A DNA stretch of 64,000 nt from Gemmatimonadota bacterium (GTDB taxonomy: Bacteria; Gemmatimonadota; Gemmatimonadetes; Gemmatimonadales; Gemmatimonadaceae). A program made the translations under genes and the position numbers. The stretch is taken from contig JAPLKS010000022.1 in NCBI GenBank assembly GCA_026387915.1, positions 186,001 through 250,000 on the forward strand, in the 5' to 3' direction. Shown here in pieces: positions 1 through 64,000 of this stretch. The notes beneath the pieces were generated by a model. That model searched no databases. It had not been told where the DNA came from and saw nothing but the letters and a program-made list of their open reading frames with translations. How positions within the stretch are numbered: the first letter of the stretch is position 1; each line of letters opens with the position of its first letter.

Positions 1-2427
1 GTCCATACGGATGAGACCGTCGAGCATCGAAATACCGGCGCCGGCGCCTGACATTGGACGCCCGGGCTTCGAAAAATCCTTGCGATCCCCCGCCCAGCCG
101 ATGTCCCCGAACACCACCGGCCGCACGCCAACGTTCCCGAGTCCAAGCTCCGCGCGCGCCATCCAGAACGCGTCGCCACTCGCGGTGAGCGCCGTCTGTC
201 CGCGCACCGTCTGGAGCCCGCCCAAATAGAATTTCCGCTGCACGGGCACCGAGCCGGTCGTGTAGCCAGCCGCGCCATTGAGCGAAAAGCCCAGCACTCC
301 CAGACTGTGACTCACGGTCAGGTCGGCCAGACCGCGCACGTATTGATAGTCGCCGCCCGCCGCCTCGAGCCGCAGGTCGGAGAGCGAGCGCCACCCGTTC
401 GGATCAAGTCCAGCGCTCGCCACCAACCGCGCCGCACCACCGTACACCGTCGCTTTCTGCGCCGCCGGGTTCGCCAGGAAGCGGTCATCGTTGGCGCCGC
501 CAAAGAGCGACCACCGCGTGTTCACGTCGGCCTTCCATTGCTGCTCGCCAAAGAGCCGCCACTCAAGGCGCCCAAACGGCTGCGATTCTCCATGAATCTC
601 CGCACCCCAGTTCCTATAGTAGGCACCTTCGTCACGCGCGTAGAGCACATTGGCGAGCGACGCGCCAAAACTCAGCGGCGTGCCGTAGTCGTTCATCGCG
701 CCGAGTCTGCGGTAGACCGTGGCCCCAATGGTCGCGCGGCCATTGCTGCGCGTCATCCCCAGTTCGCCATTGAAGGCGCGATCCGCCACCGAGCCGCGCA
801 CGCGCAGCGCAGCGGCATAGCCGCTCCCGAACTCCATCGTCGCGCCGATCCCCGTGCCAAACCCTTCCACGCGATTGTACCGCGTGTACGCGAGCCCATA
901 CTCGAGCCGCGGCATCTGTGGCGCCCATCCGCTTTGCAGCCCCATCGTCAGCGCTTTCACCAATTGGTCACGATCGGCACTGCCAAACACGACGTCGCCT
1001 GGATCGTAGATCGACGGCGGCAAATCCGGCGAGTTCGCGAGTTTGACGGCGTCGCACGGCGTGCGCGTAAAGACGGGCACCGCTCCTTCACCACGGCGCG
1101 CTTCGCTTGTATAGAAGCCGTTCGCCTTGCATTCGCGTTCGTGCTTCTCCTGCAACTCCTTCACACGCACCTTGCGCGCGATCTTCATGAGCGAGTCGGT
1201 CACCACCTGCGAAGACTTGGCGGCCTCGAGACTGTCGCGCAACACACGGAGTCGCGACGGCGTAATCGGCGGAACGGTGATCGGCGCGTCGAGCGCGTTG
1301 ACGCCGGCGTAGCGGATTTTTTCTTCAAGCGTAATCGGGATCCGCATAAAGCCGGCCTGCGCCATCCCTTCCATGGCGTTGGCGCGCGGCAGCCAAAAGC
1401 GCTGATTGTAGAGGCCGTACTCGATGGTGATCGCCGAGACTTCTACTTTCATCGGCGACATAATCGCCTTCACCAGCGCGGGGGGACCGTCGTTGTTGCG
1501 GTTGCGGTCGCGCGGCGGTGGCCCTCCGGGCCCTCCGCGTCCGTTGCCTCGTCCTTCGCCCCGCGCAACGCGACCCGTGGCCAGCGTGTCCGCGCCCGCG
1601 CTGTCGGCCTTCGCCAACTTCGCCTGCTCGTCCACCATTCCCCACACATCCAGCGGCACACTCAAGCGATACACCGCGCGCACAAGATGCGCCGTGCCTT
1701 CATCGAACCAAAAACTGCCCACGCTCACATTCCATTTGGGCTGTCGCGCCACAATACGAATCTCGCGCAACGTGAGCGTCTTACCATCCGGCAAATTCAT
1801 AAACACCGAATCGCCGGTCTCGTAGAAGTAGTAGGCCTCGGCCCCTTCCTTGAGCGGATTCACGAACTCGCGCTCATCCACTTCATCGCGACTCACCTGA
1901 CTACCGCCAATCCATAACTCTTCTTTACCCGGATAGTACGGCAGCGAGGACGTGCCGGTCATTTCCGTGTCACTGCTGTCGGAGAATCCTTTCGCCATCG
2001 GCACCACACTGCGACTCCCCTTCACATCCACAATCGCCCCCGCGGTGCGATCCCACTGCACACGCGTCGCTTCTTCGTGGCGCATCGCCAAGCGGTCGCG
2101 GCCAAACGCCTTGAACCCTAGCCCCACCGAGATGCGCTGATAGGTGGTGGCGTCGTAACTGCGTAGCAGACTGTCCTGGAGCAGTCGCGCCGACCGTGCA
2201 CGCAAAATCAGCGTACGCGCCGCTTCATCGCGGTACGCCGTGCGCCGTAACTCGGCGGTGACCACCGCACGCCGCACCGGACGCTTTCGATCACCGCGCG
2301 ATTCCTCCATCGCGGCGGCCGTCTCGGCGCGCGCGCGCTTTGCCGCGTTCGCGAGCGCGGTATCCTGCCCCACGCGAACCCCGACGGAGACCTGAAGAGC
2401 AAGAATAAGCGGTGTAAAAGCCAGCAT
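1..2427 (-). CDS. Outer-membrane protein with Omp85-like C-terminal barrel, 3' end cut by window edge
   Basis: I translated this frame by hand: 809 codons open from ATG 2427 to the window edge, with no stop reached. GGAG lies 8 nt before the ATG. A short hydrophobic N-terminus (about residues 1-16) suggests secretion. Residues 30-100 are charged and helical, and residues 290-312 form a Gly/Arg/Pro/Asn-rich linker. From about residue 500 the sequence alternates in the way of a beta-barrel. Near the cut end it carries FYLGGLQTVRG, like the conserved GGxxxxRG loop of Omp85/BamA/TamA barrels. The family and outer-membrane location are inferred from this. The substrate is unknown, and no POTRA domain is obvious. 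An open frame on the opposite strand is a GC-driven shadow. Confidence 0.72.
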   Translation of the reverse strand, partial: MLAFTPLILALQVSVGVRVGQDTALANAAKRARAETAAAMEESRGDRKRPVRRAVVTAELRRTAYRDEAARTLILRARSARLLQDSLLRSYDATTYQRISVGLGFKAFGRDRLAMRHEEATRVQWDRTAGAIVDVKGSRSVVPMAKGFSDSSDTEMTGTSSLPYYPGKEELWIGGSQVSRDEVDEREFVNPLKEGAEAYYFYETGDSVFMNLPDGKTLTLREIRIVARQPKWNVSVGSFWFDEGTAHLVRAVYRLSVPLDVWGMVDEQAKLAKADSAGADTLATGRVARGEGRGNGRGGPGGPPPRDRNRNNDGPPALVKAIMSPMKVEVSAITIEYGLYNQRFWLPRANAMEGMAQAGFMRIPITLEEKIRYAGVNALDAPITVPPITPSRLRVLRDSLEAAKSSQVVTDSLMKIARKVRVKELQEKHERECKANGFYTSEARRGEGAVPVFTRTPCDAVKLANSPDLPPSIYDPGDVVFGSADRDQLVKALTMGLQSGWAPQMPRLEYGLAYTRYNRVEGFGTGIGATMEFGSGYAAALRVRGSVADRAFNGELGMTRSNGRATIGATVYRRLGAMNDYGTPLSFGASLANVLYARDEGAYYRNWGAEIHGESQPFGRLEWRLFGEQQWKADVNTRWSLFGGANDDRFLANPAAQKATVYGGAARLVASAGLDPNGWRSLSDLRLEAAGGDYQYVRGLADLTVSHSLGVLGFSLNGAAGYTTGSVPVQRKFYLGGLQTVRGQTALTASGDAFWMARAELGLGNVGVRPVVFGDIGWAGDRKDFSKPGRPMSGAGAGISMLDGLIRMD

Positions 2428-2648
2428 CGGGCAATCTCCAAAATTCAGGCGGAGTGGCGTCTGCTTCTGATACGCTTGGGACGGGCATTCGGTTTCTGAA
2501 ATACGCGTCGAATACCCGCCAAGGGGACGAAGGGCGGCCTACGGGCCACCGGCGGTGGTCTCCGCTCTCATCGGCCGAGGTCGCCGCATGGACCGTCACA
2601 CCGCCACAGCCATTGCGCCACCCAGTAGCCGTTCGTTCGATTTCTCCT

Positions 2649-4091
2649 ATGACCACCCCTGCTGATTTCGGCGACGTCGGCGCGCCAGAGTTCCGCGAGC
2701 GCGCCCACGAACTCGTGGAATGGATTGCCCGCTACCTCGATGCCCCCGAGCGATATCCCGTGCTCCCGCCGCTGGTGCCGGGCGCCACGCGTAACCGCCT
2801 CAGTCCGTCCCCTCCCAAGGAGGCGGAGCCGCTCGCGCGTATCCTCGCTGACTTCGAAACGCAGGTTCTCCCGGGCCTCACCCACTGGAATCACCCTGGG
2901 TTTCTGGCCTACTTCGCCAACACAGCTTCGGCGCCCGGCGTCCTCGCCGAGTTCCTCATAGCTGCGCTGAATGTGAATGGCATGCTCTGGCGCACCGGTC
3001 CGGCCGCCACCGAACTCGAACAGCTGACGACCGACTGGCTCCGCCAACTCCTCGGCTTGAGCGAGGGATGGTTCGGCATGATCAACGACCTCGCCAGCAC
3101 CAGTACGCTGTACGCCCTCGCCGCGGCGCGTGAAGTAGACGCCGAGCTCGACGTGCGCCGCAAAGGACTCGCTGGCCGCGACCTGCCGGTGATGCGCATC
3201 TACTGCTCCGAACACGCCCACTCCAGCGTGGACAAAGCCGCCATGACGCTCGGCATTGGCTTTGAAAATGTGGTGCGCGTGAAAGCGGACGCCGAGTTTC
3301 GCATGCGCCCCGACGCGCTGCGTGAAGCCATTGCTGCGGACCGTGCGCGCGGCATGAAGCCCATCGCTGTTGTCGCCACCGTTGGCACCACGAGCATCAC
3401 GAGCGTCGACCCGGTGCCGGCGATCGCCGATATTTGCGCCGCCGAAAAACTCTGGCTGCATGTGGATGGCGCCTATGCCGGCGTCGCTGGCGCCGTGCCC
3501 GAACTGCGCCATCATCTCGACGGCGTCGACCGTGCCGACTCGTTTGTGGTGAACCCGCACAAATGGCTCTTCACGCCCATGGATTGCTCAGTGTTCTTCA
3601 CTCGGCGCCCCGAGGTCCTCAAGCGCGCCTTCTCACTCGTCGCGGCGTATCTCGAAACCGCTGAGCAGGACGTCGTGGTCAACTACATGGACTACGGCTT
3701 TCAACTCGGCCGCCGTTTTCGCGCGCTCAAGCTGTGGATGGTGCTCCGCGCCTTTGGTGCCGACGGCATTGCCGCGCGCATTCGGCATCACTGCGAACTC
3801 GCCACGATGTTCGCCGGCTGGGTACGCGCGGAGTCCGAGTGGGAGATTGCAGCGCCGCATCCGTTCTCCACGGTCTGTTTTCGTCATGTGCCGGCAGGAT
3901 TGTCGCTCGCCGAGGTGAATGCGCACAACGCGCGCATTTTGGATCGCGTGAATGAGAGCGGCGACATCTTCATGTCGCACACGATGCTCGGACCCACCTA
4001 TGTGTTGCGCGTGGCGATCGGGAATTTGCGCACCGGCGAATCGCACTTGGCGCGCGCGTGGGAATTGCTGCGCGGCGGCGCGGCGGTGTAG
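2649..4091 (+). CDS. PLP-dependent group II amino-acid decarboxylase (aromatic-L-amino-acid decarboxylase-like)
   Basis: 480-aa PLP enzyme of the DDC/GAD/HDC family, predicted to decarboxylate an aromatic or related L-amino acid in the cytoplasm. The PLP Schiff-base lysine is K305 in NPHKW. D273 in HVDGAYAG would bind the pyridine nitrogen, and the His-rich SEHAHSS segment (H189/H191) is where the ring-stacking His lies. The N-terminal THWNHPGFLAYF matches the substrate-pocket signature. The open frame continues upstream to 2454, but those 65 residues look non-coding and the family's usual length (about 480 aa) fits ATG 2649. It is convergent with the next gene, 6 bp away. Substrate (Trp, Phe, DOPA or other) cannot be decided from sequence alone. 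Confidence 0.9.
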   Translation: MTTPADFGDVGAPEFRERAHELVEWIARYLDAPERYPVLPPLVPGATRNRLSPSPPKEAEPLARILADFETQVLPGLTHWNHPGFLAYFANTASAPGVLAEFLIAALNVNGMLWRTGPAATELEQLTTDWLRQLLGLSEGWFGMINDLASTSTLYALAAAREVDAELDVRRKGLAGRDLPVMRIYCSEHAHSSVDKAAMTLGIGFENVVRVKADAEFRMRPDALREAIAADRARGMKPIAVVATVGTTSITSVDPVPAIADICAAEKLWLHVDGAYAGVAGAVPELRHHLDGVDRADSFVVNPHKWLFTPMDCSVFFTRRPEVLKRAFSLVAAYLETAEQDVVVNYMDYGFQLGRRFRALKLWMVLRAFGADGIAARIRHHCELATMFAGWVRAESEWEIAAPHPFSTVCFRHVPAGLSLAEVNAHNARILDRVNESGDIFMSHTMLGPTYVLRVAIGNLRTGESHLARAWELLRGGAAV

Positions 4092-4097
4092 CGCCCG

Positions 4098-5438
4098 TCA
4101 GTGCGCGTGTCGCGACACGCTCGGGCGCAGCTGCAGGTACACCGCCACGCCAGTCGGCGTGCGCGTTCCGTAGGTTGCGAGAAGCGACGCCGGAACAAAG
4201 TTCAACGACGCACGGGCGCCGAGCGATGCATCGAGGCGAGCCGCAGAGGCCACGCGATGGATCGCGCCGAGGGTGATGGCGCGAACATCATACAGCGTGG
4301 TGAGATCGCCGCCCTGAAAGCCAAGCTCTTCGCCGTTCTTCTCTACGCGCTCGAGGCGCGCGAAGACGGCACTGCGACGCCCGATCTCAAGGTTTGACTC
4401 CGCGAGCAGGCTGCTGGAGAGGTGGTGCGGCGACGCACCCGGTCCGCCGTGAATCAACTCGTGACTCGCGGCCCCATGGTGATGCAGATTCACTCCCCAC
4501 ACGAGGCTACTCGAGAGCCGACCGCCCGCGGGTCCGCGCGACTCGGTAAGCACCGACGCCCCCCACCGATGCATGCGCGTGTCCGGCTCGAGCCGATCGT
4601 GCGAGTTGAGGAAGGCCCACCACGCTGACGCGACGACGCGCGCGGTGGGAGCCCAGCTCAGTCGACCCGCGTAGGAGTCGAGCTTGGCATCGCGATAATC
4701 AACGATCAGATGATGTTCGTCCGGCTCGCGCGGATTGAACACAGAACCTTCAAGCCGCAGCGTGCTGGTGTTCACCCCAACGGTGACCACCCCAAAGCTC
4801 TGATGCGCCGCATCCTGCCAGTGATGACCAATCGGCGCAAAGGGATCGTTTTCCGCTGACGGGCGATGCATGAACGACACCGGCCCCACCGCGGGCTCAC
4901 CAACCGCGCCGACGTACAGCGAGAGTGTCGGACCGTCGCCGACCGCGCGTTCGTAACTCGCGGCCAACTCTGTGAGCGCATTATGGGGATGCTGGCGATC
5001 AAACAGAACCGAGTGCCGGTAGGTGCCGCCCGTCTGCAGGAGTTCGGAATAACCGCTCCCGCCAAGTATGAACGGCTCCACACTCGTCATGGCATGCAGG
5101 CGCAGCATACCGCCGCTAACGGGGCGCATCGCCATCAGCATTTCCCAGTCGGCTACACCCCACTGATGGGCACCGCGCTTTGTGCCCTGTGCGTCGTAGA
5201 AGCCGAATGCCGCGCCCTGCAGCGAGAGCATCCACGCGCCACGCATGATGGTCAGCGCACGCACTGGTGATGAGTCCGGAAGCCAGGACGTCCCCGAACC
5301 GCGACGGGCATCTGGAATGCCTGGCGCGGTGGGCACGGGCATGTCCGCCATCTGGTGTTGCGCCCGCAGCCACCCCGGTGCACCCGTGAGGGAGGCTGCG
5401 AGCGAGAGCACGCGAACGCCGTGCTGAATACGGGTCAT
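4098..5438 (-). CDS. Conserved outer-membrane/periplasmic protein of unknown function, partner of CHRD lipoprotein
   Basis: 446 aa with an N-terminal signal-like stretch ending near WLRAQ. The rest is rich in alternating hydrophobic/polar strands and ends in a cluster of beta-strands, suggesting an outer-membrane barrel. Conserved-looking blocks are DRQHPHNAL, SFMHRPSAENDP, GHHWQDAAHQ and FNPREPDEHH; their many His residues could bind metal. I recall such proteins near copper oxidases in other bacteria, but no metal function is shown here. It starts 23 bp after the CHRD gene and is probably co-transcribed from the promoter at 6035-6068. ATG 5438 is chosen; a GTG at 5447 is an alternative. No good ribosome-binding site is visible for either. 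Confidence 0.75.
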   Translation of the reverse strand: MTRIQHGVRVLSLAASLTGAPGWLRAQHQMADMPVPTAPGIPDARRGSGTSWLPDSSPVRALTIMRGAWMLSLQGAAFGFYDAQGTKRGAHQWGVADWEMLMAMRPVSGGMLRLHAMTSVEPFILGGSGYSELLQTGGTYRHSVLFDRQHPHNALTELAASYERAVGDGPTLSLYVGAVGEPAVGPVSFMHRPSAENDPFAPIGHHWQDAAHQSFGVVTVGVNTSTLRLEGSVFNPREPDEHHLIVDYRDAKLDSYAGRLSWAPTARVVASAWWAFLNSHDRLEPDTRMHRWGASVLTESRGPAGGRLSSSLVWGVNLHHHGAASHELIHGGPGASPHHLSSSLLAESNLEIGRRSAVFARLERVEKNGEELGFQGGDLTTLYDVRAITLGAIHRVASAARLDASLGARASLNFVPASLLATYGTRTPTGVAVYLQLRPSVSRHAH

Positions 5439-5461
5439 CAGCAGCACGGCGCGGGACCGGA

Positions 5462-5977
5462 TTACTGCTTGAGAATCTGGCCGCGGATTTCGCCGCCGGG
5501 GTTCTGCGTGGTGTGAATGTTCGCATACGCCAGGCCGGCGAACAGCAGCTTCCGCAACGAATCCCCACTCATGGTGGCCGTGATCTGCGTGCCCGCGTTC
5601 AACACCGTCGAGCCATGCCCGGTACCGCTCGTGGCGCCAAAGCTGAACGACGCGCCGGACAGTGTGTTGAAGTTGATCGTCGTGCCCGAACTGGCCGTGG
5701 TCGTCGCCGGTCCGTGGATGTGCCCGTTATTCACGTTCGACGTCAGGCCCGTGAACGTCAGATCATAGGTAAAGGCGTAGTTCGACGTATCGAGCGTGGC
5801 GGTAAAGGTGCCGGTGCCGGTGGTCGCATTGGCCGGCACTTCACTGGCGCCATTCAAGGTGGCCTTGAACGTCACGAGCTTGGACACGGGGGCGGGGGCG
5901 GTCGCGTCGTCCTTCTTGCAAGCCACGGCGATAATTACGGCGACAGCAGCGATGATCGTGAGGGCGCGAATCTGCAT
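5462..5977 (-). CDS. CHRD domain-containing lipoprotein
   Basis: 171 aa. The N-terminus MQIRALTIIAAVAVIIAVAC followed by KKDD is a lipoprotein signal with the lipobox Cys at residue 20. The rest is one CHRD domain (chordin-type fold): ATLNGASEVPANATTGTG, then NNGHIHGPATTT, then YANIHTTQNPGGEIRGQI, the usual end of the domain. Bacterial CHRD proteins are extracytoplasmic and of uncertain function. The ATG at 5977 is preferred over one at 6016 because the signal peptide begins there. The gene is first in a two-gene unit with the outer-membrane protein at 4098-5438, and a promoter lies about 60 bp upstream. Confidence 0.88.
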   Translation of the reverse strand: MQIRALTIIAAVAVIIAVACKKDDATAPAPVSKLVTFKATLNGASEVPANATTGTGTFTATLDTSNYAFTYDLTFTGLTSNVNNGHIHGPATTTASSGTTINFNTLSGASFSFGATSGTGHGSTVLNAGTQITATMSGDSLRKLLFAGLAYANIHTTQNPGGEIRGQILKQ

Positions 5978-6034
5978 GGGTTGGCTCTGGTGAGGGGGGA
6001 CAGGGCGAAAATGCACAACGGGTTTATGGTTGAC

Positions 6035-6068
6035 CGGTAAACTATACCGTAACCCCTTACCCTGTCAC
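6035..6068 (-). promoter_or_regulatory. Sigma70-like promoter with overlapping inverted repeat for CHRD operon
   Basis: On the minus strand GTGACA (6068-6063) and TATAGT (6046-6041) stand 16 bp apart, five of six bases matching each consensus hexamer. An inverted repeat CGGTA-N5-TACCG (6035-6049) overlaps the -10 box and could be an operator. Transcription would begin near 6034, about 57 nt before the CHRD start codon. Confidence 0.55.
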
Positions 6069-6107
6069 CCCCCTGTTTGATCCTTTCCAGACGCGGCCGC
6101 GACCGCC

Positions 6108-8411
6108 CTACCGCAGCCGCACCCGCCGGTAGACCACCGTCACGTCTCCAGACTGAATCGGCACCACATCCGCCGGACGCGGCGCGATCGGCATCGCCGC
6201 GATCGTCGGTAGGCCCGGCGTGCGGGCCGTCATTTCGAGCGACGGCTGTGCGTCGCGCGGAACCTCAAATGAAAGCACCAGCCCTGAGTCCGACGGCGCG
6301 GTGTACATCAGCGTCCATTGTGCCGACGTCCGCCGATACCGCGTGGTGGAAATGTCGCGCCCGTCCACCGATGCCTTCGACACCCGAGCATCCAACAACC
6401 GCAAGCCAACCGTCAGCGTGCCAGGCGCCGTCGTCACGCGCACCACCAAGTGACGACCGTCTGCCGTCACGGAATCGGTGATCACTTTCGCCTCGGGCCC
6501 GCGAAGCTCCACACGCGGCACCGCACGCGCGGCAAACTTGACCCGCCCATCCATCGACGGCACCAACCAAGCGGGCGCGGCGGAATCGCCCTTCGTTCCG
6601 CTGAACATGCGGCGTTCGGCGCCAAGCACCTGCGACGCCCACGACGAGGCGGACGACACATCGGCAGCGGCCCCGAGCCACGCACCCGAGCTATCGGCAT
6701 TCACCGCATACGTCAGATCGGCCACCGTCGCCTCATCCACACTCGGCCGCACCGTGATCATCCCGACCACGCTCATCGCGAGCGACGCGCCGAGTACCGT
6801 CCCCACGAAGGCACCTCGCGTATCGCCAGCCATCTGTTCGAGCATGGGCGTCAGCAACATCGCGAGCAGCGCCACCAACACGCCGAGCGCAATGGCTCCG
6901 GCACCACTCAGCGGCAGGGTGAAACCGCCCACTGAGTAGATGAGCGGCACGAGCAACGACGTGGCCACAATGACGCCCATCCACTGCGCGGCGATCGCGC
7001 CGCGCCGTGCGAGCACGGCGGCCGCAACAACGGCCAGAGGCCACGCCAATAGAAAACTCGCACCGGGAATCTTCCACGAGACGCCCACCGCGAGCACGGT
7101 CCAGATGAGCAGAGCACCCGCGTGCACGGCAGCCGCACTGGCCCAGCGGCGCGCAATGCCCCACGCCGCGGCCGTCACGGCGAACGCCAATAGCGCGCAC
7201 GCCACCGCGTACACACCACTCCACATCGGTGCGCCACCCCAACCCATCGCCGTATGCAGTCGCACGAGCGCTGTGCTCGCCGCATGTGCGGTGGCCGCGC
7301 TCCCAACAACGGCGAGCACGGTCGCCACTGCGCCGATCGTCACGTGCAGTGCCCATCGCGGTTCGCGGCGGCGTCCCTGCACCAGCACCAGCACCACGAG
7401 CACCGCGGCCGCGAGACCAATCGGCAGCGACCAACGTTCGGGATACGCGATGATGCCAAGGAACGGAAAATCAAAAAACACCGCGTCGCCCGTCACAGGC
7501 CTCGGGAGCGGACCCGCGGCAAAGGCGCGCGTGAGAGCGAGCATTTGGCTGCCATGATGTTGCACACTGCGCGCATCGAGATGCGCGAGATCATCGTGCA
7601 ACGTGTGGTAGCGCGTCACGCCGCCAATGAAGGCAAAGTTCAGCGCCGGCTGCGCGAGTATCGAAAACTCCGAGAGATCGGTGTCGTTGGGCAGCGAGCG
7701 ATAAATCGTCACCGTCAACGAGCTGGCGGTAACATCTGGCACCGTACGCAACACGCGCACGGCGTCGAGATTCCCCGTGCCGGTCTCAAACATCATCGAT
7801 CGTCCAAAATCGCCGCGCGCTTCAAAGTTGAGCATCATCGCCACGTCGTGCGCCCACGGATGCTCACGCACAAATGCGGCGGCGCCGAGCAAACCCATCT
7901 CCTCGCCGTCGGTGAACAGCGCAATCACATCGTGCTCGGGAGGCGTTCCGTTTTTCAACGCGCGGAGTGTCTCCAGCAACGCCGCAGAGCCAGCGGCATC
8001 ATCGCCGGCGGCTGGGGCTGCGCCCACACCATCGTAATGTGCCGCAATCATCAACGCGGGCCCGCCGGGCGTACGCCCCTTCATGCGCGCCAGCACATTC
8101 GTCACGCGTCCCGCTACCTGATAGCGCGTCCCAACGCCCGTCGTCGTCTGCAGCTGCGGCTCGAGTCCGAGCGCCGTGAGTTCCGCCATCACGTACTCGC
8201 GCACGCGCACGTTGTCCGCGCTGCCTGTTGGGTGCGGACGCTCGCTGATTACGCGCACGTGCCGGAGCGCGCGCTCCGCGGAGAACTCGGCGGCTGGCGC
8301 CGATGCGGGCACGACCGCCGGCGGCGTCGCGGTGCGAATCACAAGTGCCGAGCAGAGCGCCGTGAGCGCTGCGGTGGTGGCGAGCGCTGGGCCGCGCGAG
8401 AACAGCTTCAT
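6108..8411 (-). CDS. M28-family zinc metallopeptidase with C-terminal multi-helix membrane domain
   Basis: 767 aa. The signal/anchor lies in the first 25 residues. The M28 aminopeptidase domain spans about 45-300, with zinc ligands visible in order: H125 (AAHYDGVG), D138 (AGDDAAG), E170/E171 (TDGEEMG), E197 (NFEARG) and H269 (TRYHTLHDD). From about residue 325 to 560 there are roughly eight hydrophobic helices, then a polar C-terminal domain of about 200 aa. This layout resembles the ER-type M28 peptidases (Fxna/ERMP1, Pff1) more than small secreted aminopeptidases. The active site should face the periplasm, acting on peptides. It is last in a minus-strand run that starts at 13657. Confidence 0.88.
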   Translation of the reverse strand: MKLFSRGPALATTAALTALCSALVIRTATPPAVVPASAPAAEFSAERALRHVRVISERPHPTGSADNVRVREYVMAELTALGLEPQLQTTTGVGTRYQVAGRVTNVLARMKGRTPGGPALMIAAHYDGVGAAPAAGDDAAGSAALLETLRALKNGTPPEHDVIALFTDGEEMGLLGAAAFVREHPWAHDVAMMLNFEARGDFGRSMMFETGTGNLDAVRVLRTVPDVTASSLTVTIYRSLPNDTDLSEFSILAQPALNFAFIGGVTRYHTLHDDLAHLDARSVQHHGSQMLALTRAFAAGPLPRPVTGDAVFFDFPFLGIIAYPERWSLPIGLAAAVLVVLVLVQGRRREPRWALHVTIGAVATVLAVVGSAATAHAASTALVRLHTAMGWGGAPMWSGVYAVACALLAFAVTAAAWGIARRWASAAAVHAGALLIWTVLAVGVSWKIPGASFLLAWPLAVVAAAVLARRGAIAAQWMGVIVATSLLVPLIYSVGGFTLPLSGAGAIALGVLVALLAMLLTPMLEQMAGDTRGAFVGTVLGASLAMSVVGMITVRPSVDEATVADLTYAVNADSSGAWLGAAADVSSASSWASQVLGAERRMFSGTKGDSAAPAWLVPSMDGRVKFAARAVPRVELRGPEAKVITDSVTADGRHLVVRVTTAPGTLTVGLRLLDARVSKASVDGRDISTTRYRRTSAQWTLMYTAPSDSGLVLSFEVPRDAQPSLEMTARTPGLPTIAAMPIAPRPADVVPIQSGDVTVVYRRVRLR

Positions 8412-8483
8412 AAGAAGAGCCTGACCTGTGGCGAGAATACAGAGCAGCGCGGTGCCAGAGGGACAGCCGCGGTACGTCGCACC

Positions 8484-9509
8484 TTATTCTGAGCTACGAT
8501 GACCCGTGGCGCGCACACTATCCACCACGCTACGCGTGGCACGAATCACCAGTTCCGGCTTGAGAAACTGGAGATAGTGCGAGGCATCCGGAACCAGAAT
8601 GTGCTCACTGCGCGAGGACCACGAGGCTTCTTCGTTGTGCATCGCCTTCCACGCCTCCTTGAAGGCTTTGGCCCCATCGTCGTTGAGCTTCATCATCGTT
8701 CGCTCGGCGGGCGAGAGCGGCAACATCGCGGTGAGTACCACCAGCGGGCGGGCGCCGAGCTTGCGGAATGTGCCCGCTTCGACAAGCGTTGGCGCGAGCG
8801 CGTCAGCTTCCTTGAGGGCGCCGATGATCGAATTGTTGATATATGCGCCCTGTGCATGGACGCCCGCCATGTCTTGGTGCGGCATTGCCGGCGTGCTCCG
8901 CGTTAGGAAACGCAGGAGGCCGGTCCAGCTGAGCGCGGCGCCCACCTTCAGCGGATTCATGGCCAGCATGTCGGCCGACGCGGGCGCAATCACCTTGAAC
9001 CGTTCGAGTTGATCGGGGTGTGACGCATCCACCATCACCACGCCGGCCACCTGATCGCCGAAATACTTTACGTATGTCATGATGTATGGGCCGCCGAGCG
9101 AATGGCCCACCATCACAAACGGAGCGTGCTCGCCCGCTTTTTCGAGCGTCGCATGCAAATCGTCCGCGACGCCTTTGGCCGAGGTTACCGCCGGCCCCGG
9201 ATCGCTCCACATGATGCCAGCACGACTATAGGCACAGGTGCGCGTGGTGCGCGCGATGGAATCGTGCACGGCCGTCCAGCTCAAGGAGCCGCCGACATCG
9301 AGACCGGAGACGAGCACCACCGTTGGCGATCCTTCGCCGCGGCAGTCAATCTGAATTCGGCGGCCACCGATGTCGACGAGTTTCCCCGCCACCGGAAAAT
9401 CCTTCGCCGCGCTGGATCGTGACACGCGCTCCCAGATGGAGCCCGTCAACAACACGATCGCAATGAGGGAGCCAAAGCCAAGGGCGATGCGGCGGATCCA
9501 GCGTTTCAT
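8484..9509 (-). CDS. Membrane-anchored alpha/beta hydrolase
   Basis: 341 aa. One N-terminal transmembrane segment (about residues 7-24) is followed by an alpha/beta-hydrolase fold. The oxyanion region is VVLVSGLDVGG, the nucleophile elbow is VGHSLGGPY, and the general base His is probably in PDASHYLQF near the C-terminus. The substrate is unknown; this subgroup is often listed as a hydrolase or esterase. It begins 48 bp after the DacB gene and ends 72 bp before the M28 peptidase, on the same strand, so it may belong to one transcript. Confidence 0.82.
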   Translation of the reverse strand: MKRWIRRIALGFGSLIAIVLLTGSIWERVSRSSAAKDFPVAGKLVDIGGRRIQIDCRGEGSPTVVLVSGLDVGGSLSWTAVHDSIARTTRTCAYSRAGIMWSDPGPAVTSAKGVADDLHATLEKAGEHAPFVMVGHSLGGPYIMTYVKYFGDQVAGVVMVDASHPDQLERFKVIAPASADMLAMNPLKVGAALSWTGLLRFLTRSTPAMPHQDMAGVHAQGAYINNSIIGALKEADALAPTLVEAGTFRKLGARPLVVLTAMLPLSPAERTMMKLNDDGAKAFKEAWKAMHNEEASWSSRSEHILVPDASHYLQFLKPELVIRATRSVVDSVRATGHRSSE

Positions 9510-9557
9510 AGAAAAGTCAGCGTGACGAGTGAGAAGGAATGCGATTGGAAAACAGCA

Positions 9558-11114
9558 TCACGGAATGAACTCCCAACCCAGTGCCGCGATTTCACCAAGC
9601 GTCTGCCCGGCGAACGGCGCGGGATCTCCCTTGGCGATGGCGAGATTGTTCACATACACCGCGAAGGCAATCTTACGGCCGCTCTTGGAAGTAAAATAGC
9701 CGGCGAGTCCTTTGCCGTGAATGAGCTGGCGGCGGTGCAACGGATCGTACGATCCATAGGTTCCGGTTTTGGCATACACCTTGCCAGCTGCCGGTGACTT
9801 GGTCTGAATGTCGACGAGCGTGCCGTCCTTGCCCAGAATCGGAAGCGCGCGCTGGAATGCCTCGGCCCATGGGCGTGTGGCGCAGTACTCGAGATACCGC
9901 GTCATAAACGCCGCCGAGAAGTACGCGTTGCCGCCGGCACCGTCGCCCTGCACGGCACCGTCAATATCGAGGTGCCCTTGTTCGAGAAAGGCACGTTCGA
10001 GATCGAACCCTGTTTTCGTCGTATCGCTCGGCGCTTTGATCGCTGCCACTACATACGGCATCATGCTCGCGTGAAGATTCTGGCTCATCTTGAGAATGAC
10101 CTTTGCTTCTTCCGTGAACGGCGCGGACACGTGCTCGGCTACCACCGTGCTGTCCGCGTACTTCGTAGCCAGCGCCTTGAGATCTACGTGACGCTTGGTC
10201 ACGCGAGCCGGGGCGCGCACGCCGGCCTCGCGCAGTATCGCCGCAAAGGTCAACTCCCCAAAACGACTCGGCGTCGGCACCGCCCAGCGCATGTTCTCTG
10301 GCGCAGCCGCGCGCGGCACGCGTCCGGTGACGGTGATCGTGCGGGCATCGCGGTTGGTGCTGTCTTCCACGGCTTTGATGACTGGCGCTGTTCCAGAATC
10401 GCCCGTCGTCAGCCGACTCGTCACGGTGAGATACGCGGTGCGCGGCGACACCGTGACGCGAGCCGCATCACCGACTTTCGCGCCGGGAGCCACCACAATG
10501 TCAATCACATTGTCGTTCACCACGAGCGGTGAAATCGTGACGCCCGTGCCGAGCTCCTTCTCGCCCTCGGCAAAGAGCGAAGCGTCCACGATCACCTGCC
10601 CCGTGACCGCGTGAATGCCTTTCGCCGCGATCTGTTTGGCGAGCCCGCGTAGCGCGGCAAGTGGATCGGCCTCGAGCGGCAAGCCACCATACGAATGATC
10701 ATGATCGGTAAAAGCGAGCGTGCCATCGGCATTCAGGCGCCCAGAAAGATTCGGATCACCCGATGCGACCAAAATGAGATCGCCTTGTACGGTACCCTTC
10801 ACCACTGGGCCCGTGCGGTACACCCGCGTGTGAAAGCGATGATCGGCTCCGAGTAGCTCGAGCGCCGTACCGGTGGTGAGGAGCTTGGTCGTGGAACCGG
10901 GCACCATCAATCGGTCGCGATTCACTGAGTACACAGTGCGCTTGGCTTCGAGATCGTAGAACTCTATTCCCCACGACGCGTGTGTGAATACGGCGCGGTC
11001 CATCACTTGCTGAATCCGCTGTTCGAGCGTCAGCTGCTGCGCGGCCAGAGGCAACGCCAGAGAGGCCGAACAGAGGAGTGCGACGGCGGCGGTACGAAGA
11101 GCGGATGGACGCAT
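9558..11114 (-). CDS. dacB: D-alanyl-D-alanine carboxypeptidase/endopeptidase, PBP4 type (peptidase family S13)
   Basis: 518 aa with a cleavable signal (residues 1-25, ending AAQ). It trims or cuts peptidoglycan stem peptides in the periplasm. All three penicillin-binding motifs are present: S74-T-T-K77, SQN in KMSQNLHASM, and KTG in YAKTGTYGSY. The extra domain that marks family S13 lies between the first two motifs. ATG 11114, preceded by AGAGGT, is chosen over an upstream in-frame ATG because the signal peptide starts there. Fifty-three bp separate it from the beta-lactamase/VanX fusion upstream, so both probably share a transcript devoted to D-Ala-D-Ala cleavage. Confidence 0.92.
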   Translation of the reverse strand: MRPSALRTAAVALLCSASLALPLAAQQLTLEQRIQQVMDRAVFTHASWGIEFYDLEAKRTVYSVNRDRLMVPGSTTKLLTTGTALELLGADHRFHTRVYRTGPVVKGTVQGDLILVASGDPNLSGRLNADGTLAFTDHDHSYGGLPLEADPLAALRGLAKQIAAKGIHAVTGQVIVDASLFAEGEKELGTGVTISPLVVNDNVIDIVVAPGAKVGDAARVTVSPRTAYLTVTSRLTTGDSGTAPVIKAVEDSTNRDARTITVTGRVPRAAAPENMRWAVPTPSRFGELTFAAILREAGVRAPARVTKRHVDLKALATKYADSTVVAEHVSAPFTEEAKVILKMSQNLHASMMPYVVAAIKAPSDTTKTGFDLERAFLEQGHLDIDGAVQGDGAGGNAYFSAAFMTRYLEYCATRPWAEAFQRALPILGKDGTLVDIQTKSPAAGKVYAKTGTYGSYDPLHRRQLIHGKGLAGYFTSKSGRKIAFAVYVNNLAIAKGDPAPFAGQTLGEIAALGWEFIP

Positions 11115-11167
11115 ACAGAGACCTCTGGGTGGGGACGACTGAGTGACGCGCGGCAACAGGCCGGCGT

Positions 11168-13657
11168 TTATTTCTTGGCGCTGAGCAGTTGCTCAAACGT
11201 CTGATTGCCAATGCCGTAACTGCGCCAGTCCTTGTAGTCGAAGTGCCACCATTCCGCTTCGTACACATTGAACCCCTGCGCTTCGAGCGCATGCCGCAGC
11301 AGGTCGCGATGCCACCGCTGCATGGCGTTGCCACCCGGATACAGCGGGTAGGAACGGTCAGTCGTTTCGTCGTAGCCGCCGGGCATGTTGATCGGCGCGC
11401 CGGTTTTCAGATCGTACAACGTGAGGTCCACCGCGCAGCCACGGTTGTGTCGCGACCCTTGCTGCGGATCGGCCACAAACACGTGCTTGTCTGCTGGCGT
11501 GCCGTCCCAGAACATTTTCGTCACATACCACGGACGGTAACTATCGTGAATCAGGAGCCCATACCCGAGCTTCCGGAGCGCCGCCGATGCGCGCGCCACG
11601 CCTTCGGCGGCCGGGCGCTGCATAAAGGCGTGCGCCGACGAATAGAATGGCGTCCCCATAAAGTTGTTCGACGTCGCATAGCGGATGTCGTACTTGATGG
11701 TGCGGTCGAGCGTCTGCAGTTCCACTAAGTCCGTGGCCCGCGCCGGCGTTGGCTCACGCGGCGGTGACGCCAGGAGCGCCTCTCGGCGCAGTTCCGCTGC
11801 GGGACGCACGGGCGGCGTGCGAGAGTTAATCGCGTCGTTGTCGCCTGGCAGTGTGCGACGCTTGAATGGCACGGTGCCCGCGATGGCCACCGTGGCTCGG
11901 CCGTTTGCGTCGCGTGTGAACTTTACATCCGCTCCGTCGTACAGGCCCGACTTGGGAAACTTGTAGACGTCGCGAGATTCGCGCGTGAGCGGATAGTCAA
12001 AGAACCATTCGATCTGCGCGCGGAGCTGTCCGTCGCGTTCACGGATGTACAGAATATTGTGATCCCAGCCGTACTCGCCCACGAGGCTGGCGAACTCTGC
12101 CGCCATCTTGGCCGGACGCGGCGTCACCATTGCGACGACGTCGGACCCAGGCGTTGCCTGTCGCGTGAGCGTGTCGGTGCCGATGACGAGGCGTCGGTCC
12201 GCAAGCACGTGCACGCGCGTGCCATAGTCGAGGCGATCGTCCACCATGAGTTCGAGTGCGCGGCCTGTGCCATTCGCTGACGCACGCAATGCGGCAAGTC
12301 GAAGTTCGCCGCGCTGACCGCCACCCACCGGCGTATGGAACAGCTGCCCTTCGGATTCTTCCAGATCAATCGCCGTACGCGCATTCGCGTAGCGCCCGAT
12401 CAGTGACAGCGCCTGCCCTGGCGCCAGCGCCGCGGTTGTGTCGGCGTCCACAATCGGACGGCCAGCACGCTGTTCCAACATCAGGTGCATCGCCTGCGCT
12501 CCAATGCGATCCGTGACGGTGTTCACGCCGTCGAGCGTCGCGGTGACGACCACACCGATCGAATCATCCGGCAAGGCCAGCAGCGTGGTAGCAAATCCAT
12601 AGATGGCGCCGCCGTGACCGACGGTGCGATGGCCATCGAGTTTGCCGAGCGCAAAGCCAATACCAAACCGACTGGTGGCGCCCGGTGCCGCGAACTGCGG
12701 CGTCCACATGGTGTCGAGTGTAGCGCGGCTCACAATGCGCGTACCTTCTGGCGTTGCGCCGCCATTAAATAGAATGGAGAGAAAGCGACTGAGTTCGAGC
12801 ACCGTGGTGTACATACTGCCGGCGGGCCCGATGCCAAGCTGAAAGGTGGGCGCTTCGGTGCGGCGACCGTCGACCGTCCACATATACGCGCGGGCCAGTC
12901 GCGCCTTGATCGCCGGCAATGGTTCAAAGGCGCTCTGCGTGAGCCCCATCGGCTCCAACAGCGCTTGCTTGAGGTACGGGTAAAACGACTGCTTCTCTTG
13001 GCGTTCCAGCACATAGCCGAGTACCGCGATCCCCGCATTGGAATAGGCCGCGTACGTGAGCGGTTTCCTGAGGAGCGTCGTGCTATTCAAGCTGGCGACG
13101 GTTTGCGCGAGCGTCACGCCGGTATCATCGAAGTAATGACCGACCGGTGACTCACGCGTGAGCCCAGAGCGATGCGCCGTGAGCGAGCGAATCGTGATAC
13201 TGCCGCCAAACGGATTCAGCGGATGAAAATCCGGGAGGTACTGTTGTATCGGCGTATCGAGGTTGAGGCGCCGCTGCTCCACGAGTCGCAGAATCGCGAT
13301 GTCCGTGAACAGTTTAGACACCGATCCCACGCGGTACACCGTGTTGGCGGTGGCCGCTGTGCCGGCGAGCGAGTCGGCCCAGCCAAAGCCTCGCGCCCAG
13401 AGCACGCGGTTGCCCGAGACGAGCGCCACGGAAATCGCCGGGATTCCCTTCTGCGCGCGTTCGTGCTCGACGAACCGCGTCAGCGATGCGGTGACGGCGG
13501 CGATGCGCGCCTCGGCGGCGACGGAGTCAGGGGCCTGTGCGGTGGCGGCGCGGGGGATTGAGATCGCCAGGCTCACCACGGCACCCGTACACGCAAGCAC
13601 AGCGCGAGCAACGCGCACACGGTGAATCGAAAGGGGAAACTGGACAAGACTTTTCAA
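11168..13657 (-). CDS. Fusion: class C-type serine hydrolase (beta-lactamase fold) + VanX-like D-Ala-D-Ala dipeptidase (M15)
   Basis: 829 aa, secreted (signal ends near TAQA, residue 42). Residues about 50-400 are a beta-lactamase/esterase-type serine hydrolase with S112-V-S-K115, Y205-S-N207 and H348-G-G. A middle region (about 400-620) resembles the beta-rich C-terminal domain found after such hydrolases. Residues about 640-829 are a complete VanX-type zinc dipeptidase: S-R-H737-N-R-G-C-A-V-D744 and E802-W-W-H805 give the His/Asp/Glu/His set, and IHDSYRPW holds the conserved Arg. Both halves are intact, so the two activities may act in series on peptidoglycan peptides. Acting on D-Ala-D-Ala is inferred from VanX. 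Vancomycin resistance is not implied, because no vanH or vanA gene is present. Confidence 0.88.
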   Translation of the reverse strand: MKSLVQFPLSIHRVRVARAVLACTGAVVSLAISIPRAATAQAPDSVAAEARIAAVTASLTRFVEHERAQKGIPAISVALVSGNRVLWARGFGWADSLAGTAATANTVYRVGSVSKLFTDIAILRLVEQRRLNLDTPIQQYLPDFHPLNPFGGSITIRSLTAHRSGLTRESPVGHYFDDTGVTLAQTVASLNSTTLLRKPLTYAAYSNAGIAVLGYVLERQEKQSFYPYLKQALLEPMGLTQSAFEPLPAIKARLARAYMWTVDGRRTEAPTFQLGIGPAGSMYTTVLELSRFLSILFNGGATPEGTRIVSRATLDTMWTPQFAAPGATSRFGIGFALGKLDGHRTVGHGGAIYGFATTLLALPDDSIGVVVTATLDGVNTVTDRIGAQAMHLMLEQRAGRPIVDADTTAALAPGQALSLIGRYANARTAIDLEESEGQLFHTPVGGGQRGELRLAALRASANGTGRALELMVDDRLDYGTRVHVLADRRLVIGTDTLTRQATPGSDVVAMVTPRPAKMAAEFASLVGEYGWDHNILYIRERDGQLRAQIEWFFDYPLTRESRDVYKFPKSGLYDGADVKFTRDANGRATVAIAGTVPFKRRTLPGDNDAINSRTPPVRPAAELRREALLASPPREPTPARATDLVELQTLDRTIKYDIRYATSNNFMGTPFYSSAHAFMQRPAAEGVARASAALRKLGYGLLIHDSYRPWYVTKMFWDGTPADKHVFVADPQQGSRHNRGCAVDLTLYDLKTGAPINMPGGYDETTDRSYPLYPGGNAMQRWHRDLLRHALEAQGFNVYEAEWWHFDYKDWRSYGIGNQTFEQLLSAKK

Positions 13658-13746
13658 AGAACCTCCAGCGCTCGACGTTCGGGAATGGAACTAACCCACG
13701 CAGCGGTGTGCGTGCTCTTGCGCCCACCCAAAATCTTCTGGACACT

Positions 13747-13758
13747 TTTGTATACAAA
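13747..13758. promoter_or_regulatory. 12-bp palindrome TTTGTATACAAA in divergent promoter region
   Basis: A perfect palindrome lies in the 222-bp gap between the divergent fusion hydrolase (minus) and SusC 1 (plus), 122 bp before the SusC start. A near copy (ATTGTGTACAAT, 35711-35722) lies 110 bp before the second SusC gene. The shared core TTGTRTACAA suggests a common dimeric regulator; GntR-type repressors use sites of this style. Confidence 0.45.
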
Positions 13759-13879
13759 TCTGTGAACAAACAGAGATGTCGCGCAAGTGATCGCTCGACT
13801 TCTCTCCCCCCCTGAGGCGCTAACGCGACGCTCCGTCGCGCAAAGTGCACGCATCGCTGTAGTCTACCAGTGAGGCAGC

Positions 13880-16800
13880 ATGGTCTTCCGAAACAGCGTG
13901 GTTTCGTCGGCGGGCATCTCCGCTCGCGCGTGGGTGTTATTGATGCGAGGGAGGCTTTCCCGCGTCACCGTCGTGTTGTCTACGATACTCGTCGTCAGCG
14001 GTGGGTTCGCACGAACGGCGCACGCGCAGGCCGGCGTGATCAGCGGCACCGTCGTCGCGGAGCGTTCGCAACTTCCGATCGCCGGCGCACAGATCGCCGT
14101 CGAGGGAGAGGTCGGCAAGGGTGCCGTCTCCGACGGGTCGGGCCGCTTCCGCATTAGCGGCCTCTCGGGCGCGTCGGTTTCGCTGAACGCCAAAATGCTC
14201 GGCTACCGGCCACTCACCCTCACGGTGCGAGTCGGTGCGACCGACGCGCGATTCGTGCTCGCGGAACGGCCGATTGAACTCAATCAAGTGGTGGTCACCG
14301 GCACAGTCGGGGGCGAGCAAAAGCGCGCGCTCGGCACGGCGGTCGCTACCATCAGCGCGAGCGAAGTGCAGGCGAATGCGCCGGTCACATCGGTTGACGC
14401 ATTACTCAGCGGTCGCACGCCTGGCGTCGTCGTACTCCCAGGCACCGGCATGATCGGCGCCGGGTCCAATATCCGCATCCGCGGACTCGGGACCTTCTCG
14501 CTCTCTAGTCAGCCGCTCGTGTATGTGGACGGCATTCGTGTGAATAACCAGACGGGAACCGGAAATGCCATTCAGGGCTTCGGTTCCGGCGTCGTCTCGC
14601 GCCTCAACGATTTTAGTGCCGACGAGATCGAAAGTATCGAAGTGCTCAAAGGCCCCGCGGCCGCAACACTGTACGGCACTGAAGCCGCGCGCGGCGTGAT
14701 CAACATCATCACCAAGAAGGGCGCCACCGGAACCACGAAGTACACCCTCGACACACAGCTGGGGAGCAACTGGTTCCAGAATGCTGCGGGGCGAATTCCC
14801 ACGAACTATTGCATTCAAACGTCGCCCACGGCGTGCGGCACCAGCGGGACCGGAACCATCTTGGGGCTCAACGTGGTCAATCAGGAGAACGCGCGGGGCA
14901 CCCCGATCTTCCGCACCGGCAACATGCGAGACATGTCGGGCAGCGTGAGTGGTGGCAACGGACTCTTCCGCTTTTTTGCCTCCGGCGAGATCAGCAATAA
15001 CGAAGGGGCCGAGACAAACAACGCGCGTCGGCAAAGTAGCTTCCGCACCAACCTGAACATCACGCCGAGCGAAAAAGTCGATATTGCCACAAACTTCGGC
15101 TATATCAACAGCCGCACGACGCTGAGTTGCGAAGCCGGTTGCGGCGGGGCTATGTGGGCGTCGGTGTTCTCGAACCCCGCCAACCTCGCCCAGTTCTGCC
15201 CCGCCGGTGATGTAGGATGCACCTGGGTCCGTGGGTTCCAGAGTGCGCCGCCCGAAGCGGACCGAGCCATGCAGGATTGGCAAGACTTGAACCGCCTCAC
15301 GGCCAGCGTCACGTTCGACTACAAGCCGTTTACGTGGATGTCGCACCGGTTCAAGATCGGCACCGACTACAATCTAGAAAACAACGTCGAATACCTGCCG
15401 TATCTCACGAATGACACGCTGCGCTACTTCTGGGGTACCTACGCGAACGGCTATCGCTTCCATAACCAGCACGAAGCGGTCTACAACACGTACGACTATA
15501 CGGGGAGCGCCAGCTTCAATATCAATCCCACCACGACGTCGAAGACGTCGGTCGGCACGCAGTACTACACCCGCAACGATCAATTCATCTCTGGAGAAGG
15601 CGATTTCTTCCCGGCCCCTGGGCTTCAGACGATTTCGTCTGCTGGCCAAAAGCTGAACCTGTCCGACGGCTGGTCGGCCAACAACACCCTCGGCTTCTAT
15701 GCGCAGGAAGCACTCGCGTGGAGCGATCGTCTGTTCGTCACGGTAGCCATGCGTGTCGATAACAACAGTTCGTTCGGAAGCCAAGTGCATTGGGTCACGT
15801 ATCCCAAGGCGAGCGTTTCCTACGTCGCGAGCGATGATCCGTTTATTCGGACCAAATTGCCGTCGTGGATCAACAGTCTGCGCGTGCGTGGTGCGTTTGG
15901 TGCGTCGGGGCAACAACCGGCGTTACTGACCGCCTTGCAGACGTTGCGCCCCGTCGCAGGCCCCAATGGGGAAGGTATCCTGACGGCAAACTCTATCGGT
16001 AACGCGAATCTGAAGCCGGAGCGCGTGGTCGGCACGGAAGTCGGATTCGAGGTTGCGCTGCTGCAGGATCGGTTCGGTGTGGATTTTACCTACTTCCACG
16101 ACGACTCGCGCGATGCGATCCTCTCGCGCCAAGTGGCCCCGAGCTCTGGATTCAGCGCCACGAATCAATTCTTCAACGCCGGCGAAATCATCAAGCAGGG
16201 CGTCGAACTCGGACTCAAGGGACAGATCATCGACAAAGGCAATTACGGATGGGATGTCAACTTTACCATCGGCACGAATTCTTCCAAGATTCAACGCCTC
16301 AACGGCACCGACACGACGATCGATCTTGGATCGGCATCGCACCGCGTCGGGTACGCACCCTTCGATTGGTTCTCGTACAAAATCTTGAGCGCCACCTACG
16401 ACGCCGCGTCAAAGAAGGCGATCAATCCGATGTGTGACAACGGCAAGGGGCAGCCCATTTCCTGCTATGCCGCCAGCGGAGCTATCCAGGCACCAAAAGT
16501 GTACCTCGGACATTCTATTCCCGCCGTCGAGGGAGCGCTCACCAACACGGTGCGCTACGGCAGTTTCCGCGTGTACGCGATGTTCAACTACTCACAGAAC
16601 TACAAACGCCTCGACAACAACCTCCGTGCACGCTGCCAGATCTTCCACACGTGCCTCGAGAATTTACTGCCAGAGACCGTCAATCCTGCCGTGCTCGCGC
16701 AAATGCAGAACAACGGTACGCTGCGTGAGTTTGTTATCAGTGACGCAAGCTTCGTCAAGTTCCGCGAGCTCTCGGTGTCGTACGACGTACCGGAGCGCTT

Positions 16801-16984
16801 GGCCGCCCGATTCGGCACCAAGCAGATGGCTCTCACCGTCTCCGGTCGCAACCTTGGTACTTGGACGAAATACTCGGGACTCGACCCGGAAACAGAGTTT
16901 GTCGCGGGTTCTCCCGTCAATACCGATCAGTCCACGCTACCGCAACTCACGTCGTTCGTCTTCCGGATCCATCTGAGCTATTGA
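13880..16984 (+). CDS. SusC/RagA-family TonB-linked outer-membrane transporter (pair 1)
   Basis: 1034 aa. Residues 1-50 hold a long N-terminus with a signal peptide ending near AHAQA. About residues 53-125 are a carboxypeptidase-regulatory-like beta-sandwich (GVISGTVVAERS...). The TonB plug spans about 135-270 with the SusC signature IEVLKGPAAATLYGTEAA followed by GVINIITKKG. The remainder is a 22-strand-type barrel ending in an aromatic residue (RIHLSY). It imports a ligand captured with SusD across the outer membrane using TonB energy. The start at 13880 has GAGG five nt upstream; ATG 13943 would give a shorter signal. The SusD partner follows after 55 bp. The ligand is unknown, though peptide hydrolases and an amino-acid permease flank the pair. 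Confidence 0.93.
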   Translation: MVFRNSVVSSAGISARAWVLLMRGRLSRVTVVLSTILVVSGGFARTAHAQAGVISGTVVAERSQLPIAGAQIAVEGEVGKGAVSDGSGRFRISGLSGASVSLNAKMLGYRPLTLTVRVGATDARFVLAERPIELNQVVVTGTVGGEQKRALGTAVATISASEVQANAPVTSVDALLSGRTPGVVVLPGTGMIGAGSNIRIRGLGTFSLSSQPLVYVDGIRVNNQTGTGNAIQGFGSGVVSRLNDFSADEIESIEVLKGPAAATLYGTEAARGVINIITKKGATGTTKYTLDTQLGSNWFQNAAGRIPTNYCIQTSPTACGTSGTGTILGLNVVNQENARGTPIFRTGNMRDMSGSVSGGNGLFRFFASGEISNNEGAETNNARRQSSFRTNLNITPSEKVDIATNFGYINSRTTLSCEAGCGGAMWASVFSNPANLAQFCPAGDVGCTWVRGFQSAPPEADRAMQDWQDLNRLTASVTFDYKPFTWMSHRFKIGTDYNLENNVEYLPYLTNDTLRYFWGTYANGYRFHNQHEAVYNTYDYTGSASFNINPTTTSKTSVGTQYYTRNDQFISGEGDFFPAPGLQTISSAGQKLNLSDGWSANNTLGFYAQEALAWSDRLFVTVAMRVDNNSSFGSQVHWVTYPKASVSYVASDDPFIRTKLPSWINSLRVRGAFGASGQQPALLTALQTLRPVAGPNGEGILTANSIGNANLKPERVVGTEVGFEVALLQDRFGVDFTYFHDDSRDAILSRQVAPSSGFSATNQFFNAGEIIKQGVELGLKGQIIDKGNYGWDVNFTIGTNSSKIQRLNGTDTTIDLGSASHRVGYAPFDWFSYKILSATYDAASKKAINPMCDNGKGQPISCYAASGAIQAPKVYLGHSIPAVEGALTNTVRYGSFRVYAMFNYSQNYKRLDNNLRARCQIFHTCLENLLPETVNPAVLAQMQNNGTLREFVISDASFVKFRELSVSYDVPERLAARFGTKQMALTVSGRNLGTWTKYSGLDPETEFVAGSPVNTDQSTLPQLTSFVFRIHLSY

Positions 16985-17039
16985 CCCGCGCGTTCGCGTC
17001 AGGGAACGACGCCTCACTTCTATTAGAAGGAAGTCTACG

Positions 17040-18365
17040 ATGAGATTCACCCACACCGTATTTCGTGCCGGGCACGCAGTCGTGCGATGTGCGCTGCGCC
17101 GAACGGCAATCACCGCCATCATGGCGGTCTATGTGACGGGCGCCCTGATGGCCGCCTGCAGTACCGCAAGCCTTCTCGACGTCGTCGCACCGGCGAACGT
17201 TCCGGTGAGCCGCCTCAACGAGCCGGGGAACGCCGTGCTGATGGTGCACAGTGCCATTGGCGATTTTGAGTGCGCGTTCGGTGCCGCCGTGTCCGTGGAG
17301 GCCATCATCAGCGACGAGTTGGCCGACGCACAGCTGGGAGCCGCCGCGTGGCCGTACGATCGGCGCGATTTCAATACGCAAACCAACGGCGCCTACGGCA
17401 CCGGTAGTTGCACGGACAATCAGACACCGGGTATTTACGCGCCGCTCTCCACCGCACGTTGGAGCGCCGATCACGCCGTCACGAACCTCACGAGTTGGAC
17501 CGACGCGCAGGTCCCGAACCGCACGGCGCTCTTGGCGCAGGCCAATCTGTACGCGGGCTTTTCCTACGCGACCCTAGGAATGGCGATGTGCTCGGCCGCG
17601 TTCGATCTCGGACCTGAAGTGCAGCAAACGGGGATGTTCGCGCTCGCCGAAGCACGTTTCACGGCGGCGATCACCGCCGCTCAAGCCAGCTCGAATACGA
17701 GCATTCTACGGGCAGCGTATGTCGGTCGTGCACGTGTGCGTCTTTTCCTAGGGAACAAGACTGGCGCAGCGGCAGATGCCGCGCTCGTCCCCGTTGGGTT
17801 CGCGCTCAACTCGAGCAACGATGCGTCGGATAACCGACTGTACAATCGCATCTATGCTATCACCCAACAGTTTGGCACGTACACCATCGAGGCGAACTCA
17901 CGCAACCTCGTCACCGATCGTGGGGAAGTTGATCCGCGTTCGGCAGCCAAACTTGTCAGCACGCGGCCAGCTGATGCCAAGTCGCCTATCTGGGTGCCGC
18001 TGAAGTTCGCGGCAGGCGACGCTGCTCCCATGCCGGTCGCACGGTATGAGGAGGCGCAGCTGATCCTCGCCGAGGCACAGGGTGGGGCGTCTGCCGTCAG
18101 CATCATCAACGCACTACGCACCGCCGCGGGCCTACTGAGTTATACCGGCGCAACAGACGCCGCGTCCATTCAGAACCTCATCATCGATGAACGGCGCCGG
18201 GCGCTGTTTACCGAAGGGTTCCGCAACTACGATATGCAGCGCTTTAACGTCGCGCTCAATCCTGCCGCCGGAACCGCCTATCCCATCAAGGGCGGTACCT
18301 ACGGCACCACACGCTGCCTCCCGCTCCCAGATGTCGAGCGGTTTAACAACCCGAATATCAAATAG
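17040..18365 (+). CDS. SusD/RagB-like surface lipoprotein (pair 1)
   Basis: 441 aa with AGAAGGAAG before the ATG. The lipoprotein signal ends ALMAAC, putting the lipidated Cys at residue 40. The body is helix-rich like the TPR-type SusD fold. The C-terminal region IIDERRRALFTEGFRNYDMQRF matches the ERR..l..EG.R..D..R signature of RagB/SusD proteins. It would bind the ligand at the cell surface and act as the lid of the SusC barrel encoded just upstream. A strong hairpin terminator follows at 18382-18419. Confidence 0.9.
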   Translation: MRFTHTVFRAGHAVVRCALRRTAITAIMAVYVTGALMAACSTASLLDVVAPANVPVSRLNEPGNAVLMVHSAIGDFECAFGAAVSVEAIISDELADAQLGAAAWPYDRRDFNTQTNGAYGTGSCTDNQTPGIYAPLSTARWSADHAVTNLTSWTDAQVPNRTALLAQANLYAGFSYATLGMAMCSAAFDLGPEVQQTGMFALAEARFTAAITAAQASSNTSILRAAYVGRARVRLFLGNKTGAAADAALVPVGFALNSSNDASDNRLYNRIYAITQQFGTYTIEANSRNLVTDRGEVDPRSAAKLVSTRPADAKSPIWVPLKFAAGDAAPMPVARYEEAQLILAEAQGGASAVSIINALRTAAGLLSYTGATDAASIQNLIIDERRRALFTEGFRNYDMQRFNVALNPAAGTAYPIKGGTYGTTRCLPLPDVERFNNPNIK

Positions 18366-18381
18366 CTGAGTAGGCCGAACG

Positions 18382-18419
18382 AGAACGGCTCCCGCGGTAG
18401 ATCCCGCGGGAGCCGTTCT
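18382..18419 (+). terminator. Hairpin after SusD 1
   Basis: A perfect 16-bp stem (AGAACGGCTCCCGCGG with its complement) and a 6-nt loop lie 16 bp after the SusD stop codon. No T-run follows, so it may act as an mRNA 3'-end stabiliser or as a weak terminator. Confidence 0.65.
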
Positions 18420-18478
18420 ACTATCTGCCCGCTCCTCTTTCTCGTATCTTCGCTTTTCACACTACAGCCAGAGCCTGC

Positions 18479-19801
18479 ATGCCCTCACTCGCCCGCACAC
18501 TGAACCTCCGTGACCTCATCCTCCTGGTGATAGGCACGGTCATCGGTTCGGGGATCTTCCTCGTGCCGGGCCCGGTCCTGCGGGCCAGCGGGGGGTCGCT
18601 CGGCGTCGCCCTCGCCGTCTGGACCGTCGCCGGCATCCTCTCCCTGCTCGGCGCCCTCACCTACGGTGAGCTTGGGGCCATGAACCCCGAGGCCGGCGGG
18701 CTCTACATCTATATCCGTGACGCCTTCGGCCCACTCGCCGCCTTTCTGTACGGCTGGACGGCCTTCTTCGTGATCAGCGCCGGCTCCATGGCCACCCTCG
18801 CCGTCGCCTTTACGGCGTACCTCGGCCAGTTTGTGGAGCTCTCGCCCGTCGCCGGCAAGATCACGGCGCTCCTTATGATTGTTGTGCTGATGCTCGTGAA
18901 CGTGCGCGGCACGCGCCAAGGCGCCGACGTACAAAATGTCAGCACGCTCATCAAAGTCGTTGCCATCGCCATCATGAGCGTCCTGCTCCTCGTGCTTGGC
19001 AATGGCCCCGCCTCCACTACCCCGATGTGGCCGGCGACCGTGGACACCTCGCTCCTGCGTGGCATTGGCCTGGCGATGGTCTCCGTGCTCTGGGCCTACG
19101 AAGGGTGGCAGTACGCCACCTTCAGCGCCGGCGAAACCATCAACCCGCAACGCACCTTCCCGCGCGGCATTGTCATTGGGACGGCGCTACTCATCGGCAT
19201 CTACCTGCTCGTCAACTTTGCCTACGTCGCCGCACTCGGTACCGATGGCGCTGCGCACAGTGACCGCATTGCGGCCGAAGCGGTAGGCGCCGTCTTTGGA
19301 CCGGTGGCCGCCAAAGCCATTGCGGCCATCATCTTGGTCTCCATGTTCAGCGCCGCCAACGGCATCGCCCTCACGGCGCCGCGCATGTTTTACGCGATGG
19401 CCAATGACGGCATCTTCTTCTCGCGTATGGCCAACGTTCACCCGCGCTTCGGGACGCCGGCGTTCGCCATCGTTGCCTTCTGCAGTTGGGCGATGGTGCT
19501 CGCCGCCAGCGGCTCCTTTGAGCAGCTGCTCACCTACGTGGTGTTCGTAGGATGGATTTTCTACGCGCTCGGCGCGCTCGCCATCTTCGCCTACCGACGC
19601 AACGCACCAGGCGCCGTGCGCCCGTTCCGCACGCCGGGCTATCCTCTGACGCCAATTCTCTTTGTGCTCTCCGCCGTCGCGATCGTGGGCAACACGGTGA
19701 TCGCGGAACCGGGGCGCGCCGCAGTTGGCCTCGGCATGGTCGCGCTCGGTGTGCCGGCATTCATGCTCTGGCGCGCGAAGGCGAAAAGGGCCGCGCGCTA
19801 A
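18479..19801 (+). CDS. APC-superfamily amino-acid permease
   Basis: 440 aa and about twelve transmembrane helices, the usual APC count. TM1 carries VIGTVIGSGIFLVPG, the G-S-G-I-F substrate-carboxylate motif of APC/LAT transporters. GALTYGELGAMNPEAGG is the conserved TM2 and loop region, and WAYEGWQYATFSAGE matches the TM6 motif. It would take up amino acids across the inner membrane, perhaps in exchange for another. It follows SusC/SusD pair 1 but is separated by a hairpin, so co-transcription is uncertain. Substrate choice is not visible. Confidence 0.9.
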   Translation: MPSLARTLNLRDLILLVIGTVIGSGIFLVPGPVLRASGGSLGVALAVWTVAGILSLLGALTYGELGAMNPEAGGLYIYIRDAFGPLAAFLYGWTAFFVISAGSMATLAVAFTAYLGQFVELSPVAGKITALLMIVVLMLVNVRGTRQGADVQNVSTLIKVVAIAIMSVLLLVLGNGPASTTPMWPATVDTSLLRGIGLAMVSVLWAYEGWQYATFSAGETINPQRTFPRGIVIGTALLIGIYLLVNFAYVAALGTDGAAHSDRIAAEAVGAVFGPVAAKAIAAIILVSMFSAANGIALTAPRMFYAMANDGIFFSRMANVHPRFGTPAFAIVAFCSWAMVLAASGSFEQLLTYVVFVGWIFYALGALAIFAYRRNAPGAVRPFRTPGYPLTPILFVLSAVAIVGNTVIAEPGRAAVGLGMVALGVPAFMLWRAKAKRAAR

Positions 19802-19828
19802 CACCGCGCAGGCGTTAAACAAAAAAGG

Positions 19829-19858
19829 GACGGTCACCGCACATGCGCGGTGACCGTC
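19829..19858. terminator. Bidirectional intrinsic terminator
   Basis: A perfect 12-bp GACGGTCACCGC stem with a 6-nt loop stands between two convergent genes. A T-rich tract (GCTTTTCTT) follows on the plus strand and an A-run precedes it (T-run on the minus strand), so it can stop both transcripts. Confidence 0.85.
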
Positions 19859-19868
19859 GCTTTTCTTA

Positions 19869-21491
19869 TTACTGACGCGCCGCGAGGAACCGACCCGGCG
19901 CCGCACCGGTCATGGCGCCATTCCGCATCACTGCCACGCCCCCCACGAGTACATGCACCACGCCCGTCGCCATGCGCGATGGTGCGCTCCACGTCGAGCG
20001 ATCAATAATCGTCTTGGCGTCAAAAATTGTGAGGTCGGCAGCCAGTCCTTCCTGCACGCGCCCACGGTCATGCAGGCCGACGAAATCCGCAGGGAACGAC
20101 GTCATCTTGCGCACCGCATCCTCAAGGGTGAGCACATGCTGCTCCCGCACATATCGGCCAAGCACGCGCGGGAAAGTCCCCGCGGAACGCGGATGGCCGC
20201 GCGTCCCCTCCGTGGAGTCCACATAGGCGCCATCGCTCGCCACCATGTTCCACGGCTGCACGAGCAGGCCGCGCACATCCACTTCGCGCACCGCGCCGAG
20301 CGTAATGCCCACGGCGTGCTTCGGCGTGAGAATGAGGTCAGCCACGAGATCAAACGGATCAACCTTGCGCGCCTTGGCCAGTTCCGAGAGGTACTGCCCC
20401 ACAAGGGCCGGCTCATCGTCGCTCGTCGTGATGCGCATCTGCGAATAGCCGGTGGCCTTGAGCCAAGCAAAGCCGCCATTCACGCCGTTCTCGCTCGCCA
20501 CTTTCAGCAACGCACGCTGCGCGCGGTCTTTGAGTGCAGCGCGTACATCAAAGCCGGGACGCTTGGCCATATCATCCGGCACCACCACGAGATCTTCAAC
20601 ATGCGCCGTCGCCGCACCATCGTACGGATACTGGTCAGTCACCGCATTCACGCCGCGCCCGCGCGCAGCGTTCACGAGTCCGATCACTTTCTCAAGTAGC
20701 CCGGCGTTCTCGAGCCCGACCACTTTTTCGTGCGCAATCTTGGGCGAAATACCAGCGCGCTCGCCAATCTCAATCGTCTCACGATCCGATTCAATCAGAT
20801 GATGTCCCGGATCGCGCACGTGCGAATCATAAATGCCGCGGAACGGCGCCACTTCCTTGGCGAGTTCCACCACTTCGTCCGTCGTGGCATACATACCAGG
20901 GTCGTACATGAGGCCGGTGCTCAATCCTACGGCGCCGAGTTCCATGCCTTCGCGCACCATCGCTTTCATTTTCGCGAGTTCGTCGGCGGTGGGAGCGCGC
21001 TGAGCGTGCCCCATCACCGCTTCGCGCACGCCGTTGTGGCCAATGTACATCGCCACATTGGTACCGGACCCATGCTGCCGAAGCGAATCGAGGATCATGC
21101 GCATATGGAACGGCGCGAAGTAGCCATCCGGGCCGCCCACGATCGTCGTCACTCCCATGCGCACCACACCCTCGTTGAGGCGATTGGGCGTCTTGAACGA
21201 TTCTTCCAAACTGTGGGAGTGCACGTCCACAAAGCCCGGTGCCACAACCAATCCGGTCGCGTCAATACGCGTGGTCGCGGTGGCGCCCTTGAGCGCGCCC
21301 GCTGGCGCGATGCGCGCAATCCAACCGCCGCGCACGCCAATGTCGCCGGCGTACGCAGGCTTGCCGCTGCCGTCCACAATGCGGCCTCCGGAAATCACCA
21401 CATCGTATCGCTCCGCGGAACGTGCAACGGTGGCAGACTGCGCAGCGACTAGGAACGGAACCAGTGTGAGTACTGCAGCGAAACGACGCAT
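19869..21491 (-). CDS. Secreted N-acyl-D-amino-acid deacylase-like amidohydrolase
   Basis: 540 aa. The signal peptide covers about residues 1-26. The amidohydrolase metal motif VDVHSHS gives H91 and H93. The region ELGAVGLSTGLMYDPG is typical of D-aminoacylases/N-acyl-D-amino-acid deacylases, as is the late PWNMVASDGAYVDS, in which the Asp is the catalytic residue. It would release free D-amino acids from N-acylated forms in the periplasm. It is the last of a 16-kb minus-strand series of hydrolases that starts with SusC 2, but a hairpin separates it from the gene upstream. Confidence 0.85.
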   Translation of the reverse strand: MRRFAAVLTLVPFLVAAQSATVARSAERYDVVISGGRIVDGSGKPAYAGDIGVRGGWIARIAPAGALKGATATTRIDATGLVVAPGFVDVHSHSLEESFKTPNRLNEGVVRMGVTTIVGGPDGYFAPFHMRMILDSLRQHGSGTNVAMYIGHNGVREAVMGHAQRAPTADELAKMKAMVREGMELGAVGLSTGLMYDPGMYATTDEVVELAKEVAPFRGIYDSHVRDPGHHLIESDRETIEIGERAGISPKIAHEKVVGLENAGLLEKVIGLVNAARGRGVNAVTDQYPYDGAATAHVEDLVVVPDDMAKRPGFDVRAALKDRAQRALLKVASENGVNGGFAWLKATGYSQMRITTSDDEPALVGQYLSELAKARKVDPFDLVADLILTPKHAVGITLGAVREVDVRGLLVQPWNMVASDGAYVDSTEGTRGHPRSAGTFPRVLGRYVREQHVLTLEDAVRKMTSFPADFVGLHDRGRVQEGLAADLTIFDAKTIIDRSTWSAPSRMATGVVHVLVGGVAVMRNGAMTGAAPGRFLAARQ

Positions 21492-21532
21492 AAGAATGTG
21501 ACCAGAGGGTGAGAGAACAGAGGGAAAGGCCT

Positions 21533-21566
21533 CGGGGCGAGCGCCCGTGTTTCAGCGCTCGCCCCG
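21533..21566 (-). terminator. Hairpin after propeller-amidohydrolase gene
   Basis: An 11-bp perfect stem (CGGGGCGAGCG) with a 12-nt loop lies 20 bp past the stop codon at 21587. On the minus strand it is followed by AGGCCTTTCCC, a weak T-tract. Confidence 0.5.
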
Positions 21567-21586
21567 TTCTTCAGTACTGGCCCTGC

Positions 21587-24500
21587 CTACCGAATGACCG
21601 ACTTGTTGCTGGGCTCGTACATCTCCTTCACATACCAATAGTTGTCGCCGTACGCGCGTGCGCGCGGCCAAATTTCGTCGAGCGAGTTAGCGTCGTACAG
21701 TGTACCACCCTTCATCACATACCGGATATTCGCAGTATTGCGAATATTCTCGAGTGGATTCGCATTCAGAATCATCAGGTCGGCAAGCTTTCCGACAGTC
21801 ACCGACCCAATGTCGTTTTCCATGCCGAGGAACATCGCGCCATGCATCGACGCAATCTCGAGTGCGGTCATGTTCCCGTTCGCCTTCGCCGCCATCCACA
21901 CATCCCAATGCGACCCTAGGCCAGGCTGCTGCCCGTGTGAACCCACCGCTGAGTAGCCACCGGCGGCAATCACGTCGGCCACCTGTTGCGACATGATGTC
22001 CTTGGAGTAATCCGTCTCGGGGCGCATCACAAAGCGCCGCGTATGCGGAATGAGCTGGCGCCAGGGAATCCATTTGCCCTGCTTGGGATCCTGCCACACC
22101 GAACTCTCCTGCCACCAGTATTCCTCGTTCCACGCGCCGTAGCCACTCACGAGCGGCGTGTGCGAATAGAAGTACTTGGCCAGTCCAAGGAAGGTCGTGA
22201 TGTCGGCGTAGAGCGGCGACTGCACGGTCACATGCTCACCACCGTTGTGTCCGTCCATCACCATACCAAGCTTGTGATTCCAGTCTTCACTTCCTTCGGC
22301 CGTCACGCGCAAACCAAGTTCGCGCGCCGCATCCACGGCCCACTGCCGTTGCTGACGCGTGGGCTGCAGGTACTGCTTCAGCAGGACAGCGCCCCATGTC
22401 ATGCGGCGACGCAGATCCTTCACCGCGAGGTCGCGCGAGGTTATGTCGTTCGTCATCCCGCGGTCACCTTCGGTGAGCGCTTCGGCCACACTGAACACGC
22501 GCGGCCCCACCATTTCACCGGCTTCCACCAACTCCGCGCTCGGGAACGCGGCGAGTGAGTTCGTCGAAGGATCGCTCGTGGTGGTCACCCCGTACGCCAG
22601 ATAGATGGCCGACTCAAAATCATTCTTCGGCATCATCCCCATATGCTCGCGATGGTGATGCGCGTGCATGTCTACCCAGCCCGGGATGATCGTCTTGCCG
22701 GAGACATTCACGACTTTGTCTACACCCGTCGTGCTACAGGTACCGACGCAGGTGATGCGTCCCGCTTTCACCACGATCGTGCCGCTGTTGATCACCTTCG
22801 CGTGATCGAGCGTGACAATCCGTGCGCCCGTCAGCGCAATGGAACCCGCCGGGATCGCGCGCGGCGTAGTGAGCTTCACCGTGATCGTATCTGTGTGCTT
22901 GCGGGCAACATCGTACGCAAAGAACCGGTTCGCACTGGCAAAGTCGACGGTGGTCGCGTTCCGCCAGTGCGGCAACAACCCACCTTCCGTGCTCACCGGC
23001 GTCGCCGAGAACGAACCGCCTCCCTTCGCGATCATCGGCACCTGATCGCCGGCGCCACCAACCGGCATCGGCGCGACATACACGTTCGCGCCCTGCATAA
23101 ACGAAATCCATCGACCGTCCGGCGAGAGCGCGGCATCGTCAGCATCCTTCACATTGGCGTGCACCTTGCGGTCCGTGCCGTCCAGCCGCATCGACGATAC
23201 TTCCACGCCGACGGGAGGACGACCACTACCGTCGGGCGGGCCAAAGACCTTGGAAGCCGACCAGTACACCCGCCCGTCAGGCGCAACCGTCGGCCGGATC
23301 TCAGCGAAGCCCATCGGCCCGGCCGCCAGCTGTGCGATATCGGTTTCATCGCCGCCCGTGGACGGCATCCGCACGATGTCGAAGTAGCCATCTCGGCTCA
23401 GGGAAGACGCACGGGCCGACGCGCCACTGCCGCGCGCTACCACAATCTGACTGCCATCGGGCGTCCACGCGGGATTCAGATATTCACCTAGTTCCTTTGT
23501 GAGGCGCTGCGGTGCTCCGCCCGTCGCCGCCACGCGCCAGAGCGCGCCGCGATTGTTCGCATCAACACTCGTGAACGCAATCGTACGCCCATCTGGCGAC
23601 CACGTGGGTTGAAACTCAAAGGGTTCGAAAGTGGCCGACGTCAAGCGACGCGGTGTTCCGGCCGGCAGCGACTGCAGCCAAATGCGCCCAAGTGCCTGGA
23701 ACGCCAGCGTCTTACCGTCGGGTGCGGCCGACGCCCATCGAATAAAGCGCGTATCGAAGGCCGCGTCACTAATGCGATTCTTCGTCGCCACCTGCTCCGA
23801 AATGGTGCGGTGCACGCGCGCCGAGAACGGAATCGTCGCAATGGCGCCGGTGGCCACGTCGAGCCGGCGGATCTTACCGCCCTGGTGAATAACAATGGTT
23901 TTTCCGTCCGCGGCCCAGCGATACATGGGATACGAACCATTCAACGGAATGCTCTCTTCCGAGAGATCCATCTCCACCGGATCCATGATCAACTTTTCGG
24001 TGCCGAGCCGTAGGTCACGCAGCCAGAGCGCGCTGCGCGGACCAAACTTCTTGCCTTTGTATTCCAGCGTGCCATTCGGCACCTTGCGCACGAACGCCAG
24101 CCACCGTCCATCTGGGCTGGGCTCTGCCGCGTATGCTCCACCGCTGGTCGCGCGGTCCTGCTGCTGCGACTCGCCGGACGTAATAGGCCGCACATTCCCA
24201 GTGGCCATTTCGTAACGATGGATCTGCACCGTGCCCTTCAGGACGTCCTCTTGTCCCCAGAAACCGGTCGGATGTGCCGTGTACACGTCGTAGTACAGAT
24301 AACGGCCGTCCGCAGTGATCGCCGTACGAAACGGCATCTTCCCCACCTCACCCTTCACGAGCGTGACGCCGGTGCCTCCATCCTTGTGAAACATCACGAG
24401 GTTGCGTGTGCCAAAACCGGTCATGCGCGCGACGATGATGTACTGGTTGTCGGCGGTCCACTGCGGAAAAGCGAATCGCACCGCAGCTTCGAGCGCCACC

Positions 24501-24904
24501 GGCCGTGGGTTGGCGCCATCAATGTCCATCACCCACAGACTAAACTGGCCTTTTCGGTCCGAAATAAAGGCAATCGACTTTCCGTCCGGCGAGATGCGCG
24601 GGTGGAAGTTCGACGCCACGCCACTGTTCTGCGTGAGGCATTCGGCCGTGCCGCCACCGGCCGGCATACGATACACCTGACTGGCCAGATCAAACACAAT
24701 CCACTTGCCGTCAGACGAAACGTCGACCGACGTCCACGTCCCCTCGGTCGTCGTAAAGTCGATCTCGCGGGTCTTGCCGCGCGCTTTCGTCGCATCCCAC
24801 GCCGTATCAGCTGGCGCTGGCGCCTGCGCCTTCGCAGCGGTGGGCGCCATGCTCCAGGTGAGCAGCGCCATAGAGGCGAGAAAACCAGTTGAGCGAATAC
24901 GCAT
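21587..24904 (-). CDS. TolB-like beta-propeller + amidohydrolase fusion, secreted
   Basis: 1105 aa. After a signal peptide (about 1-27), residues about 45-650 contain repeated PD40/WD40-type blades with the ISPDGKSIAFISD style motif. Residues about 680-1105 form an amidohydrolase of the imidazolonepropionase/dipeptidase type, with metal-binding VDMHAHHHREHMG and a late ALEIASMHGAMFLGMENDIG. The propeller probably gates or positions substrate; the amidase hydrolyses a cyclic amide or peptide-like bond. The exact substrate is unknown. The next gene on the strand encodes another amidohydrolase without a propeller, 63 bp upstream. Confidence 0.87.
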   Translation of the reverse strand: MRIRSTGFLASMALLTWSMAPTAAKAQAPAPADTAWDATKARGKTREIDFTTTEGTWTSVDVSSDGKWIVFDLASQVYRMPAGGGTAECLTQNSGVASNFHPRISPDGKSIAFISDRKGQFSLWVMDIDGANPRPVALEAAVRFAFPQWTADNQYIIVARMTGFGTRNLVMFHKDGGTGVTLVKGEVGKMPFRTAITADGRYLYYDVYTAHPTGFWGQEDVLKGTVQIHRYEMATGNVRPITSGESQQQDRATSGGAYAAEPSPDGRWLAFVRKVPNGTLEYKGKKFGPRSALWLRDLRLGTEKLIMDPVEMDLSEESIPLNGSYPMYRWAADGKTIVIHQGGKIRRLDVATGAIATIPFSARVHRTISEQVATKNRISDAAFDTRFIRWASAAPDGKTLAFQALGRIWLQSLPAGTPRRLTSATFEPFEFQPTWSPDGRTIAFTSVDANNRGALWRVAATGGAPQRLTKELGEYLNPAWTPDGSQIVVARGSGASARASSLSRDGYFDIVRMPSTGGDETDIAQLAAGPMGFAEIRPTVAPDGRVYWSASKVFGPPDGSGRPPVGVEVSSMRLDGTDRKVHANVKDADDAALSPDGRWISFMQGANVYVAPMPVGGAGDQVPMIAKGGGSFSATPVSTEGGLLPHWRNATTVDFASANRFFAYDVARKHTDTITVKLTTPRAIPAGSIALTGARIVTLDHAKVINSGTIVVKAGRITCVGTCSTTGVDKVVNVSGKTIIPGWVDMHAHHHREHMGMMPKNDFESAIYLAYGVTTTSDPSTNSLAAFPSAELVEAGEMVGPRVFSVAEALTEGDRGMTNDITSRDLAVKDLRRRMTWGAVLLKQYLQPTRQQRQWAVDAARELGLRVTAEGSEDWNHKLGMVMDGHNGGEHVTVQSPLYADITTFLGLAKYFYSHTPLVSGYGAWNEEYWWQESSVWQDPKQGKWIPWRQLIPHTRRFVMRPETDYSKDIMSQQVADVIAAGGYSAVGSHGQQPGLGSHWDVWMAAKANGNMTALEIASMHGAMFLGMENDIGSVTVGKLADLMILNANPLENIRNTANIRYVMKGGTLYDANSLDEIWPRARAYGDNYWYVKEMYEPSNKSVIR

Positions 24905-24967
24905 GAACGTGCTCTCGGGAAAGAGTTCGGGAACTACCGCACATCGCCTACCGTCGAACGAATCGTC

Positions 24968-26293
24968 CTACTGATGCCCCGCGGCGCGGCGCGCACGCGC
25001 GAGCAGTTCGCGCCGTGCGGCTGCGTCATACACACGACCATTCGCCACCACCACGGCAATCTTTCGCGTGTTTGCAATATCCAACCGCGGATCCGCATCG
25101 AGCACCACAAAATCGGCCACCATGCCTCGCGCCACGGCGCCGAGCGAGTCAGCCGCGAAATAGCGCGCCGGCTCGCTGGTCGCTGAACGCAACGCCTCCA
25201 GCGGCGTCAACCCAGCTTTTACCAGCCACTCGAGTTCGTCGTGCAGCGACCAGCCGGGCATACTCGCACGGACCGGCGCGTCGGACCCAGCCAAGATCGG
25301 CACGCCCGCATGCTGCAGTGCAGCCACGAGTGCCACGCGCTTGGCAAATAGCCGATGCGTACCGGCCAGTTCAGCGGCCGTCGGCTTGGGAGGCAACTCG
25401 GCCGCCATCTCCCAGAACTTGCGCAAGGAATCGCTCGCGTAGGCCACAAGCGAATCACTCGGCAACGGCGCGCCAGCGCGCAGTTCATTTAACTCAGACA
25501 TCGCAATAAGCGTCGGTGTGACCCACACGGTATGACGCGCGAGGGCCGCATACATCGGCGCGAGCGGCTCGTGCGAGCAACCGCCCATCAAAAATTTGGC
25601 AATGAAGTGCGCGCCCGCCACCACGGCCGAATCGTCACCCGCGCAACTGTTGGGAAACCCATACAGATGCTCCAGGCTACGAACGCCGGAGTCCGCCGCC
25701 TGTAGCGGCGTGACCGGCACGTTGACATGCGCTACCACCGCGAGCCCACGAGTTTTGGCTTGCCGGAGCGCCGCAAAGAAGGCATCTGGCGGAAGCCCAT
25801 TGTGAATCTTTACAAAATCCACTCCGAGCCGAGCCAGCGAATCCACGCCGCGCACAGCATCGTCGACGTTCCGCACGGTCAAGTGAGGAATCGGAACATT
25901 CATCCCTTCGAGGTATGGGCCCGACATCACAATCCGGGGCCCATCGAGCTCGCCGCGACCAATGGAGCGCTGCCAGCCGCGCAACTCGGCTAAGTCATCA
26001 GCCACGTCGCGCACGCCTGTGACGCCGTGCGCCACGTACAGCCCCAGGAGCCCGCGACCACCGGGTGCAGTGAGATGCACGTGCATATCCCACAATCCTG
26101 GAATAACGAACTTCCCACGCCCATCTACCACACGGGCACCGGCCGGTGGCGTGACGGACGATGCCGTAGCCACCTGTGTAATGCGGTGGCCGTCGGCAAC
26201 AATGGTCATATCGCGCTTCGCAGTTCCACTCGCCGGATCAATGAGCGTGACGTGCGTGACGGCGACGATTTGCAGGGCTAGGCGAATGAGCAT
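24968..26293 (-). CDS. Amidohydrolase family protein
   Basis: 441 aa. The N-terminal beta-sandwich half-domain is followed by VIPGLWDMHVHL, giving metal ligands H71 and H73. Later elements are VVAHVN for the third-ligand region and ILAGSDAPVR with the catalytic Asp. The C-terminus (ATSEPARYF..., DFVVLDADP) completes the fold. It has only a weak N-terminal hydrophobic stretch, so export is uncertain. The length is normal for imidazolonepropionase-related amidohydrolases. Substrate unknown. Confidence 0.85.
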   Translation of the reverse strand: MLIRLALQIVAVTHVTLIDPASGTAKRDMTIVADGHRITQVATASSVTPPAGARVVDGRGKFVIPGLWDMHVHLTAPGGRGLLGLYVAHGVTGVRDVADDLAELRGWQRSIGRGELDGPRIVMSGPYLEGMNVPIPHLTVRNVDDAVRGVDSLARLGVDFVKIHNGLPPDAFFAALRQAKTRGLAVVAHVNVPVTPLQAADSGVRSLEHLYGFPNSCAGDDSAVVAGAHFIAKFLMGGCSHEPLAPMYAALARHTVWVTPTLIAMSELNELRAGAPLPSDSLVAYASDSLRKFWEMAAELPPKPTAAELAGTHRLFAKRVALVAALQHAGVPILAGSDAPVRASMPGWSLHDELEWLVKAGLTPLEALRSATSEPARYFAADSLGAVARGMVADFVVLDADPRLDIANTRKIAVVVANGRVYDAAARRELLARARRAAGHQ

Positions 26294-26343
26294 TGGGGCG
26301 GTTGAGTAGAAGACGCAAATACCAAAAGCGGAGTAGCGCGCTG

Positions 26344-27543
26344 CTATTTCTTCAACTTCTTCAACATTTCTGTGGCGTGCGCGTGGGCGGGCTTGAGGGC
26401 GAGCGCTTTCTCGAACGCCGCTGTCGCCTGCTTCGAGTCCGGCTTGGCCATCAGCGCATCGCCATAGCTCGACCAGGCATTGGCACTGGTCGGGTACTGT
26501 TCCGTGCCCAGGCGCAGTAGCGCGATGGCCTTGGTCGTGTCGCGCGACATCTCAATGTGCCCAAGCATGTCCAGCATCATTTCGGGCGGGTGCACCGGAT
26601 AACCCATCTGCGCCGACACCCGAGCGAAATGCGCGGTGAGATACGAGGGATCCTCGAGCGCACGAAAGATGTCGGGCTTGTACGCGCCAAAAATGAACCG
26701 CATCGCGTCGTATTCCGTGATCAACGGCACGGAGCCATGATCATCCCCGCCATAATATTTGAATCCGTACCGCAGCCCGGATGTGTTCAACGTGTTCACG
26801 GTGCTATTGAACTGTGCAATCGATGCAAAGTGCACGTTCACCGTCGTGTCGCCCGCTTGTAAGGAGTTGGCCTGACCAACGAACAGCGTGCGGCCATCAA
26901 AGCCCGGCTTGGATACCATTGCCTGCGTCCGCCTGAGCAGGACGCGGTTGTCCCACCAGAGGCTCGGGTCAATGGCCACATACGCGTTAAACGTCGTGGG
27001 CATCGAGAACAGGGCGTCAATCACCGTGATGCCGCCTAAGGAATGCCCAACGAACAGGCGATAGGGAGCCGTGCGATACGCGCTCTCGATACGCGGAATC
27101 AACTCGCCCTTAATAAACTGGAGGAAGTTCGGACCTCCACCGGAGGTTTTCAGCGCGACCTGTACCTTACCATCGTTGTCCAGTTCCGTGTGCGTCGGCG
27201 TCAAATCGCGCATGCGGTCCGTATTCGGAATGGCAACAACAATCATCTCGGGCATCGCGAGCACGCCATTCGTCGCGGAGCTCAAAAACTGCAGCACGCC
27301 CGTGATCGAATGAAAGTGCGCATCACCGTCGAGCACGTACAGCACGGGATACCGCTGCGGCAGGTACGTGGTGTCGCTGTACGACGGCGGCAGGTACACG
27401 AGATACGGGCGCTGTTCCTTGAGCGTCCCAGAATAGATCGAGTCGATCTTGCCAATGTTGATCGTGCCAGCAGCAGGCGCCGACTGGGCCCCCGCGGCGA
27501 ACGAGAGCGATAGCACCAGCGCGCATACCGTAACGAACCGCAT
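26344..27543 (-). CDS. Secreted esterase D-type alpha/beta hydrolase with C-terminal TPR
   Basis: 399 aa. The signal peptide is MRFVTVCALVLSLSFAAGAQ. The catalytic domain is an esterase D/ferri-enterobactin-esterase-like fold: RPYLVYLPPSY, the VLYVLDGDAHF strand, nucleophile VGHSLGGITV, and a His near DDHGSVPLI. The last 90 residues are TPR-like helices (AIALLRLGTEQYPTSANAW and a following repeat ending KKLKK), which suggests a binding partner. ATG 27543 is chosen because the signal starts there. It sits in the hydrolase series downstream of the S9 peptidase. Confidence 0.85.
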   Translation of the reverse strand: MRFVTVCALVLSLSFAAGAQSAPAAGTINIGKIDSIYSGTLKEQRPYLVYLPPSYSDTTYLPQRYPVLYVLDGDAHFHSITGVLQFLSSATNGVLAMPEMIVVAIPNTDRMRDLTPTHTELDNDGKVQVALKTSGGGPNFLQFIKGELIPRIESAYRTAPYRLFVGHSLGGITVIDALFSMPTTFNAYVAIDPSLWWDNRVLLRRTQAMVSKPGFDGRTLFVGQANSLQAGDTTVNVHFASIAQFNSTVNTLNTSGLRYGFKYYGGDDHGSVPLITEYDAMRFIFGAYKPDIFRALEDPSYLTAHFARVSAQMGYPVHPPEMMLDMLGHIEMSRDTTKAIALLRLGTEQYPTSANAWSSYGDALMAKPDSKQATAAFEKALALKPAHAHATEMLKKLKK

Positions 27544-27609
27544 AACACCCCGAACGGAGATAGGTGGACGGGGCGCGGCGCGACAGATGGGCGCGCGCAC
27601 CGCATGGCG

Positions 27610-27643
27610 TTCGTCGGCGCGCCCTTACAGGCGCGCCGACGAA
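27610..27643 (-). terminator. Hairpin after S9 peptidase gene
   Basis: A perfect 14-bp stem (TTCGTCGGCGCGCC) and a 6-nt loop lie 7 bp past the stop at 27651. No T-run follows, so the strength is uncertain. Confidence 0.6.
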
Positions 27644-27650
27644 CAGACGA

Positions 27651-29660
27651 TCACGGCACGTAGTCTTTCTTGGGCGCGGGATCAATGCCGAGCACATGCT
27701 TCGCAAAGAACTCGTATTCACGCTTCAGTTTGTCAAGCGTATGCCGCGGCTCCTGCAGGCCGTGCGGCTCGCGGGGGAAGAACACGAGATCCACGGGGAC
27801 ATTGTTCTTCTTGAGTCCCATGTACAGTTCCTGCGCTTGCCCAATCGGGACGCGCGTATCGGCTTGTCCGTGCAGAATGATCGTCGGCGTTTTGGCCTGC
27901 TTGATGTGCACCATCGCCGAGGCGCGTCGATAGGCGCCTTCGTCGTTCCAGGGCTCACCGCCGAAATAATCCTCGAGCACGGTCTGCAGGTCGTTCGTTG
28001 AATACATCGAGTACAGATCGGTCAGGCCGGCGCCAACCGAGATCGCCTTGAACCGATTCGTCTGCGTCAACGTCCACGCGCTCATGAAGCCACCATAGCT
28101 CCATCCCGTCTGCGCCAGCTTGGTGGAGTCGGCAATGCCACGCTTCACGAGATAGTCGAGCCCGGTCTGAATGTCCTGATAGTCGCCGTTGCCCCAATCG
28201 CGGAAGTTGGCGCCGAGGTACTTCTCACCGTAGCCACTCGAGCCGCGCGGATTGGGGAGGAATGCGACCCAACCGTTGCTCGCGTACAGTTGTGCAGGAT
28301 TATACCAGTTGGCGGCAAACGATTCGTCCCACACGCCTGAGGGGCCACCGTGAATGATTGCCACGGTCGGATATTTTTTGCCGGGCTGATAGCCCACCGG
28401 ATACACCACCACCCCTTCGGCCTCCATACCGTCCTTGCTCTTCCAGCGCATCACTTCGCCGGCGCCCATGCGCACGGCGGCCAGCTCCGGATGCAGCTTG
28501 GTGACCGCGGTCTGCGCCCACGCACCGCCGAGCGATGCCACATACACTTCGTCTGGCGTGTCGATTGCCGTGCGCGGAAATGCGATGGTGCGTCCGTCTG
28601 CGGAGAGCGAGGGCTGTCCAGCTCCGAACATGCCAGCGGATCCCTTGAGGTCAGACAGCTGCTTCACCGCGCCGCCAGCCACAGGCACCTGATACAATTC
28701 CGTGCGCGTCCGCGTGCTGGCCCAGAAATAGAGCGAGGCGCCGTCCGGCGACCACCGCGACTGCCCTGGCTCATACAAAAAGTCGCTAATCACCGAGCGG
28801 GGCGTTCCGCCGCTCGCCGACACCACTACCAACTTGGACTGCGTGATCGTCGCGTTCTTGAGCGGCTTCGTACTAAAGGCAATCCACTTGCTGTCCGGCG
28901 ACCACGACGGATTCATATCGGGACCCGCGCTCTCCACGAGCTTGCGCGCAGTGCCAGCGGCGACATCCACCACCATCACGTCCGTAAAGCGGCTGTCGTC
29001 GGCGCGCGTCGTGGGCATGGTGGTATACGCGATGCGCGAGCCGTCCGGCGACCACGCCATCTGAATGATCTGATAATCGCCCTTCACAATCTCTCGGCTC
29101 GTGCGGGCAGTCACGTCATACACAGAAAGCCGCGCCGGCACAAAGTTGTGATCCACCTCAATGGCGTCGTCTTTCTCTTTCACTTTCCGGTCTTCGTCGG
29201 CGGTGGCGTCACGAGTCGCCACATAGGCAATGCGCTTGCTGTCGCTCGCCCATTCAATGTCTTGCACGCCTGTTTTGCTGTCGGTGAGCTTTTCCGCTTC
29301 GCCACCATTGGGCGAAATCCGATACAGCTGCGGCTTCCCGTCGCGCGCTGAAATGAACGCAATCCACTTGCCGTCCGGCGACCACGCGGGGTGATCATCA
29401 GATGCCTTGTTATTCGTCAGCCGCACGGGCTCGCCCCCCTGCGCCGACACCACCCAAATATCAGCGTTCTTACTGCTCTCCTTGAGGTCTGACGTCGTCA
29501 CCACGTACGCCACCCACTTACCGTCAGGCGAGATGCGCACATTCGAAAGCTGTCGCATAGCGACCGCTTGCTCGGCAGTAATCCCTTGCTGCGCTGCGAG
29601 GCGAGCCGCCAGCGGCGTGCTCAGGACGATCGCGAGAGTGACAATCCGTTGCCATTTCAT
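27651..29660 (-). CDS. S9-family prolyl oligopeptidase/acylaminoacyl peptidase-like enzyme
   Basis: 669 aa, secreted (signal to about residue 24). The N-terminal half is a seven-blade-type propeller with repeats such as ISPDGKWVAYVV and WSPDGKWIAFIS. The C-terminal half is the S9 alpha/beta hydrolase: nucleophile Ser in TGWSYGGFMSA, Asp in LHGQADTRVP, His in PREPHGLQEP. HGGP (IHGGPSGVW) forms the oxyanion region. It cuts small peptides, probably in the periplasm. It lies between two hydrolase genes in the run following SusC/SusD 2, which fits oligopeptide use. Confidence 0.93.
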   Translation of the reverse strand: MKWQRIVTLAIVLSTPLAARLAAQQGITAEQAVAMRQLSNVRISPDGKWVAYVVTTSDLKESSKNADIWVVSAQGGEPVRLTNNKASDDHPAWSPDGKWIAFISARDGKPQLYRISPNGGEAEKLTDSKTGVQDIEWASDSKRIAYVATRDATADEDRKVKEKDDAIEVDHNFVPARLSVYDVTARTSREIVKGDYQIIQMAWSPDGSRIAYTTMPTTRADDSRFTDVMVVDVAAGTARKLVESAGPDMNPSWSPDSKWIAFSTKPLKNATITQSKLVVVSASGGTPRSVISDFLYEPGQSRWSPDGASLYFWASTRTRTELYQVPVAGGAVKQLSDLKGSAGMFGAGQPSLSADGRTIAFPRTAIDTPDEVYVASLGGAWAQTAVTKLHPELAAVRMGAGEVMRWKSKDGMEAEGVVVYPVGYQPGKKYPTVAIIHGGPSGVWDESFAANWYNPAQLYASNGWVAFLPNPRGSSGYGEKYLGANFRDWGNGDYQDIQTGLDYLVKRGIADSTKLAQTGWSYGGFMSAWTLTQTNRFKAISVGAGLTDLYSMYSTNDLQTVLEDYFGGEPWNDEGAYRRASAMVHIKQAKTPTIILHGQADTRVPIGQAQELYMGLKKNNVPVDLVFFPREPHGLQEPRHTLDKLKREYEFFAKHVLGIDPAPKKDYVP

Positions 29661-29693
29661 TGGGGCAGTTCCTCAATTGCGTGGAGAAGCAAA

Positions 29694-29733
29694 CACACGC
29701 CGGACGGAGCGTCCGGGCCCCGTCCGGCGTGTG
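29694..29733 (-). terminator. Terminator after serine hydrolase gene
   Basis: A perfect 14-bp stem (CACACGCCGGACGG) and a 12-nt loop lie 7 bp past the stop at 29741. On the minus strand TTTGCTTCT follows the stem. Confidence 0.7.
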
Positions 29734-29740
29734 CCTGTGA

Positions 29741-31126
29741 CTACTTCTTGGTGAGAACCGAATAGCCGTAGGCTTGGTCGATTTTCATCTTGGTGACCTT
29801 ACCACCGTCGCGCACGAACGTCACGAGCTGGTCATCGTGCTCCCACAAGTCGCCCGTGCGGTACGAGAGCTCAAGCGGCTTGGGCAGCCCCTCGGCGGCA
29901 AGCTGCAGCTTGCCACTCACTACCGTGATCGTCATCTTCGACGGCCGGCCACGTCCCGGCCCATTGTACTCGCCGGCAAACGCCGCCAGATCACCGGTGT
30001 ACGTCGCCGACACCGTCTTGACGGGCGCGAGCACCACATTCGCCAGCGACTTCGCGACCTCGGCCGGCGCGACCGGACCAGCGGAGTTGATCAACACCAC
30101 AATGATGGCGTCGTCATCGGGGTAGTACGTGGACTGCGACAAGAACCCATTGATGCCGCCGCCATGTTCGATCACGCGACGCCCGTCGAACTTGTGAATG
30201 GCAAGCCCCTTGGCATACCGAATCGTGGTGCCGTCGTTGAGCTTACTCGGCGTGGTGATATCGTGATATGCAGCGGCGGAGAGCACCTTGCCGCCATGCA
30301 AGGCGCGGTTCCACGCAGCAATGTCTCCCGCCGACGAGCAAATCGAACCGGCCGAGAACGGATACACATGCGCGAGTGGGCTCTTGTTCTCGAGTCCCTT
30401 GGCGCCCATGTCGTAGCCATGCGCCTTCCGCGGGATGATGGCGGACTCGCTGCAGTAACGCGAATCCGGCATCCCCGCTTTCTCAAAGAGGTGCTTCTTG
30501 ATGTAGTCGGCGTACGTCTCGCCCGAGGTTTTCTCAATGATCAGCCCGGCAAGAAAGTATGCCGAGTTGGTATAGAGCTGGAGTTCGCCCGGATTGAAGT
30601 CGAATGGCTCCGCCTGGAACATCGCGATGAGCGTATCCCGTGGAAGGTTCCGCGAGGCGATGGTGCCGAACTTCGGTAGACTGGTGTAGTCCTTCATCCC
30701 CGACGTGTGGTCGAGCAACTGCCCCACCGTGATGGTGTGCCCCTGCGTCGGGTAATCAGGGAGATACTTCAAGATGTTATCGGAAAGTGAGAGCTTCCCA
30801 GCATCGCGCAACTGCAGAATGGCGGCAGCAGTAAACTGCTTGGTCACCGAGCCGATCTCGTACACCGCGCGCGCCGGCGTCGGCGTGTTGAGTTCGAGGT
30901 CGGCAGAGCCGTAGCCCTTGAGCGCCAGCGTGTCGCGCCCTTTGATCACGGCAATCGACATCCCCGCCGCCTTTCCACCCTTCAAGTATGAGGCTACCAC
31001 CGAATCGATAGCCGACACCATCTGCGCGCGACTCTTCTGCTGTGCCGCAAGCGGCGTCGCGAGCGAACCAACCAGCAGCACCGCCGCAAACGTCGCGGCG
31101 AACGACCTGAATCTGATGTGACGCAT
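29741..31126 (-). CDS. Secreted serine hydrolase, beta-lactamase/class C fold
   Basis: 461 aa. The signal peptide ends near PLAAQ. Active-site motifs are SVTK in EIGSVTKQF, Y-T-N in YTNSAYF, and HGG in EHGGGINGF. A C-terminal beta-rich domain follows the catalytic part, as in many bacterial esterase/D-aminopeptidase members of this family. GGAG lies 5 nt before ATG 31126; that site is inside a longer open frame, so the shorter start is preferred. Substrate may be an ester, a D-amino-acid peptide or a beta-lactam; the context favours peptides. Hairpins bound it on both sides. Confidence 0.87.
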   Translation of the reverse strand: MRHIRFRSFAATFAAVLLVGSLATPLAAQQKSRAQMVSAIDSVVASYLKGGKAAGMSIAVIKGRDTLALKGYGSADLELNTPTPARAVYEIGSVTKQFTAAAILQLRDAGKLSLSDNILKYLPDYPTQGHTITVGQLLDHTSGMKDYTSLPKFGTIASRNLPRDTLIAMFQAEPFDFNPGELQLYTNSAYFLAGLIIEKTSGETYADYIKKHLFEKAGMPDSRYCSESAIIPRKAHGYDMGAKGLENKSPLAHVYPFSAGSICSSAGDIAAWNRALHGGKVLSAAAYHDITTPSKLNDGTTIRYAKGLAIHKFDGRRVIEHGGGINGFLSQSTYYPDDDAIIVVLINSAGPVAPAEVAKSLANVVLAPVKTVSATYTGDLAAFAGEYNGPGRGRPSKMTITVVSGKLQLAAEGLPKPLELSYRTGDLWEHDDQLVTFVRDGGKVTKMKIDQAYGYSVLTKK

Positions 31127-31148
31127 GGAAACTCCGTGCAAGTGGGCG

Positions 31149-31192
31149 AAAAGACGGCGAACCAGAGCAATCGCTCCAGTTCGCCGTCTTTT
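31149..31192 (-). terminator. Terminator after SusD 2
   Basis: A perfect 14-bp stem (AAAAGACGGCGAAC) with a 16-nt loop starts 18 bp past the SusD stop at 31211. The stem ends in TTTT on the minus strand, as an intrinsic terminator should. Confidence 0.8.
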
Positions 31193-31210
31193 GTGTAACG
31201 CGAGTGAGCC

Positions 31211-32560
31211 TTAGGCCCCGCGGTTAATGCATCCCTTGAAGCTGGGGTTGTTCTTCTCAGTCATCGGAACCGGCATGTTCTGGTCGGTGCCGCGCGTCAG
31301 ACCGTTCTTCTGATACGCGCCAGTCGGCCACACCGTCTCCGGACCGCGGCCGTACTGCCGCACCAGGCGCCGCAGGTCGCCCATACGGTGCGCCGTGGCA
31401 AACATTGCAAAGGCGCGCTCACGGAACATGAGATCGACGCGTCCAGCCGCCGAGCCCGGATCAGCCGGAGCGGCCATGCCGTACGGCACACGAGCCTCGG
31501 TCAGCTTCGACAGCCACAGCGCGGTGTTGCTCGCGTTGAGGGCCGCTTCGGCTTCGATGAGGCGCGCTTCCACACCACTCGATACCACCACGGCGTGGTC
31601 CAGCGAGTTGTACTTCGCAAAGAAGTACATCGGCGTTACGAGGTCGAAATCCGACGGCGCGCCGCTGCCTTCAACCGGAAGGCGCGGGTCTTTCGCCGTA
31701 GCGAAGTCCAGCCCGTTGATGCCTTCCTTGTTCGACACGAGGAACGCATGCGTGTTGTAGCCATACGTAAAGTCGATGCTCTTCTGACGCTCGGTCGCGG
31801 TGCCGTGCTTCACGTAGTAGACAAACGACGTGGGCACTGCGGCCACCGTTGCCGCGGCCGCGGCATACTGTCCCATATCCAGCTGCGCACGCGCCTTAGT
31901 GACCGCGGCCAGGTTCTTCACCTGAGCATCGGAACCGGCCAGCGCCAGTGCCGCATCAGCCGTCGACGCTGCGAGCGTCATCGCCTGCACGGTTGTGAGC
32001 GGCGGACCATACGTGAGCGTCGGCGTCGTGGTGCTGATCGGCGCGCCGGAGCAGTAGTCCTCGCCCATGAGCACGATCAACATCGCTTCCAGCGCCTTCA
32101 TCTCGCCACCACGCGGATCGGTGGGGGCGATTGCCTTGAACACGCCGGCAGCGCGCACCGCGGCTTCGCGTGCGCTGTGCAACCCGATGTATGTGGCCTC
32201 ACTGAGCGTGTTCGATTCGAGCAGACTCCGCAGGTCAAACTGACGGATTTCCGGCGGCGTACCACCGAAATCGAACTCATCCGTCATATAGCCGGTCGTC
32301 AGCACCTGACCATAGCCGCCTTCGCCTGTCGAAGAACCATCGAGGGCAACCGTAAAGTCGCCAATGGCGCCGGCATAGAGCGCACTCGCGCCCTGCAAGC
32401 TGGTGGAAAGACCAGCGGGTTCAATCTGGTCCGGGTGCTCCGCCTTGAGGAGCGTCTCGGTAGAACACGCGACGACCGCGATGGGAAGCATCGCCGCCGC
32501 AATCCAGCGCACGATCTGCGCGCGCTGCGGCAACCGTGCCGTTTGTTTTGTCGTGATCAC
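31211..32560 (-). CDS. SusD/RagB-like surface lipoprotein (pair 2)
   Basis: 449 aa starting at GTG 32560, with GGGAGG six nt upstream and only 11 bp after the SusC stop. An upstream in-frame ATG would overlap SusC and lacks this site. The lipobox AVVAC puts the lipid on Cys32. The helix-rich body and the C-terminal RVDLMFRERAFAMFATAHRMGDLRRL mirror the SusD-type ending, with a divergent form of the ERR..EG.R signature. It should capture ligand for the SusC encoded just upstream. Confidence 0.85.
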   Translation of the reverse strand: MITTKQTARLPQRAQIVRWIAAAMLPIAVVACSTETLLKAEHPDQIEPAGLSTSLQGASALYAGAIGDFTVALDGSSTGEGGYGQVLTTGYMTDEFDFGGTPPEIRQFDLRSLLESNTLSEATYIGLHSAREAAVRAAGVFKAIAPTDPRGGEMKALEAMLIVLMGEDYCSGAPISTTTPTLTYGPPLTTVQAMTLAASTADAALALAGSDAQVKNLAAVTKARAQLDMGQYAAAAATVAAVPTSFVYYVKHGTATERQKSIDFTYGYNTHAFLVSNKEGINGLDFATAKDPRLPVEGSGAPSDFDLVTPMYFFAKYNSLDHAVVVSSGVEARLIEAEAALNASNTALWLSKLTEARVPYGMAAPADPGSAAGRVDLMFRERAFAMFATAHRMGDLRRLVRQYGRGPETVWPTGAYQKNGLTRGTDQNMPVPMTEKNNPSFKGCINRGA

Positions 32561-32571
32561 GTTCGCCTCCC

Positions 32572-35500
32572 TTAGTAGTTGAGGTTGATGCGGAGCGCAA
32601 ACATCCGCGGCTGGCCGACCAGCGCCATGTTGTAGTTCGAGGCATCCGTACCGGCCACCACGCCTTCTGGATCCCACGAGGTGAAGTCCGTCCACAAGCC
32701 AAGGTTACGGCCCGTGAGCGAGACGCTCGCGCCACGCGCCTTGAGCTTCGCAGCCCATTCCGGCGAGAGGTCGTACACCACCGACACTTCGCGCAGACGG
32801 AAGAAGTCCGCCTTTTCACCGTACGCGCCAAAGGCGCGCGGGCCGGCCACGGCCTTCGCCTGCTCGTACAAGTCGTACCCCTTCACGTTGAGCGCCGCGC
32901 AGTTCGACATAAAAGCGCACATGAACATCGTGTTGATGTTGTGCGATACGAAGCCGCCGCGGAAGTCCAACAAGCCGCTGATGCGCAGGCGGTTGTGCAG
33001 CAACCCAATGGTGCTGTTCAACGACAGATTCTTTTCCGGCACGGTGGAGCCAATGAACACCGCCGTATCCGTCACAACTACTTCGTTCTGTTCGATGGTG
33101 CCGTTGTTATTGGCGTCCTTGTAGCTCACAAGCTTCGGCCACCACAGTCCAAACAACGGATAGCCCGGCCGGTTCTGATAACCGAAACCGGTGAGCGGCG
33201 GAATGCCGTCGGCCAACGATTCCAGTTTGTTCTTGTTCGTGGAGAACTCAAGCCCCACGTCCCACTGGAAGTTGCCGCGGTCAATCACACGACCCTGCGC
33301 CGACAGTTCAAAGCCCTTGTTGGTCACGACGCCGACATTCTCGATGCGCGACGCACCGGCGCCGAGCGAGCCCGGCAACGGACGGTTCACGAGCGCGTCG
33401 GTGGTCTTCTTGTCGTAGTACGTGGCGTGCAACGACACGCGATTCTCAATGGCGCTCAGGTCAAAGCCCATTTCCGTTTCGGACGAACGCTCTGGCTTGA
33501 TCTTCGTGTTACCCAATGCGCCGAAGCTCACGGCCGGCACATCACCCTTGCCATACAGCGACGTCGTGGCCGGGTTCAGGTACGTAATCGCGGCCGTGAA
33601 GCCCGGCTGCTGCCCCGACTGCCCATAGGCGGCACGGAAACGCAGCTGGTTAATCCACTTGGCGTCGGCGTTTTCCATCGCCACCCAGCTGACCGTCGCC
33701 TTGGGGTAGAGGATCGCGCCAAAGTCACCACCGAACGACGAGTTCTGGTCGCGACGCAGCGCGCCGGTCACAAAGAGCTTGTCCTTCCAGCCGACCGTCT
33801 CTTCCATATACACACCGAACGAAGCGGTCTCGATCGTGCGCTCGGACGACGTCTTGTTGGCGCCGGCATCAATCGTCGTGCCACCCGGCGGCAATACGCG
33901 CGACGAGTTCAAGGTGCCCGCGCGGCGATCCTTGTTCCACTGCACGCCGAGCGCCGTCTTGGACGTCAAGTTCGCGTTGATATTCCAGCTCGACGCGGCA
34001 TTGAGATCCACCGACTGGCGCAGGCTGTTCCAGCGATCAATCGTGCGGAGCCCTTCACGATCGTTCCCCGAGAACGCGCTACCCTGTCCGTTCGCGTTGT
34101 TCACAATATTGTCGTAGGCCAGCCAGTCCATGCCCGCCGTCGCCTTCGTCGACAGCCAGGTGAACGGGCGGTACGTGATGGTGGCCGAATTCAAGAACTC
34201 ATTCGTGGCACGCGAGGTCTCCTTGGCCAGTCCGTCCTTCGGCGGCGCAAAGCCCCACGCATCGGGAGCCGCGGGATTCGGCGAGCCAAAGATCGCGGCG
34301 CCAATCACGCCCGAGAGGTTGTCACCGGTCTGCGGCATCAGCAGCCAGCCATTCACGTAGCCGAGGTTCACGCTCAACTCGGCGTGCGGCGAGAGCTGCG
34401 CGCCAAGGTTGACGCGGATGTTCGCTTTCTTCTGCTGGTTCGGGTAGAGCTGGTTCACTGGAATCGAGCTCACGCCGCGTTCCTTCAACAGCGCCGCAAC
34501 CTGCGAGTCCGGCATCTTCAGCACGCCGCGTTCATCGCTGATGTCCGCGCTCACAAAGTAGCGCGAGAGCTCCGTACCGCCGCTCACCTGGAAGCCTTCC
34601 GCCTGACGGTGTCCCGTGGAGAACGGCGTGGTCGAAGGCTGGTTGAGATAGTCCGCGGTGTAGGTCTGCGTGACCGTGCACATACCCGAAGCGGCCATCC
34701 ACTGCAAGCACATCGTCGGCGCGCCACTGGGTGTTTTGCCGGCGTTGAAGTACGTCATCGGATACTTGTTCGGATCCTTGCTCATGCCGGTCTCGCTGAA
34801 CACGCTCCACTTCGCCGGCCCAGCACGACCCTTCTTGGTGGTGACCACGATCACGCCGTTGGCTGCCTGCGTGCCGTAGAGCGTGGCCGCGGACGGTCCC
34901 TTCACCACTTCAATGGACTCGATTTCTTCTGGATTCAAGTTGTTCATCATGCTCGGCGAGCCGCCGCCGATATAGCCGCCCAAGTCGGGCGACGAGTTAT
35001 CCATGCGCACGCCGTCCACGATGATCAGCGGCTCGTTCGAGAGCGACGCCGAGCTGATGCCGCGGATACGAACGCGCGAACCACTGCCCACGGTGCCGCT
35101 GTTCGAGAGCATCGACACGCCGGCGAGGCGCCCGTTGAGCACGTCTTCCATCGACGTGATCGGGAGCTCCTTCACCAGCGCCGCCGCATCAACCTTGGCA
35201 ATGGAGTTGCCGAGCTCACGCGTGAGCTGCTGGCCGGTGGCCGTCGAGACAACCGCTTCCAGCTGGAAGGGCGCCTTGGTCAGGACGACATCAAGCGTCG
35301 TCGCTTGGCCGCTCCGCGTCGTGCTTTCCAGACGCGACGACTGATACCCGATGCGAATCACGCGGATCTGGTGCGACCCAGTTGGTACGCCAGTGACCGT
35401 GAACCGGCCGTCGGCCGCTGTGATCGCGCCGACGTTCGTGCCCTCGACGAGCACTTGCGCGCCGTCAATGGGAGCGCCGCCGTCTTTGTCCGTGATGCGA

Positions 35501-35601
35501 CCCGTGATGCGACCCGTCGCTACCTGCGCCTGAAGCGAGAGCGCTCCAAGTACAGTCAGCAAGACGGCCCGGCATCCCTTGCGGCCGAGATTCCAGAGCA
35601 T
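32572..35601 (-). CDS. SusC/RagA-family TonB-linked outer-membrane transporter (pair 2)
   Basis: 1009 aa. ATG 35601 has AGGAG eight nt upstream; longer in-frame starts would run through the promoter region and are rejected. The signal ends near LSLQAQ. A carboxypeptidase-regulatory-like domain follows (about 28-105, GRITGRITDKDGGAPIDGAQV). The TonB plug has the signature IEVVKGPSAATLYGTQAANG, and the barrel ends RINLNY. It forms an operon with SusD 2. The peptidases and amidohydrolases downstream suggest a peptide or amide ligand, though several are separately terminated. Confidence 0.93.
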   Translation of the reverse strand: MLWNLGRKGCRAVLLTVLGALSLQAQVATGRITGRITDKDGGAPIDGAQVLVEGTNVGAITAADGRFTVTGVPTGSHQIRVIRIGYQSSRLESTTRSGQATTLDVVLTKAPFQLEAVVSTATGQQLTRELGNSIAKVDAAALVKELPITSMEDVLNGRLAGVSMLSNSGTVGSGSRVRIRGISSASLSNEPLIIVDGVRMDNSSPDLGGYIGGGSPSMMNNLNPEEIESIEVVKGPSAATLYGTQAANGVIVVTTKKGRAGPAKWSVFSETGMSKDPNKYPMTYFNAGKTPSGAPTMCLQWMAASGMCTVTQTYTADYLNQPSTTPFSTGHRQAEGFQVSGGTELSRYFVSADISDERGVLKMPDSQVAALLKERGVSSIPVNQLYPNQQKKANIRVNLGAQLSPHAELSVNLGYVNGWLLMPQTGDNLSGVIGAAIFGSPNPAAPDAWGFAPPKDGLAKETSRATNEFLNSATITYRPFTWLSTKATAGMDWLAYDNIVNNANGQGSAFSGNDREGLRTIDRWNSLRQSVDLNAASSWNINANLTSKTALGVQWNKDRRAGTLNSSRVLPPGGTTIDAGANKTSSERTIETASFGVYMEETVGWKDKLFVTGALRRDQNSSFGGDFGAILYPKATVSWVAMENADAKWINQLRFRAAYGQSGQQPGFTAAITYLNPATTSLYGKGDVPAVSFGALGNTKIKPERSSETEMGFDLSAIENRVSLHATYYDKKTTDALVNRPLPGSLGAGASRIENVGVVTNKGFELSAQGRVIDRGNFQWDVGLEFSTNKNKLESLADGIPPLTGFGYQNRPGYPLFGLWWPKLVSYKDANNNGTIEQNEVVVTDTAVFIGSTVPEKNLSLNSTIGLLHNRLRISGLLDFRGGFVSHNINTMFMCAFMSNCAALNVKGYDLYEQAKAVAGPRAFGAYGEKADFFRLREVSVVYDLSPEWAAKLKARGASVSLTGRNLGLWTDFTSWDPEGVVAGTDASNYNMALVGQPRMFALRINLNY

Positions 35602-35679
35602 GACAACTCCTGTGGTGGTGGGGATGAAGCCGTACGTAGGCCGCGCCAACTCTCGCCGGAACATCGGCGTCGGCCGTGT

Positions 35680-35722
35680 TACACAATACTGGAAACTTTT
35701 GGAATACAATATTGTGTACAAT
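35680..35722. promoter_or_regulatory. Inverted-repeat cluster upstream of SusC 2
   Basis: TACACAATA (35680-35688) and TATTGTGTA (35710-35718) form a perfect 9-bp inverted repeat 21 bp apart. Overlapping it are the palindrome ACAATATTGT (35706-35715) and ATTGTGTACAAT (35711-35722), the near copy of the site before SusC 1. The cluster is 80-120 bp before the SusC start in a 356-bp gap, AT-rich against its surroundings, and is the likely promoter/operator. The rest of the gap holds only the upstream gene's terminator. Confidence 0.55.
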
Positions 35723-35892
35723 ATGCGCGCTGAGCGCAAGAAGGACAGATCGCCCTTCCCCCTCTTATATAGAAGGGGCTGCCCGTACCTAGACACCAAG
35801 CCGACTGACCCTCGGCGTGGGAGCCCCGGAGCTAGCGGCCCTCCGCCCTTTTTGCCGATGGACGATTGGTCCACAATCCGGCCATTTGTAAC

Positions 35893-35923
35893 GGAAAAAG
35901 GGGGACGGCCACCGGCCGCCCCC
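35893..35923 (-). terminator. Intrinsic terminator after RND pump gene
   Basis: On the minus strand a GGGGGCGGCC-type stem with one bulge and a 3-nt loop (35900-35923) is followed directly by TTTTT (35899-35895). It is 34 bp past the RND stop codon and ends the efflux transcript before the SusC 2 promoter. Confidence 0.8.
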
Positions 35924-35957
35924 CTCCACTTCGCCCTGTCGTCCTAAGTTTGTCCAG

Positions 35958-38900
35958 TTAATGCGACTTCCGCGCCTCTTTGGGAACCATGTACTCCCCA
36001 GTTGGAGGCCGTACCGGAATATCAAATAGCCCCGCCAGCGCCAGGCGCCAGTCGTCGAGAATCTCATAAACCGTCGGAATCACCACGAGCGTCAGCACGG
36101 TGGAGGTCATCACCCCGCCAATAATCGCCCGCCCGAGAGGCGATCGGAAATCCGCTCCCTCGCCGCTCCCAATCGCCACGGGGATCATGCCGGCAATGAG
36201 CGCCAGCGTGGTCATCATGATCGGACGCAACCGCACCCGCCCGGCCTCAATGATCGCCTCCCGCCGCGGTTTGCCGTTCTCCTGCCCCCACTTCGCAAAG
36301 TCAATCAAAAGAATCGCGTTCTTCGCCACGATGCCCATCAAAAGAATCACACCGATCATGCTCATGATGTTGAGCGTGTCGTGCGTGATCAGCAGCGCGA
36401 GCACCACGCCAATCAGTGACAGGGGCAGCGACACCATAATCGCGATGGGCTCAAGGAACGACCCGAACTGCATCACGAGAATCAAATACATCAGCAACAC
36501 GGCCACGCCGAGTGCTCCAAGAATCTTGCCAAACACTTCGGCTTGATCCTTTACCTCGCCGCCGTCCGTGCGCCGGTAACCCGGCGGCATGGTGAACTTG
36601 GCGAGTGCCTTATCGATATCGGTTTTCACTTCGCCCAGTGACCGGCCCTGCGTGTTGGCCTGGACGACTACCACGTTGTCGCGATCGAGGTGACTGATCA
36701 GGGCGGGGCCGAGTCCCTGCGTGACCGTTGCGATCTGCCCGAGCGGCATCACCGTCGAGCGGCCTCCCCCTTGGCCACCAACCACAATCGGCAACTGCTC
36801 CACGTCCGCAATGCGGGTCCGTGCTTCGGGCGAGAGCCGTACGCGCACCTTTCGGTTTTCTCCGGCCGGGTCCACCCAGTCGCCGGCGTCCACTCCGGCG
36901 AACGCGGGGCGCATCGACTGTGCGACCTGCCCCACCGTCACACCGAGTGAGCCAGCGAGCGCGCGGTTCAACTTCACTTCGAGTTCAGGCTTCTGGCCCT
37001 TGGTCGAAAGATCAATGTCCACAGCGCCTGGAACTTTCTGTACGAGGCGCATCACGGAGTCGGCGAGCGTTCCCAGCACGCGAGCATCGGGGCCACGCAA
37101 CTCAAGCTGAATCTGCTTGCGCGACCCGCCCATGCCGCCCGTGAACACCGACACCGTTGCGCCGCCAATCTGTTTGACTTCACGACGCAAAATCTCACCA
37201 AAATCCGTCTGACTCACGTGACGCTCAGACTTGTGCTTCATACGGACGTACACGCTGCCAATGTCCGGCGAGCCGAGCGCGGTGCCAGGCTGCATGCCCG
37301 CGCTGCTGCCACCGACGGTGGCAAACGAGTACTGCACGAGGTCGCCATGACTACGCGCCAGTCGCGCCGCTTCTTCGGTCTTGAGTCGCGTGTAATCGAG
37401 ATTCGAACCGGGAGGCGTCTGCACCTGGAGCGTGAGTTCGCTGCGGTCGGAGTTCGGCACAAAACCAAAGCCGCCGAACTTGGCCTGCAGGAAGATCGCC
37501 AGCACGAACGATGCCGTCGCGAGCCCCACCATGCTCCACTTGTGGTCGAGCGCCCACCCGATGACGCGCGTGTACTTATCCGCCATCCGGTCGAACCAGC
37601 GATTGAACTTCTCGAGCTGACGGCTAATCCAATTGCCGCGCTCATGCGCTTCCGTCTGCGGATCCGGCCAGTACGCCGAGAGCATCGGGTCGAGTGAGAA
37701 GCTCACAAACAACGACACAGCCACCGCCATCGCAATCGTGAGCGCGAGTGGCTTGAACCATTGCCCGGCCGTCCCATACATGAAGCCAATGGGGACGAAC
37801 ACGGCAATAATCGAGAAGGTTGTCGCGGCTACGGCGAGTCCGATTTCGTCAGTTCCCTCGTGCGAGGCACGGAAATGGTCTTTTCCCATTTCGATATGGC
37901 GCACGATGTTCTCGCGCACCACAATCGCGTCGTCAATCAATATGCCGATCGCCAACGACAGGCCGAGGAGCGACATCGTGTTGAGGGTAAAGCCTCCCGC
38001 ATACACGGCGATGAAGCTCGCCAACACGCTCACCGGCAGCGCGAGCCCGGTAATCACCGTCGAACGCCAGGAGTTCAGGAACAGAAACACCACGAGTACG
38101 GTGAGCGCGGCGCCTTCGAGCAACGTCTCCTCAACATTGCGCACGGACATATCCACGTGCTCACCGGCATTCTGAATCACATCGAGCCGCACGCCGGCGG
38201 GGAGCGTCGCCCGCAACGCATTCACCTTGGCGAGCACCTTGGCCGAAACCTGCGACGTGCTATACCCCTTTGACTTCTTGACCATAATGCCAACGGCATC
38301 ACGGGCCGTGGGCTGGCTCGCGTCGCCGTACTGCGCGGACGAGGACGCTTCCTGCGTGCCGTCCTTGGCCGTCGCGATCTCGCCAAGGCGGATCGTGCGT
38401 CCCCCGCGCTGATCAATCACAATGTTGTTGAAATCTTCGGGCGTCTCGAGCTTGCCGCGCAAGCGAATGGAACGTTCGTCGAGCGCGCCATTCACCTTGC
38501 CCACCGGCACGGCGAGATTCTGCGCCTGCAATGCGCCCACCACCTGCGCCACACTCAGTCCCGCCGCCTGCATCGCCTGCGGCTTGAGCTCGACCGTCAG
38601 CTCGCGGAGCACACCGCCCACCACAATGGCCTCAGCGACGCCGCTAATACCGCGGAGTTCTTTCGTGATGCCGGGGTCGGCCAGACGCGTGAGCTTCGGT
38701 GCATCGATCGCCGTTGAGTTGAGCGACAACTGCACAATCGGCATATCGCCTGGATCAAAGCGCGAAAGCACGGGCTCCTTCATTTCGGCCGGGAGCTCCG
38801 AACGAATCGCGCTGATTTTGTCGCGAATATCCTGCGACGCCTGCTGAATGTCCTTTTCAAACACAAACAGCACCGTCACGTTCGCAAAGCCATCCTGCGC

Positions 38901-39149
38901 CGCACCCTGAATACGATCTACGCCGGAAATACCGCTGATCGCCTCTTCCACGCGGTCGAGGACTTCGCGCTCCACGACATCGGGCGATGCCCCGGGATAC
39001 GGAATCGCCACATTGATAATCGGCTGCGCCACATCCGGAAACTCATCCGTCTGCAGCTGCGAAAGCGAAAACAGCCCGAACACCACCAACGCCACCATCG
39101 AGACGACGGTGACGATTGGCCGCTTGATTGCAAAATCAGAAATGAACAC
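35958..39149 (-). CDS. RND efflux transporter, inner-membrane permease (HAE1/AcrB type)
   Basis: 1063 aa, standard for the AcrB/MdtB class. The N-terminus MFISDFAIKRPIVTVV is the usual TM1 start. D406 and D407 in GILIDDAIVV (TM4) are the proton-relay pair. Two large periplasmic loops and twelve helices are visible. It pumps drugs, detergents or metabolites from periplasm or membrane out through TolC, driven by the proton gradient. It follows the adaptor by 9 bp; the order TetR, TolC, adaptor, permease forms one operon. Substrate unknown. Confidence 0.95.
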   Translation of the reverse strand: MFISDFAIKRPIVTVVSMVALVVFGLFSLSQLQTDEFPDVAQPIINVAIPYPGASPDVVEREVLDRVEEAISGISGVDRIQGAAQDGFANVTVLFVFEKDIQQASQDIRDKISAIRSELPAEMKEPVLSRFDPGDMPIVQLSLNSTAIDAPKLTRLADPGITKELRGISGVAEAIVVGGVLRELTVELKPQAMQAAGLSVAQVVGALQAQNLAVPVGKVNGALDERSIRLRGKLETPEDFNNIVIDQRGGRTIRLGEIATAKDGTQEASSSAQYGDASQPTARDAVGIMVKKSKGYSTSQVSAKVLAKVNALRATLPAGVRLDVIQNAGEHVDMSVRNVEETLLEGAALTVLVVFLFLNSWRSTVITGLALPVSVLASFIAVYAGGFTLNTMSLLGLSLAIGILIDDAIVVRENIVRHIEMGKDHFRASHEGTDEIGLAVAATTFSIIAVFVPIGFMYGTAGQWFKPLALTIAMAVAVSLFVSFSLDPMLSAYWPDPQTEAHERGNWISRQLEKFNRWFDRMADKYTRVIGWALDHKWSMVGLATASFVLAIFLQAKFGGFGFVPNSDRSELTLQVQTPPGSNLDYTRLKTEEAARLARSHGDLVQYSFATVGGSSAGMQPGTALGSPDIGSVYVRMKHKSERHVSQTDFGEILRREVKQIGGATVSVFTGGMGGSRKQIQLELRGPDARVLGTLADSVMRLVQKVPGAVDIDLSTKGQKPELEVKLNRALAGSLGVTVGQVAQSMRPAFAGVDAGDWVDPAGENRKVRVRLSPEARTRIADVEQLPIVVGGQGGGRSTVMPLGQIATVTQGLGPALISHLDRDNVVVVQANTQGRSLGEVKTDIDKALAKFTMPPGYRRTDGGEVKDQAEVFGKILGALGVAVLLMYLILVMQFGSFLEPIAIMVSLPLSLIGVVLALLITHDTLNIMSMIGVILLMGIVAKNAILLIDFAKWGQENGKPRREAIIEAGRVRLRPIMMTTLALIAGMIPVAIGSGEGADFRSPLGRAIIGGVMTSTVLTLVVIPTVYEILDDWRLALAGLFDIPVRPPTGEYMVPKEARKSH

Positions 39150-39158
39150 GGAGGCTCC

Positions 39159-40298
39159 TCAGCTCTTCGGCGCGATGGGCTTGTCGGCCGGAACGGCCAC
39201 CTTCACGGGAGTGCCCGACGTAATGCCCTGCGCGGCGCCAATGAGTAATGTGTCGCCGGCAGCAACGCCGCTCGTCAACTCCATCCGCTCGGTGGTCTCG
39301 TCACGCACGCCGATCGTCACGCTCACGCGCTCCGTCTTCCCGCCCTTCAGTCGCACCACAAACGGCGTGATGCCGCGCTGATCCACGGCGGTGAGCGGCG
39401 CGGTGAGACCATTGCGCGTTACGCTCGCCACGCGGCCTGTGGCATAGAGTCCAGCCACGAGTCCCTGCGCCGCATTCGGAATACGGACATACACACGCAC
39501 CTGTCGCGTCTGCGGGTCAGCACTCGGATAAATATTGGTAATCGCTCCGGTGTACGACTTGCCGGGGTATCCGGTAATCGAAAAAATCACCGGCGCGCCC
39601 ATGCGCACCTGCGCCAACTGATCGGCAGGTACCGCACCCTCAAGGCGCATCGTGCTCGGATCCACCACCGTGAACAACGGCGCGCCGGGCGCAACGACGT
39701 CACCGGGATTCACCTGCTTCTCGCTCACGACGCCATCATACGGACTCTTCACAACCGTGTTATCAAGATTGCGCTGCGCACTCGCGAGCCGAGCCTTGGC
39801 ATCTTCTAACTGTGCCTGCGCGCCGAGGTTGCCGCGACGCGCGCCTTCCAGCGCGTTCTCGGCAATCGCCCCAGCCGCAAGCAACTTCTCTGCGCGCGAC
39901 AAATCCCGCACCGCGTTATCGGCCGCCATCGTCGCCTGCGTCACGCCGCTACGCGCGCTGAGCCATGCTTCGCGCACCGCGCTTTCGTCAATACGCGCTA
40001 GGGCCGTGCCCTTGCTCACGCGTTGACCTGGCTCAATCAGCACCGCCACCACTGGCCCGCCGATCTCGGCGCGAATGCTCGCCGTTTTTTCGGCAGCTAA
40101 GGTGCCGCTGATCGTCGGTCCGCTATTGAGCGTCGCATTGCCGACCACCACCACATTCTCACTGCCGATGGTGACGGAGGATACGGTTTGTGGCATATCG
40201 GCATCGGCCGACTTTTTGCCGCAGGCCGCCATGGTCACGACGCCGACCGCGAACAGTATTGCCATCATCGCGCCGGGAGCGCGTGCGCTACGAAACAT
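39159..40298 (-). CDS. RND efflux periplasmic adaptor (membrane fusion protein), lipoprotein
   Basis: 379 aa starting at ATG 40298 with GAGG nine nt upstream. The lipobox TMAAC gives Cys26 as lipid site. A biotinyl/lipoyl-like motif (SIRAEIGGPVVAVLIEPGQRV), an alpha-helical hairpin with Ala-rich heptads (about 110-175), the second lipoyl half (TVVKSPYDGVVSEKQVNPGDVV) and beta-barrel domains follow in the usual AcrA/MexA order. It bridges permease and TolC. Confidence 0.94.
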   Translation of the reverse strand: MFRSARAPGAMMAILFAVGVVTMAACGKKSADADMPQTVSSVTIGSENVVVVGNATLNSGPTISGTLAAEKTASIRAEIGGPVVAVLIEPGQRVSKGTALARIDESAVREAWLSARSGVTQATMAADNAVRDLSRAEKLLAAGAIAENALEGARRGNLGAQAQLEDAKARLASAQRNLDNTVVKSPYDGVVSEKQVNPGDVVAPGAPLFTVVDPSTMRLEGAVPADQLAQVRMGAPVIFSITGYPGKSYTGAITNIYPSADPQTRQVRVYVRIPNAAQGLVAGLYATGRVASVTRNGLTAPLTAVDQRGITPFVVRLKGGKTERVSVTIGVRDETTERMELTSGVAAGDTLLIGAAQGITSGTPVKVAVPADKPIAPKS

Positions 40299-40342
40299 CG
40301 GGAAAATCCTCGTCTGAGAGCTGGTCACTGTGATATCCACGT

Positions 40343-41842
40343 TTAGCGGCCGGCCGCGGGACGCTGCGATGCAGCGCCCGTGCCGAGCGGAAGGTCTTTG
40401 AGGAAGGCGACGCGTAGCCGCGCCACTTCGAGATCGCGTGCCGCGGTGACGCGGTTGACGCGGGCCTGCTCGTACTGCGTGCGCGACTGCAACAGCTCTA
40501 CCTGTGTGGAGATCCCTTCACGAAAGCGCACTTCGGCAATCGAATACGCCTTGGCGGCCTGTTCATCGGTGCCGACACTCGCGGCATAACTCGCCTCGGC
40601 TTGCGCGAGTTGGTTGACGGCCGTGCGCGCATCGAGCGCAGCCAACTCACGCACCTGCTCGAGTGACTGCCGCGCCTCGATCACATTGGCTTCGGCAATC
40701 ATCCGGTCGCCCGTCAGCTTGCCGCCAAGGAACACCGGAAAGGAGAGTCCAACACTCGCGGTCCAGTTGGGATACAGTTCCGAGAGCGAGCCCGGCAGAA
40801 ATCCCGAAGGATACGCAAAGCGCTGATAACTCGAGCTGAGTTGCACCGAGGGCAGGCGATTCATCTGTGCGGCGCGGAAAGCGAATTGCTGCGCGTCCAC
40901 ATTCGCCTCGGCCTGGCGCACACTCGCGCGACGGCCAACCGTGGTGTCTGGCACGAGTCCGCCCTGCCGGCCCGGAATGTCGATCGGCTGCGAGAGCGCG
41001 GCCGACGCCACGGGAATGTTGCCTTCGTCGCGAATCGGGGTGGTGAGGGCGAGCGGCTGATTGAGCGGCACGCCGAGCAGTTGGCGCAAGCGCATCAACG
41101 CCACGTCGCGATTGCCGCGCGCGGCAATCAACGCCGGACGCTGGTTGTCGCGTGCCACGCGCGCGCGGAGTAAATCGAACTCGGCGGCGCTTCCCACTTG
41201 GCGTGAGACGGTGGTCTGCTGCAACGTACGTTCGGCCTGCGCGAGCGTGCTGTCGGCAATGAGCGAGAGTTGTTCACCGGCTACGGCGTCGAAGTACGCT
41301 TGGGCAACGTCGAGTGCGAGCTGCGCGCGCGCAGCGTCGAGGTTGATATCGGCTGCCGTGCGCGCCGCCTCTGCGCCTTTTTCGCTTGCCAGCAATCGGC
41401 CAGCGGTAAAGACGTTCTGCGAGAGCGAGAGTCCCAGCGTCATCGTGTTCGGCGAGGCAAAGATCTTGGAAATGTTACCGATGCTGCTGGTGGAGCTGCT
41501 CGAGCTAGTCGTGCTGGTGGTTGTCGAACTGGTCGTGGAGGAACTGCTGCCACTCGAGAGCGCCGCGAACTGGCTCTCGAAGGTACGCTGGTAGTTGGCG
41601 ATGCCATTCACCTGCGGCAGAAACTGCGACTTGGCCTGCAGCTGCTGTCCATGCGCACGCTGCACACCCGCTTCGGCCGTGCGCACGGAATGGCTCACCT
41701 TGGCCGCGAGCGTGAGCGCGTCGGCGAGGGAGATGGTGGTAGGAGCCGGTGCCTGCTGCGCCGCGCCGATGGTCGGTGCAGCGAGAAGCAGGAGTCCGGC
41801 TAGGAGCGTCGCTCGAGAGGCGTATATATAGGAAGCAAACAT
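40343..41842 (-). CDS. TolC-family outer-membrane efflux channel
   Basis: 499 aa from ATG 41842, where the signal peptide begins (ending GAAQQ). Two internal repeats of long coiled helices typical of TolC are visible. Residues 96-121, in the first barrel region, are a run of Ser and Thr only, apart from one Gly, an unusual insertion for this family (encoded by 41480-41557). A GTG at 41893 overlapping the TetR stop (TAGTG) is an alternative start. It is the exit duct of the RND pump encoded downstream. Confidence 0.93.
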   Translation of the reverse strand: MFASYIYASRATLLAGLLLLAAPTIGAAQQAPAPTTISLADALTLAAKVSHSVRTAEAGVQRAHGQQLQAKSQFLPQVNGIANYQRTFESQFAALSSGSSSSTTSSTTTSTTSSSSSTSSIGNISKIFASPNTMTLGLSLSQNVFTAGRLLASEKGAEAARTAADINLDAARAQLALDVAQAYFDAVAGEQLSLIADSTLAQAERTLQQTTVSRQVGSAAEFDLLRARVARDNQRPALIAARGNRDVALMRLRQLLGVPLNQPLALTTPIRDEGNIPVASAALSQPIDIPGRQGGLVPDTTVGRRASVRQAEANVDAQQFAFRAAQMNRLPSVQLSSSYQRFAYPSGFLPGSLSELYPNWTASVGLSFPVFLGGKLTGDRMIAEANVIEARQSLEQVRELAALDARTAVNQLAQAEASYAASVGTDEQAAKAYSIAEVRFREGISTQVELLQSRTQYEQARVNRVTAARDLEVARLRVAFLKDLPLGTGAASQRPAAGR

Positions 41843-41892
41843 GCGCGGAGTGGTCAGTCGGAGGGGCGACAACAAACAGGGGAATTGATGCA

Positions 41893-42516
41893 CTAGGACA
41901 CTCGGCGCTTGGCCGTGCGTGGCCGGCGAGCAGCGACGGGCTGAAAACCCAACGACTGCAAGCAGAGGCGTGCATAGGTGGCCGGTGCACCAGATGCAGG
42001 CTGCGGAAAGCTGTGCGGATCAATGTCGCGATGGAGCGCATCGTGAAAGATGGCGCTCATCAGCATGGCCTTCGCGGCGGGAATGCTTTTGGTGTCGGAG
42101 ATATAGCCGAGCGCGCCAAGTTTCTCGAAGTAGCTCTGTACGGCGGCGTGAATGGCGGCGGCGCCGTGCGTCATGCAGCGCGGCATCTCCGGGTTCTCTT
42201 CAAACTCGGCCATCGCCTTACGGATGGTGGCGCGGGTGCCGTGCAGTGCCTTGCGCATGCCGGTCGCGAAGGCGGTGAGCTCGGCGAGCGGATCCTCCGG
42301 TGCATCCGGCAGCGCATTCGCGCCACGACTGAACATCTCGTGCGAGCGAAGGGCCTCAAGGAGGAGTGCGGTCTTGGAGCCGAACTGGCGGAACAACGTC
42401 ACTTCGTTGACGCCTGCTTCTTCGGCAATCCGGCGGGTGGTCGTGCCGCGAAAACCGTGTTCGGCATAGAGCCGAACGGCGGCGGCGAGGACGTGGTCGC
42501 GGGTGGGTGTCGTCAT
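41893..42516 (-). CDS. TetR/AcrR-family transcriptional regulator
   Basis: 207 aa. The N-terminal helix-turn-helix (about 8-52) reads VLAAAVRLYAEHGFRGTTTRRIAEEAGVNEVTLFRQFGSK, here in two halves of the family consensus. The C-terminal ligand domain is variable. ATG 42516 gives the usual domain position and length. It is first gene of the efflux operon and its own likely operator (42544-42563) lies 27 bp before the start codon, so it probably represses the whole set until an efflux substrate binds. Confidence 0.93.
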   Translation of the reverse strand: MTTPTRDHVLAAAVRLYAEHGFRGTTTRRIAEEAGVNEVTLFRQFGSKTALLLEALRSHEMFSRGANALPDAPEDPLAELTAFATGMRKALHGTRATIRKAMAEFEENPEMPRCMTHGAAAIHAAVQSYFEKLGALGYISDTKSIPAAKAMLMSAIFHDALHRDIDPHSFPQPASGAPATYARLCLQSLGFQPVAARRPRTAKRRVS

Positions 42517-42543
42517 CAGGGGCTGGGGCGCGGGAGCGAGCGG

Positions 42544-42563
42544 ATGCAAGTGGGTACTTGCAT
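42544..42563. promoter_or_regulatory. Palindromic operator for the TetR regulator
   Basis: ATGCAAGT-N4-ACTTGCAT is a perfect 8-bp inverted repeat of 20 bp total, size and spacing typical for TetR-family dimers. A TTATAT sequence overlapping its upstream end could be the -10 box of the efflux operon, so binding would block transcription. Confidence 0.65.
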
Positions 42564-42572
42564 ATAACGCAA

Positions 42573-42603
42573 GCGCATCCACGGAAGTTTCCGGTGGATG
42601 CGC
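42573..42603 (-). terminator. Strong hairpin between respiratory and efflux operons
   Basis: GCGCATCCAC and its exact complement (10 bp) enclose an inner GGAA/TTCC stem, about 14 bp in all with one bulge. It lies some 130 nt past the stop of the gene at 42735 and just before the efflux promoter. A smaller hairpin (GGCCACC, 42640-42660) precedes it. Terminator is the likeliest role. Confidence 0.5.
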
Positions 42604-42734
42604 GCCGTTACACGCCGAATGCTCCACGGCGGCCGCAGAGGCCACCGTCGAGGGGTGGCCGCCGGCCAGCTGTCCTAAGAATGTCTAGCTTTGTCCTTCA
42701 TGAGCAGCGCCGCGCCGCCCGTTCCGGGAACCGC

Positions 42735-43247
42735 CTAGGCCGTTCCGTGCCGGCCAGAAGCAAAAAACAACGGCCATAATCCGCTCCGGCGCTTCATCAG
42801 CCAGAATGCGGCCAGTAGGGTGGAGCACAGATTGGCCGACACAATCGACCACCAGGGTAACGAAGAACGGATCGGCTCAGTCAGGAACCCGACCACGAAA
42901 ATCGTCAGCACCAGTCCAGCCACCATCACCGCCAGCACGGCCCGCGCATGACGCGGATGCCGTTCGGCGTGCGTCACGAGCTGCATCACGGTCAATCCGA
43001 TCAGCAGCGACACCACAAAGTGCAGCGCGTTGTACTGCAGAATGGCCGTGGTGTCGAGCGCGATCGGGTATTGCAGCACGGACGGATCACGGAGTCCCTG
43101 AAAGACCGCTTTGCCGAGTAAGTCCACGGTAAAGAACGACCCACGGGTCGCCAGCAGATCGAACCCCATGTAGAACGCCGCCACCGACAGGTACGCAATG
43201 AGTCCAATGACCAGTCCTTCGCGGCGTGCTGAGTTGGATGATGCCAT
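42735..43247 (-). CDS. Small multi-pass membrane protein, unknown function
   Basis: 170 aa from ATG 43247 with GGAG seven nt upstream; a longer frame upstream overlaps the previous gene and is rejected. About four hydrophobic helices are visible (near 15-35, 65-85, 98-118, 128-148) with a His-rich loop HAERHPRHAR. It is the last gene of the cytochrome b fusion operon, 23 bp after the previous one. Not recognised; a role in assembly or anchoring of the respiratory complex is only a contextual guess. Confidence 0.7.
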   Translation of the reverse strand: MASSNSARREGLVIGLIAYLSVAAFYMGFDLLATRGSFFTVDLLGKAVFQGLRDPSVLQYPIALDTTAILQYNALHFVVSLLIGLTVMQLVTHAERHPRHARAVLAVMVAGLVLTIFVVGFLTEPIRSSLPWWSIVSANLCSTLLAAFWLMKRRSGLWPLFFASGRHGTA

Positions 43248-43270
43248 GTCAATCTCCAATGAGGGGCGCG

Positions 43271-43693
43271 TCAGGGCAGCGTCGAGCGAATGCGCGGCAA
43301 CAACATCACAAAAACCAGCAGCACGCCGGTGGCCTGCATCACACCAGCGGCCATCAACGCAAATCGTATGGCGAATGTAGCATCGGGGGCGGCCATCAGC
43401 TCCAGCGCGGCCCGCAGCGCCGTACCGCCCGTCACGCACCAGTACGCCCACTCCGCGAGCGCGGGCTTATACCGAACGTCGTCCTTGGCGGCGCGTGGAA
43501 ACATCCAGAGCGCCACGCCGCCAATCACCATCATGACGAACCCCACGAGGAGCACGTGGGTGTGGGCACTCATGCCGCGCGGCGGCAACGGGATGCCGAA
43601 CTCCCGCGCGGAAAGCATCCACAACCCAATCGCGACCCCACACGCGAGAAACACAATGGCGGTCTTCAGATACCGGCGAACGATCGACGACAC
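43271..43693 (-). CDS. Small membrane protein resembling a heme-copper oxidase subunit I fragment
   Basis: 140 aa, GTG start at 43693 with AGAGG upstream. About four helices. The segment AHTHVLLVGFVMMVIGGVALWMFP has the H-x-H followed by Gly-rich helix seen in short proteins annotated as cytochrome oxidase polypeptide I-like and in NnrS-type proteins. It lacks the full set of heme and CuB histidines, so it is not an oxidase by itself; it may bind heme. Fifteen bp separate it from the gene before it. Confidence 0.7.
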   Translation of the reverse strand: MSSIVRRYLKTAIVFLACGVAIGLWMLSAREFGIPLPPRGMSAHTHVLLVGFVMMVIGGVALWMFPRAAKDDVRYKPALAEWAYWCVTGGTALRAALELMAAPDATFAIRFALMAAGVMQATGVLLVFVMLLPRIRSTLP

Positions 43694-43708
43694 GTCGAAG
43701 CCTCTTCG

Positions 43709-44380
43709 CTAATTGTGAGGCGCGGCAGACGGCGGTGAACTACGTGCCGGTAGCCCACGCGTGACCTGCAGCGATCGCCGTTCAGGATCAAAGGTGATCA
43801 CCTGCACCCCACGATCCGCAAAGGTCAGCGTGGTGTCAATCACCAGTTGTGCCGGAACGGCGGCACCGGCTCGGCGCGCGCGCTCCGTTGCCTCACGCTG
43901 CGCGCGCCCAGCGTACATGCCCGTGTCGGCGTCCGAAGCGGCGGCCGGCGCGAATGCTGCCGCGTCATCGTCCGTCTGTTCGCGACGCGTAAAACTGACG
44001 CGTATTCGGCGGGTGCCAGGCGCCACATCCACATCGCGGAGCAAATACATCGGCCGATCATTGCGGAGTCCGGCTCCGTGCACCACAGATTCGTTCACGA
44101 GTTGGCTATCGACGGACACGCGCAGCAAGTAGGTCGCTGCGTGTCCCTCGCACTCCACGCGCTGCCGCATGTGCGCGGGACGTGCCGCGAGTTCGGCCTC
44201 TGAGAGCGTGCGGCATGTTTCAATGCGTTCCGGGCGCGCGCTCCACGAAAGGCGGAGTCGCGCCGCATGGCCGGAGTGATAGGACCACGGCACGGCCGAG
44301 GCATACGCGAGGAGCGCGAGGGCGACCGCGCTCACGACGACGGCGCGCGCGAGTTGCACTGGCGATTGACGCGGCGTCAC
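43709..44380 (-). CDS. Membrane-anchored periplasmic protein, unknown
   Basis: 223 aa. GTG 44380 overlaps the stop of the cytochrome b fusion gene (GTGA), showing translational coupling. One transmembrane helix (about 11-30) is followed by a polar domain with beta-strand character (ATYLLRVSVDSQLVNESVVHG) and a Ser/Pro tail. I do not recognise the family. The coupling implies the product works with the fusion protein. Confidence 0.72.
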   Translation of the reverse strand: MTPRQSPVQLARAVVVSAVALALLAYASAVPWSYHSGHAARLRLSWSARPERIETCRTLSEAELAARPAHMRQRVECEGHAATYLLRVSVDSQLVNESVVHGAGLRNDRPMYLLRDVDVAPGTRRIRVSFTRREQTDDDAAAFAPAAASDADTGMYAGRAQREATERARRAGAAVPAQLVIDTTLTFADRGVQVITFDPERRSLQVTRGLPARSSPPSAAPHN

Positions 44381-45951
44381 TGGGCGGCCTCCGTGATGGG
44401 CGCCGCAGCAGCGACCGGCTCGCACTCGGCCTGCAACTGCACGTCGTGTTCACGGTCTGGGCTGGGCAACGCCGCCACGCTCTGCGCAAAGTCGTCGAAC
44501 GCCGAGAGTGTGCCCGCGAGATCGCCGGCCGCAAGCGTTGCGACACACACCCGCGCCGTATCAACACGTGGCTGCAACTCGGCTTCGCGTTGCGCATAGA
44601 ACCGCTCGCCGAGCCACTTGGGGCCTTCGCGACCCACGCAGTCGCGCGGCGGACAGCCGCACACGATCACGCCGCGCGCGCCTTGCCGCACGAGCAGTTC
44701 CACCACGGACGAATGCAGATTGCCCACACAGGGCACATCATGGATAGCGGCACCGCGTGCGCGCAGTGCGGCGATATGTGAAGCGGGCGCCTGCGCACAG
44801 CACACCGCCACAATCGCGCTGGGTTGCGCGGTGATCTCTGGGAGGATGCGTGTCCGCAATACACTGAGTTGGTCGCGGCCGCTGCGGCCGAGCGGTCCCA
44901 CACCCATTGGAGCGCACGAGCCCGCACACACACCACAACTCACGCACTTCGAGGCATCAACATGCGCCACGAGTGTTGGCCGATCGTCGTCGCGCTTTAC
45001 CATGGTGATCGCGTCCCACGGACAATCTTGCGGGCACTGATTACAGCCGGTACAGAGTCGCGTATCGACGTGACTCGGCGCCCACGCTCCGGTGCGCGGG
45101 CGACGATTGAACCGTGGCACGAGGAGCAGGGCGATGAATATCACCGAGGCAACGCTCCACGCCGCGCCGGCGCTCATCCGTTCGGAGAGCGGCAGCCACC
45201 ACGCGGCGACCAGATCGAGCGGCGTGGACAGCGGCAACGTGAATGCATCGGCAGCCGATCCGAGCGCGGCGGGCCATAGCACCGACGCGACGGCGAGCGC
45301 GCCGAGGATCGTCCACATCACGCGCTTGGGCGGCAGGAGCGTGGGGCGCGCCAGTCGTGAGACGTGCAGCCAGAGTCCCACACCCGCGCCGAGTGGCAAC
45401 GCAATGTGCGCGAAGAGATTCACAAAGAAGAACGCGCTTGGCACGGCGCCGTCGCCGGCAAAGATGCGGCTCAGCGGTTCCGAGAACACCGGGAGGACGT
45501 CGAGGAGGCGCGCGCCTTCGCGCGCGAGGCGTTCGCCGAAGGTATCCCACGCCATCACATAGCCGGTCCACGCGCAGATGAGACCGAGGAGGAGTAAGAG
45601 GACGCCAGACACCCACGCGAGTGTGCGGGGGCCCCAATCGCGCCCCTGCGCGAACATGCGTGCGGCGTGGAGTGCGGCCGCGAGCACAAAAAGGTCGGAG
45701 GCGTAGCGGTGGAGGGTGCGGATCCAGGATCCGAGCCACGGGTCGGCGGCGATGCGGGCCACGGATTCAGTCGGCGCGCCGAGCCGGTAGACGAGAAGCA
45801 GGTAGATACCCGTCCCGAGGAGCACGAGGAGCATCGCGACGGCGACGGTTCCCGACTGGTGGAGCGGGTTCCACGGCCAGCCGTAGACCCTCGAGGCGAT
45901 GGCATCGAGGGCGGCGAGGCAGCGGCGGGTCAGGCGGGCGAGGCGTTGCAT
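44377..45951 (-). CDS. Cytochrome b / 2x[4Fe-4S] ferredoxin / MvhD-like fusion protein
   Basis: 524 aa. Residues 1-205 are a cytochrome b/b6-type N-terminal domain: H81-x13-H95 and H182-x13-H196 are the four axial ligands for two b hemes. More helices follow to about 280. Residues 295-350 hold two [4Fe-4S] motifs: C300-x2-C303-x2-C306-x3-C310 and C336-x2-C339-x2-C342-x3-C346. Residues 380-470 resemble the iron-sulfur delta subunit of F420-non-reducing hydrogenase/heterodisulfide reductase (MvhD), with several Cys (C384, C385, C408, C431, C433, C438). It looks like a transmembrane electron conduit between quinone or periplasm and a cytoplasmic iron-sulfur partner. It is divergent from the oxidase operon, 73 bp away. 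Direction of electron flow is unknown. Confidence 0.87.
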   Translation of the reverse strand: MQRLARLTRRCLAALDAIASRVYGWPWNPLHQSGTVAVAMLLVLLGTGIYLLLVYRLGAPTESVARIAADPWLGSWIRTLHRYASDLFVLAAALHAARMFAQGRDWGPRTLAWVSGVLLLLLGLICAWTGYVMAWDTFGERLAREGARLLDVLPVFSEPLSRIFAGDGAVPSAFFFVNLFAHIALPLGAGVGLWLHVSRLARPTLLPPKRVMWTILGALAVASVLWPAALGSAADAFTLPLSTPLDLVAAWWLPLSERMSAGAAWSVASVIFIALLLVPRFNRRPRTGAWAPSHVDTRLCTGCNQCPQDCPWDAITMVKRDDDRPTLVAHVDASKCVSCGVCAGSCAPMGVGPLGRSGRDQLSVLRTRILPEITAQPSAIVAVCCAQAPASHIAALRARGAAIHDVPCVGNLHSSVVELLVRQGARGVIVCGCPPRDCVGREGPKWLGERFYAQREAELQPRVDTARVCVATLAAGDLAGTLSAFDDFAQSVAALPSPDREHDVQLQAECEPVAAAAPITEAAQ

Positions 45952-46024
45952 ATAGTGAGGGCTTGCGTCAAGTTTATCATATCGTCATGATGAATGCTAG
46001 AACCTACACCCGGTGGCTGTTCCG

Positions 46025-46462
46025 ATGTGGCTTTCCAGTACCGCCCAAGATGCCCTCCGCGCCGTGTTGCATATCGCGGATCACGACGAAAAGCGCCTGG
46101 TGCGCGTCGATGAAATCGCCGCGGCTCTCGACTGTCCGCGCAACTATTTATCCAAGACGCTGCACGCCCTCACCCGCGCCGGCGTACTCCGGTCGGAACG
46201 CGGCCCCAAGGGTGGATTCCAGCTCGCAAAACCGCCCGAGGCGCTCGCCATCTCGCAGATCGTGGCCCCATTTGAGCCGGTCGGTGACCGCCGTTGCCTG
46301 TTCGGGCGCCCCGAGTGCGGCGGCAGCCATCCCTGCGCCGCCCACCATCGCTGGTCGGGCGTGGCCGCAGGCGTCACCGATTTCTTTTCCGGCACGATGG
46401 TCGCCGATCTCCGCAAGAAAAGCCCCGGCCCGCGACGTAAAGCCGCACGAAAGAAGTCGTAG
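46025..46462 (+). CDS. Rrf2-family regulator with putative Fe-S cluster (IscR/NsrR-like)
   Basis: 145 aa. MWLSSTAQDALRAVLHIA is the typical Rrf2 start, so ATG 46025 is chosen over GTG 46013. The winged helix follows (ALDCPRNYLSKTLHALTRAGV, then the wing RGPKGGFQLA). Cys at C-x6-C-x5-C in CLFGRPECGGSHPC, followed by AHH, fits the cluster-binding region of IscR and NsrR. It heads the oxidase operon and faces the divergent cytochrome b operon, so it may control both in answer to NO, oxygen or iron-sulfur state. Whether it is an NsrR cannot be told from sequence. Confidence 0.88.
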   Translation: MWLSSTAQDALRAVLHIADHDEKRLVRVDEIAAALDCPRNYLSKTLHALTRAGVLRSERGPKGGFQLAKPPEALAISQIVAPFEPVGDRRCLFGRPECGGSHPCAAHHRWSGVAAGVTDFFSGTMVADLRKKSPGPRRKAARKKS

Positions 46463-46507
46463 CATTCCCGTTCGCCGCTCGTGTTCTCTCTCTTTGGAGG
46501 ATGACCG

Positions 46508-46681
46508 ATGGCCGCACCACCGCATGACGCCGACGATTCGTCTGAACCGATTCCGCTCGGACAGCGCCTGTTCGACAATGTGTTCCTGCTCCTCGGGCTC
46601 GGATTACTCGTGATGCTCGTCGCATTCACCGGCTGGGGCATGTGGGAGATCCTTTCCATGCCGCCGGCCACCCTACCATAA
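46508..46681 (+). CDS. 57-aa single-helix membrane protein in the oxidase operon
   Basis: A short gene found by eye: GGAGG seven nt before ATG 46508, 57 codons, then TAA. Residues 1-20 are polar and 24-46 form one hydrophobic helix (VFLLLGLGLLVMLVAFTGWG). It sits 9 bp before subunit II. ba3-type oxidases have a very small single-helix subunit IIa, and this protein has the size, place and topology for such a role. That is inference; no sequence signature exists to prove it. Confidence 0.75.
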   Translation: MAAPPHDADDSSEPIPLGQRLFDNVFLLLGLGLLVMLVAFTGWGMWEILSMPPATLP

Positions 46682-46690
46682 GAGGCCCGA

Positions 46691-47296
46691 ATGCTCACGA
46701 AAGTTCACACCGGGCTCGAACCGGTCCGCGGCATTTGGTGGAAGCCCGCGCACAAAGCGGAGCGCGTGTGGGTCGGCATCGCCTTCGCGTGGTGCATGGT
46801 GCTCTTCGCGATGATGCCGCTCTGGCACTGGAAAGGCGGGCAGAACCCGTCCGGTACGCGTCGACGCGTCGAACCAAAGGCGTTCTACGCCCGCACGATG
46901 GCGTTCGCCACGCAGTACAAAGTTGGGGAAGACCGCGGACTCCCGATTGCCGCGCCGCCACCAGGCGCCGACGTCTATCTCATCGGCCTCACCTTTCAGT
47001 GGTATCCGATTCTCAAGCTCGAGCGCGGCAAAGAATACACGCTGCATCTCTCGTCGCTCGACGTGAATCACGGCTTCTCGCTTTTTCCGCTCTCGATCAA
47101 TTTTCAGGTCGTGCCGGGCTATGACTACGCGCTACGCGTGACACCGACGTCCGCGGGCGATCTACGCATCATCTGCAATGAGTTCTGTGGCATCGGTCAC
47201 CACACCATGGTCGGTCGCGTCATTGTGGTTGACGCCGCCGACAAGCCGGTCGCCGACAATCAACGTCCGACTCTGCTCGGCGGAGGTGACCGATGA
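46691..47296 (+). CDS. Heme-copper oxidase subunit II with complete CuA site
   Basis: 201 aa. One transmembrane helix (about 25-45), then a cupredoxin domain. The CuA ligands are all visible: H127 in DVNHGFS, C162 and C166 in ICNEFCGIGHH, H170 and M173. It receives electrons from a cytochrome c or other donor and passes them to subunit I. The gene overlaps subunit I by ATGA. A single helix and this short length fit the ba3-type (B family). Confidence 0.93.
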   Translation: MLTKVHTGLEPVRGIWWKPAHKAERVWVGIAFAWCMVLFAMMPLWHWKGGQNPSGTRRRVEPKAFYARTMAFATQYKVGEDRGLPIAAPPPGADVYLIGLTFQWYPILKLERGKEYTLHLSSLDVNHGFSLFPLSINFQVVPGYDYALRVTPTSAGDLRIICNEFCGIGHHTMVGRVIVVDAADKPVADNQRPTLLGGGDR

Positions 47297-49038
47297 CCGC
47301 GCCCGTGTTGTATCCGTTCCGCACGTGTAACGCGACAGGGCACCGCATTGACTTGAGCGCCGAACGCCTCGTGAAGGTGAACGCGGTCGCCGCGGTCGTG
47401 TCGTTGCTGGTGGGCGCTATTGCCGCGCTCCTGCTCGTGCTCACGCGCTGGCAAGCGATCCATCTGCTCCCGGCGGTGTGGTACTATCGCATCCTCGGTG
47501 TGCACGGCATGAACATGCTCATCTTCTTCATCATCTTCTTTGAGATGGCCGTGCTCTGGTTTGCTGGCACGGTGTTGCTTGATGCCCGCCCCGCGGCACC
47601 GAAGTATGGTTGGTTCAACTTCGGGCTGATGGTGGTCGGCGCGCTCTTGGTTGAAACGATGCAATGGAGCGGACGCGCGGACGTGCTCTTTACCTCGTAT
47701 CCGCCGCTCATGGCGCATCCGCTGTTCTATCTCGGCGTCATCTTCTTTGCCGTCGGCGCACTTGGCGTGGTGGGGCAGTTCTTTGCCACCCTCGTCATTG
47801 CGAAGCGCGAAAAGACGTACGTCGGTTCAATGCCGCTCGTCGTCTATGGGGCGATGACTGCCGCGGTGATCGCCGTCATCACGCTCGTGCACGGCGCCGC
47901 CGTGTATATCCCCACCTTCCTGTGGTCGATCGGCCTGATCAAGGCGATTGATCCCGAGATCTACCGGTTGCTCTGGTGGGCACTCGGCCACTCGTCGCAG
48001 CAGATCAATGTGGCCGCGATGGTCGCCATCTGGTACATGCTCGGCGCGCTCACGGTCGGTGCGGTGGTGCTCAACGAGAAGGTCAGCCGGTCGGCCTTCG
48101 TGCTCTACATTCTGTTTATCTCGATGGCGTCGGCGCACCATCTGCTCGTGGATCCGGGCTTTGGTTCGGCGTGGAAGATTGTCAACACGTCGTACTTCAT
48201 GTACATGGCGGTGCTGGCCTCAATGGTGCACGGCTTCACCGTGCCCGCGGGCATGGAGCTCGGCATGCGGTTGCGCGGCTATACCGACGGCCTCTTTGGA
48301 TGGCTGCGGCGCGCACCGTGGGGCGATCCGGGATTTTCCGCGCTCGTGCTCTCGGTCGTCGTGTTCGGCTTCTTTGGCGGCATCACCGGCGTGACGATCG
48401 GCACGGAACAGATCAACATCACCGTGCATAACACGTTGCGCGTTCCGGGGCACTTCCACGCCACGGTCGTCAGCGGTACGGCCATGGCGTTCATGGGCGC
48501 CACGTACTATCTCCTGCCGCTTGTCTTCCAGCGGAAGGTCGCGTTCTGGAAATTGGCCAAGATGCAACCCTACCTCTTCGCCTTCGGCATGTTGCTGGTG
48601 GAGATGGGCATGACGTTCGCGGGCAGTTTCGGCGTGCCGCGTCGTCACTGGGACATCTCGTTCTCGCAGGCTCCGTTCGGTGTGCAGTTTAGCCCGGCCG
48701 TGGATCTCTTTCTTGCGGTGATGGGCATCGGTGGCATTCTCGCCGTGACGGGCGCGCTGGCGTTCATTGCCATCGCCGTGAAGTCGGTGTTCCTGGGTGA
48801 GAAGGTCACGGAGTTCACGCGCGGTGTCGCCATGGAAGGCGTTCCGCAGGGACTCACGCACCCACCGGTGCATCCGGCGAATGCCGACGAAATGAATGAA
48901 GCGATGCACGCACCGGAACGTGGCATTGCCGGCGCGACGCCGGGGACGCTCGTCTTGGTTGGCGTGTTCCTCGTGGCATTCATGCTCTACTACTTCACGA
49001 ACTGGAAACTGCTCACCTTCCTCTGGAAGATTGGGTGA
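47293..49038 (+). CDS. B-family heme-copper oxidase subunit I, active-site Tyr replaced by Gln (possible NO reductase)
   Basis: 581 aa, about thirteen helices. The metal ligands fall at nearly the same numbers as in Thermus ba3 oxidase: H71 and H389 for the low-spin heme, H387 for the active-site heme, H233, H282 and H283 for CuB. In ba3 H233 is cross-linked to Tyr237; here GHSSQQINV gives Gln237, so the cross-link cannot form. Tyr248 of the proton path is kept. B-family members lacking the Tyr have been proposed as NO reductases (eNOR/sNOR-like groups). Either O2 or NO reduction is possible; the Gln and the Rrf2 gene favour NO. GGAGG precedes the ATG. Confidence 0.9.
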   Translation: MTAPVLYPFRTCNATGHRIDLSAERLVKVNAVAAVVSLLVGAIAALLLVLTRWQAIHLLPAVWYYRILGVHGMNMLIFFIIFFEMAVLWFAGTVLLDARPAAPKYGWFNFGLMVVGALLVETMQWSGRADVLFTSYPPLMAHPLFYLGVIFFAVGALGVVGQFFATLVIAKREKTYVGSMPLVVYGAMTAAVIAVITLVHGAAVYIPTFLWSIGLIKAIDPEIYRLLWWALGHSSQQINVAAMVAIWYMLGALTVGAVVLNEKVSRSAFVLYILFISMASAHHLLVDPGFGSAWKIVNTSYFMYMAVLASMVHGFTVPAGMELGMRLRGYTDGLFGWLRRAPWGDPGFSALVLSVVVFGFFGGITGVTIGTEQINITVHNTLRVPGHFHATVVSGTAMAFMGATYYLLPLVFQRKVAFWKLAKMQPYLFAFGMLLVEMGMTFAGSFGVPRRHWDISFSQAPFGVQFSPAVDLFLAVMGIGGILAVTGALAFIAIAVKSVFLGEKVTEFTRGVAMEGVPQGLTHPPVHPANADEMNEAMHAPERGIAGATPGTLVLVGVFLVAFMLYYFTNWKLLTFLWKIG

Positions 49039-49916
49039 TGTCGGCGCGTTCCGGCCGGTTAGGGGTGGCAACGACCGCGTTGGTGGTGATCCTCGTGATC
49101 ACCACCGCGTGGTGGATGCTTGCGCTCTGGCCGGCCGGGACAGCCTCCCCGGAGTGGATCGTGCGCACGCGCGCGGCCTGCTTCGGAACCGAACACTCGG
49201 GCTGGCCCGATGCCGGAGGATGGATTCTCCTCATCGGCGAGCCGATTGGTATGCTGGTCACGCTCGTGGCAATCGCGGGTGCGCAGCTCGAACAAGAACT
49301 CGGTGGCACGTGGCGCTGGTTGCGCGCGCTACCGCTGGTACGCACGGCGGTGCCGGCGGCGGCGGTGCTCGTGGCGTTCACGCTGGGGCTGGGCGTCGTC
49401 CTGCGTGCCACGGCCCATGCGTCGCAGATCGGCGCGGAGGCGGCGGCCGTTCTGGTTCAAACGCCGGCCCCGAGCACAGCGCTCGTGGATCAACATGGCA
49501 GCAGCGTGTCACTCTCCACGCTGCATCGCACCGCGATCATTACCGTGGCGTTTGGGCATTGTGAGGTGGTGTGTCCAACCATCGTGCGGCAGGTGCAACG
49601 TGCGCGCGCGACCGCTGGGCGTGAGGCGATGCCGCTTTTCATCGTAACGGTTGATCCGTGGCGCGACACGGCGGAGCGACTCCCCACCATTGCGCAGGCG
49701 TGGAATCTCGGCCCATCCGACCACGTGCTGTCTGGCGGCCTGGAGATGGTGGAGCGCACACTGGACTCGCTTCACATCGGGCGAGCTCGCGATCCCAACA
49801 CCGGCAATGTGGCGCATGCCAATGTCGTGATGCTGGTTGATGGCAGCGGGAAGGTTGCCTGGCGGCTCGACGGCGACTTCACGCAACTCGCGGCGCGCTT
49901 GGCAGCTGAGCGTTAG
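49038..49916 (+). CDS. SCO1/SenC-type copper chaperone with N-terminal membrane region
   Basis: 292 aa. The ATG overlaps the subunit I stop (TGATG). Three hydrophobic helices in the first 125 residues precede a thioredoxin-fold SCO domain. The copper site is complete: C175 and C179 in GHCEVVC and H260 in NVAHANVV. Such proteins deliver copper to, or reduce the thiols of, the CuA centre of subunit II, which matches its place at the end of this operon. A multi-helix N-terminus is longer than in classic SCO proteins, which have one anchor. Confidence 0.9.
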   Translation: MSARSGRLGVATTALVVILVITTAWWMLALWPAGTASPEWIVRTRAACFGTEHSGWPDAGGWILLIGEPIGMLVTLVAIAGAQLEQELGGTWRWLRALPLVRTAVPAAAVLVAFTLGLGVVLRATAHASQIGAEAAAVLVQTPAPSTALVDQHGSSVSLSTLHRTAIITVAFGHCEVVCPTIVRQVQRARATAGREAMPLFIVTVDPWRDTAERLPTIAQAWNLGPSDHVLSGGLEMVERTLDSLHIGRARDPNTGNVAHANVVMLVDGSGKVAWRLDGDFTQLAARLAAER

Positions 49917-49962
49917 GGCCGCGTCGCGTGCGGCCGGAGAACGGACGCCGCCGCTTCGCGCT

Positions 49963-50394
49963 CTATGACGGTGGTCGCGCCCCGCACACATAGTCCCACG
50001 TCGCGGCGCGCGCGGTTCCCGAGAGCACCTGCTCTTCGCGCGAACGACTGGAGAACAAATAGCTCGACCGCACCGCTCCTTCCGGAGTGTAGTATGTGAT
50101 CGAATGCACACGCGAGCGGTGTGTAGCGCAGTTCACGCGTACATTGGCCACCGTGTAGGAAATAGTCGCACTGCCGACGGTGATACTGTCTTTTCTACTG
50201 CGTTTCAGAAATGGCACGACGTACCGACGCCGTACGAGCACTTCCGTTTCCGTAGAATCCACTTTCCGGATGCTTTTCGGAAAGACGGAGGCCACAAACG
50301 TTGCGGCGCGATACACCTCGACTTCAGGCGACGCTAACACACTGGGGTCCTGCGCGAGCATCAATGCAAATGCGGCAAGCACCGTGGGGGGCAT
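49963..50394 (-). CDS. Small secreted protein of unknown function
   Basis: 143 aa with a short hydrophobic signal-like N-terminus (1-14). The mature part is beta-rich with a single Cys pair candidate (VNCATH and the C-terminal WDYVCG). Similar small periplasmic proteins ending in a W-x-Y-x-C element exist, but I cannot name a family with confidence. It is convergent with the SCO gene and divergent from the muramidase-like gene. Confidence 0.6.
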   Translation of the reverse strand: MPPTVLAAFALMLAQDPSVLASPEVEVYRAATFVASVFPKSIRKVDSTETEVLVRRRYVVPFLKRSRKDSITVGSATISYTVANVRVNCATHRSRVHSITYYTPEGAVRSSYLFSSRSREEQVLSGTARAATWDYVCGARPPS

Positions 50395-50468
50395 GGCAGT
50401 TCGACGCTGGGGGGGATAGAAAGTTAGCTTTCTTTGGCGCGAACCGTTCCCCTCATCAACTACTCCTC

Positions 50469-51653
50469 GTGCCTGTGCTCTTCGCGGTTGATCGCCTCGT
50501 TGCCAACCGATCGCTGCTTGACGGCGCGCACCGCGTTGGCCTTGTCACCAACGACGCGGCGCGACTCGCCACAGACAGTACCGTGCATTCCCGCACCGCG
50601 CTCCGTGAAGTGGGAATAGATATTGTCCGACTTTTTGGGCCAGAGCATGGACTCGGCGCAACTGCCGCCGATGGTGCCCCTGTAGCGGATGGCGTTGACC
50701 CGCTAACCGGCATAGAGGTTGTGTCGCTCTACGGAGCACGCATGAAGCCGACCGCCCAACAGCTGAACGGCCTCGACGTCGTGCTGTTCGACATCCCTGA
50801 CGTGGGCGTTCGCTTCTATACGTATGCGTGGACCCTCTTCTATATGATGGAAGCCTGCGCGGAGCTCGGAATCCCGCTCATCGTTCTCGATCGCCCCAAT
50901 CCGCTCGGCGGCGAACTCGCGCGCGCCGAAGGACCCATGCTCGACCCGTCGCTGACGTCGTTTATTGGCGCCGACAACATTCCCATTCGCCACGCGCTGA
51001 CGCTTGGCGAACTGGCCACACTCTGGAAGCTGGAACGGTGGCCGCAGGCAACGCTGCGGGTGATTCCCTGCACCGGATGGCAGCGCGATATGCGCTCGCC
51101 GGAGACTGGGCTCGCGTGGGTTCCGACCTCACCGGCGATGCCAGCATTTGAATCGGCCGCCTGCTATCCAGGCACCTGTCTCTTCGAGGCCACCAATCTT
51201 AGCGTTGGGCGTGGAACTGCGACGGCGTTCCAAGTGGTGGGCGCACACTGGCTCGATTCTGCGGCGGTGCTCCAATCGTTGGCGCGCGAGATTCCGCGCG
51301 GCGTTCGGTTTGAACGCGATGCGTTTGTCCCTATTACAGGGCCGTACGCCGGCGAGCCGTGTGAAGGCATTCGGCTTATCGTCTCGGACGGGGCCACCTT
51401 TCGCCCCGTCGCCACAGGGTTGCTCCTGCTCGCGGCCGTGATCAAGACACACCGACTGCGTTTTGCGTGGGCGCGTTACCCTACCGCCGCCAATCCGTCG
51501 GGCGACGGGCACTTCGAGCGGCTGGTTGGAAATCGCGCTATCCGCTCTCGCCTCGACGCTGACCCTTCTGGTGTGAACGCTGCGATGGTCGCGGAGTGGC
51601 TGGCCGTGGATACGTGGGCTGCGCGCGTGCGCCCGGCTCTCCTGTATCCGTAG
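50469..51653 (+). CDS. DUF1343 / NamZ-type exo-beta-N-acetylmuramidase-like protein
   Basis: 394 aa from GTG 50469. The family core is clear: RVGLVTNDAARL, IVRLFGPEHGLG, VVSLYGARMKPT, VLFDIPDVGVRFYTYAWTL, IVLDRPNPLGG and YPGTCLFEATNLSVGRGT. NamZ enzymes release terminal MurNAc from peptidoglycan fragments, so this may serve cell-wall recycling. The open frame extends upstream to 50301, but that part overlaps the divergent gene and lacks similarity. No clear signal peptide or ribosome-binding site is visible, so the start is uncertain. Confidence 0.85.
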   Translation: MPVLFAVDRLVANRSLLDGAHRVGLVTNDAARLATDSTVHSRTALREVGIDIVRLFGPEHGLGATAADGAPVADGVDPLTGIEVVSLYGARMKPTAQQLNGLDVVLFDIPDVGVRFYTYAWTLFYMMEACAELGIPLIVLDRPNPLGGELARAEGPMLDPSLTSFIGADNIPIRHALTLGELATLWKLERWPQATLRVIPCTGWQRDMRSPETGLAWVPTSPAMPAFESAACYPGTCLFEATNLSVGRGTATAFQVVGAHWLDSAAVLQSLAREIPRGVRFERDAFVPITGPYAGEPCEGIRLIVSDGATFRPVATGLLLLAAVIKTHRLRFAWARYPTAANPSGDGHFERLVGNRAIRSRLDADPSGVNAAMVAEWLAVDTWAARVRPALLYP

Positions 51654-51718
51654 CGCGCGCGCCGCTCCCTCTCCTGCGGAGCGGGCGTAGATTTGGGAAT
51701 GCGCACAGACCCCACTGC

Positions 51719-53050
51719 ATGACCGGCCAACTCCCCCCCGGGCCACGGGCGCGTTTTCCGGGTGAGTTCATCCTGCGGGCGCTTCGCGATCCGCTCGATT
51801 TCTTTATCCAACTCACCGCCGAGTACGGTGATGCGGTTGGCGTCGGTATGGGACGTCATCCGCTGGTGTTGCTCACGCATCCAGATGCCGTGCGCGATGT
51901 GCTCGTCACGAACCAAAAACAATTCGTCAAAGGCCACGTTCTCGAACGCGCCAAGATTCTCCTCGGCGACGGGCTCCTCACGAGCGAAGGCGAACTGCAT
52001 CTTCGCCAGCGCCGCATGATGCAGCCCGCCTTCCATCGCGAACGCGTCGCTGGCTATGCGGCCACGATGGTGCTGCACGCCGCGCGCGCGCGCGACCGCT
52101 GGCGCGACGGAGAAGCATTCGACGCACACGAGACGATGATGGCCCTCACCTTGGCCATTGTCGGCAAGACGCTGTTCGATGCCGATGTTGAGGGCGAAGC
52201 ATCAGAAATTGGACAGGCGCTGAACACCGTGATGAGCTCGTTCAACCAAATGATGCTCCCGCTGGGGCCACTGCTCTTTCGGTTGCCGCTGCGCACGTCA
52301 CGCCACTTTCACCGCGCACGCCGTCGCCTCGACGACACGATCTATCGCATCATTGCCGAACGCCGAGCGAGCGGGCACGACACCGGCGACTTACTCTCGA
52401 TGTTACTCCTTGCCACCGACGCCGAAGGCGATGGGACAGGGATGAACGACCAGCAGCTCCGCGACGAAGCCCTCACACTCTTTCTCGCGGGTCACGAGAC
52501 CACCGCCAACGCGCTCACCTGGGCCTGGTATCTCATTGCTCGGCACCCCGACATCGAAGCGCGGCTCCACGCCGAGGTGGATGCGCTGGGGCACGAGCCG
52601 TCATTTGAAGATCTGCCGAAACTCGAATACACGCGGCGGGTGGTCAGCGAGGTGATTCGGCTCTACCCGCCCGCGTGGGCCATCGGACGGCGCGCCATCG
52701 CCCCCGTGACGATCGGCGAACATCTCATCCCCGCGAACGCGCGCGTCGTGGTCAGTTCGTATATCACGCAACGCAACGCCCGGTGGTGGCCGGATCCTGA
52801 GACGTTCAACCCTGAACGCTGGCTCCCAGAGCCGTCCGCACGACGGCCAAAGTTTGCCTACTACCCCTTTGGCGCGGGAACACGTGTGTGTATTGGCGAA
52901 CAGTTCGCGTGGACCGAAGCGGTCCTTGTGATTGCCACTATCGCTCAGCGGTGGCGCCTCTGGCTCGCTCCCAAGCAACGCATCGCCATGCTACCGCAGA
53001 TCACCCTGCGGCCGCGGTACGGCATCCGGATGGTCGCCACCCGGCGATAA
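51719..53050 (+). CDS. Cytochrome P450
   Basis: 443 aa from ATG 51719; the longer frame upstream overlaps the previous gene. Landmarks are AGHETT on the I helix (oxygen activation), E-V-I-R on the K helix (ExxR), NPERW in the PERF region, and FGAGTRVCIG with the heme-thiolate C391. No membrane anchor, so soluble. The sequence style (short, PPGPR start) is closer to CYP102/CYP4-like fatty-acid or terpenoid hydroxylases than to actinobacterial CYP105 types; the substrate is unknown. No ferredoxin or reductase gene is next to it. Confidence 0.93.
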   Translation: MTGQLPPGPRARFPGEFILRALRDPLDFFIQLTAEYGDAVGVGMGRHPLVLLTHPDAVRDVLVTNQKQFVKGHVLERAKILLGDGLLTSEGELHLRQRRMMQPAFHRERVAGYAATMVLHAARARDRWRDGEAFDAHETMMALTLAIVGKTLFDADVEGEASEIGQALNTVMSSFNQMMLPLGPLLFRLPLRTSRHFHRARRRLDDTIYRIIAERRASGHDTGDLLSMLLLATDAEGDGTGMNDQQLRDEALTLFLAGHETTANALTWAWYLIARHPDIEARLHAEVDALGHEPSFEDLPKLEYTRRVVSEVIRLYPPAWAIGRRAIAPVTIGEHLIPANARVVVSSYITQRNARWWPDPETFNPERWLPEPSARRPKFAYYPFGAGTRVCIGEQFAWTEAVLVIATIAQRWRLWLAPKQRIAMLPQITLRPRYGIRMVATRR

Positions 53051-53121
53051 CTCGGCGGTATCAGCACGCCGCCACGGCCCGTGCGATGCCGACAGTGCCG
53101 CCGCAGTATAGCTTTTCCCCT

Positions 53122-56100
53122 ATGACTTTGCTCCTCACTGCGGTCTTTATTCTCTCCGGCGCCGCTGGACTGATCTATGAGTCCATCTGGAGCCGGTATC
53201 TAAGTCTGCTGGTCGGTCACAGCGCGTACGCGCAGGTGATCGTGCTCGTCATCTACCTCGGTGGCATGTCGGCCGGCGCCGCGCTCGCCGCGCGGTGGTC
53301 GTCACGCATTCGCGAACCGTTGCTCGGGTACGCGATCGCCGAAATTGTGGTCGGAACCCTCGGGCTCTTTTTTCACGATGCCTTTCGCGCGGTCAGCGCC
53401 TTTGCATATGCGTCGCTCTTTCCGGCGCTCGCGGGCGGTGTCACACTGGTCGTCGCTAAATGGACCCTTGCTGGATTATTGATTCTCCCGCAGTCGCTCT
53501 TGCTTGGCACCACTTTTCCGTTGATGAGCGCAGGGTTGTTGCGCCGCGTGTCGTCGGACGGACGGACGAACAGCGGGCGCACGCTCTCTTTGCTCTACTT
53601 TGCGAATTCGATTGGCGCGGCCGCCGGTGTCCTGATCGCTGGTTTCTATCTCATCCGCGCCGTGGGACTGCCGGGCACGCTGTTGGTCGCGGCCGTCGCG
53701 AATCTAACATGCGGTTTCACGGTGTTTGCGGCAGTGCGACTCCGTCAGGAAGCCGAAGCGCCATTGGTGACCGACGCGCCGCCGAGCGACCCGCCGCCGC
53801 TGCCAACGAGGCCCAGCATTGAGGTCGCCTCGGAAAGTGCGGACATCGGCGCACCCGCCGCGCGCTCGTCGGTCGCGCCCAGCGACACCACCGACCTGCC
53901 CACGCTCTGGCGCGTGATGCTCATTGTCGCGGCCGGCACGGCGCTCTCGAGCTTCATGTACGAGATCGCTTGGGTCCGGATGCTCTCGCTCGTGCTTGGC
54001 AGCGCCACGCACTCGTTCGAGTTGATGCTCTCGGCATTTATTCTTGGACTGTCGCTCGGCGCGTTCTGGGTGCGCACGCGCGCTGATCGCTTTCGCGATC
54101 CCCTGCGTGCGCTCGGCGTCACGCAGTGGTGGATGGGCGCACTCGCCATTCTCACGCTCGCAGCATTCCTGGCGTCGTTCCACTGGATGGCCACGCTTAT
54201 TTCGGCGCTCGACCGGAATGCCGATGGATATCGCTTCTTTACCTTTGCCAAATACGCGATTGCGTTGGCGGTGATGCTCCCCGCCACGTTCTGCGCTGGC
54301 ATTACCCTGCCGCTCATCACGCGCATGCTGCTCGCGGCTGGGAGCGGTGAGAAGGCCATTGGGGCAGTCTACAGCGTCAACACGCTTGGCTCTATTGTCG
54401 GAGCCGGGCTCGCGTCGCTCGTGCTCATGCCTTGGCTTGGGTTGAAAGTGTTGCTCGTCAGTGGCGGCGTGATTGACATGGCGCTCGGCGTGTGGCTCCT
54501 CTGGCGTGTTGGACGCGTGCATCAGCCCACGCGCCGGCTCACCACGGTGGCGATCGGCGCCAGCGCCTTGGTGCTACTGTACGCGGTATTCAGTGTGCCA
54601 TTCGACCGCGGGGTGTTGATTAGCGGTGTGTTTCGCTACGGTCGCGTGCCGGCCGTGGGCAGTGTGCGTCTTGTGTTCTATAAGGATGGACGCACCGCCA
54701 CCGTGAGCGTGCGCAAGGCCGAAGACGGAGGCTACTCGCTAGCGACGAATGGCAAGCCCGACGCCTCATTGTCACCAACCTGGTTCTCCACCGATACCGG
54801 CGTTGTGGTCCGAGAGCTCGACGGTGACGAGTCCACGCAGATTCTCTTGCCGATGATCACGCTGGCGCACGCTCCGAAGGCGGCACGTGCTGCCGTCATT
54901 GGAAACGGATCTGGCATGTCGTCGCATCTCCTGCTCGGAAGTCCTGCGCTTCAGAAGCTGGTGACGATTGACATTGAGCCGGAGATGATTCGCGCATCCA
55001 AGACGTTTTATCCGGTCAACAAACGCAACTTCGACGATCCGCGCTCTTCGTTTGTACATGATGACGCCAAGAGTTACTTCGCGGCGACCAATCAAAAGTT
55101 CGACCTCATTCTCTCTGAGCCATCCAACCCTTGGGTGAGCGGCGTGAGCGGGCTGTTCACGGACGAGTTCTATCAGCGTATTCGAGGGTACCTCACACCC
55201 AAAGGGGTGTTTGGGCAGTGGCTGCACCTCTATGAGATTGACGATGCGCTGGTACTCAGCGTGATCAAGGCCGTGCACCGCAACTTCAAGTCATACCAGA
55301 TTTTCCTCACGGCCGACGTCGACATTCTGATTGTCGCTTCTAACGAAGAACAGCTTCCCACACCGGATTGGTCGGTGATGGAGCTACCGGATATTCAGCG
55401 CGACCTGCGACACTTCCGGCGGATTGAACCCAGCGCGCTCGACGCGCTTCGCCTCGCCTCGCGCGATGTCCTTGATCCGCTTATCGGCGATGGATCGGGC
55501 GCCAACAGTGACTTCTATCCTACGCTCGATCTCGGCACCGAACTCTCGCGCTACATGAAACTGTACGCGACTGGCTTTAGCGGGCTCGCTGATGTGCGGC
55601 TCGATGTGGGAAGCGCCCTCACGGGACGCCGACTGCTCCCCACGCGGGAGCGGGAGCCGTCGGTGAATATTTCGCGCGTGAATGCACTCGCCAGCGGTCA
55701 GCGGCTGCGCACCGAACTCTTTCCACCGGGCGCCGTGGCTGGCGACAAGGGATCGTTCCGCTTGGCGGTCACGCAGCAGCAAACGCTAGTGGACCTGATG
55801 TCGATGGGGCACGCGCCGGCAGACTGGCAGCTGTTCTTTAAGCTCGCCGAGGATGTTGAGGCCGATCGCCATGGTGGGACGCAGGGGTGGGTGGATGAAC
55901 CCTTTCATGCGAGCGTGTTGCGATTCTTTGAGACGCAGCACGCCCCAGATGATGCGATTGCCGCTTGGCGTTTCTTGCACGCGGTTGCCGCGTATCAGTG
56001 GCAGGCGGCCGCGGCGGAAATTGACGCGCTCGCTGACGCGCGGGTGAATGTGCGAAAGTGGCTCGACGACGACCTCCTGCGCGATGGTGCCGTGATTGCG

Positions 56101-56259
56101 TTGCTCAAAACGGGGCAGCCCGCCAAGGCGCGCGCCACGTTCGACCGGCTCGACGAGTTTACCTCGCGCAAGGATACTGACCTCCGTGTGCGACTGCTTC
56201 GCGCTTGGGTAGACGCCGCGGTAAAGAAGAGTGCCCCCTCACGGAGTTCAAACGAATGA
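53122..56259 (+). CDS. Fused multi-helix membrane protein and spermidine synthase-like domain
   Basis: 1045 aa. Residues about 1-225 and 300-520 hold two groups of transmembrane helices, separated by a Pro/Ser-rich loop (about 210-265). The second half carries a spermine/spermidine-synthase Rossmann domain: AAVIGNGSGMSSHLLL, VTIDIEPEM (acidic ribose-binding residue) and FDLILSEPSNPWVSGV. A C-terminal helical domain of 250 residues follows. Such fusions are common in bacteria and of unproven function; polyamine synthesis or aminopropyl transfer is possible but the acceptor-side Asp set is not certain. ATG 53122 is chosen because the first helix starts there. It overlaps the next gene by ATGA. 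Confidence 0.82.
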   Translation: MTLLLTAVFILSGAAGLIYESIWSRYLSLLVGHSAYAQVIVLVIYLGGMSAGAALAARWSSRIREPLLGYAIAEIVVGTLGLFFHDAFRAVSAFAYASLFPALAGGVTLVVAKWTLAGLLILPQSLLLGTTFPLMSAGLLRRVSSDGRTNSGRTLSLLYFANSIGAAAGVLIAGFYLIRAVGLPGTLLVAAVANLTCGFTVFAAVRLRQEAEAPLVTDAPPSDPPPLPTRPSIEVASESADIGAPAARSSVAPSDTTDLPTLWRVMLIVAAGTALSSFMYEIAWVRMLSLVLGSATHSFELMLSAFILGLSLGAFWVRTRADRFRDPLRALGVTQWWMGALAILTLAAFLASFHWMATLISALDRNADGYRFFTFAKYAIALAVMLPATFCAGITLPLITRMLLAAGSGEKAIGAVYSVNTLGSIVGAGLASLVLMPWLGLKVLLVSGGVIDMALGVWLLWRVGRVHQPTRRLTTVAIGASALVLLYAVFSVPFDRGVLISGVFRYGRVPAVGSVRLVFYKDGRTATVSVRKAEDGGYSLATNGKPDASLSPTWFSTDTGVVVRELDGDESTQILLPMITLAHAPKAARAAVIGNGSGMSSHLLLGSPALQKLVTIDIEPEMIRASKTFYPVNKRNFDDPRSSFVHDDAKSYFAATNQKFDLILSEPSNPWVSGVSGLFTDEFYQRIRGYLTPKGVFGQWLHLYEIDDALVLSVIKAVHRNFKSYQIFLTADVDILIVASNEEQLPTPDWSVMELPDIQRDLRHFRRIEPSALDALRLASRDVLDPLIGDGSGANSDFYPTLDLGTELSRYMKLYATGFSGLADVRLDVGSALTGRRLLPTREREPSVNISRVNALASGQRLRTELFPPGAVAGDKGSFRLAVTQQQTLVDLMSMGHAPADWQLFFKLAEDVEADRHGGTQGWVDEPFHASVLRFFETQHAPDDAIAAWRFLHAVAAYQWQAAAAEIDALADARVNVRKWLDDDLLRDGAVIALLKTGQPAKARATFDRLDEFTSRKDTDLRVRLLRAWVDAAVKKSAPSRSSNE

Positions 56260-57824
56260 ACCGTTCTTCGCGCGCGCACGTGCGTCGTGCTCTCATGGCT
56301 GCGATATCGCTTGTGATTGGCACGCGAGCCCTCTCCGCACAGGCTCGCCCGTTGACGGCAAACGATTCCGCGCTTGTCGGTCGCATTCTGCTCGCTGAGG
56401 ATCGCCGCGACTCACTCAGCTCGGCGATTGCAGAGGGCGCGGCGCACGCGGATGCACGCATTCAACTGGTGAGCCGACGCGCGGCGGCCCGTACGCGCGA
56501 TGCCCGCTTTGCCGCGCGAGATTCGCTTCCGGCTGTGAGCGCACCGCCGGTGTACGCCGATGCCGCGTGGCGGATTCGTTACCGCGCGCTTTCTGCGAAG
56601 AGCGAGTGCGCGTCCTTGCGTACCGCGCTCAGCGACAGTGTGTGGCACGTACGCCTCCGCGCCGCCGATTTATTGACGGCTACTTGTGCGTCTGATTCGG
56701 TGGCGGTGCGCATCGTAAAGGAATGGGCCGATCCCGTTCGGCTGGGCGCGTCATTTCCGACGCTCCCCGGCGGTGCGTCCTGGCACCCCGCCGCACACGC
56801 GGTGGTCGCGCTCGCACGACTCGCGCCAGGTGATGCACGCACGCTGCTACCGGCATTCACCAAACGTGCGTCCCCTGCGCTCCGCGCGTACGCCGCGCGC
56901 GCTGCCACGGAGCTGGCCGATACCGCGATGCTCCGCCGGTTCGCCGCTGATGCCAATGATAATGTGAAGGAAGTCGCCATTGATGGACTCGCCAAAATCG
57001 CCGGGCACGCAGCTGACGATGTCGTGCTCCGTGCGCTCTCGGCGCGCGGGTATCAGGCCGTGCGCGCAGCGGCACGCGCGCTGAAGGGTTCGCCGCGCGG
57101 CGGCGATGTCCTACAGGCTTCGCTCACCGCTGCCACGCGACTGCGCACCGACTCCAGCGAAACGTCGCGCGATGCACGCGTCGCACTCCTCGAACGGATT
57201 AGTGAGTTTGCCCACGGCGCCGATACAGCCCGCGTCGCGGCGCTTGCCACCGACTTCGATTGCGTTGTCGCAAAATCGGCGGCGACGATCGCCACGTCGC
57301 TGGGCACCAACACGACCGCACACTGCACGCCGCTCGCCGTCACGCTGCCGACTGACGCCGTGGCGCTCGCGCTCGGCGCCAATTATTCATTGCGTGTTGT
57401 GCTGGCAAATGGTGGAGCTTTTACCGTCCGACTCCGCGGCGATGTGGCGCCGCTCATGGCCGCGCGCATTCTCGCACTCGCCAAGAGCGGCTGGTACCGC
57501 AATCGCACCTGGTATCGCGTCGAGCCGGATTTTGTGATTCAGGGCGGCGGGCCCGGATCAAACGAGTACGTGGGTCACCCGCGCTTCATGCGCGACGAAC
57601 TCGGCGCCATTCCGCACGTACGGGGCACGGTGGGGATGAGCACGCGCGGCCACGATACGGGCGATGCGCAGTGGTTCGTGAACCTCAAAGACAACCTGCG
57701 GCTCGGGCGGGACTACACGGTGTTCGCGGAGGTCACCGAGGGAATCGAGGTCGTGGACGCGATTCTCGAGGGTGAGGTTATCGCGCGGATTGACGTGGTG
57801 GGGGCAACGGCGCGTAGACGGTAG
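56256..57824 (+). CDS. Secreted HEAT-repeat protein with C-terminal cyclophilin-type peptidyl-prolyl isomerase
   Basis: 522 aa. ATG 56256 overlaps the previous stop (ATGA), with GGAG nine nt upstream. A signal peptide (ending LSAQA) is followed by HEAT-like helical repeats (about 60-350, e.g. ALRAYAARAATELADTAML and NVKEVAIDGLAKIAG). The last 150 residues are a cyclophilin: WYRVEPDFVIQGGGP holds the catalytic Arg, then GTVGMSTRG and AQWFVNL. It would assist periplasmic protein folding; the HEAT part may hold clients. A hairpin covers its 3' end. Confidence 0.87.
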   Translation: MNRSSRAHVRRALMAAISLVIGTRALSAQARPLTANDSALVGRILLAEDRRDSLSSAIAEGAAHADARIQLVSRRAAARTRDARFAARDSLPAVSAPPVYADAAWRIRYRALSAKSECASLRTALSDSVWHVRLRAADLLTATCASDSVAVRIVKEWADPVRLGASFPTLPGGASWHPAAHAVVALARLAPGDARTLLPAFTKRASPALRAYAARAATELADTAMLRRFAADANDNVKEVAIDGLAKIAGHAADDVVLRALSARGYQAVRAAARALKGSPRGGDVLQASLTAATRLRTDSSETSRDARVALLERISEFAHGADTARVAALATDFDCVVAKSAATIATSLGTNTTAHCTPLAVTLPTDAVALALGANYSLRVVLANGGAFTVRLRGDVAPLMAARILALAKSGWYRNRTWYRVEPDFVIQGGGPGSNEYVGHPRFMRDELGAIPHVRGTVGMSTRGHDTGDAQWFVNLKDNLRLGRDYTVFAEVTEGIEVVDAILEGEVIARIDVVGATARRR

Positions 57825-57850
57825 GCGGTTCTACTTGAACCGTCTACCGT
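57818..57850. terminator. Bidirectional hairpin over two convergent stop codons
   Basis: ACGGTAG and CGGTTC pair with GAACCG and CTACCGT, 13 bp plus one G-T pair and a 5-nt loop. It contains the last bases of the cyclophilin gene and of the lyase gene on the other strand, 19 bp apart. Confidence 0.65.
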
Positions 57851-59049
57851 GCACTGCCTACTTGCAGTAGCAGCTCCGCCGCCTCGAGCGCCGCGCTCAA
57901 ATCCGTCCACAATGCCGAAGGATCTTCAAGCCCCACGCTGAGCCGCAGCATGCCGGGAGTGACGCCCCCTTCTGCTTGGCCTTCCGCGTTCACTACACGG
58001 TGCGTGAGTCCAGCCGGATGTTGAATCAACGAGTCCGCTGATCCAAGGCTCACCGCCGGCGTGATCACCTTCACGGCGCGCATCACTTCCGCGGCCGCGT
58101 CAAATCCTCCGGCCATCTCAAAGGCGATCATCGTACCCGGCCCGCGCATTTGACGGCCGATGAGATGACGCGGATCGTTGCCAGGGAGCGACGGGAAGAA
58201 CACGCGCGAAATCGAAGGGTGCGCCGCCAGTAGATCGGCGAGCGTCACCGCGCCTGCCTGCATCGCGCGCACGCGCACCGGCAAGGTCTGGAGTCCACGA
58301 TGCAGCAAGTAGGCGGCGAGCGGATGCAACACCGCCCCCGTCAGAATGCGTACCACACGCAACTGCTTCGCCCATTCCTCGGTGCACGCAATGACGCCGG
58401 CCATCACGTCGCCGTGCCCGCCAATGAATTTGGTGGCGCTGTGGAGCGACATCACCGCGCCATGCGCGAGCGGTTGCTGCAGCACCGGCGTGGCAAAGGT
58501 CGAGTCGACGAGCACGGGCACACGCCCCGCCTGTTGCGCAATATCGGCAATGTCGAGCAGTTCAATGGTCGGATTCGCCGGCGTTTCAATCACGACGAGC
58601 GCCGTATCGGCGCGCACATGATCACGCACGGTGCTCGCGGTGGCCCAGCTGACATCGAGATGCAACAGGCCGCTCGCGAGGAGATGGTCGGTGCCACCGT
58701 AGAGCGGACGCACCGCGACGATGTGCCGCTTGCCCGTCATCGTGGCAGCGAGCAGCGCAGCGGTGACCGCCGCCATCCCCGATCCAAAGCTCACCGCATC
58801 GTCGGCCTGCTCGAGCTGCGCAAAGGCGCGCTCAAAGCGGTCCACCGTGGGGTTGGCGAGGCGCGCGTAGATGTTGTTGCTCTCAGGACGCTCGCCACGG
58901 AGCATCGCGTCGATATTGGCGGTGCCTTCGGCCAGCTCCGGAATCGGATAGGTCGTCGAGAGATCGAGCGGGGCGGCATGCACCCCCATCGCGCGGAAAT
59001 CTTCGCGTCCGGCGTGCACGGCAAGCGTATCGATATCTTGATATTTCAT
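57844..59049 (-). CDS. Cys/Met-metabolism PLP enzyme (cystathionine gamma-synthase/lyase or methionine gamma-lyase type)
   Basis: 401 aa from ATG 59049 with AGGA six nt upstream. K207 in SLHSATKFIGGHGD is the PLP lysine; D182 in LVDSTFATP, Y61-A-R63 and SGMAAVTAAL bind the cofactor. Length and motifs are standard for the family. Which reaction (gamma-synthase, gamma-lyase, beta-lyase) cannot be read from motifs. A divergent Lrp-type regulator starts 82 bp away; such pairs usually mean control of this lyase by an amino acid such as methionine or cysteine. Confidence 0.92.
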   Translation of the reverse strand: MKYQDIDTLAVHAGREDFRAMGVHAAPLDLSTTYPIPELAEGTANIDAMLRGERPESNNIYARLANPTVDRFERAFAQLEQADDAVSFGSGMAAVTAALLAATMTGKRHIVAVRPLYGGTDHLLASGLLHLDVSWATASTVRDHVRADTALVVIETPANPTIELLDIADIAQQAGRVPVLVDSTFATPVLQQPLAHGAVMSLHSATKFIGGHGDVMAGVIACTEEWAKQLRVVRILTGAVLHPLAAYLLHRGLQTLPVRVRAMQAGAVTLADLLAAHPSISRVFFPSLPGNDPRHLIGRQMRGPGTMIAFEMAGGFDAAAEVMRAVKVITPAVSLGSADSLIQHPAGLTHRVVNAEGQAEGGVTPGMLRLSVGLEDPSALWTDLSAALEAAELLLQVGSAR

Positions 59050-59068
59050 CGAATCCTGTCCGGTTAGG

Positions 59069-59098
59069 TTGCTATATACAGTATCTCCTTCGTATAGT
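59069..59098 (+). promoter_or_regulatory. Promoter for the Lrp-type regulator
   Basis: TTGCTA (59069-59074) and TATAGT (59093-59098) stand 18 bp apart. Transcription would start about 27 nt before ATG 59132. It overlaps the divergent promoter below, so bound Lrp would affect both. Confidence 0.5.
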
Positions 59099-59109
59099 TG
59101 TTCTGTCAA
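59080..59109 (-). promoter_or_regulatory. Promoter for the Cys/Met lyase gene
   Basis: On the minus strand a perfect TTGACA (59109-59104) and GATACT (59085-59080) stand 18 bp apart, 30 bp before the lyase start codon at 59049. Confidence 0.5.
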
Positions 59110-59131
59110 ACGAATGTTTTTCGGAGCAGAC

Positions 59132-59599
59132 ATGGCAATAGACACCCTCGACCGAATCGATCGCGAGATACTCGCCGCCCTGGCGAATAATGCTCGGCTC
59201 TCCAACAAAGAGCTCGCCGCGCAGGTGGGGTTGGCCCCCTCCAGCTGCCACGAACGGGTGAAACGCCTGCTCCAGTCGGGAGTGCTGCGCGGCTTTCACG
59301 CCGACATCGACCCCGCCGCGCTCGGCGTGAACCTGCAGGCCATGATCTCGGTGCGGATGCGCACGCACTCGCGAGAGAACTACGATCACTTCCGCGCGTA
59401 TGTACTCGCGCTGCCGGAAGTGGCGGCCGTGTATCACACCTCAGGCGAGAATGACTTTCTCGTGCATGTGCTGGTGCGCGACGCCGAGCATTTGAAAAAC
59501 TTCGCGATTGACGCGATCATCACGCGGCCTGAGGTTGGGCACATTGAGACCGGGTTGATCTTTGAGCACGTGAGGGCGTGGAAAGGGTCCTACACCTGA
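59132..59599 (+). CDS. Lrp/AsnC-family transcriptional regulator
   Basis: 155 aa from ATG 59132 with CGGAG seven nt upstream. The start LDRIDREILAALANNARLSNKELA and the following LAPSSCHERVKRL form the winged-helix DNA-binding part. The C-terminal RAM domain (about 70-150) binds an amino acid and drives oligomer formation; HTSGENDFLVHVLV is its core. Divergent from the Cys/Met lyase, which is its probable target. Confidence 0.93.
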   Translation: MAIDTLDRIDREILAALANNARLSNKELAAQVGLAPSSCHERVKRLLQSGVLRGFHADIDPAALGVNLQAMISVRMRTHSRENYDHFRAYVLALPEVAAVYHTSGENDFLVHVLVRDAEHLKNFAIDAIITRPEVGHIETGLIFEHVRAWKGSYT

Positions 59600-59616
59600 G
59601 GCGTGCTCTGTCGTCA

Positions 59617-59677
59617 GTCGGATGCGATTATCGATTATCCGTTAACGGTTATCGGTTAACGGATAACCGCATACGAC
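59617..59677. repeat. Large imperfect palindrome between convergent genes
   Basis: A perfect 12-bp inverted repeat TTATCCGTTAAC (59635-59646 and 59655-59666, 8-nt loop) sits inside an outer pair GTCGGATGCG/CGCATACGAC (one mismatch). The AT-rich GTTAACGG units differ in base use from their surroundings. It may act as bidirectional terminator for the Lrp and selenoprotein genes, or be a dispersed REP-like element. Confidence 0.6.
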
Positions 59678-59686
59678 CTACATCCT

Positions 59687-60253
59687 TTATCTCCCCACCC
59701 CCAGTGCATCCGCCATCCGATTGATGTAGTTGAACCACGACGCAATCATCGTGATCTGCAGGATGCCGGTATCATCAAAGCCGTGCGCGCGCAAACCATC
59801 CAGCGTCGCCGGCGACACCCGCGTGGCGTCGACGGTGATCTCCACTGCGTACGCGAGCATCGCCCGCTCTTTGTCGCTCATGGGCGCCGTCTGCCATTCG
59901 CCGCGCAGTAGCGCGTCGGGAAGCGTGTCGTCCTGTACCACCATACGCAGAAACTCTGCGTGCGATTCCATTCAATACCGGCAGTTGTTCGTGACGGAGA
60001 CTACCGTCGCAATCATCTCATGATGCCGGCGTTCGAGTGGGAGTTCGGGCGCCATGGCGGCGCCGAATGTCGAGAAGGCGTGCTGCAACGCGGCCGGAAT
60101 CAGGCTGTGCGACGCCAGAATCTTTTCTTCCGCGGGCACGCTGGGCTGCGTCCCCTGCCCATACTCCTTGGGGTAGAGCTTGGCCTGGGCCAGAAAGGCA
60201 TCGCGCAACGGGCCGGGGGTCGCCATTGGGTCGAACGTCTTGATCCAAGTCAT
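59687..60253 (-). CDS. AhpD-like/carboxymuconolactone-decarboxylase-family selenoprotein (in-frame TGA = Sec94)
   Basis: 188 aa if TGA 59974-59972 is read as selenocysteine. The two halves are in one frame: MTWIKTFDP... to NNCRY, then TGA, then MESHAEFLR to the end. AhpD/CMD proteins carry E-x11-C-x2-C-x3-H; here E79, C91, U94 and H98 keep exactly that spacing (E118, C130, C133, H137 in mycobacterial AhpD). Thus Sec replaces the catalytic Cys. A hairpin suited as bacterial SECIS follows the TGA. The full length is normal for the peroxidase-related branch. The product would reduce peroxides with a thiol partner. A Cys-to-stop mutation is the rival explanation, but decay elsewhere is not seen. 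The gene is divergent from the gamma-glutamyltransferase gene, 99 bp away. Confidence 0.8.
59945..59971 (-). promoter_or_regulatory. Candidate bacterial SECIS element after the TGA
   Basis: In the mRNA, 10 nt after the UGA, ACGCAGA pairs with UCUGCGU around a GUU loop (7-bp stem). The loop starts 17 nt after the codon triplet and its first base is G, as in the known bSECIS consensus (loop 3-14 nt, G among its first two bases, 16-37 nt from the UGA). It lies inside the coding region, as bacterial SECIS elements do. Confidence 0.7.
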
Positions 60254-60352
60254 AACCCCAACGGTACCGCCGCGACGGCGGCATCGCCAGCGAACCACTG
60301 CCCCGCGCCGTATTTTTTCGACATCCTCTTCATTAGATAGCCGGAGCTCGCC

Positions 60353-63262
60353 GTGTCTCTCGTTCTCGCCGCCTTTCTGCTGCAGGCCGCCAGTGCTGAC
60401 TCCACCGCACTGCACGCTGTTCGCACCCCCACCTACGCGCCCGACGGACGGGTAGCGGTGAGTAGCGATGGCGGACTGTTTTTGCGCCGCACATCAGGGG
60501 CGTGGACGCGTCTCTCCACGAGCAGCGCCTGGGACCGTGACCCCGCCTTCACGCGCGACGGCTCGGCGATCGTCTTCTCGTCTGATCGCTCGGGCAACTG
60601 GGATCTCTGGCGACTGCGCGTCACGGCCGACGGCGCCGCCGGAGAACCCGAACGTGTGACCACCTCCGCTGCCGACGAAAGCGCGCCCACGACCGCGCCC
60701 GACGGCAGCATTGCATTTGTGCGGGGACGTGGCGCATCGGCTCGCATCTGGATTCGCGCCACCGATGGCAACGAACGCCGACTCGACGATCGTGAGAACA
60801 CGCAAACCGCGCCGCGCTTTTCTCCCGATGGTCAGCGTGTGGCGTATATCGTGACGAGCGAGAATGTGCGCCGCGTGATCGTGCGCGGCGTGCAGAACGG
60901 ACGCGAGACCACCGTTAACGCCGATCGGGCCGCCGAGCGACTTGCGTGGTCGCCGACGGGTGATCGCGTGGCGTTCTCGACGCGCGCCGGCGTGTTTGTG
61001 TCGCCCGCCGACGGACGCTACACGAACATTGCCTCTACACATCACGGCGACATCGCCTGGTCGCCCGACGGCGCGACGGTCGCCATTGCCGAATACGACG
61101 AGCCATCCGTTGGCTATAACGGCGACCCGGACCGACTCGGTGAGCGTGTGGCCGCTGAGCGATTTGGCGCCACCGACAAACTGTTCTTCGTCGCTGCACC
61201 AGTGGCGCCCGACGCGAACCTCGCGGAACAACACGTGACGGCCGCCGACGATCGTGCCGCGCGAAACGCCGCGGCCTATGATCGGGTGTGGGAGCGTTCC
61301 ACCAAGCTGTACTTCACCGCCGCGGATGCAACAACGCGCCGCGCACAGTGGGATGCGGTCCGCACCAAGCATCGCGGGGAAGCTGTTGCCGCGCGAAACG
61401 ACGACGAGCTCCAGCGCGCCATCTGGGCGATGCTCCGCGAGCGGCCGCCGCTCAAGGCCACCGCCACCGGCCGCGCTGCCGTGAGCAGTGCCCACCCCGT
61501 GGCCACCGAAGCGGGGCTCGAGATGTTCCGTGCCGGCGGCAACGCTGTAGATGCGGCCGTCGCGGTGAGTTTTGCACTAGGCGTGGTAGAACCCGATGCC
61601 AGTGGCGTAGGCGGCTACGGTGAAATGGTGGTCACGCTCAAGGGGATGGAACGGCCGACACTCATTGAGTTCATGAGTCGTGTGCCGGAAGCGGCGTCGC
61701 TCGCCAATACCTCACTGTTGCAGAATGGTCGATATCCGAGTGATGGCCCAGCATTGGTGAATGTGCCGGGGACGGTGGCCGGGATGTATCTCGCGTGGAA
61801 GAGCTACGGCAGTCACAAGCTCGAGTGGAAAGATCTCATTGCGCCTGCCCTACGAGCTGCGCGCAATGGCTACGCGGTGAGCGAAGGACTCGCCACCACA
61901 CTGGCCACCGAGCGTGAGCACTACGCCAAGTATGAGGGAAGTCGTGCGCTGTTCTTCAAGGACGGCCACCCGCTCGTGGCTGGTGACACCGTGCGCAACA
62001 GCGGACTCGCGTGGGTGCTCGAACAAATCGCTGCCAACGGCGCTGACGGATTTTACAAAGGCGCCGTGGCGGACAAATGGGTGACCGACCTTCGCGCGCA
62101 CGGCAACGTGATGACCGGCAACGATCTCTCGCGCTATTACGCCGTGGAACGCGCGCCGGTGGCCGGGCAATATCGCGGCTTCACCCTCTGGTCGAGCGCT
62201 CCACCCGTGAGTGGTGGCGCCGAACTCTCGGCGCGGATGAACTTGATGGAACAGTTCGCCACGCCCAAACCATACCCCGACGACGCGGCTACACTCAACG
62301 CCGCGCTCACCGCGTGGTATTTGGTGCCGAGTTCGCGCAATAAGATTGCGGACCCAGGAATGTGGCCCATAGATGTGGCGAGCATTATCAATCGTGACAC
62401 GGCTGTTGCGCGCTGGAAGTGCTACGACGCCGAACGAGCGATTCGCCCGTCGGATTTCCGCGGCGACACGCTCGCCTGCTTGGCCCGCAACACAAAGACG
62501 GACAGCGCGAAATCCGCACCGGAGCGCAACGATGCACCGGACGCGGCGCTCGCTGAATGCGCCGCGCCCGACCACGCGCGCGAAATCAGCGCGTGCCATT
62601 CTGCTGGCACCACAGCATTCACCGTGGCAGACAACGACGGCAATGTCGTGGCCGTCACGCAAACGCTCGGCACGTGGGGCGGAAATTTTTACGTCACGCC
62701 GGGGCTTGGCTTTCTCTCAAACGACAAACTCACGAGCTACGGCACCGACTCCACGCAATACGGACACCGTCTGCCATTCGCACGACACGGCAGCACACTC
62801 GCACCGACCATCGTCTTCAAGGGAAAGAAGCCTGTGTTCGCCGTTGGTGCGGCGGGCAACTCGTGGATTACGTCGGCGGTGTTTCAGGCGCTGCTGGGTG
62901 CGCTCGACTATGGCTACGATGCGCAACGTGCGCTCGAACTTCCGCGCTTTCTCCCCGGAGGGGCGGGCGGCGGAGCGGGTGGTGGTGGACGCGCGGGCGG
63001 AGCGGGAGGTGGTGGACGCGCAGGCGGAGCGGGCGGTCGTGCCGCGGCGGCGGCCACCGAGGCGCGCTACAATATTCAAATTGAAGATGGCTTCTCGCCG
63101 GACGTCATCAAACGTCTCCGCGAACTCGGCTACGACTTTACCGTGGTGTCGCTGCGTGGTGAACTGCGCGAGGGCTACGGCGCGGCCATCACGATTGACG
63201 GCAAGAAAGTGACGGCCGGTGCGGACCCGCGGCGCGCTGGCGCCGCGGGTGCCGTGCCGTGA
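60353..63262 (+). CDS. TolB-like beta-propeller + gamma-glutamyltransferase fusion
   Basis: 969 aa, GTG start. A short signal (ending AASA) precedes propeller repeats (about 25-270: RFSPDGQRVAYIV, IAWSPDGATVAIAEY). A linker leads to a gamma-glutamyltransferase domain (about 375-960). AVSSAHPVATEAGLEMFRAGG and DASGVGGYG are family landmarks. The autoproteolysis site is G752/T753 in AGTTAFTVADNDGN, so Thr753 would be nucleophile and new N-terminus of the small subunit. A Gly/Ala/Arg repeat follows near the C-terminus. The enzyme would cleave gamma-glutamyl amides such as glutathione in the periplasm. The propeller addition and the repeat are unusual. Confidence 0.9.
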   Translation: MSLVLAAFLLQAASADSTALHAVRTPTYAPDGRVAVSSDGGLFLRRTSGAWTRLSTSSAWDRDPAFTRDGSAIVFSSDRSGNWDLWRLRVTADGAAGEPERVTTSAADESAPTTAPDGSIAFVRGRGASARIWIRATDGNERRLDDRENTQTAPRFSPDGQRVAYIVTSENVRRVIVRGVQNGRETTVNADRAAERLAWSPTGDRVAFSTRAGVFVSPADGRYTNIASTHHGDIAWSPDGATVAIAEYDEPSVGYNGDPDRLGERVAAERFGATDKLFFVAAPVAPDANLAEQHVTAADDRAARNAAAYDRVWERSTKLYFTAADATTRRAQWDAVRTKHRGEAVAARNDDELQRAIWAMLRERPPLKATATGRAAVSSAHPVATEAGLEMFRAGGNAVDAAVAVSFALGVVEPDASGVGGYGEMVVTLKGMERPTLIEFMSRVPEAASLANTSLLQNGRYPSDGPALVNVPGTVAGMYLAWKSYGSHKLEWKDLIAPALRAARNGYAVSEGLATTLATEREHYAKYEGSRALFFKDGHPLVAGDTVRNSGLAWVLEQIAANGADGFYKGAVADKWVTDLRAHGNVMTGNDLSRYYAVERAPVAGQYRGFTLWSSAPPVSGGAELSARMNLMEQFATPKPYPDDAATLNAALTAWYLVPSSRNKIADPGMWPIDVASIINRDTAVARWKCYDAERAIRPSDFRGDTLACLARNTKTDSAKSAPERNDAPDAALAECAAPDHAREISACHSAGTTAFTVADNDGNVVAVTQTLGTWGGNFYVTPGLGFLSNDKLTSYGTDSTQYGHRLPFARHGSTLAPTIVFKGKKPVFAVGAAGNSWITSAVFQALLGALDYGYDAQRALELPRFLPGGAGGGAGGGGRAGGAGGGGRAGGAGGRAAAAATEARYNIQIEDGFSPDVIKRLRELGYDFTVVSLRGELREGYGAAITIDGKKVTAGADPRRAGAAGAVP
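62969..63043 (+). repeat. 27-bp tandem repeat encoding Gly/Ala/Arg segment
   Basis: Two full units (62969-62995, 62996-63022) and a partial third begin GGCGGAGCGGG. They encode the GGAGGGGRA-type repeats in the gamma-glutamyltransferase gene. Copy number could change by slippage without a frameshift, because the unit is a multiple of three. Confidence 0.75.
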
Positions 63263-63263
63263 A

Positions 63264-63767
63264 CTAGATAGCGGGCGAGGGCATACCGATCGCGCCCCAC
63301 TCTTCCTTGGCCGGACCATACACGCCGGGCACCGCGAGCCCGGCCTGACGCATCAGGACCGTCATCTGCCCGCGATGGTGGTTCTGGTGCATCACGAGCA
63401 CCTGGAGCGTGAGGCGACGCGGCCACTGCTGGCCGTACATGCTGTCCATCGTGTCGAGCGTGGCGTCAGTCCAGTTGGCCTGCAGTTCTTTCACGAGTGA
63501 GGCCGACGCGGCGGCGTAGCCGTCGGCAATCGTCTTCGCGCTCGACGGCACCGGTGCGTGGGCATCCACGCCAGCCACCGTGAGGCCGGTGTTGTGCATC
63601 ATCTCGGGCAATGTCTGCGCGATGTGCCACGCCATGCGGCCGAGGGTGCGGTGATCGTTCGACACACTTTGGGCGAGCGATGCGTCGGTCAGCGCGTTGA
63701 GAATTTTCTGCGTGGAAGCTGATTCGTGCGCCCACGTATCGAGAAAGCTTTGAATGGTCGTGAACAT
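63264..63767 (-). CDS. DinB-family protein
   Basis: 167 aa from ATG 63767 with GGAG five nt upstream. Four-helix bundle pattern with the metal-binding His set: H in MAWHIAQT and two His in HQNHHRGQM, the usual C-terminal DinB/YfiT motif. Such proteins are metal-dependent thiol transferases or of unknown role in stress. It ends 1 bp from the convergent gamma-glutamyltransferase gene. A run of 13 G residues lies 25 bp before the start codon. Confidence 0.88.
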   Translation of the reverse strand: MFTTIQSFLDTWAHESASTQKILNALTDASLAQSVSNDHRTLGRMAWHIAQTLPEMMHNTGLTVAGVDAHAPVPSSAKTIADGYAAASASLVKELQANWTDATLDTMDSMYGQQWPRRLTLQVLVMHQNHHRGQMTVLMRQAGLAVPGVYGPAKEEWGAIGMPSPAI

Positions 63768-63791
63768 CGTCACTCCGGCGCCGGTGATGTT

Positions 63792-63804
63792 GGGGGGGGG
63801 GGGG
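63792..63804. repeat. Homopolymer of 13 G (C on the coding strand of DinB)
   Basis: A 13-base mononucleotide tract stands in the 5' leader or promoter of the DinB gene, 25-37 bp before its ATG. Tracts of this length are prone to slippage. Confidence 0.9.
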
Positions 63805-63976
63805 CGAGAACCGCCTAAAGCGGACAAACGGCGTGCGGCGGCGGTCCGTTCCAAGGGGCCTCGGTCCCACGGTCCGGTGGCCTAGACCGCTCGCCAGCCG
63901 CATATTCTAATGTGACGCGTTCAACACCCATCGCGCCAATGCGTAGCCTCGACGTACCCACTGGAGATTCCCAACG

Positions 63977-64000
63977 ATGTTTCGACCGAACTGGTTGCGC
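63977..64000 (+). CDS. Start of an unidentified gene, cut by the right edge
   Basis: ATG 63977 with GGAG about 10 nt upstream opens a frame reading MFRPNWLR to the window end. A TATTCT sequence further upstream could be a -10 box. Only eight codons are available, so the product cannot be named. Confidence 0.4.

Follow-up and report, generated by a model that had tools for sequence, protein, structure and literature searches.

The "AhpD-like protein, TIGR01926, CxxU" is listed among the selenoprotein families of a 2026 review, with MCB9421940.1 as an example (PMC13188914), and AhpD-like 1 (COG2128, CxxU) was counted 299 times in the GOS survey (PMC2398784). In the AhpD of M. tuberculosis, the relay residues are Glu118, Cys130, His132, Cys133 and His137 (PMC3141380). 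The gene described here lies on the minus strand at 59687..60253 of a 64-kb window, the whole stretch of Gemmatimonadota DNA that was analysed, and is predicted to encode 188 residues plus a stop with selenocysteine (Sec) at residue 94. With a probability of about 97%, judged from the sequence evidence, the gene product is a TIGR01926 selenoenzyme with the AhpD/carboxymuconolactone-decarboxylase fold, in which SelB would decode UGA 94 as Sec at a hairpin and a selenolate mechanism would operate with C91 as the resolving residue. As TIGR01926 CxxU proteins are already listed (PMC13188914, PMC2398784), the protein adds one more member to a known selenoprotein family.

Translation with TGA as Sec runs from an ATG at 60253 to the stop at 59689-59687 on the minus strand and contains a single TGA, codon 94 (59972..59974, minus strand). 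The first-pass annotation had left out the strand, and the plus strand of 59687-60253 is not the gene; its numbering of E79, C91, position 94 and H98 is correct on the minus-strand translation. It had also described one frame across the TGA in a gene that is undamaged elsewhere, and this holds, as the frame is otherwise intact and the TIGR01926 (peroxidase-related) match of the read-through product (101.5 bits, cut-off 81.8, E 4.3e-29) spans the TGA. The same product matches PF02627 in the HMM search (40.8 bits, cut-off 23, E 2.2e-10), and both the start (MTWI) and the end (DALGVGR) of the protein are kept in the aligned orthologues. In the list of open reading frames predicted through the standard code, the gene is split in two, as the first-pass annotation had expected: a 147-aa ORF is terminated by the TGA, and a 94-aa ORF meets it at this codon and continues downstream, so that under automatic annotation the enzyme would be missed or labelled a pseudogene. 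On sequence grounds, a chance reading frame is ruled out by the family matches across the TGA together with approximately 25 distinct orthologous proteins that have a TGA at the same aligned codon.

Upstream and divergent from the selenoprotein gene is a gene for a TolB-like propeller fused to gamma-glutamyltranspeptidase (window 60353-63262). Within the genus, five members keep the two genes side by side, an arrangement that was not found outside it. The neighbourhood offers no functional hint beyond the genus. Downstream, at window 57844-59599, a Cys/Met metabolism PLP enzyme gene (PF01053) is divergent from that of an Lrp/AsnC regulator.

The active site of the predicted protein has the spacing E-x11-C-x-Y-U-x3-H, which is that of Glu36/Cys48/Tyr50/Cys51/His55 in PA0269. 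On the minus strand, the codon of the proton-relay residue Glu79 (60017..60019) corresponds in spacing to Glu36 of PA0269 and Glu118 of M. tuberculosis AhpD, that of the putative resolving Cys91 (59981..59983) to Cys48 and Cys130, and that of the relay residue His98 (59960..59962) to His55 and His137. Glu79 and His98 are invariant in the orthologue alignment (A1), and Cys91 is present in all Sec orthologues. The E-C-C-H relay of AhpD is found at its proper spacing as E79, C91, U94 and H98, with Y93, and with Sec in place of the second cysteine. As the spacing of E79, C91, Y93, U94 and H98 agrees with that of both reference proteins, the TGA falls at the second active-site cysteine; the proposal that it occupies exactly the catalytic position of C-x2-C is thus borne out by the relay spacing and by the Cys codons found there in relatives.

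In sequence, the protein is nearest to the solved structures 2oyo, 2pfx and 6k40. An AlphaFold model of the protein has a mean pLDDT of 79.6, with a core above 90 and low confidence in the N-terminal 60 residues, and a Foldseek comparison of this predicted fold to the PDB placed it with the AhpD-like peroxidase-related group (2pfx, 2prr, 6k40 and 3c1l, TM ~0.7). By analogy with AhpD chemistry, the U94 selenolate, activated by the E79/Y93/H98 relay, would act as the nucleophile on a hydroperoxide, its most likely substrate, or on another oxidised substrate; C91 would then resolve U94 as a selenenylsulfide, which would in turn be reduced by a thiol reductant. We infer peroxidase activity only by this analogy.

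The protein may instead be a selenoprotein that does not reduce peroxides, serving as an AhpD-type thiol-disulfide adaptor for AhpC or as a Bmp8-like reductase of some other substrate. AhpD is described in PMC3141380 as an essential adaptor to AhpC, the CMD-fold debrominase Bmp8 (6ohj, 6ohi) is also among the fold matches with TM-scores of 0.65-0.68, and sequence does not determine the substrate. However, the closest matches in both sequence and structure are peroxidase-related AhpD-like proteins with the same five-residue relay, and PA0269, which has this relay, reduced H2O2, though slowly. We regard a role other than peroxide reduction as a serious alternative that is nevertheless somewhat improbable.

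Much less room is left for the possibility that the UGA is decoded as an amino acid other than Sec, whether through a general reassignment such as TGA to tryptophan or through near-cognate read-through. An open frame by itself cannot tell which residue is inserted, but the source genome (3.58 Mb, a draft of 23 contigs, estimated to be 100% complete) contains a complete set of selenocysteine genes. A profile search of its contigs detected selA at C13:224523-225839 (531.8 bits, cut-off 267.9), a full-length selB at C13:6434-8254 (336.1 bits over its frame, cut-off 242.25) whose product has a GTPase and C-terminal SelB winged-helix domains, and selD at C9:225472-226392 (380 bits, cut-off 125). 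The tRNA-Sec gene is at C9:225272-225364 (83 bits, gathering score 47) and was called by ARAGORN as tRNA-SeC with anticodon TCA. It adjoins selD on the same strand (C9:225272-226392). The search for selA, selB, selD and tRNA-Sec proposed in the first-pass annotation therefore found all four in the same genome. In addition, genes of the 64-kb window end at TGA or have no internal TGA, as is normal, position 94 aligns with a catalytic cysteine and never with tryptophan, and the hairpin after the codon is conserved at the DNA level. Taken with these observations, decoding as another amino acid is very unlikely.

The formate dehydrogenase alpha gene of the same genome (FdhA; C9:57633-59501, minus strand) has one in-frame TGA in the context CNRTUHAPSVVGL, the classical Sec site of the formate dehydrogenase family. 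Selenium would be used in at least two proteins of this freshwater or soil type of Gemmatimonadota bacterium.

In the preferred reading, in which UGA 94 specifies Sec, SelB carrying Sec-tRNA(Sec) would bind a hairpin just 3' of codon 94. The candidate SECIS is the apical hairpin ACGCAGA-GUU-UCUGCGU (59945..59961, minus strand), identified from its fold, from the conservation of an 18-mer and from the bSECIS model. This model specifies a loop of 3-9 nt with G in the first two loop positions, a stem of 4-16 bp, a spacing of 16-37 nt and a minimum free energy (MFE) of -7.5 kcal/mol or lower (PMC13188914). The hairpin after codon 94 agrees with the model on every point, with a 7-bp stem and a 3-nt loop GUU (G first, then U) 17 nt after the UGA, and the 18-mer CACGCAGAGTTTCTGCGT has a folding energy of -8.5 kcal/mol. 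The observed hairpin codons tie for the lowest energy among 1152 synonymous versions. Compared with dinucleotide shuffles of this 55-nt segment, the hairpin has no greater stability (z -0.04). As the folding energy is unremarkable in this comparison, the case for a SECIS rests on conservation. Folding of a 31-nt segment of E. coli fdhF alone by MFE did not recover its known hairpin.

Conservation at this site is at the level of nucleotides. The 18-mer is identical in all 32 Sec records (four of them duplicates), which come from two phyla, and is present in no Cys record. Across 15 distinct Sec genes, the hairpin codons CAC GCA GAG TTT CTG CGT are invariant; these genes have 57 invariant degenerate residues, a single codon is used at eight of them, and six of the eight are the consecutive hairpin codons, while the remaining 51 residues use a single codon at only two positions. 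Elsewhere in the Sec genes, GCA, TTT and CGT are uncommon choices, accounting for 11%, 23% and 11%, respectively, of the codons used for the same amino acid. The hairpin codons vary in the Cys orthologues, and residue 99 is Arg or Lys there, as opposed to Ala (GCA) in all Sec forms.

The comparison across genomes bears directly on whether the TGA is a real stop in a gene broken by nonsense mutation and now decaying. The standard bacterial code does treat TGA as a stop, and under this explanation the 3' piece would be an orphan ORF. Across the bacterial family, 179 genomes gave 15 matches (E <=1e-15), and a sample of 395 genomes from the phylum gave 19 orthologues (E <=1e-35); every one of them has exactly one TGA. 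A second, independent collection yielded TGA orthologues in Gemmatimonadota and Acidobacteriota, and Cys orthologues in Armatimonadota and Planctomycetota. A TGA shared by some 25 orthologous proteins of several Gemmatimonadota families (two orders' worth) and of Acidobacteriota, with no other in-frame stop in any of them, argues against a pseudogene. In the codon alignment, every Sec form has TGA in the column of codon 94, and the four Cys forms, L051, L053 and L054 from Armatimonadota and L056 from Planctomycetota, have TGT or TGC there. Cysteine at position 94 of relatives, for which the first-pass annotation had advised looking, is therefore found in other phyla. No TGC or TGT was found at codon 94 in close orthologues within the phylum across the 179 and 395 genomes searched, and with no such close relative, decay is excluded.

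Selection gives the same answer. By simple counting of the Nei-Gojobori type, comparison with the orthologue L029 gave dN/dS of 0.135/1.00 for the part 5' of the TGA and 0.119/0.87 for the part 3' of it, and the values for four more distant orthologues are likewise similar on the two sides. This pattern indicates that the segment 3' of the TGA is translated and constrained; with purifying selection undiminished there, a decaying gene is highly improbable. A one-base sequencing or assembly error that creates the TGA has a negligible chance, for although the source is a draft assembly of 23 contigs, the same TGA is kept in independently assembled genomes down to approximately 55% protein identity. 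These comparisons leave practically no room for decay, sequencing error or ordinary termination, and the initial call of a probable selenoprotein is supported by the machinery, the conserved TGA, the Cys orthologues, the selection and the hairpin.

The presence of selA was also surveyed across the bacterial family, where it was found in 105 of the 179 genomes. All nine well-assembled carriers from the family search have it, which is mild, supporting evidence only, because selA is in any case present in 70 of 105 comparable genomes; the two carriers with no selA match are only 78% and 81% complete. With selA in 105 of the 179 genomes, Sec use is not exceptional in this family. The expectation that the gene would extend selenocysteine use in such bacteria was overstated, both for this reason and because the CxxU type of TIGR01926 is already listed (PMC13188914). 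In a partial literature search, no paper reporting this gene family in Gemmatimonadota was found.

The Sec and Cys forms differ in more than one residue. All Sec forms have N-x-C-x-Y-U, a Cx2U arrangement of C91 and U94, whereas the Cys orthologues have N-C-T-F/S-Y-C in alignment A1, a Cx3C arrangement in which the partner cysteine is C90, residue 91 is threonine and C94 takes the place of Sec. This difference is a small new point. The Cys orthologues group together in the tree (support 100/98), and their group falls inside the Sec forms with moderate support only and with a long-branched outgroup, a hint that Sec may have changed to Cys as the partner residue moved. A tentative reading, somewhat less likely than not, is that the two forms use different resolving residues and that Sec/Cys exchange is coupled to the shift of the partner cysteine, possibly because the SECIS and selenenylsulfide geometry place different demands on the site. 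If the Cys group does lie inside the Sec forms, it would represent a loss of Sec. The Sec clade, with a hairpin frozen at the nucleotide level in two phyla, and its matched Cys clade provide a clean natural set for Sec/Cys replacement.

Among the closest known systems is "AhpD-like 1" (TIGR01926/COG2128), with which the Gemmatimonadota protein shares the HMM family above cut-off, a CxxU motif with Sec second and a UGA in an open frame. Members of the Gemmatimonadota clade are 54-99% identical to each other and share only approximately 35% identity with another TIGR01926 Sec subfamily of these bacteria. This second, distant subfamily (L037-L042), from the same bacterial family, also has CxxU (NxCxYUxxHH) and, 3' of the TGA, a hairpin-like CACGGAG...CTCCGT of its own; one genome (G032) carries both subfamilies. 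The NCBI (seleno)protein models NF041238 (AhpD_rel_CFYUT) and NF053654 (GroundWater_YciW) have the same fold core and a CxxU-type site, but the protein scores 50.4 bits against a cut-off of 175 for the former and 29.8 bits against a cut-off of 310 for the latter, outside both families. M. tuberculosis AhpD (1knc, 1gu9) has its Glu118, Cys130, Cys133 and His137 relay at the same spacing, and differs in having Cys in place of Sec, His132 in place of Tyr93 and a different chain arrangement, with weak Foldseek matches (E 0.1-0.5). Finally, PA0269, 2oyo, 2prr and 6k40 have in common with the Gemmatimonadota protein the AhpD fold and an identical Glu-Cys-Tyr-Cys-His spacing, and have Cys where it would carry Sec.
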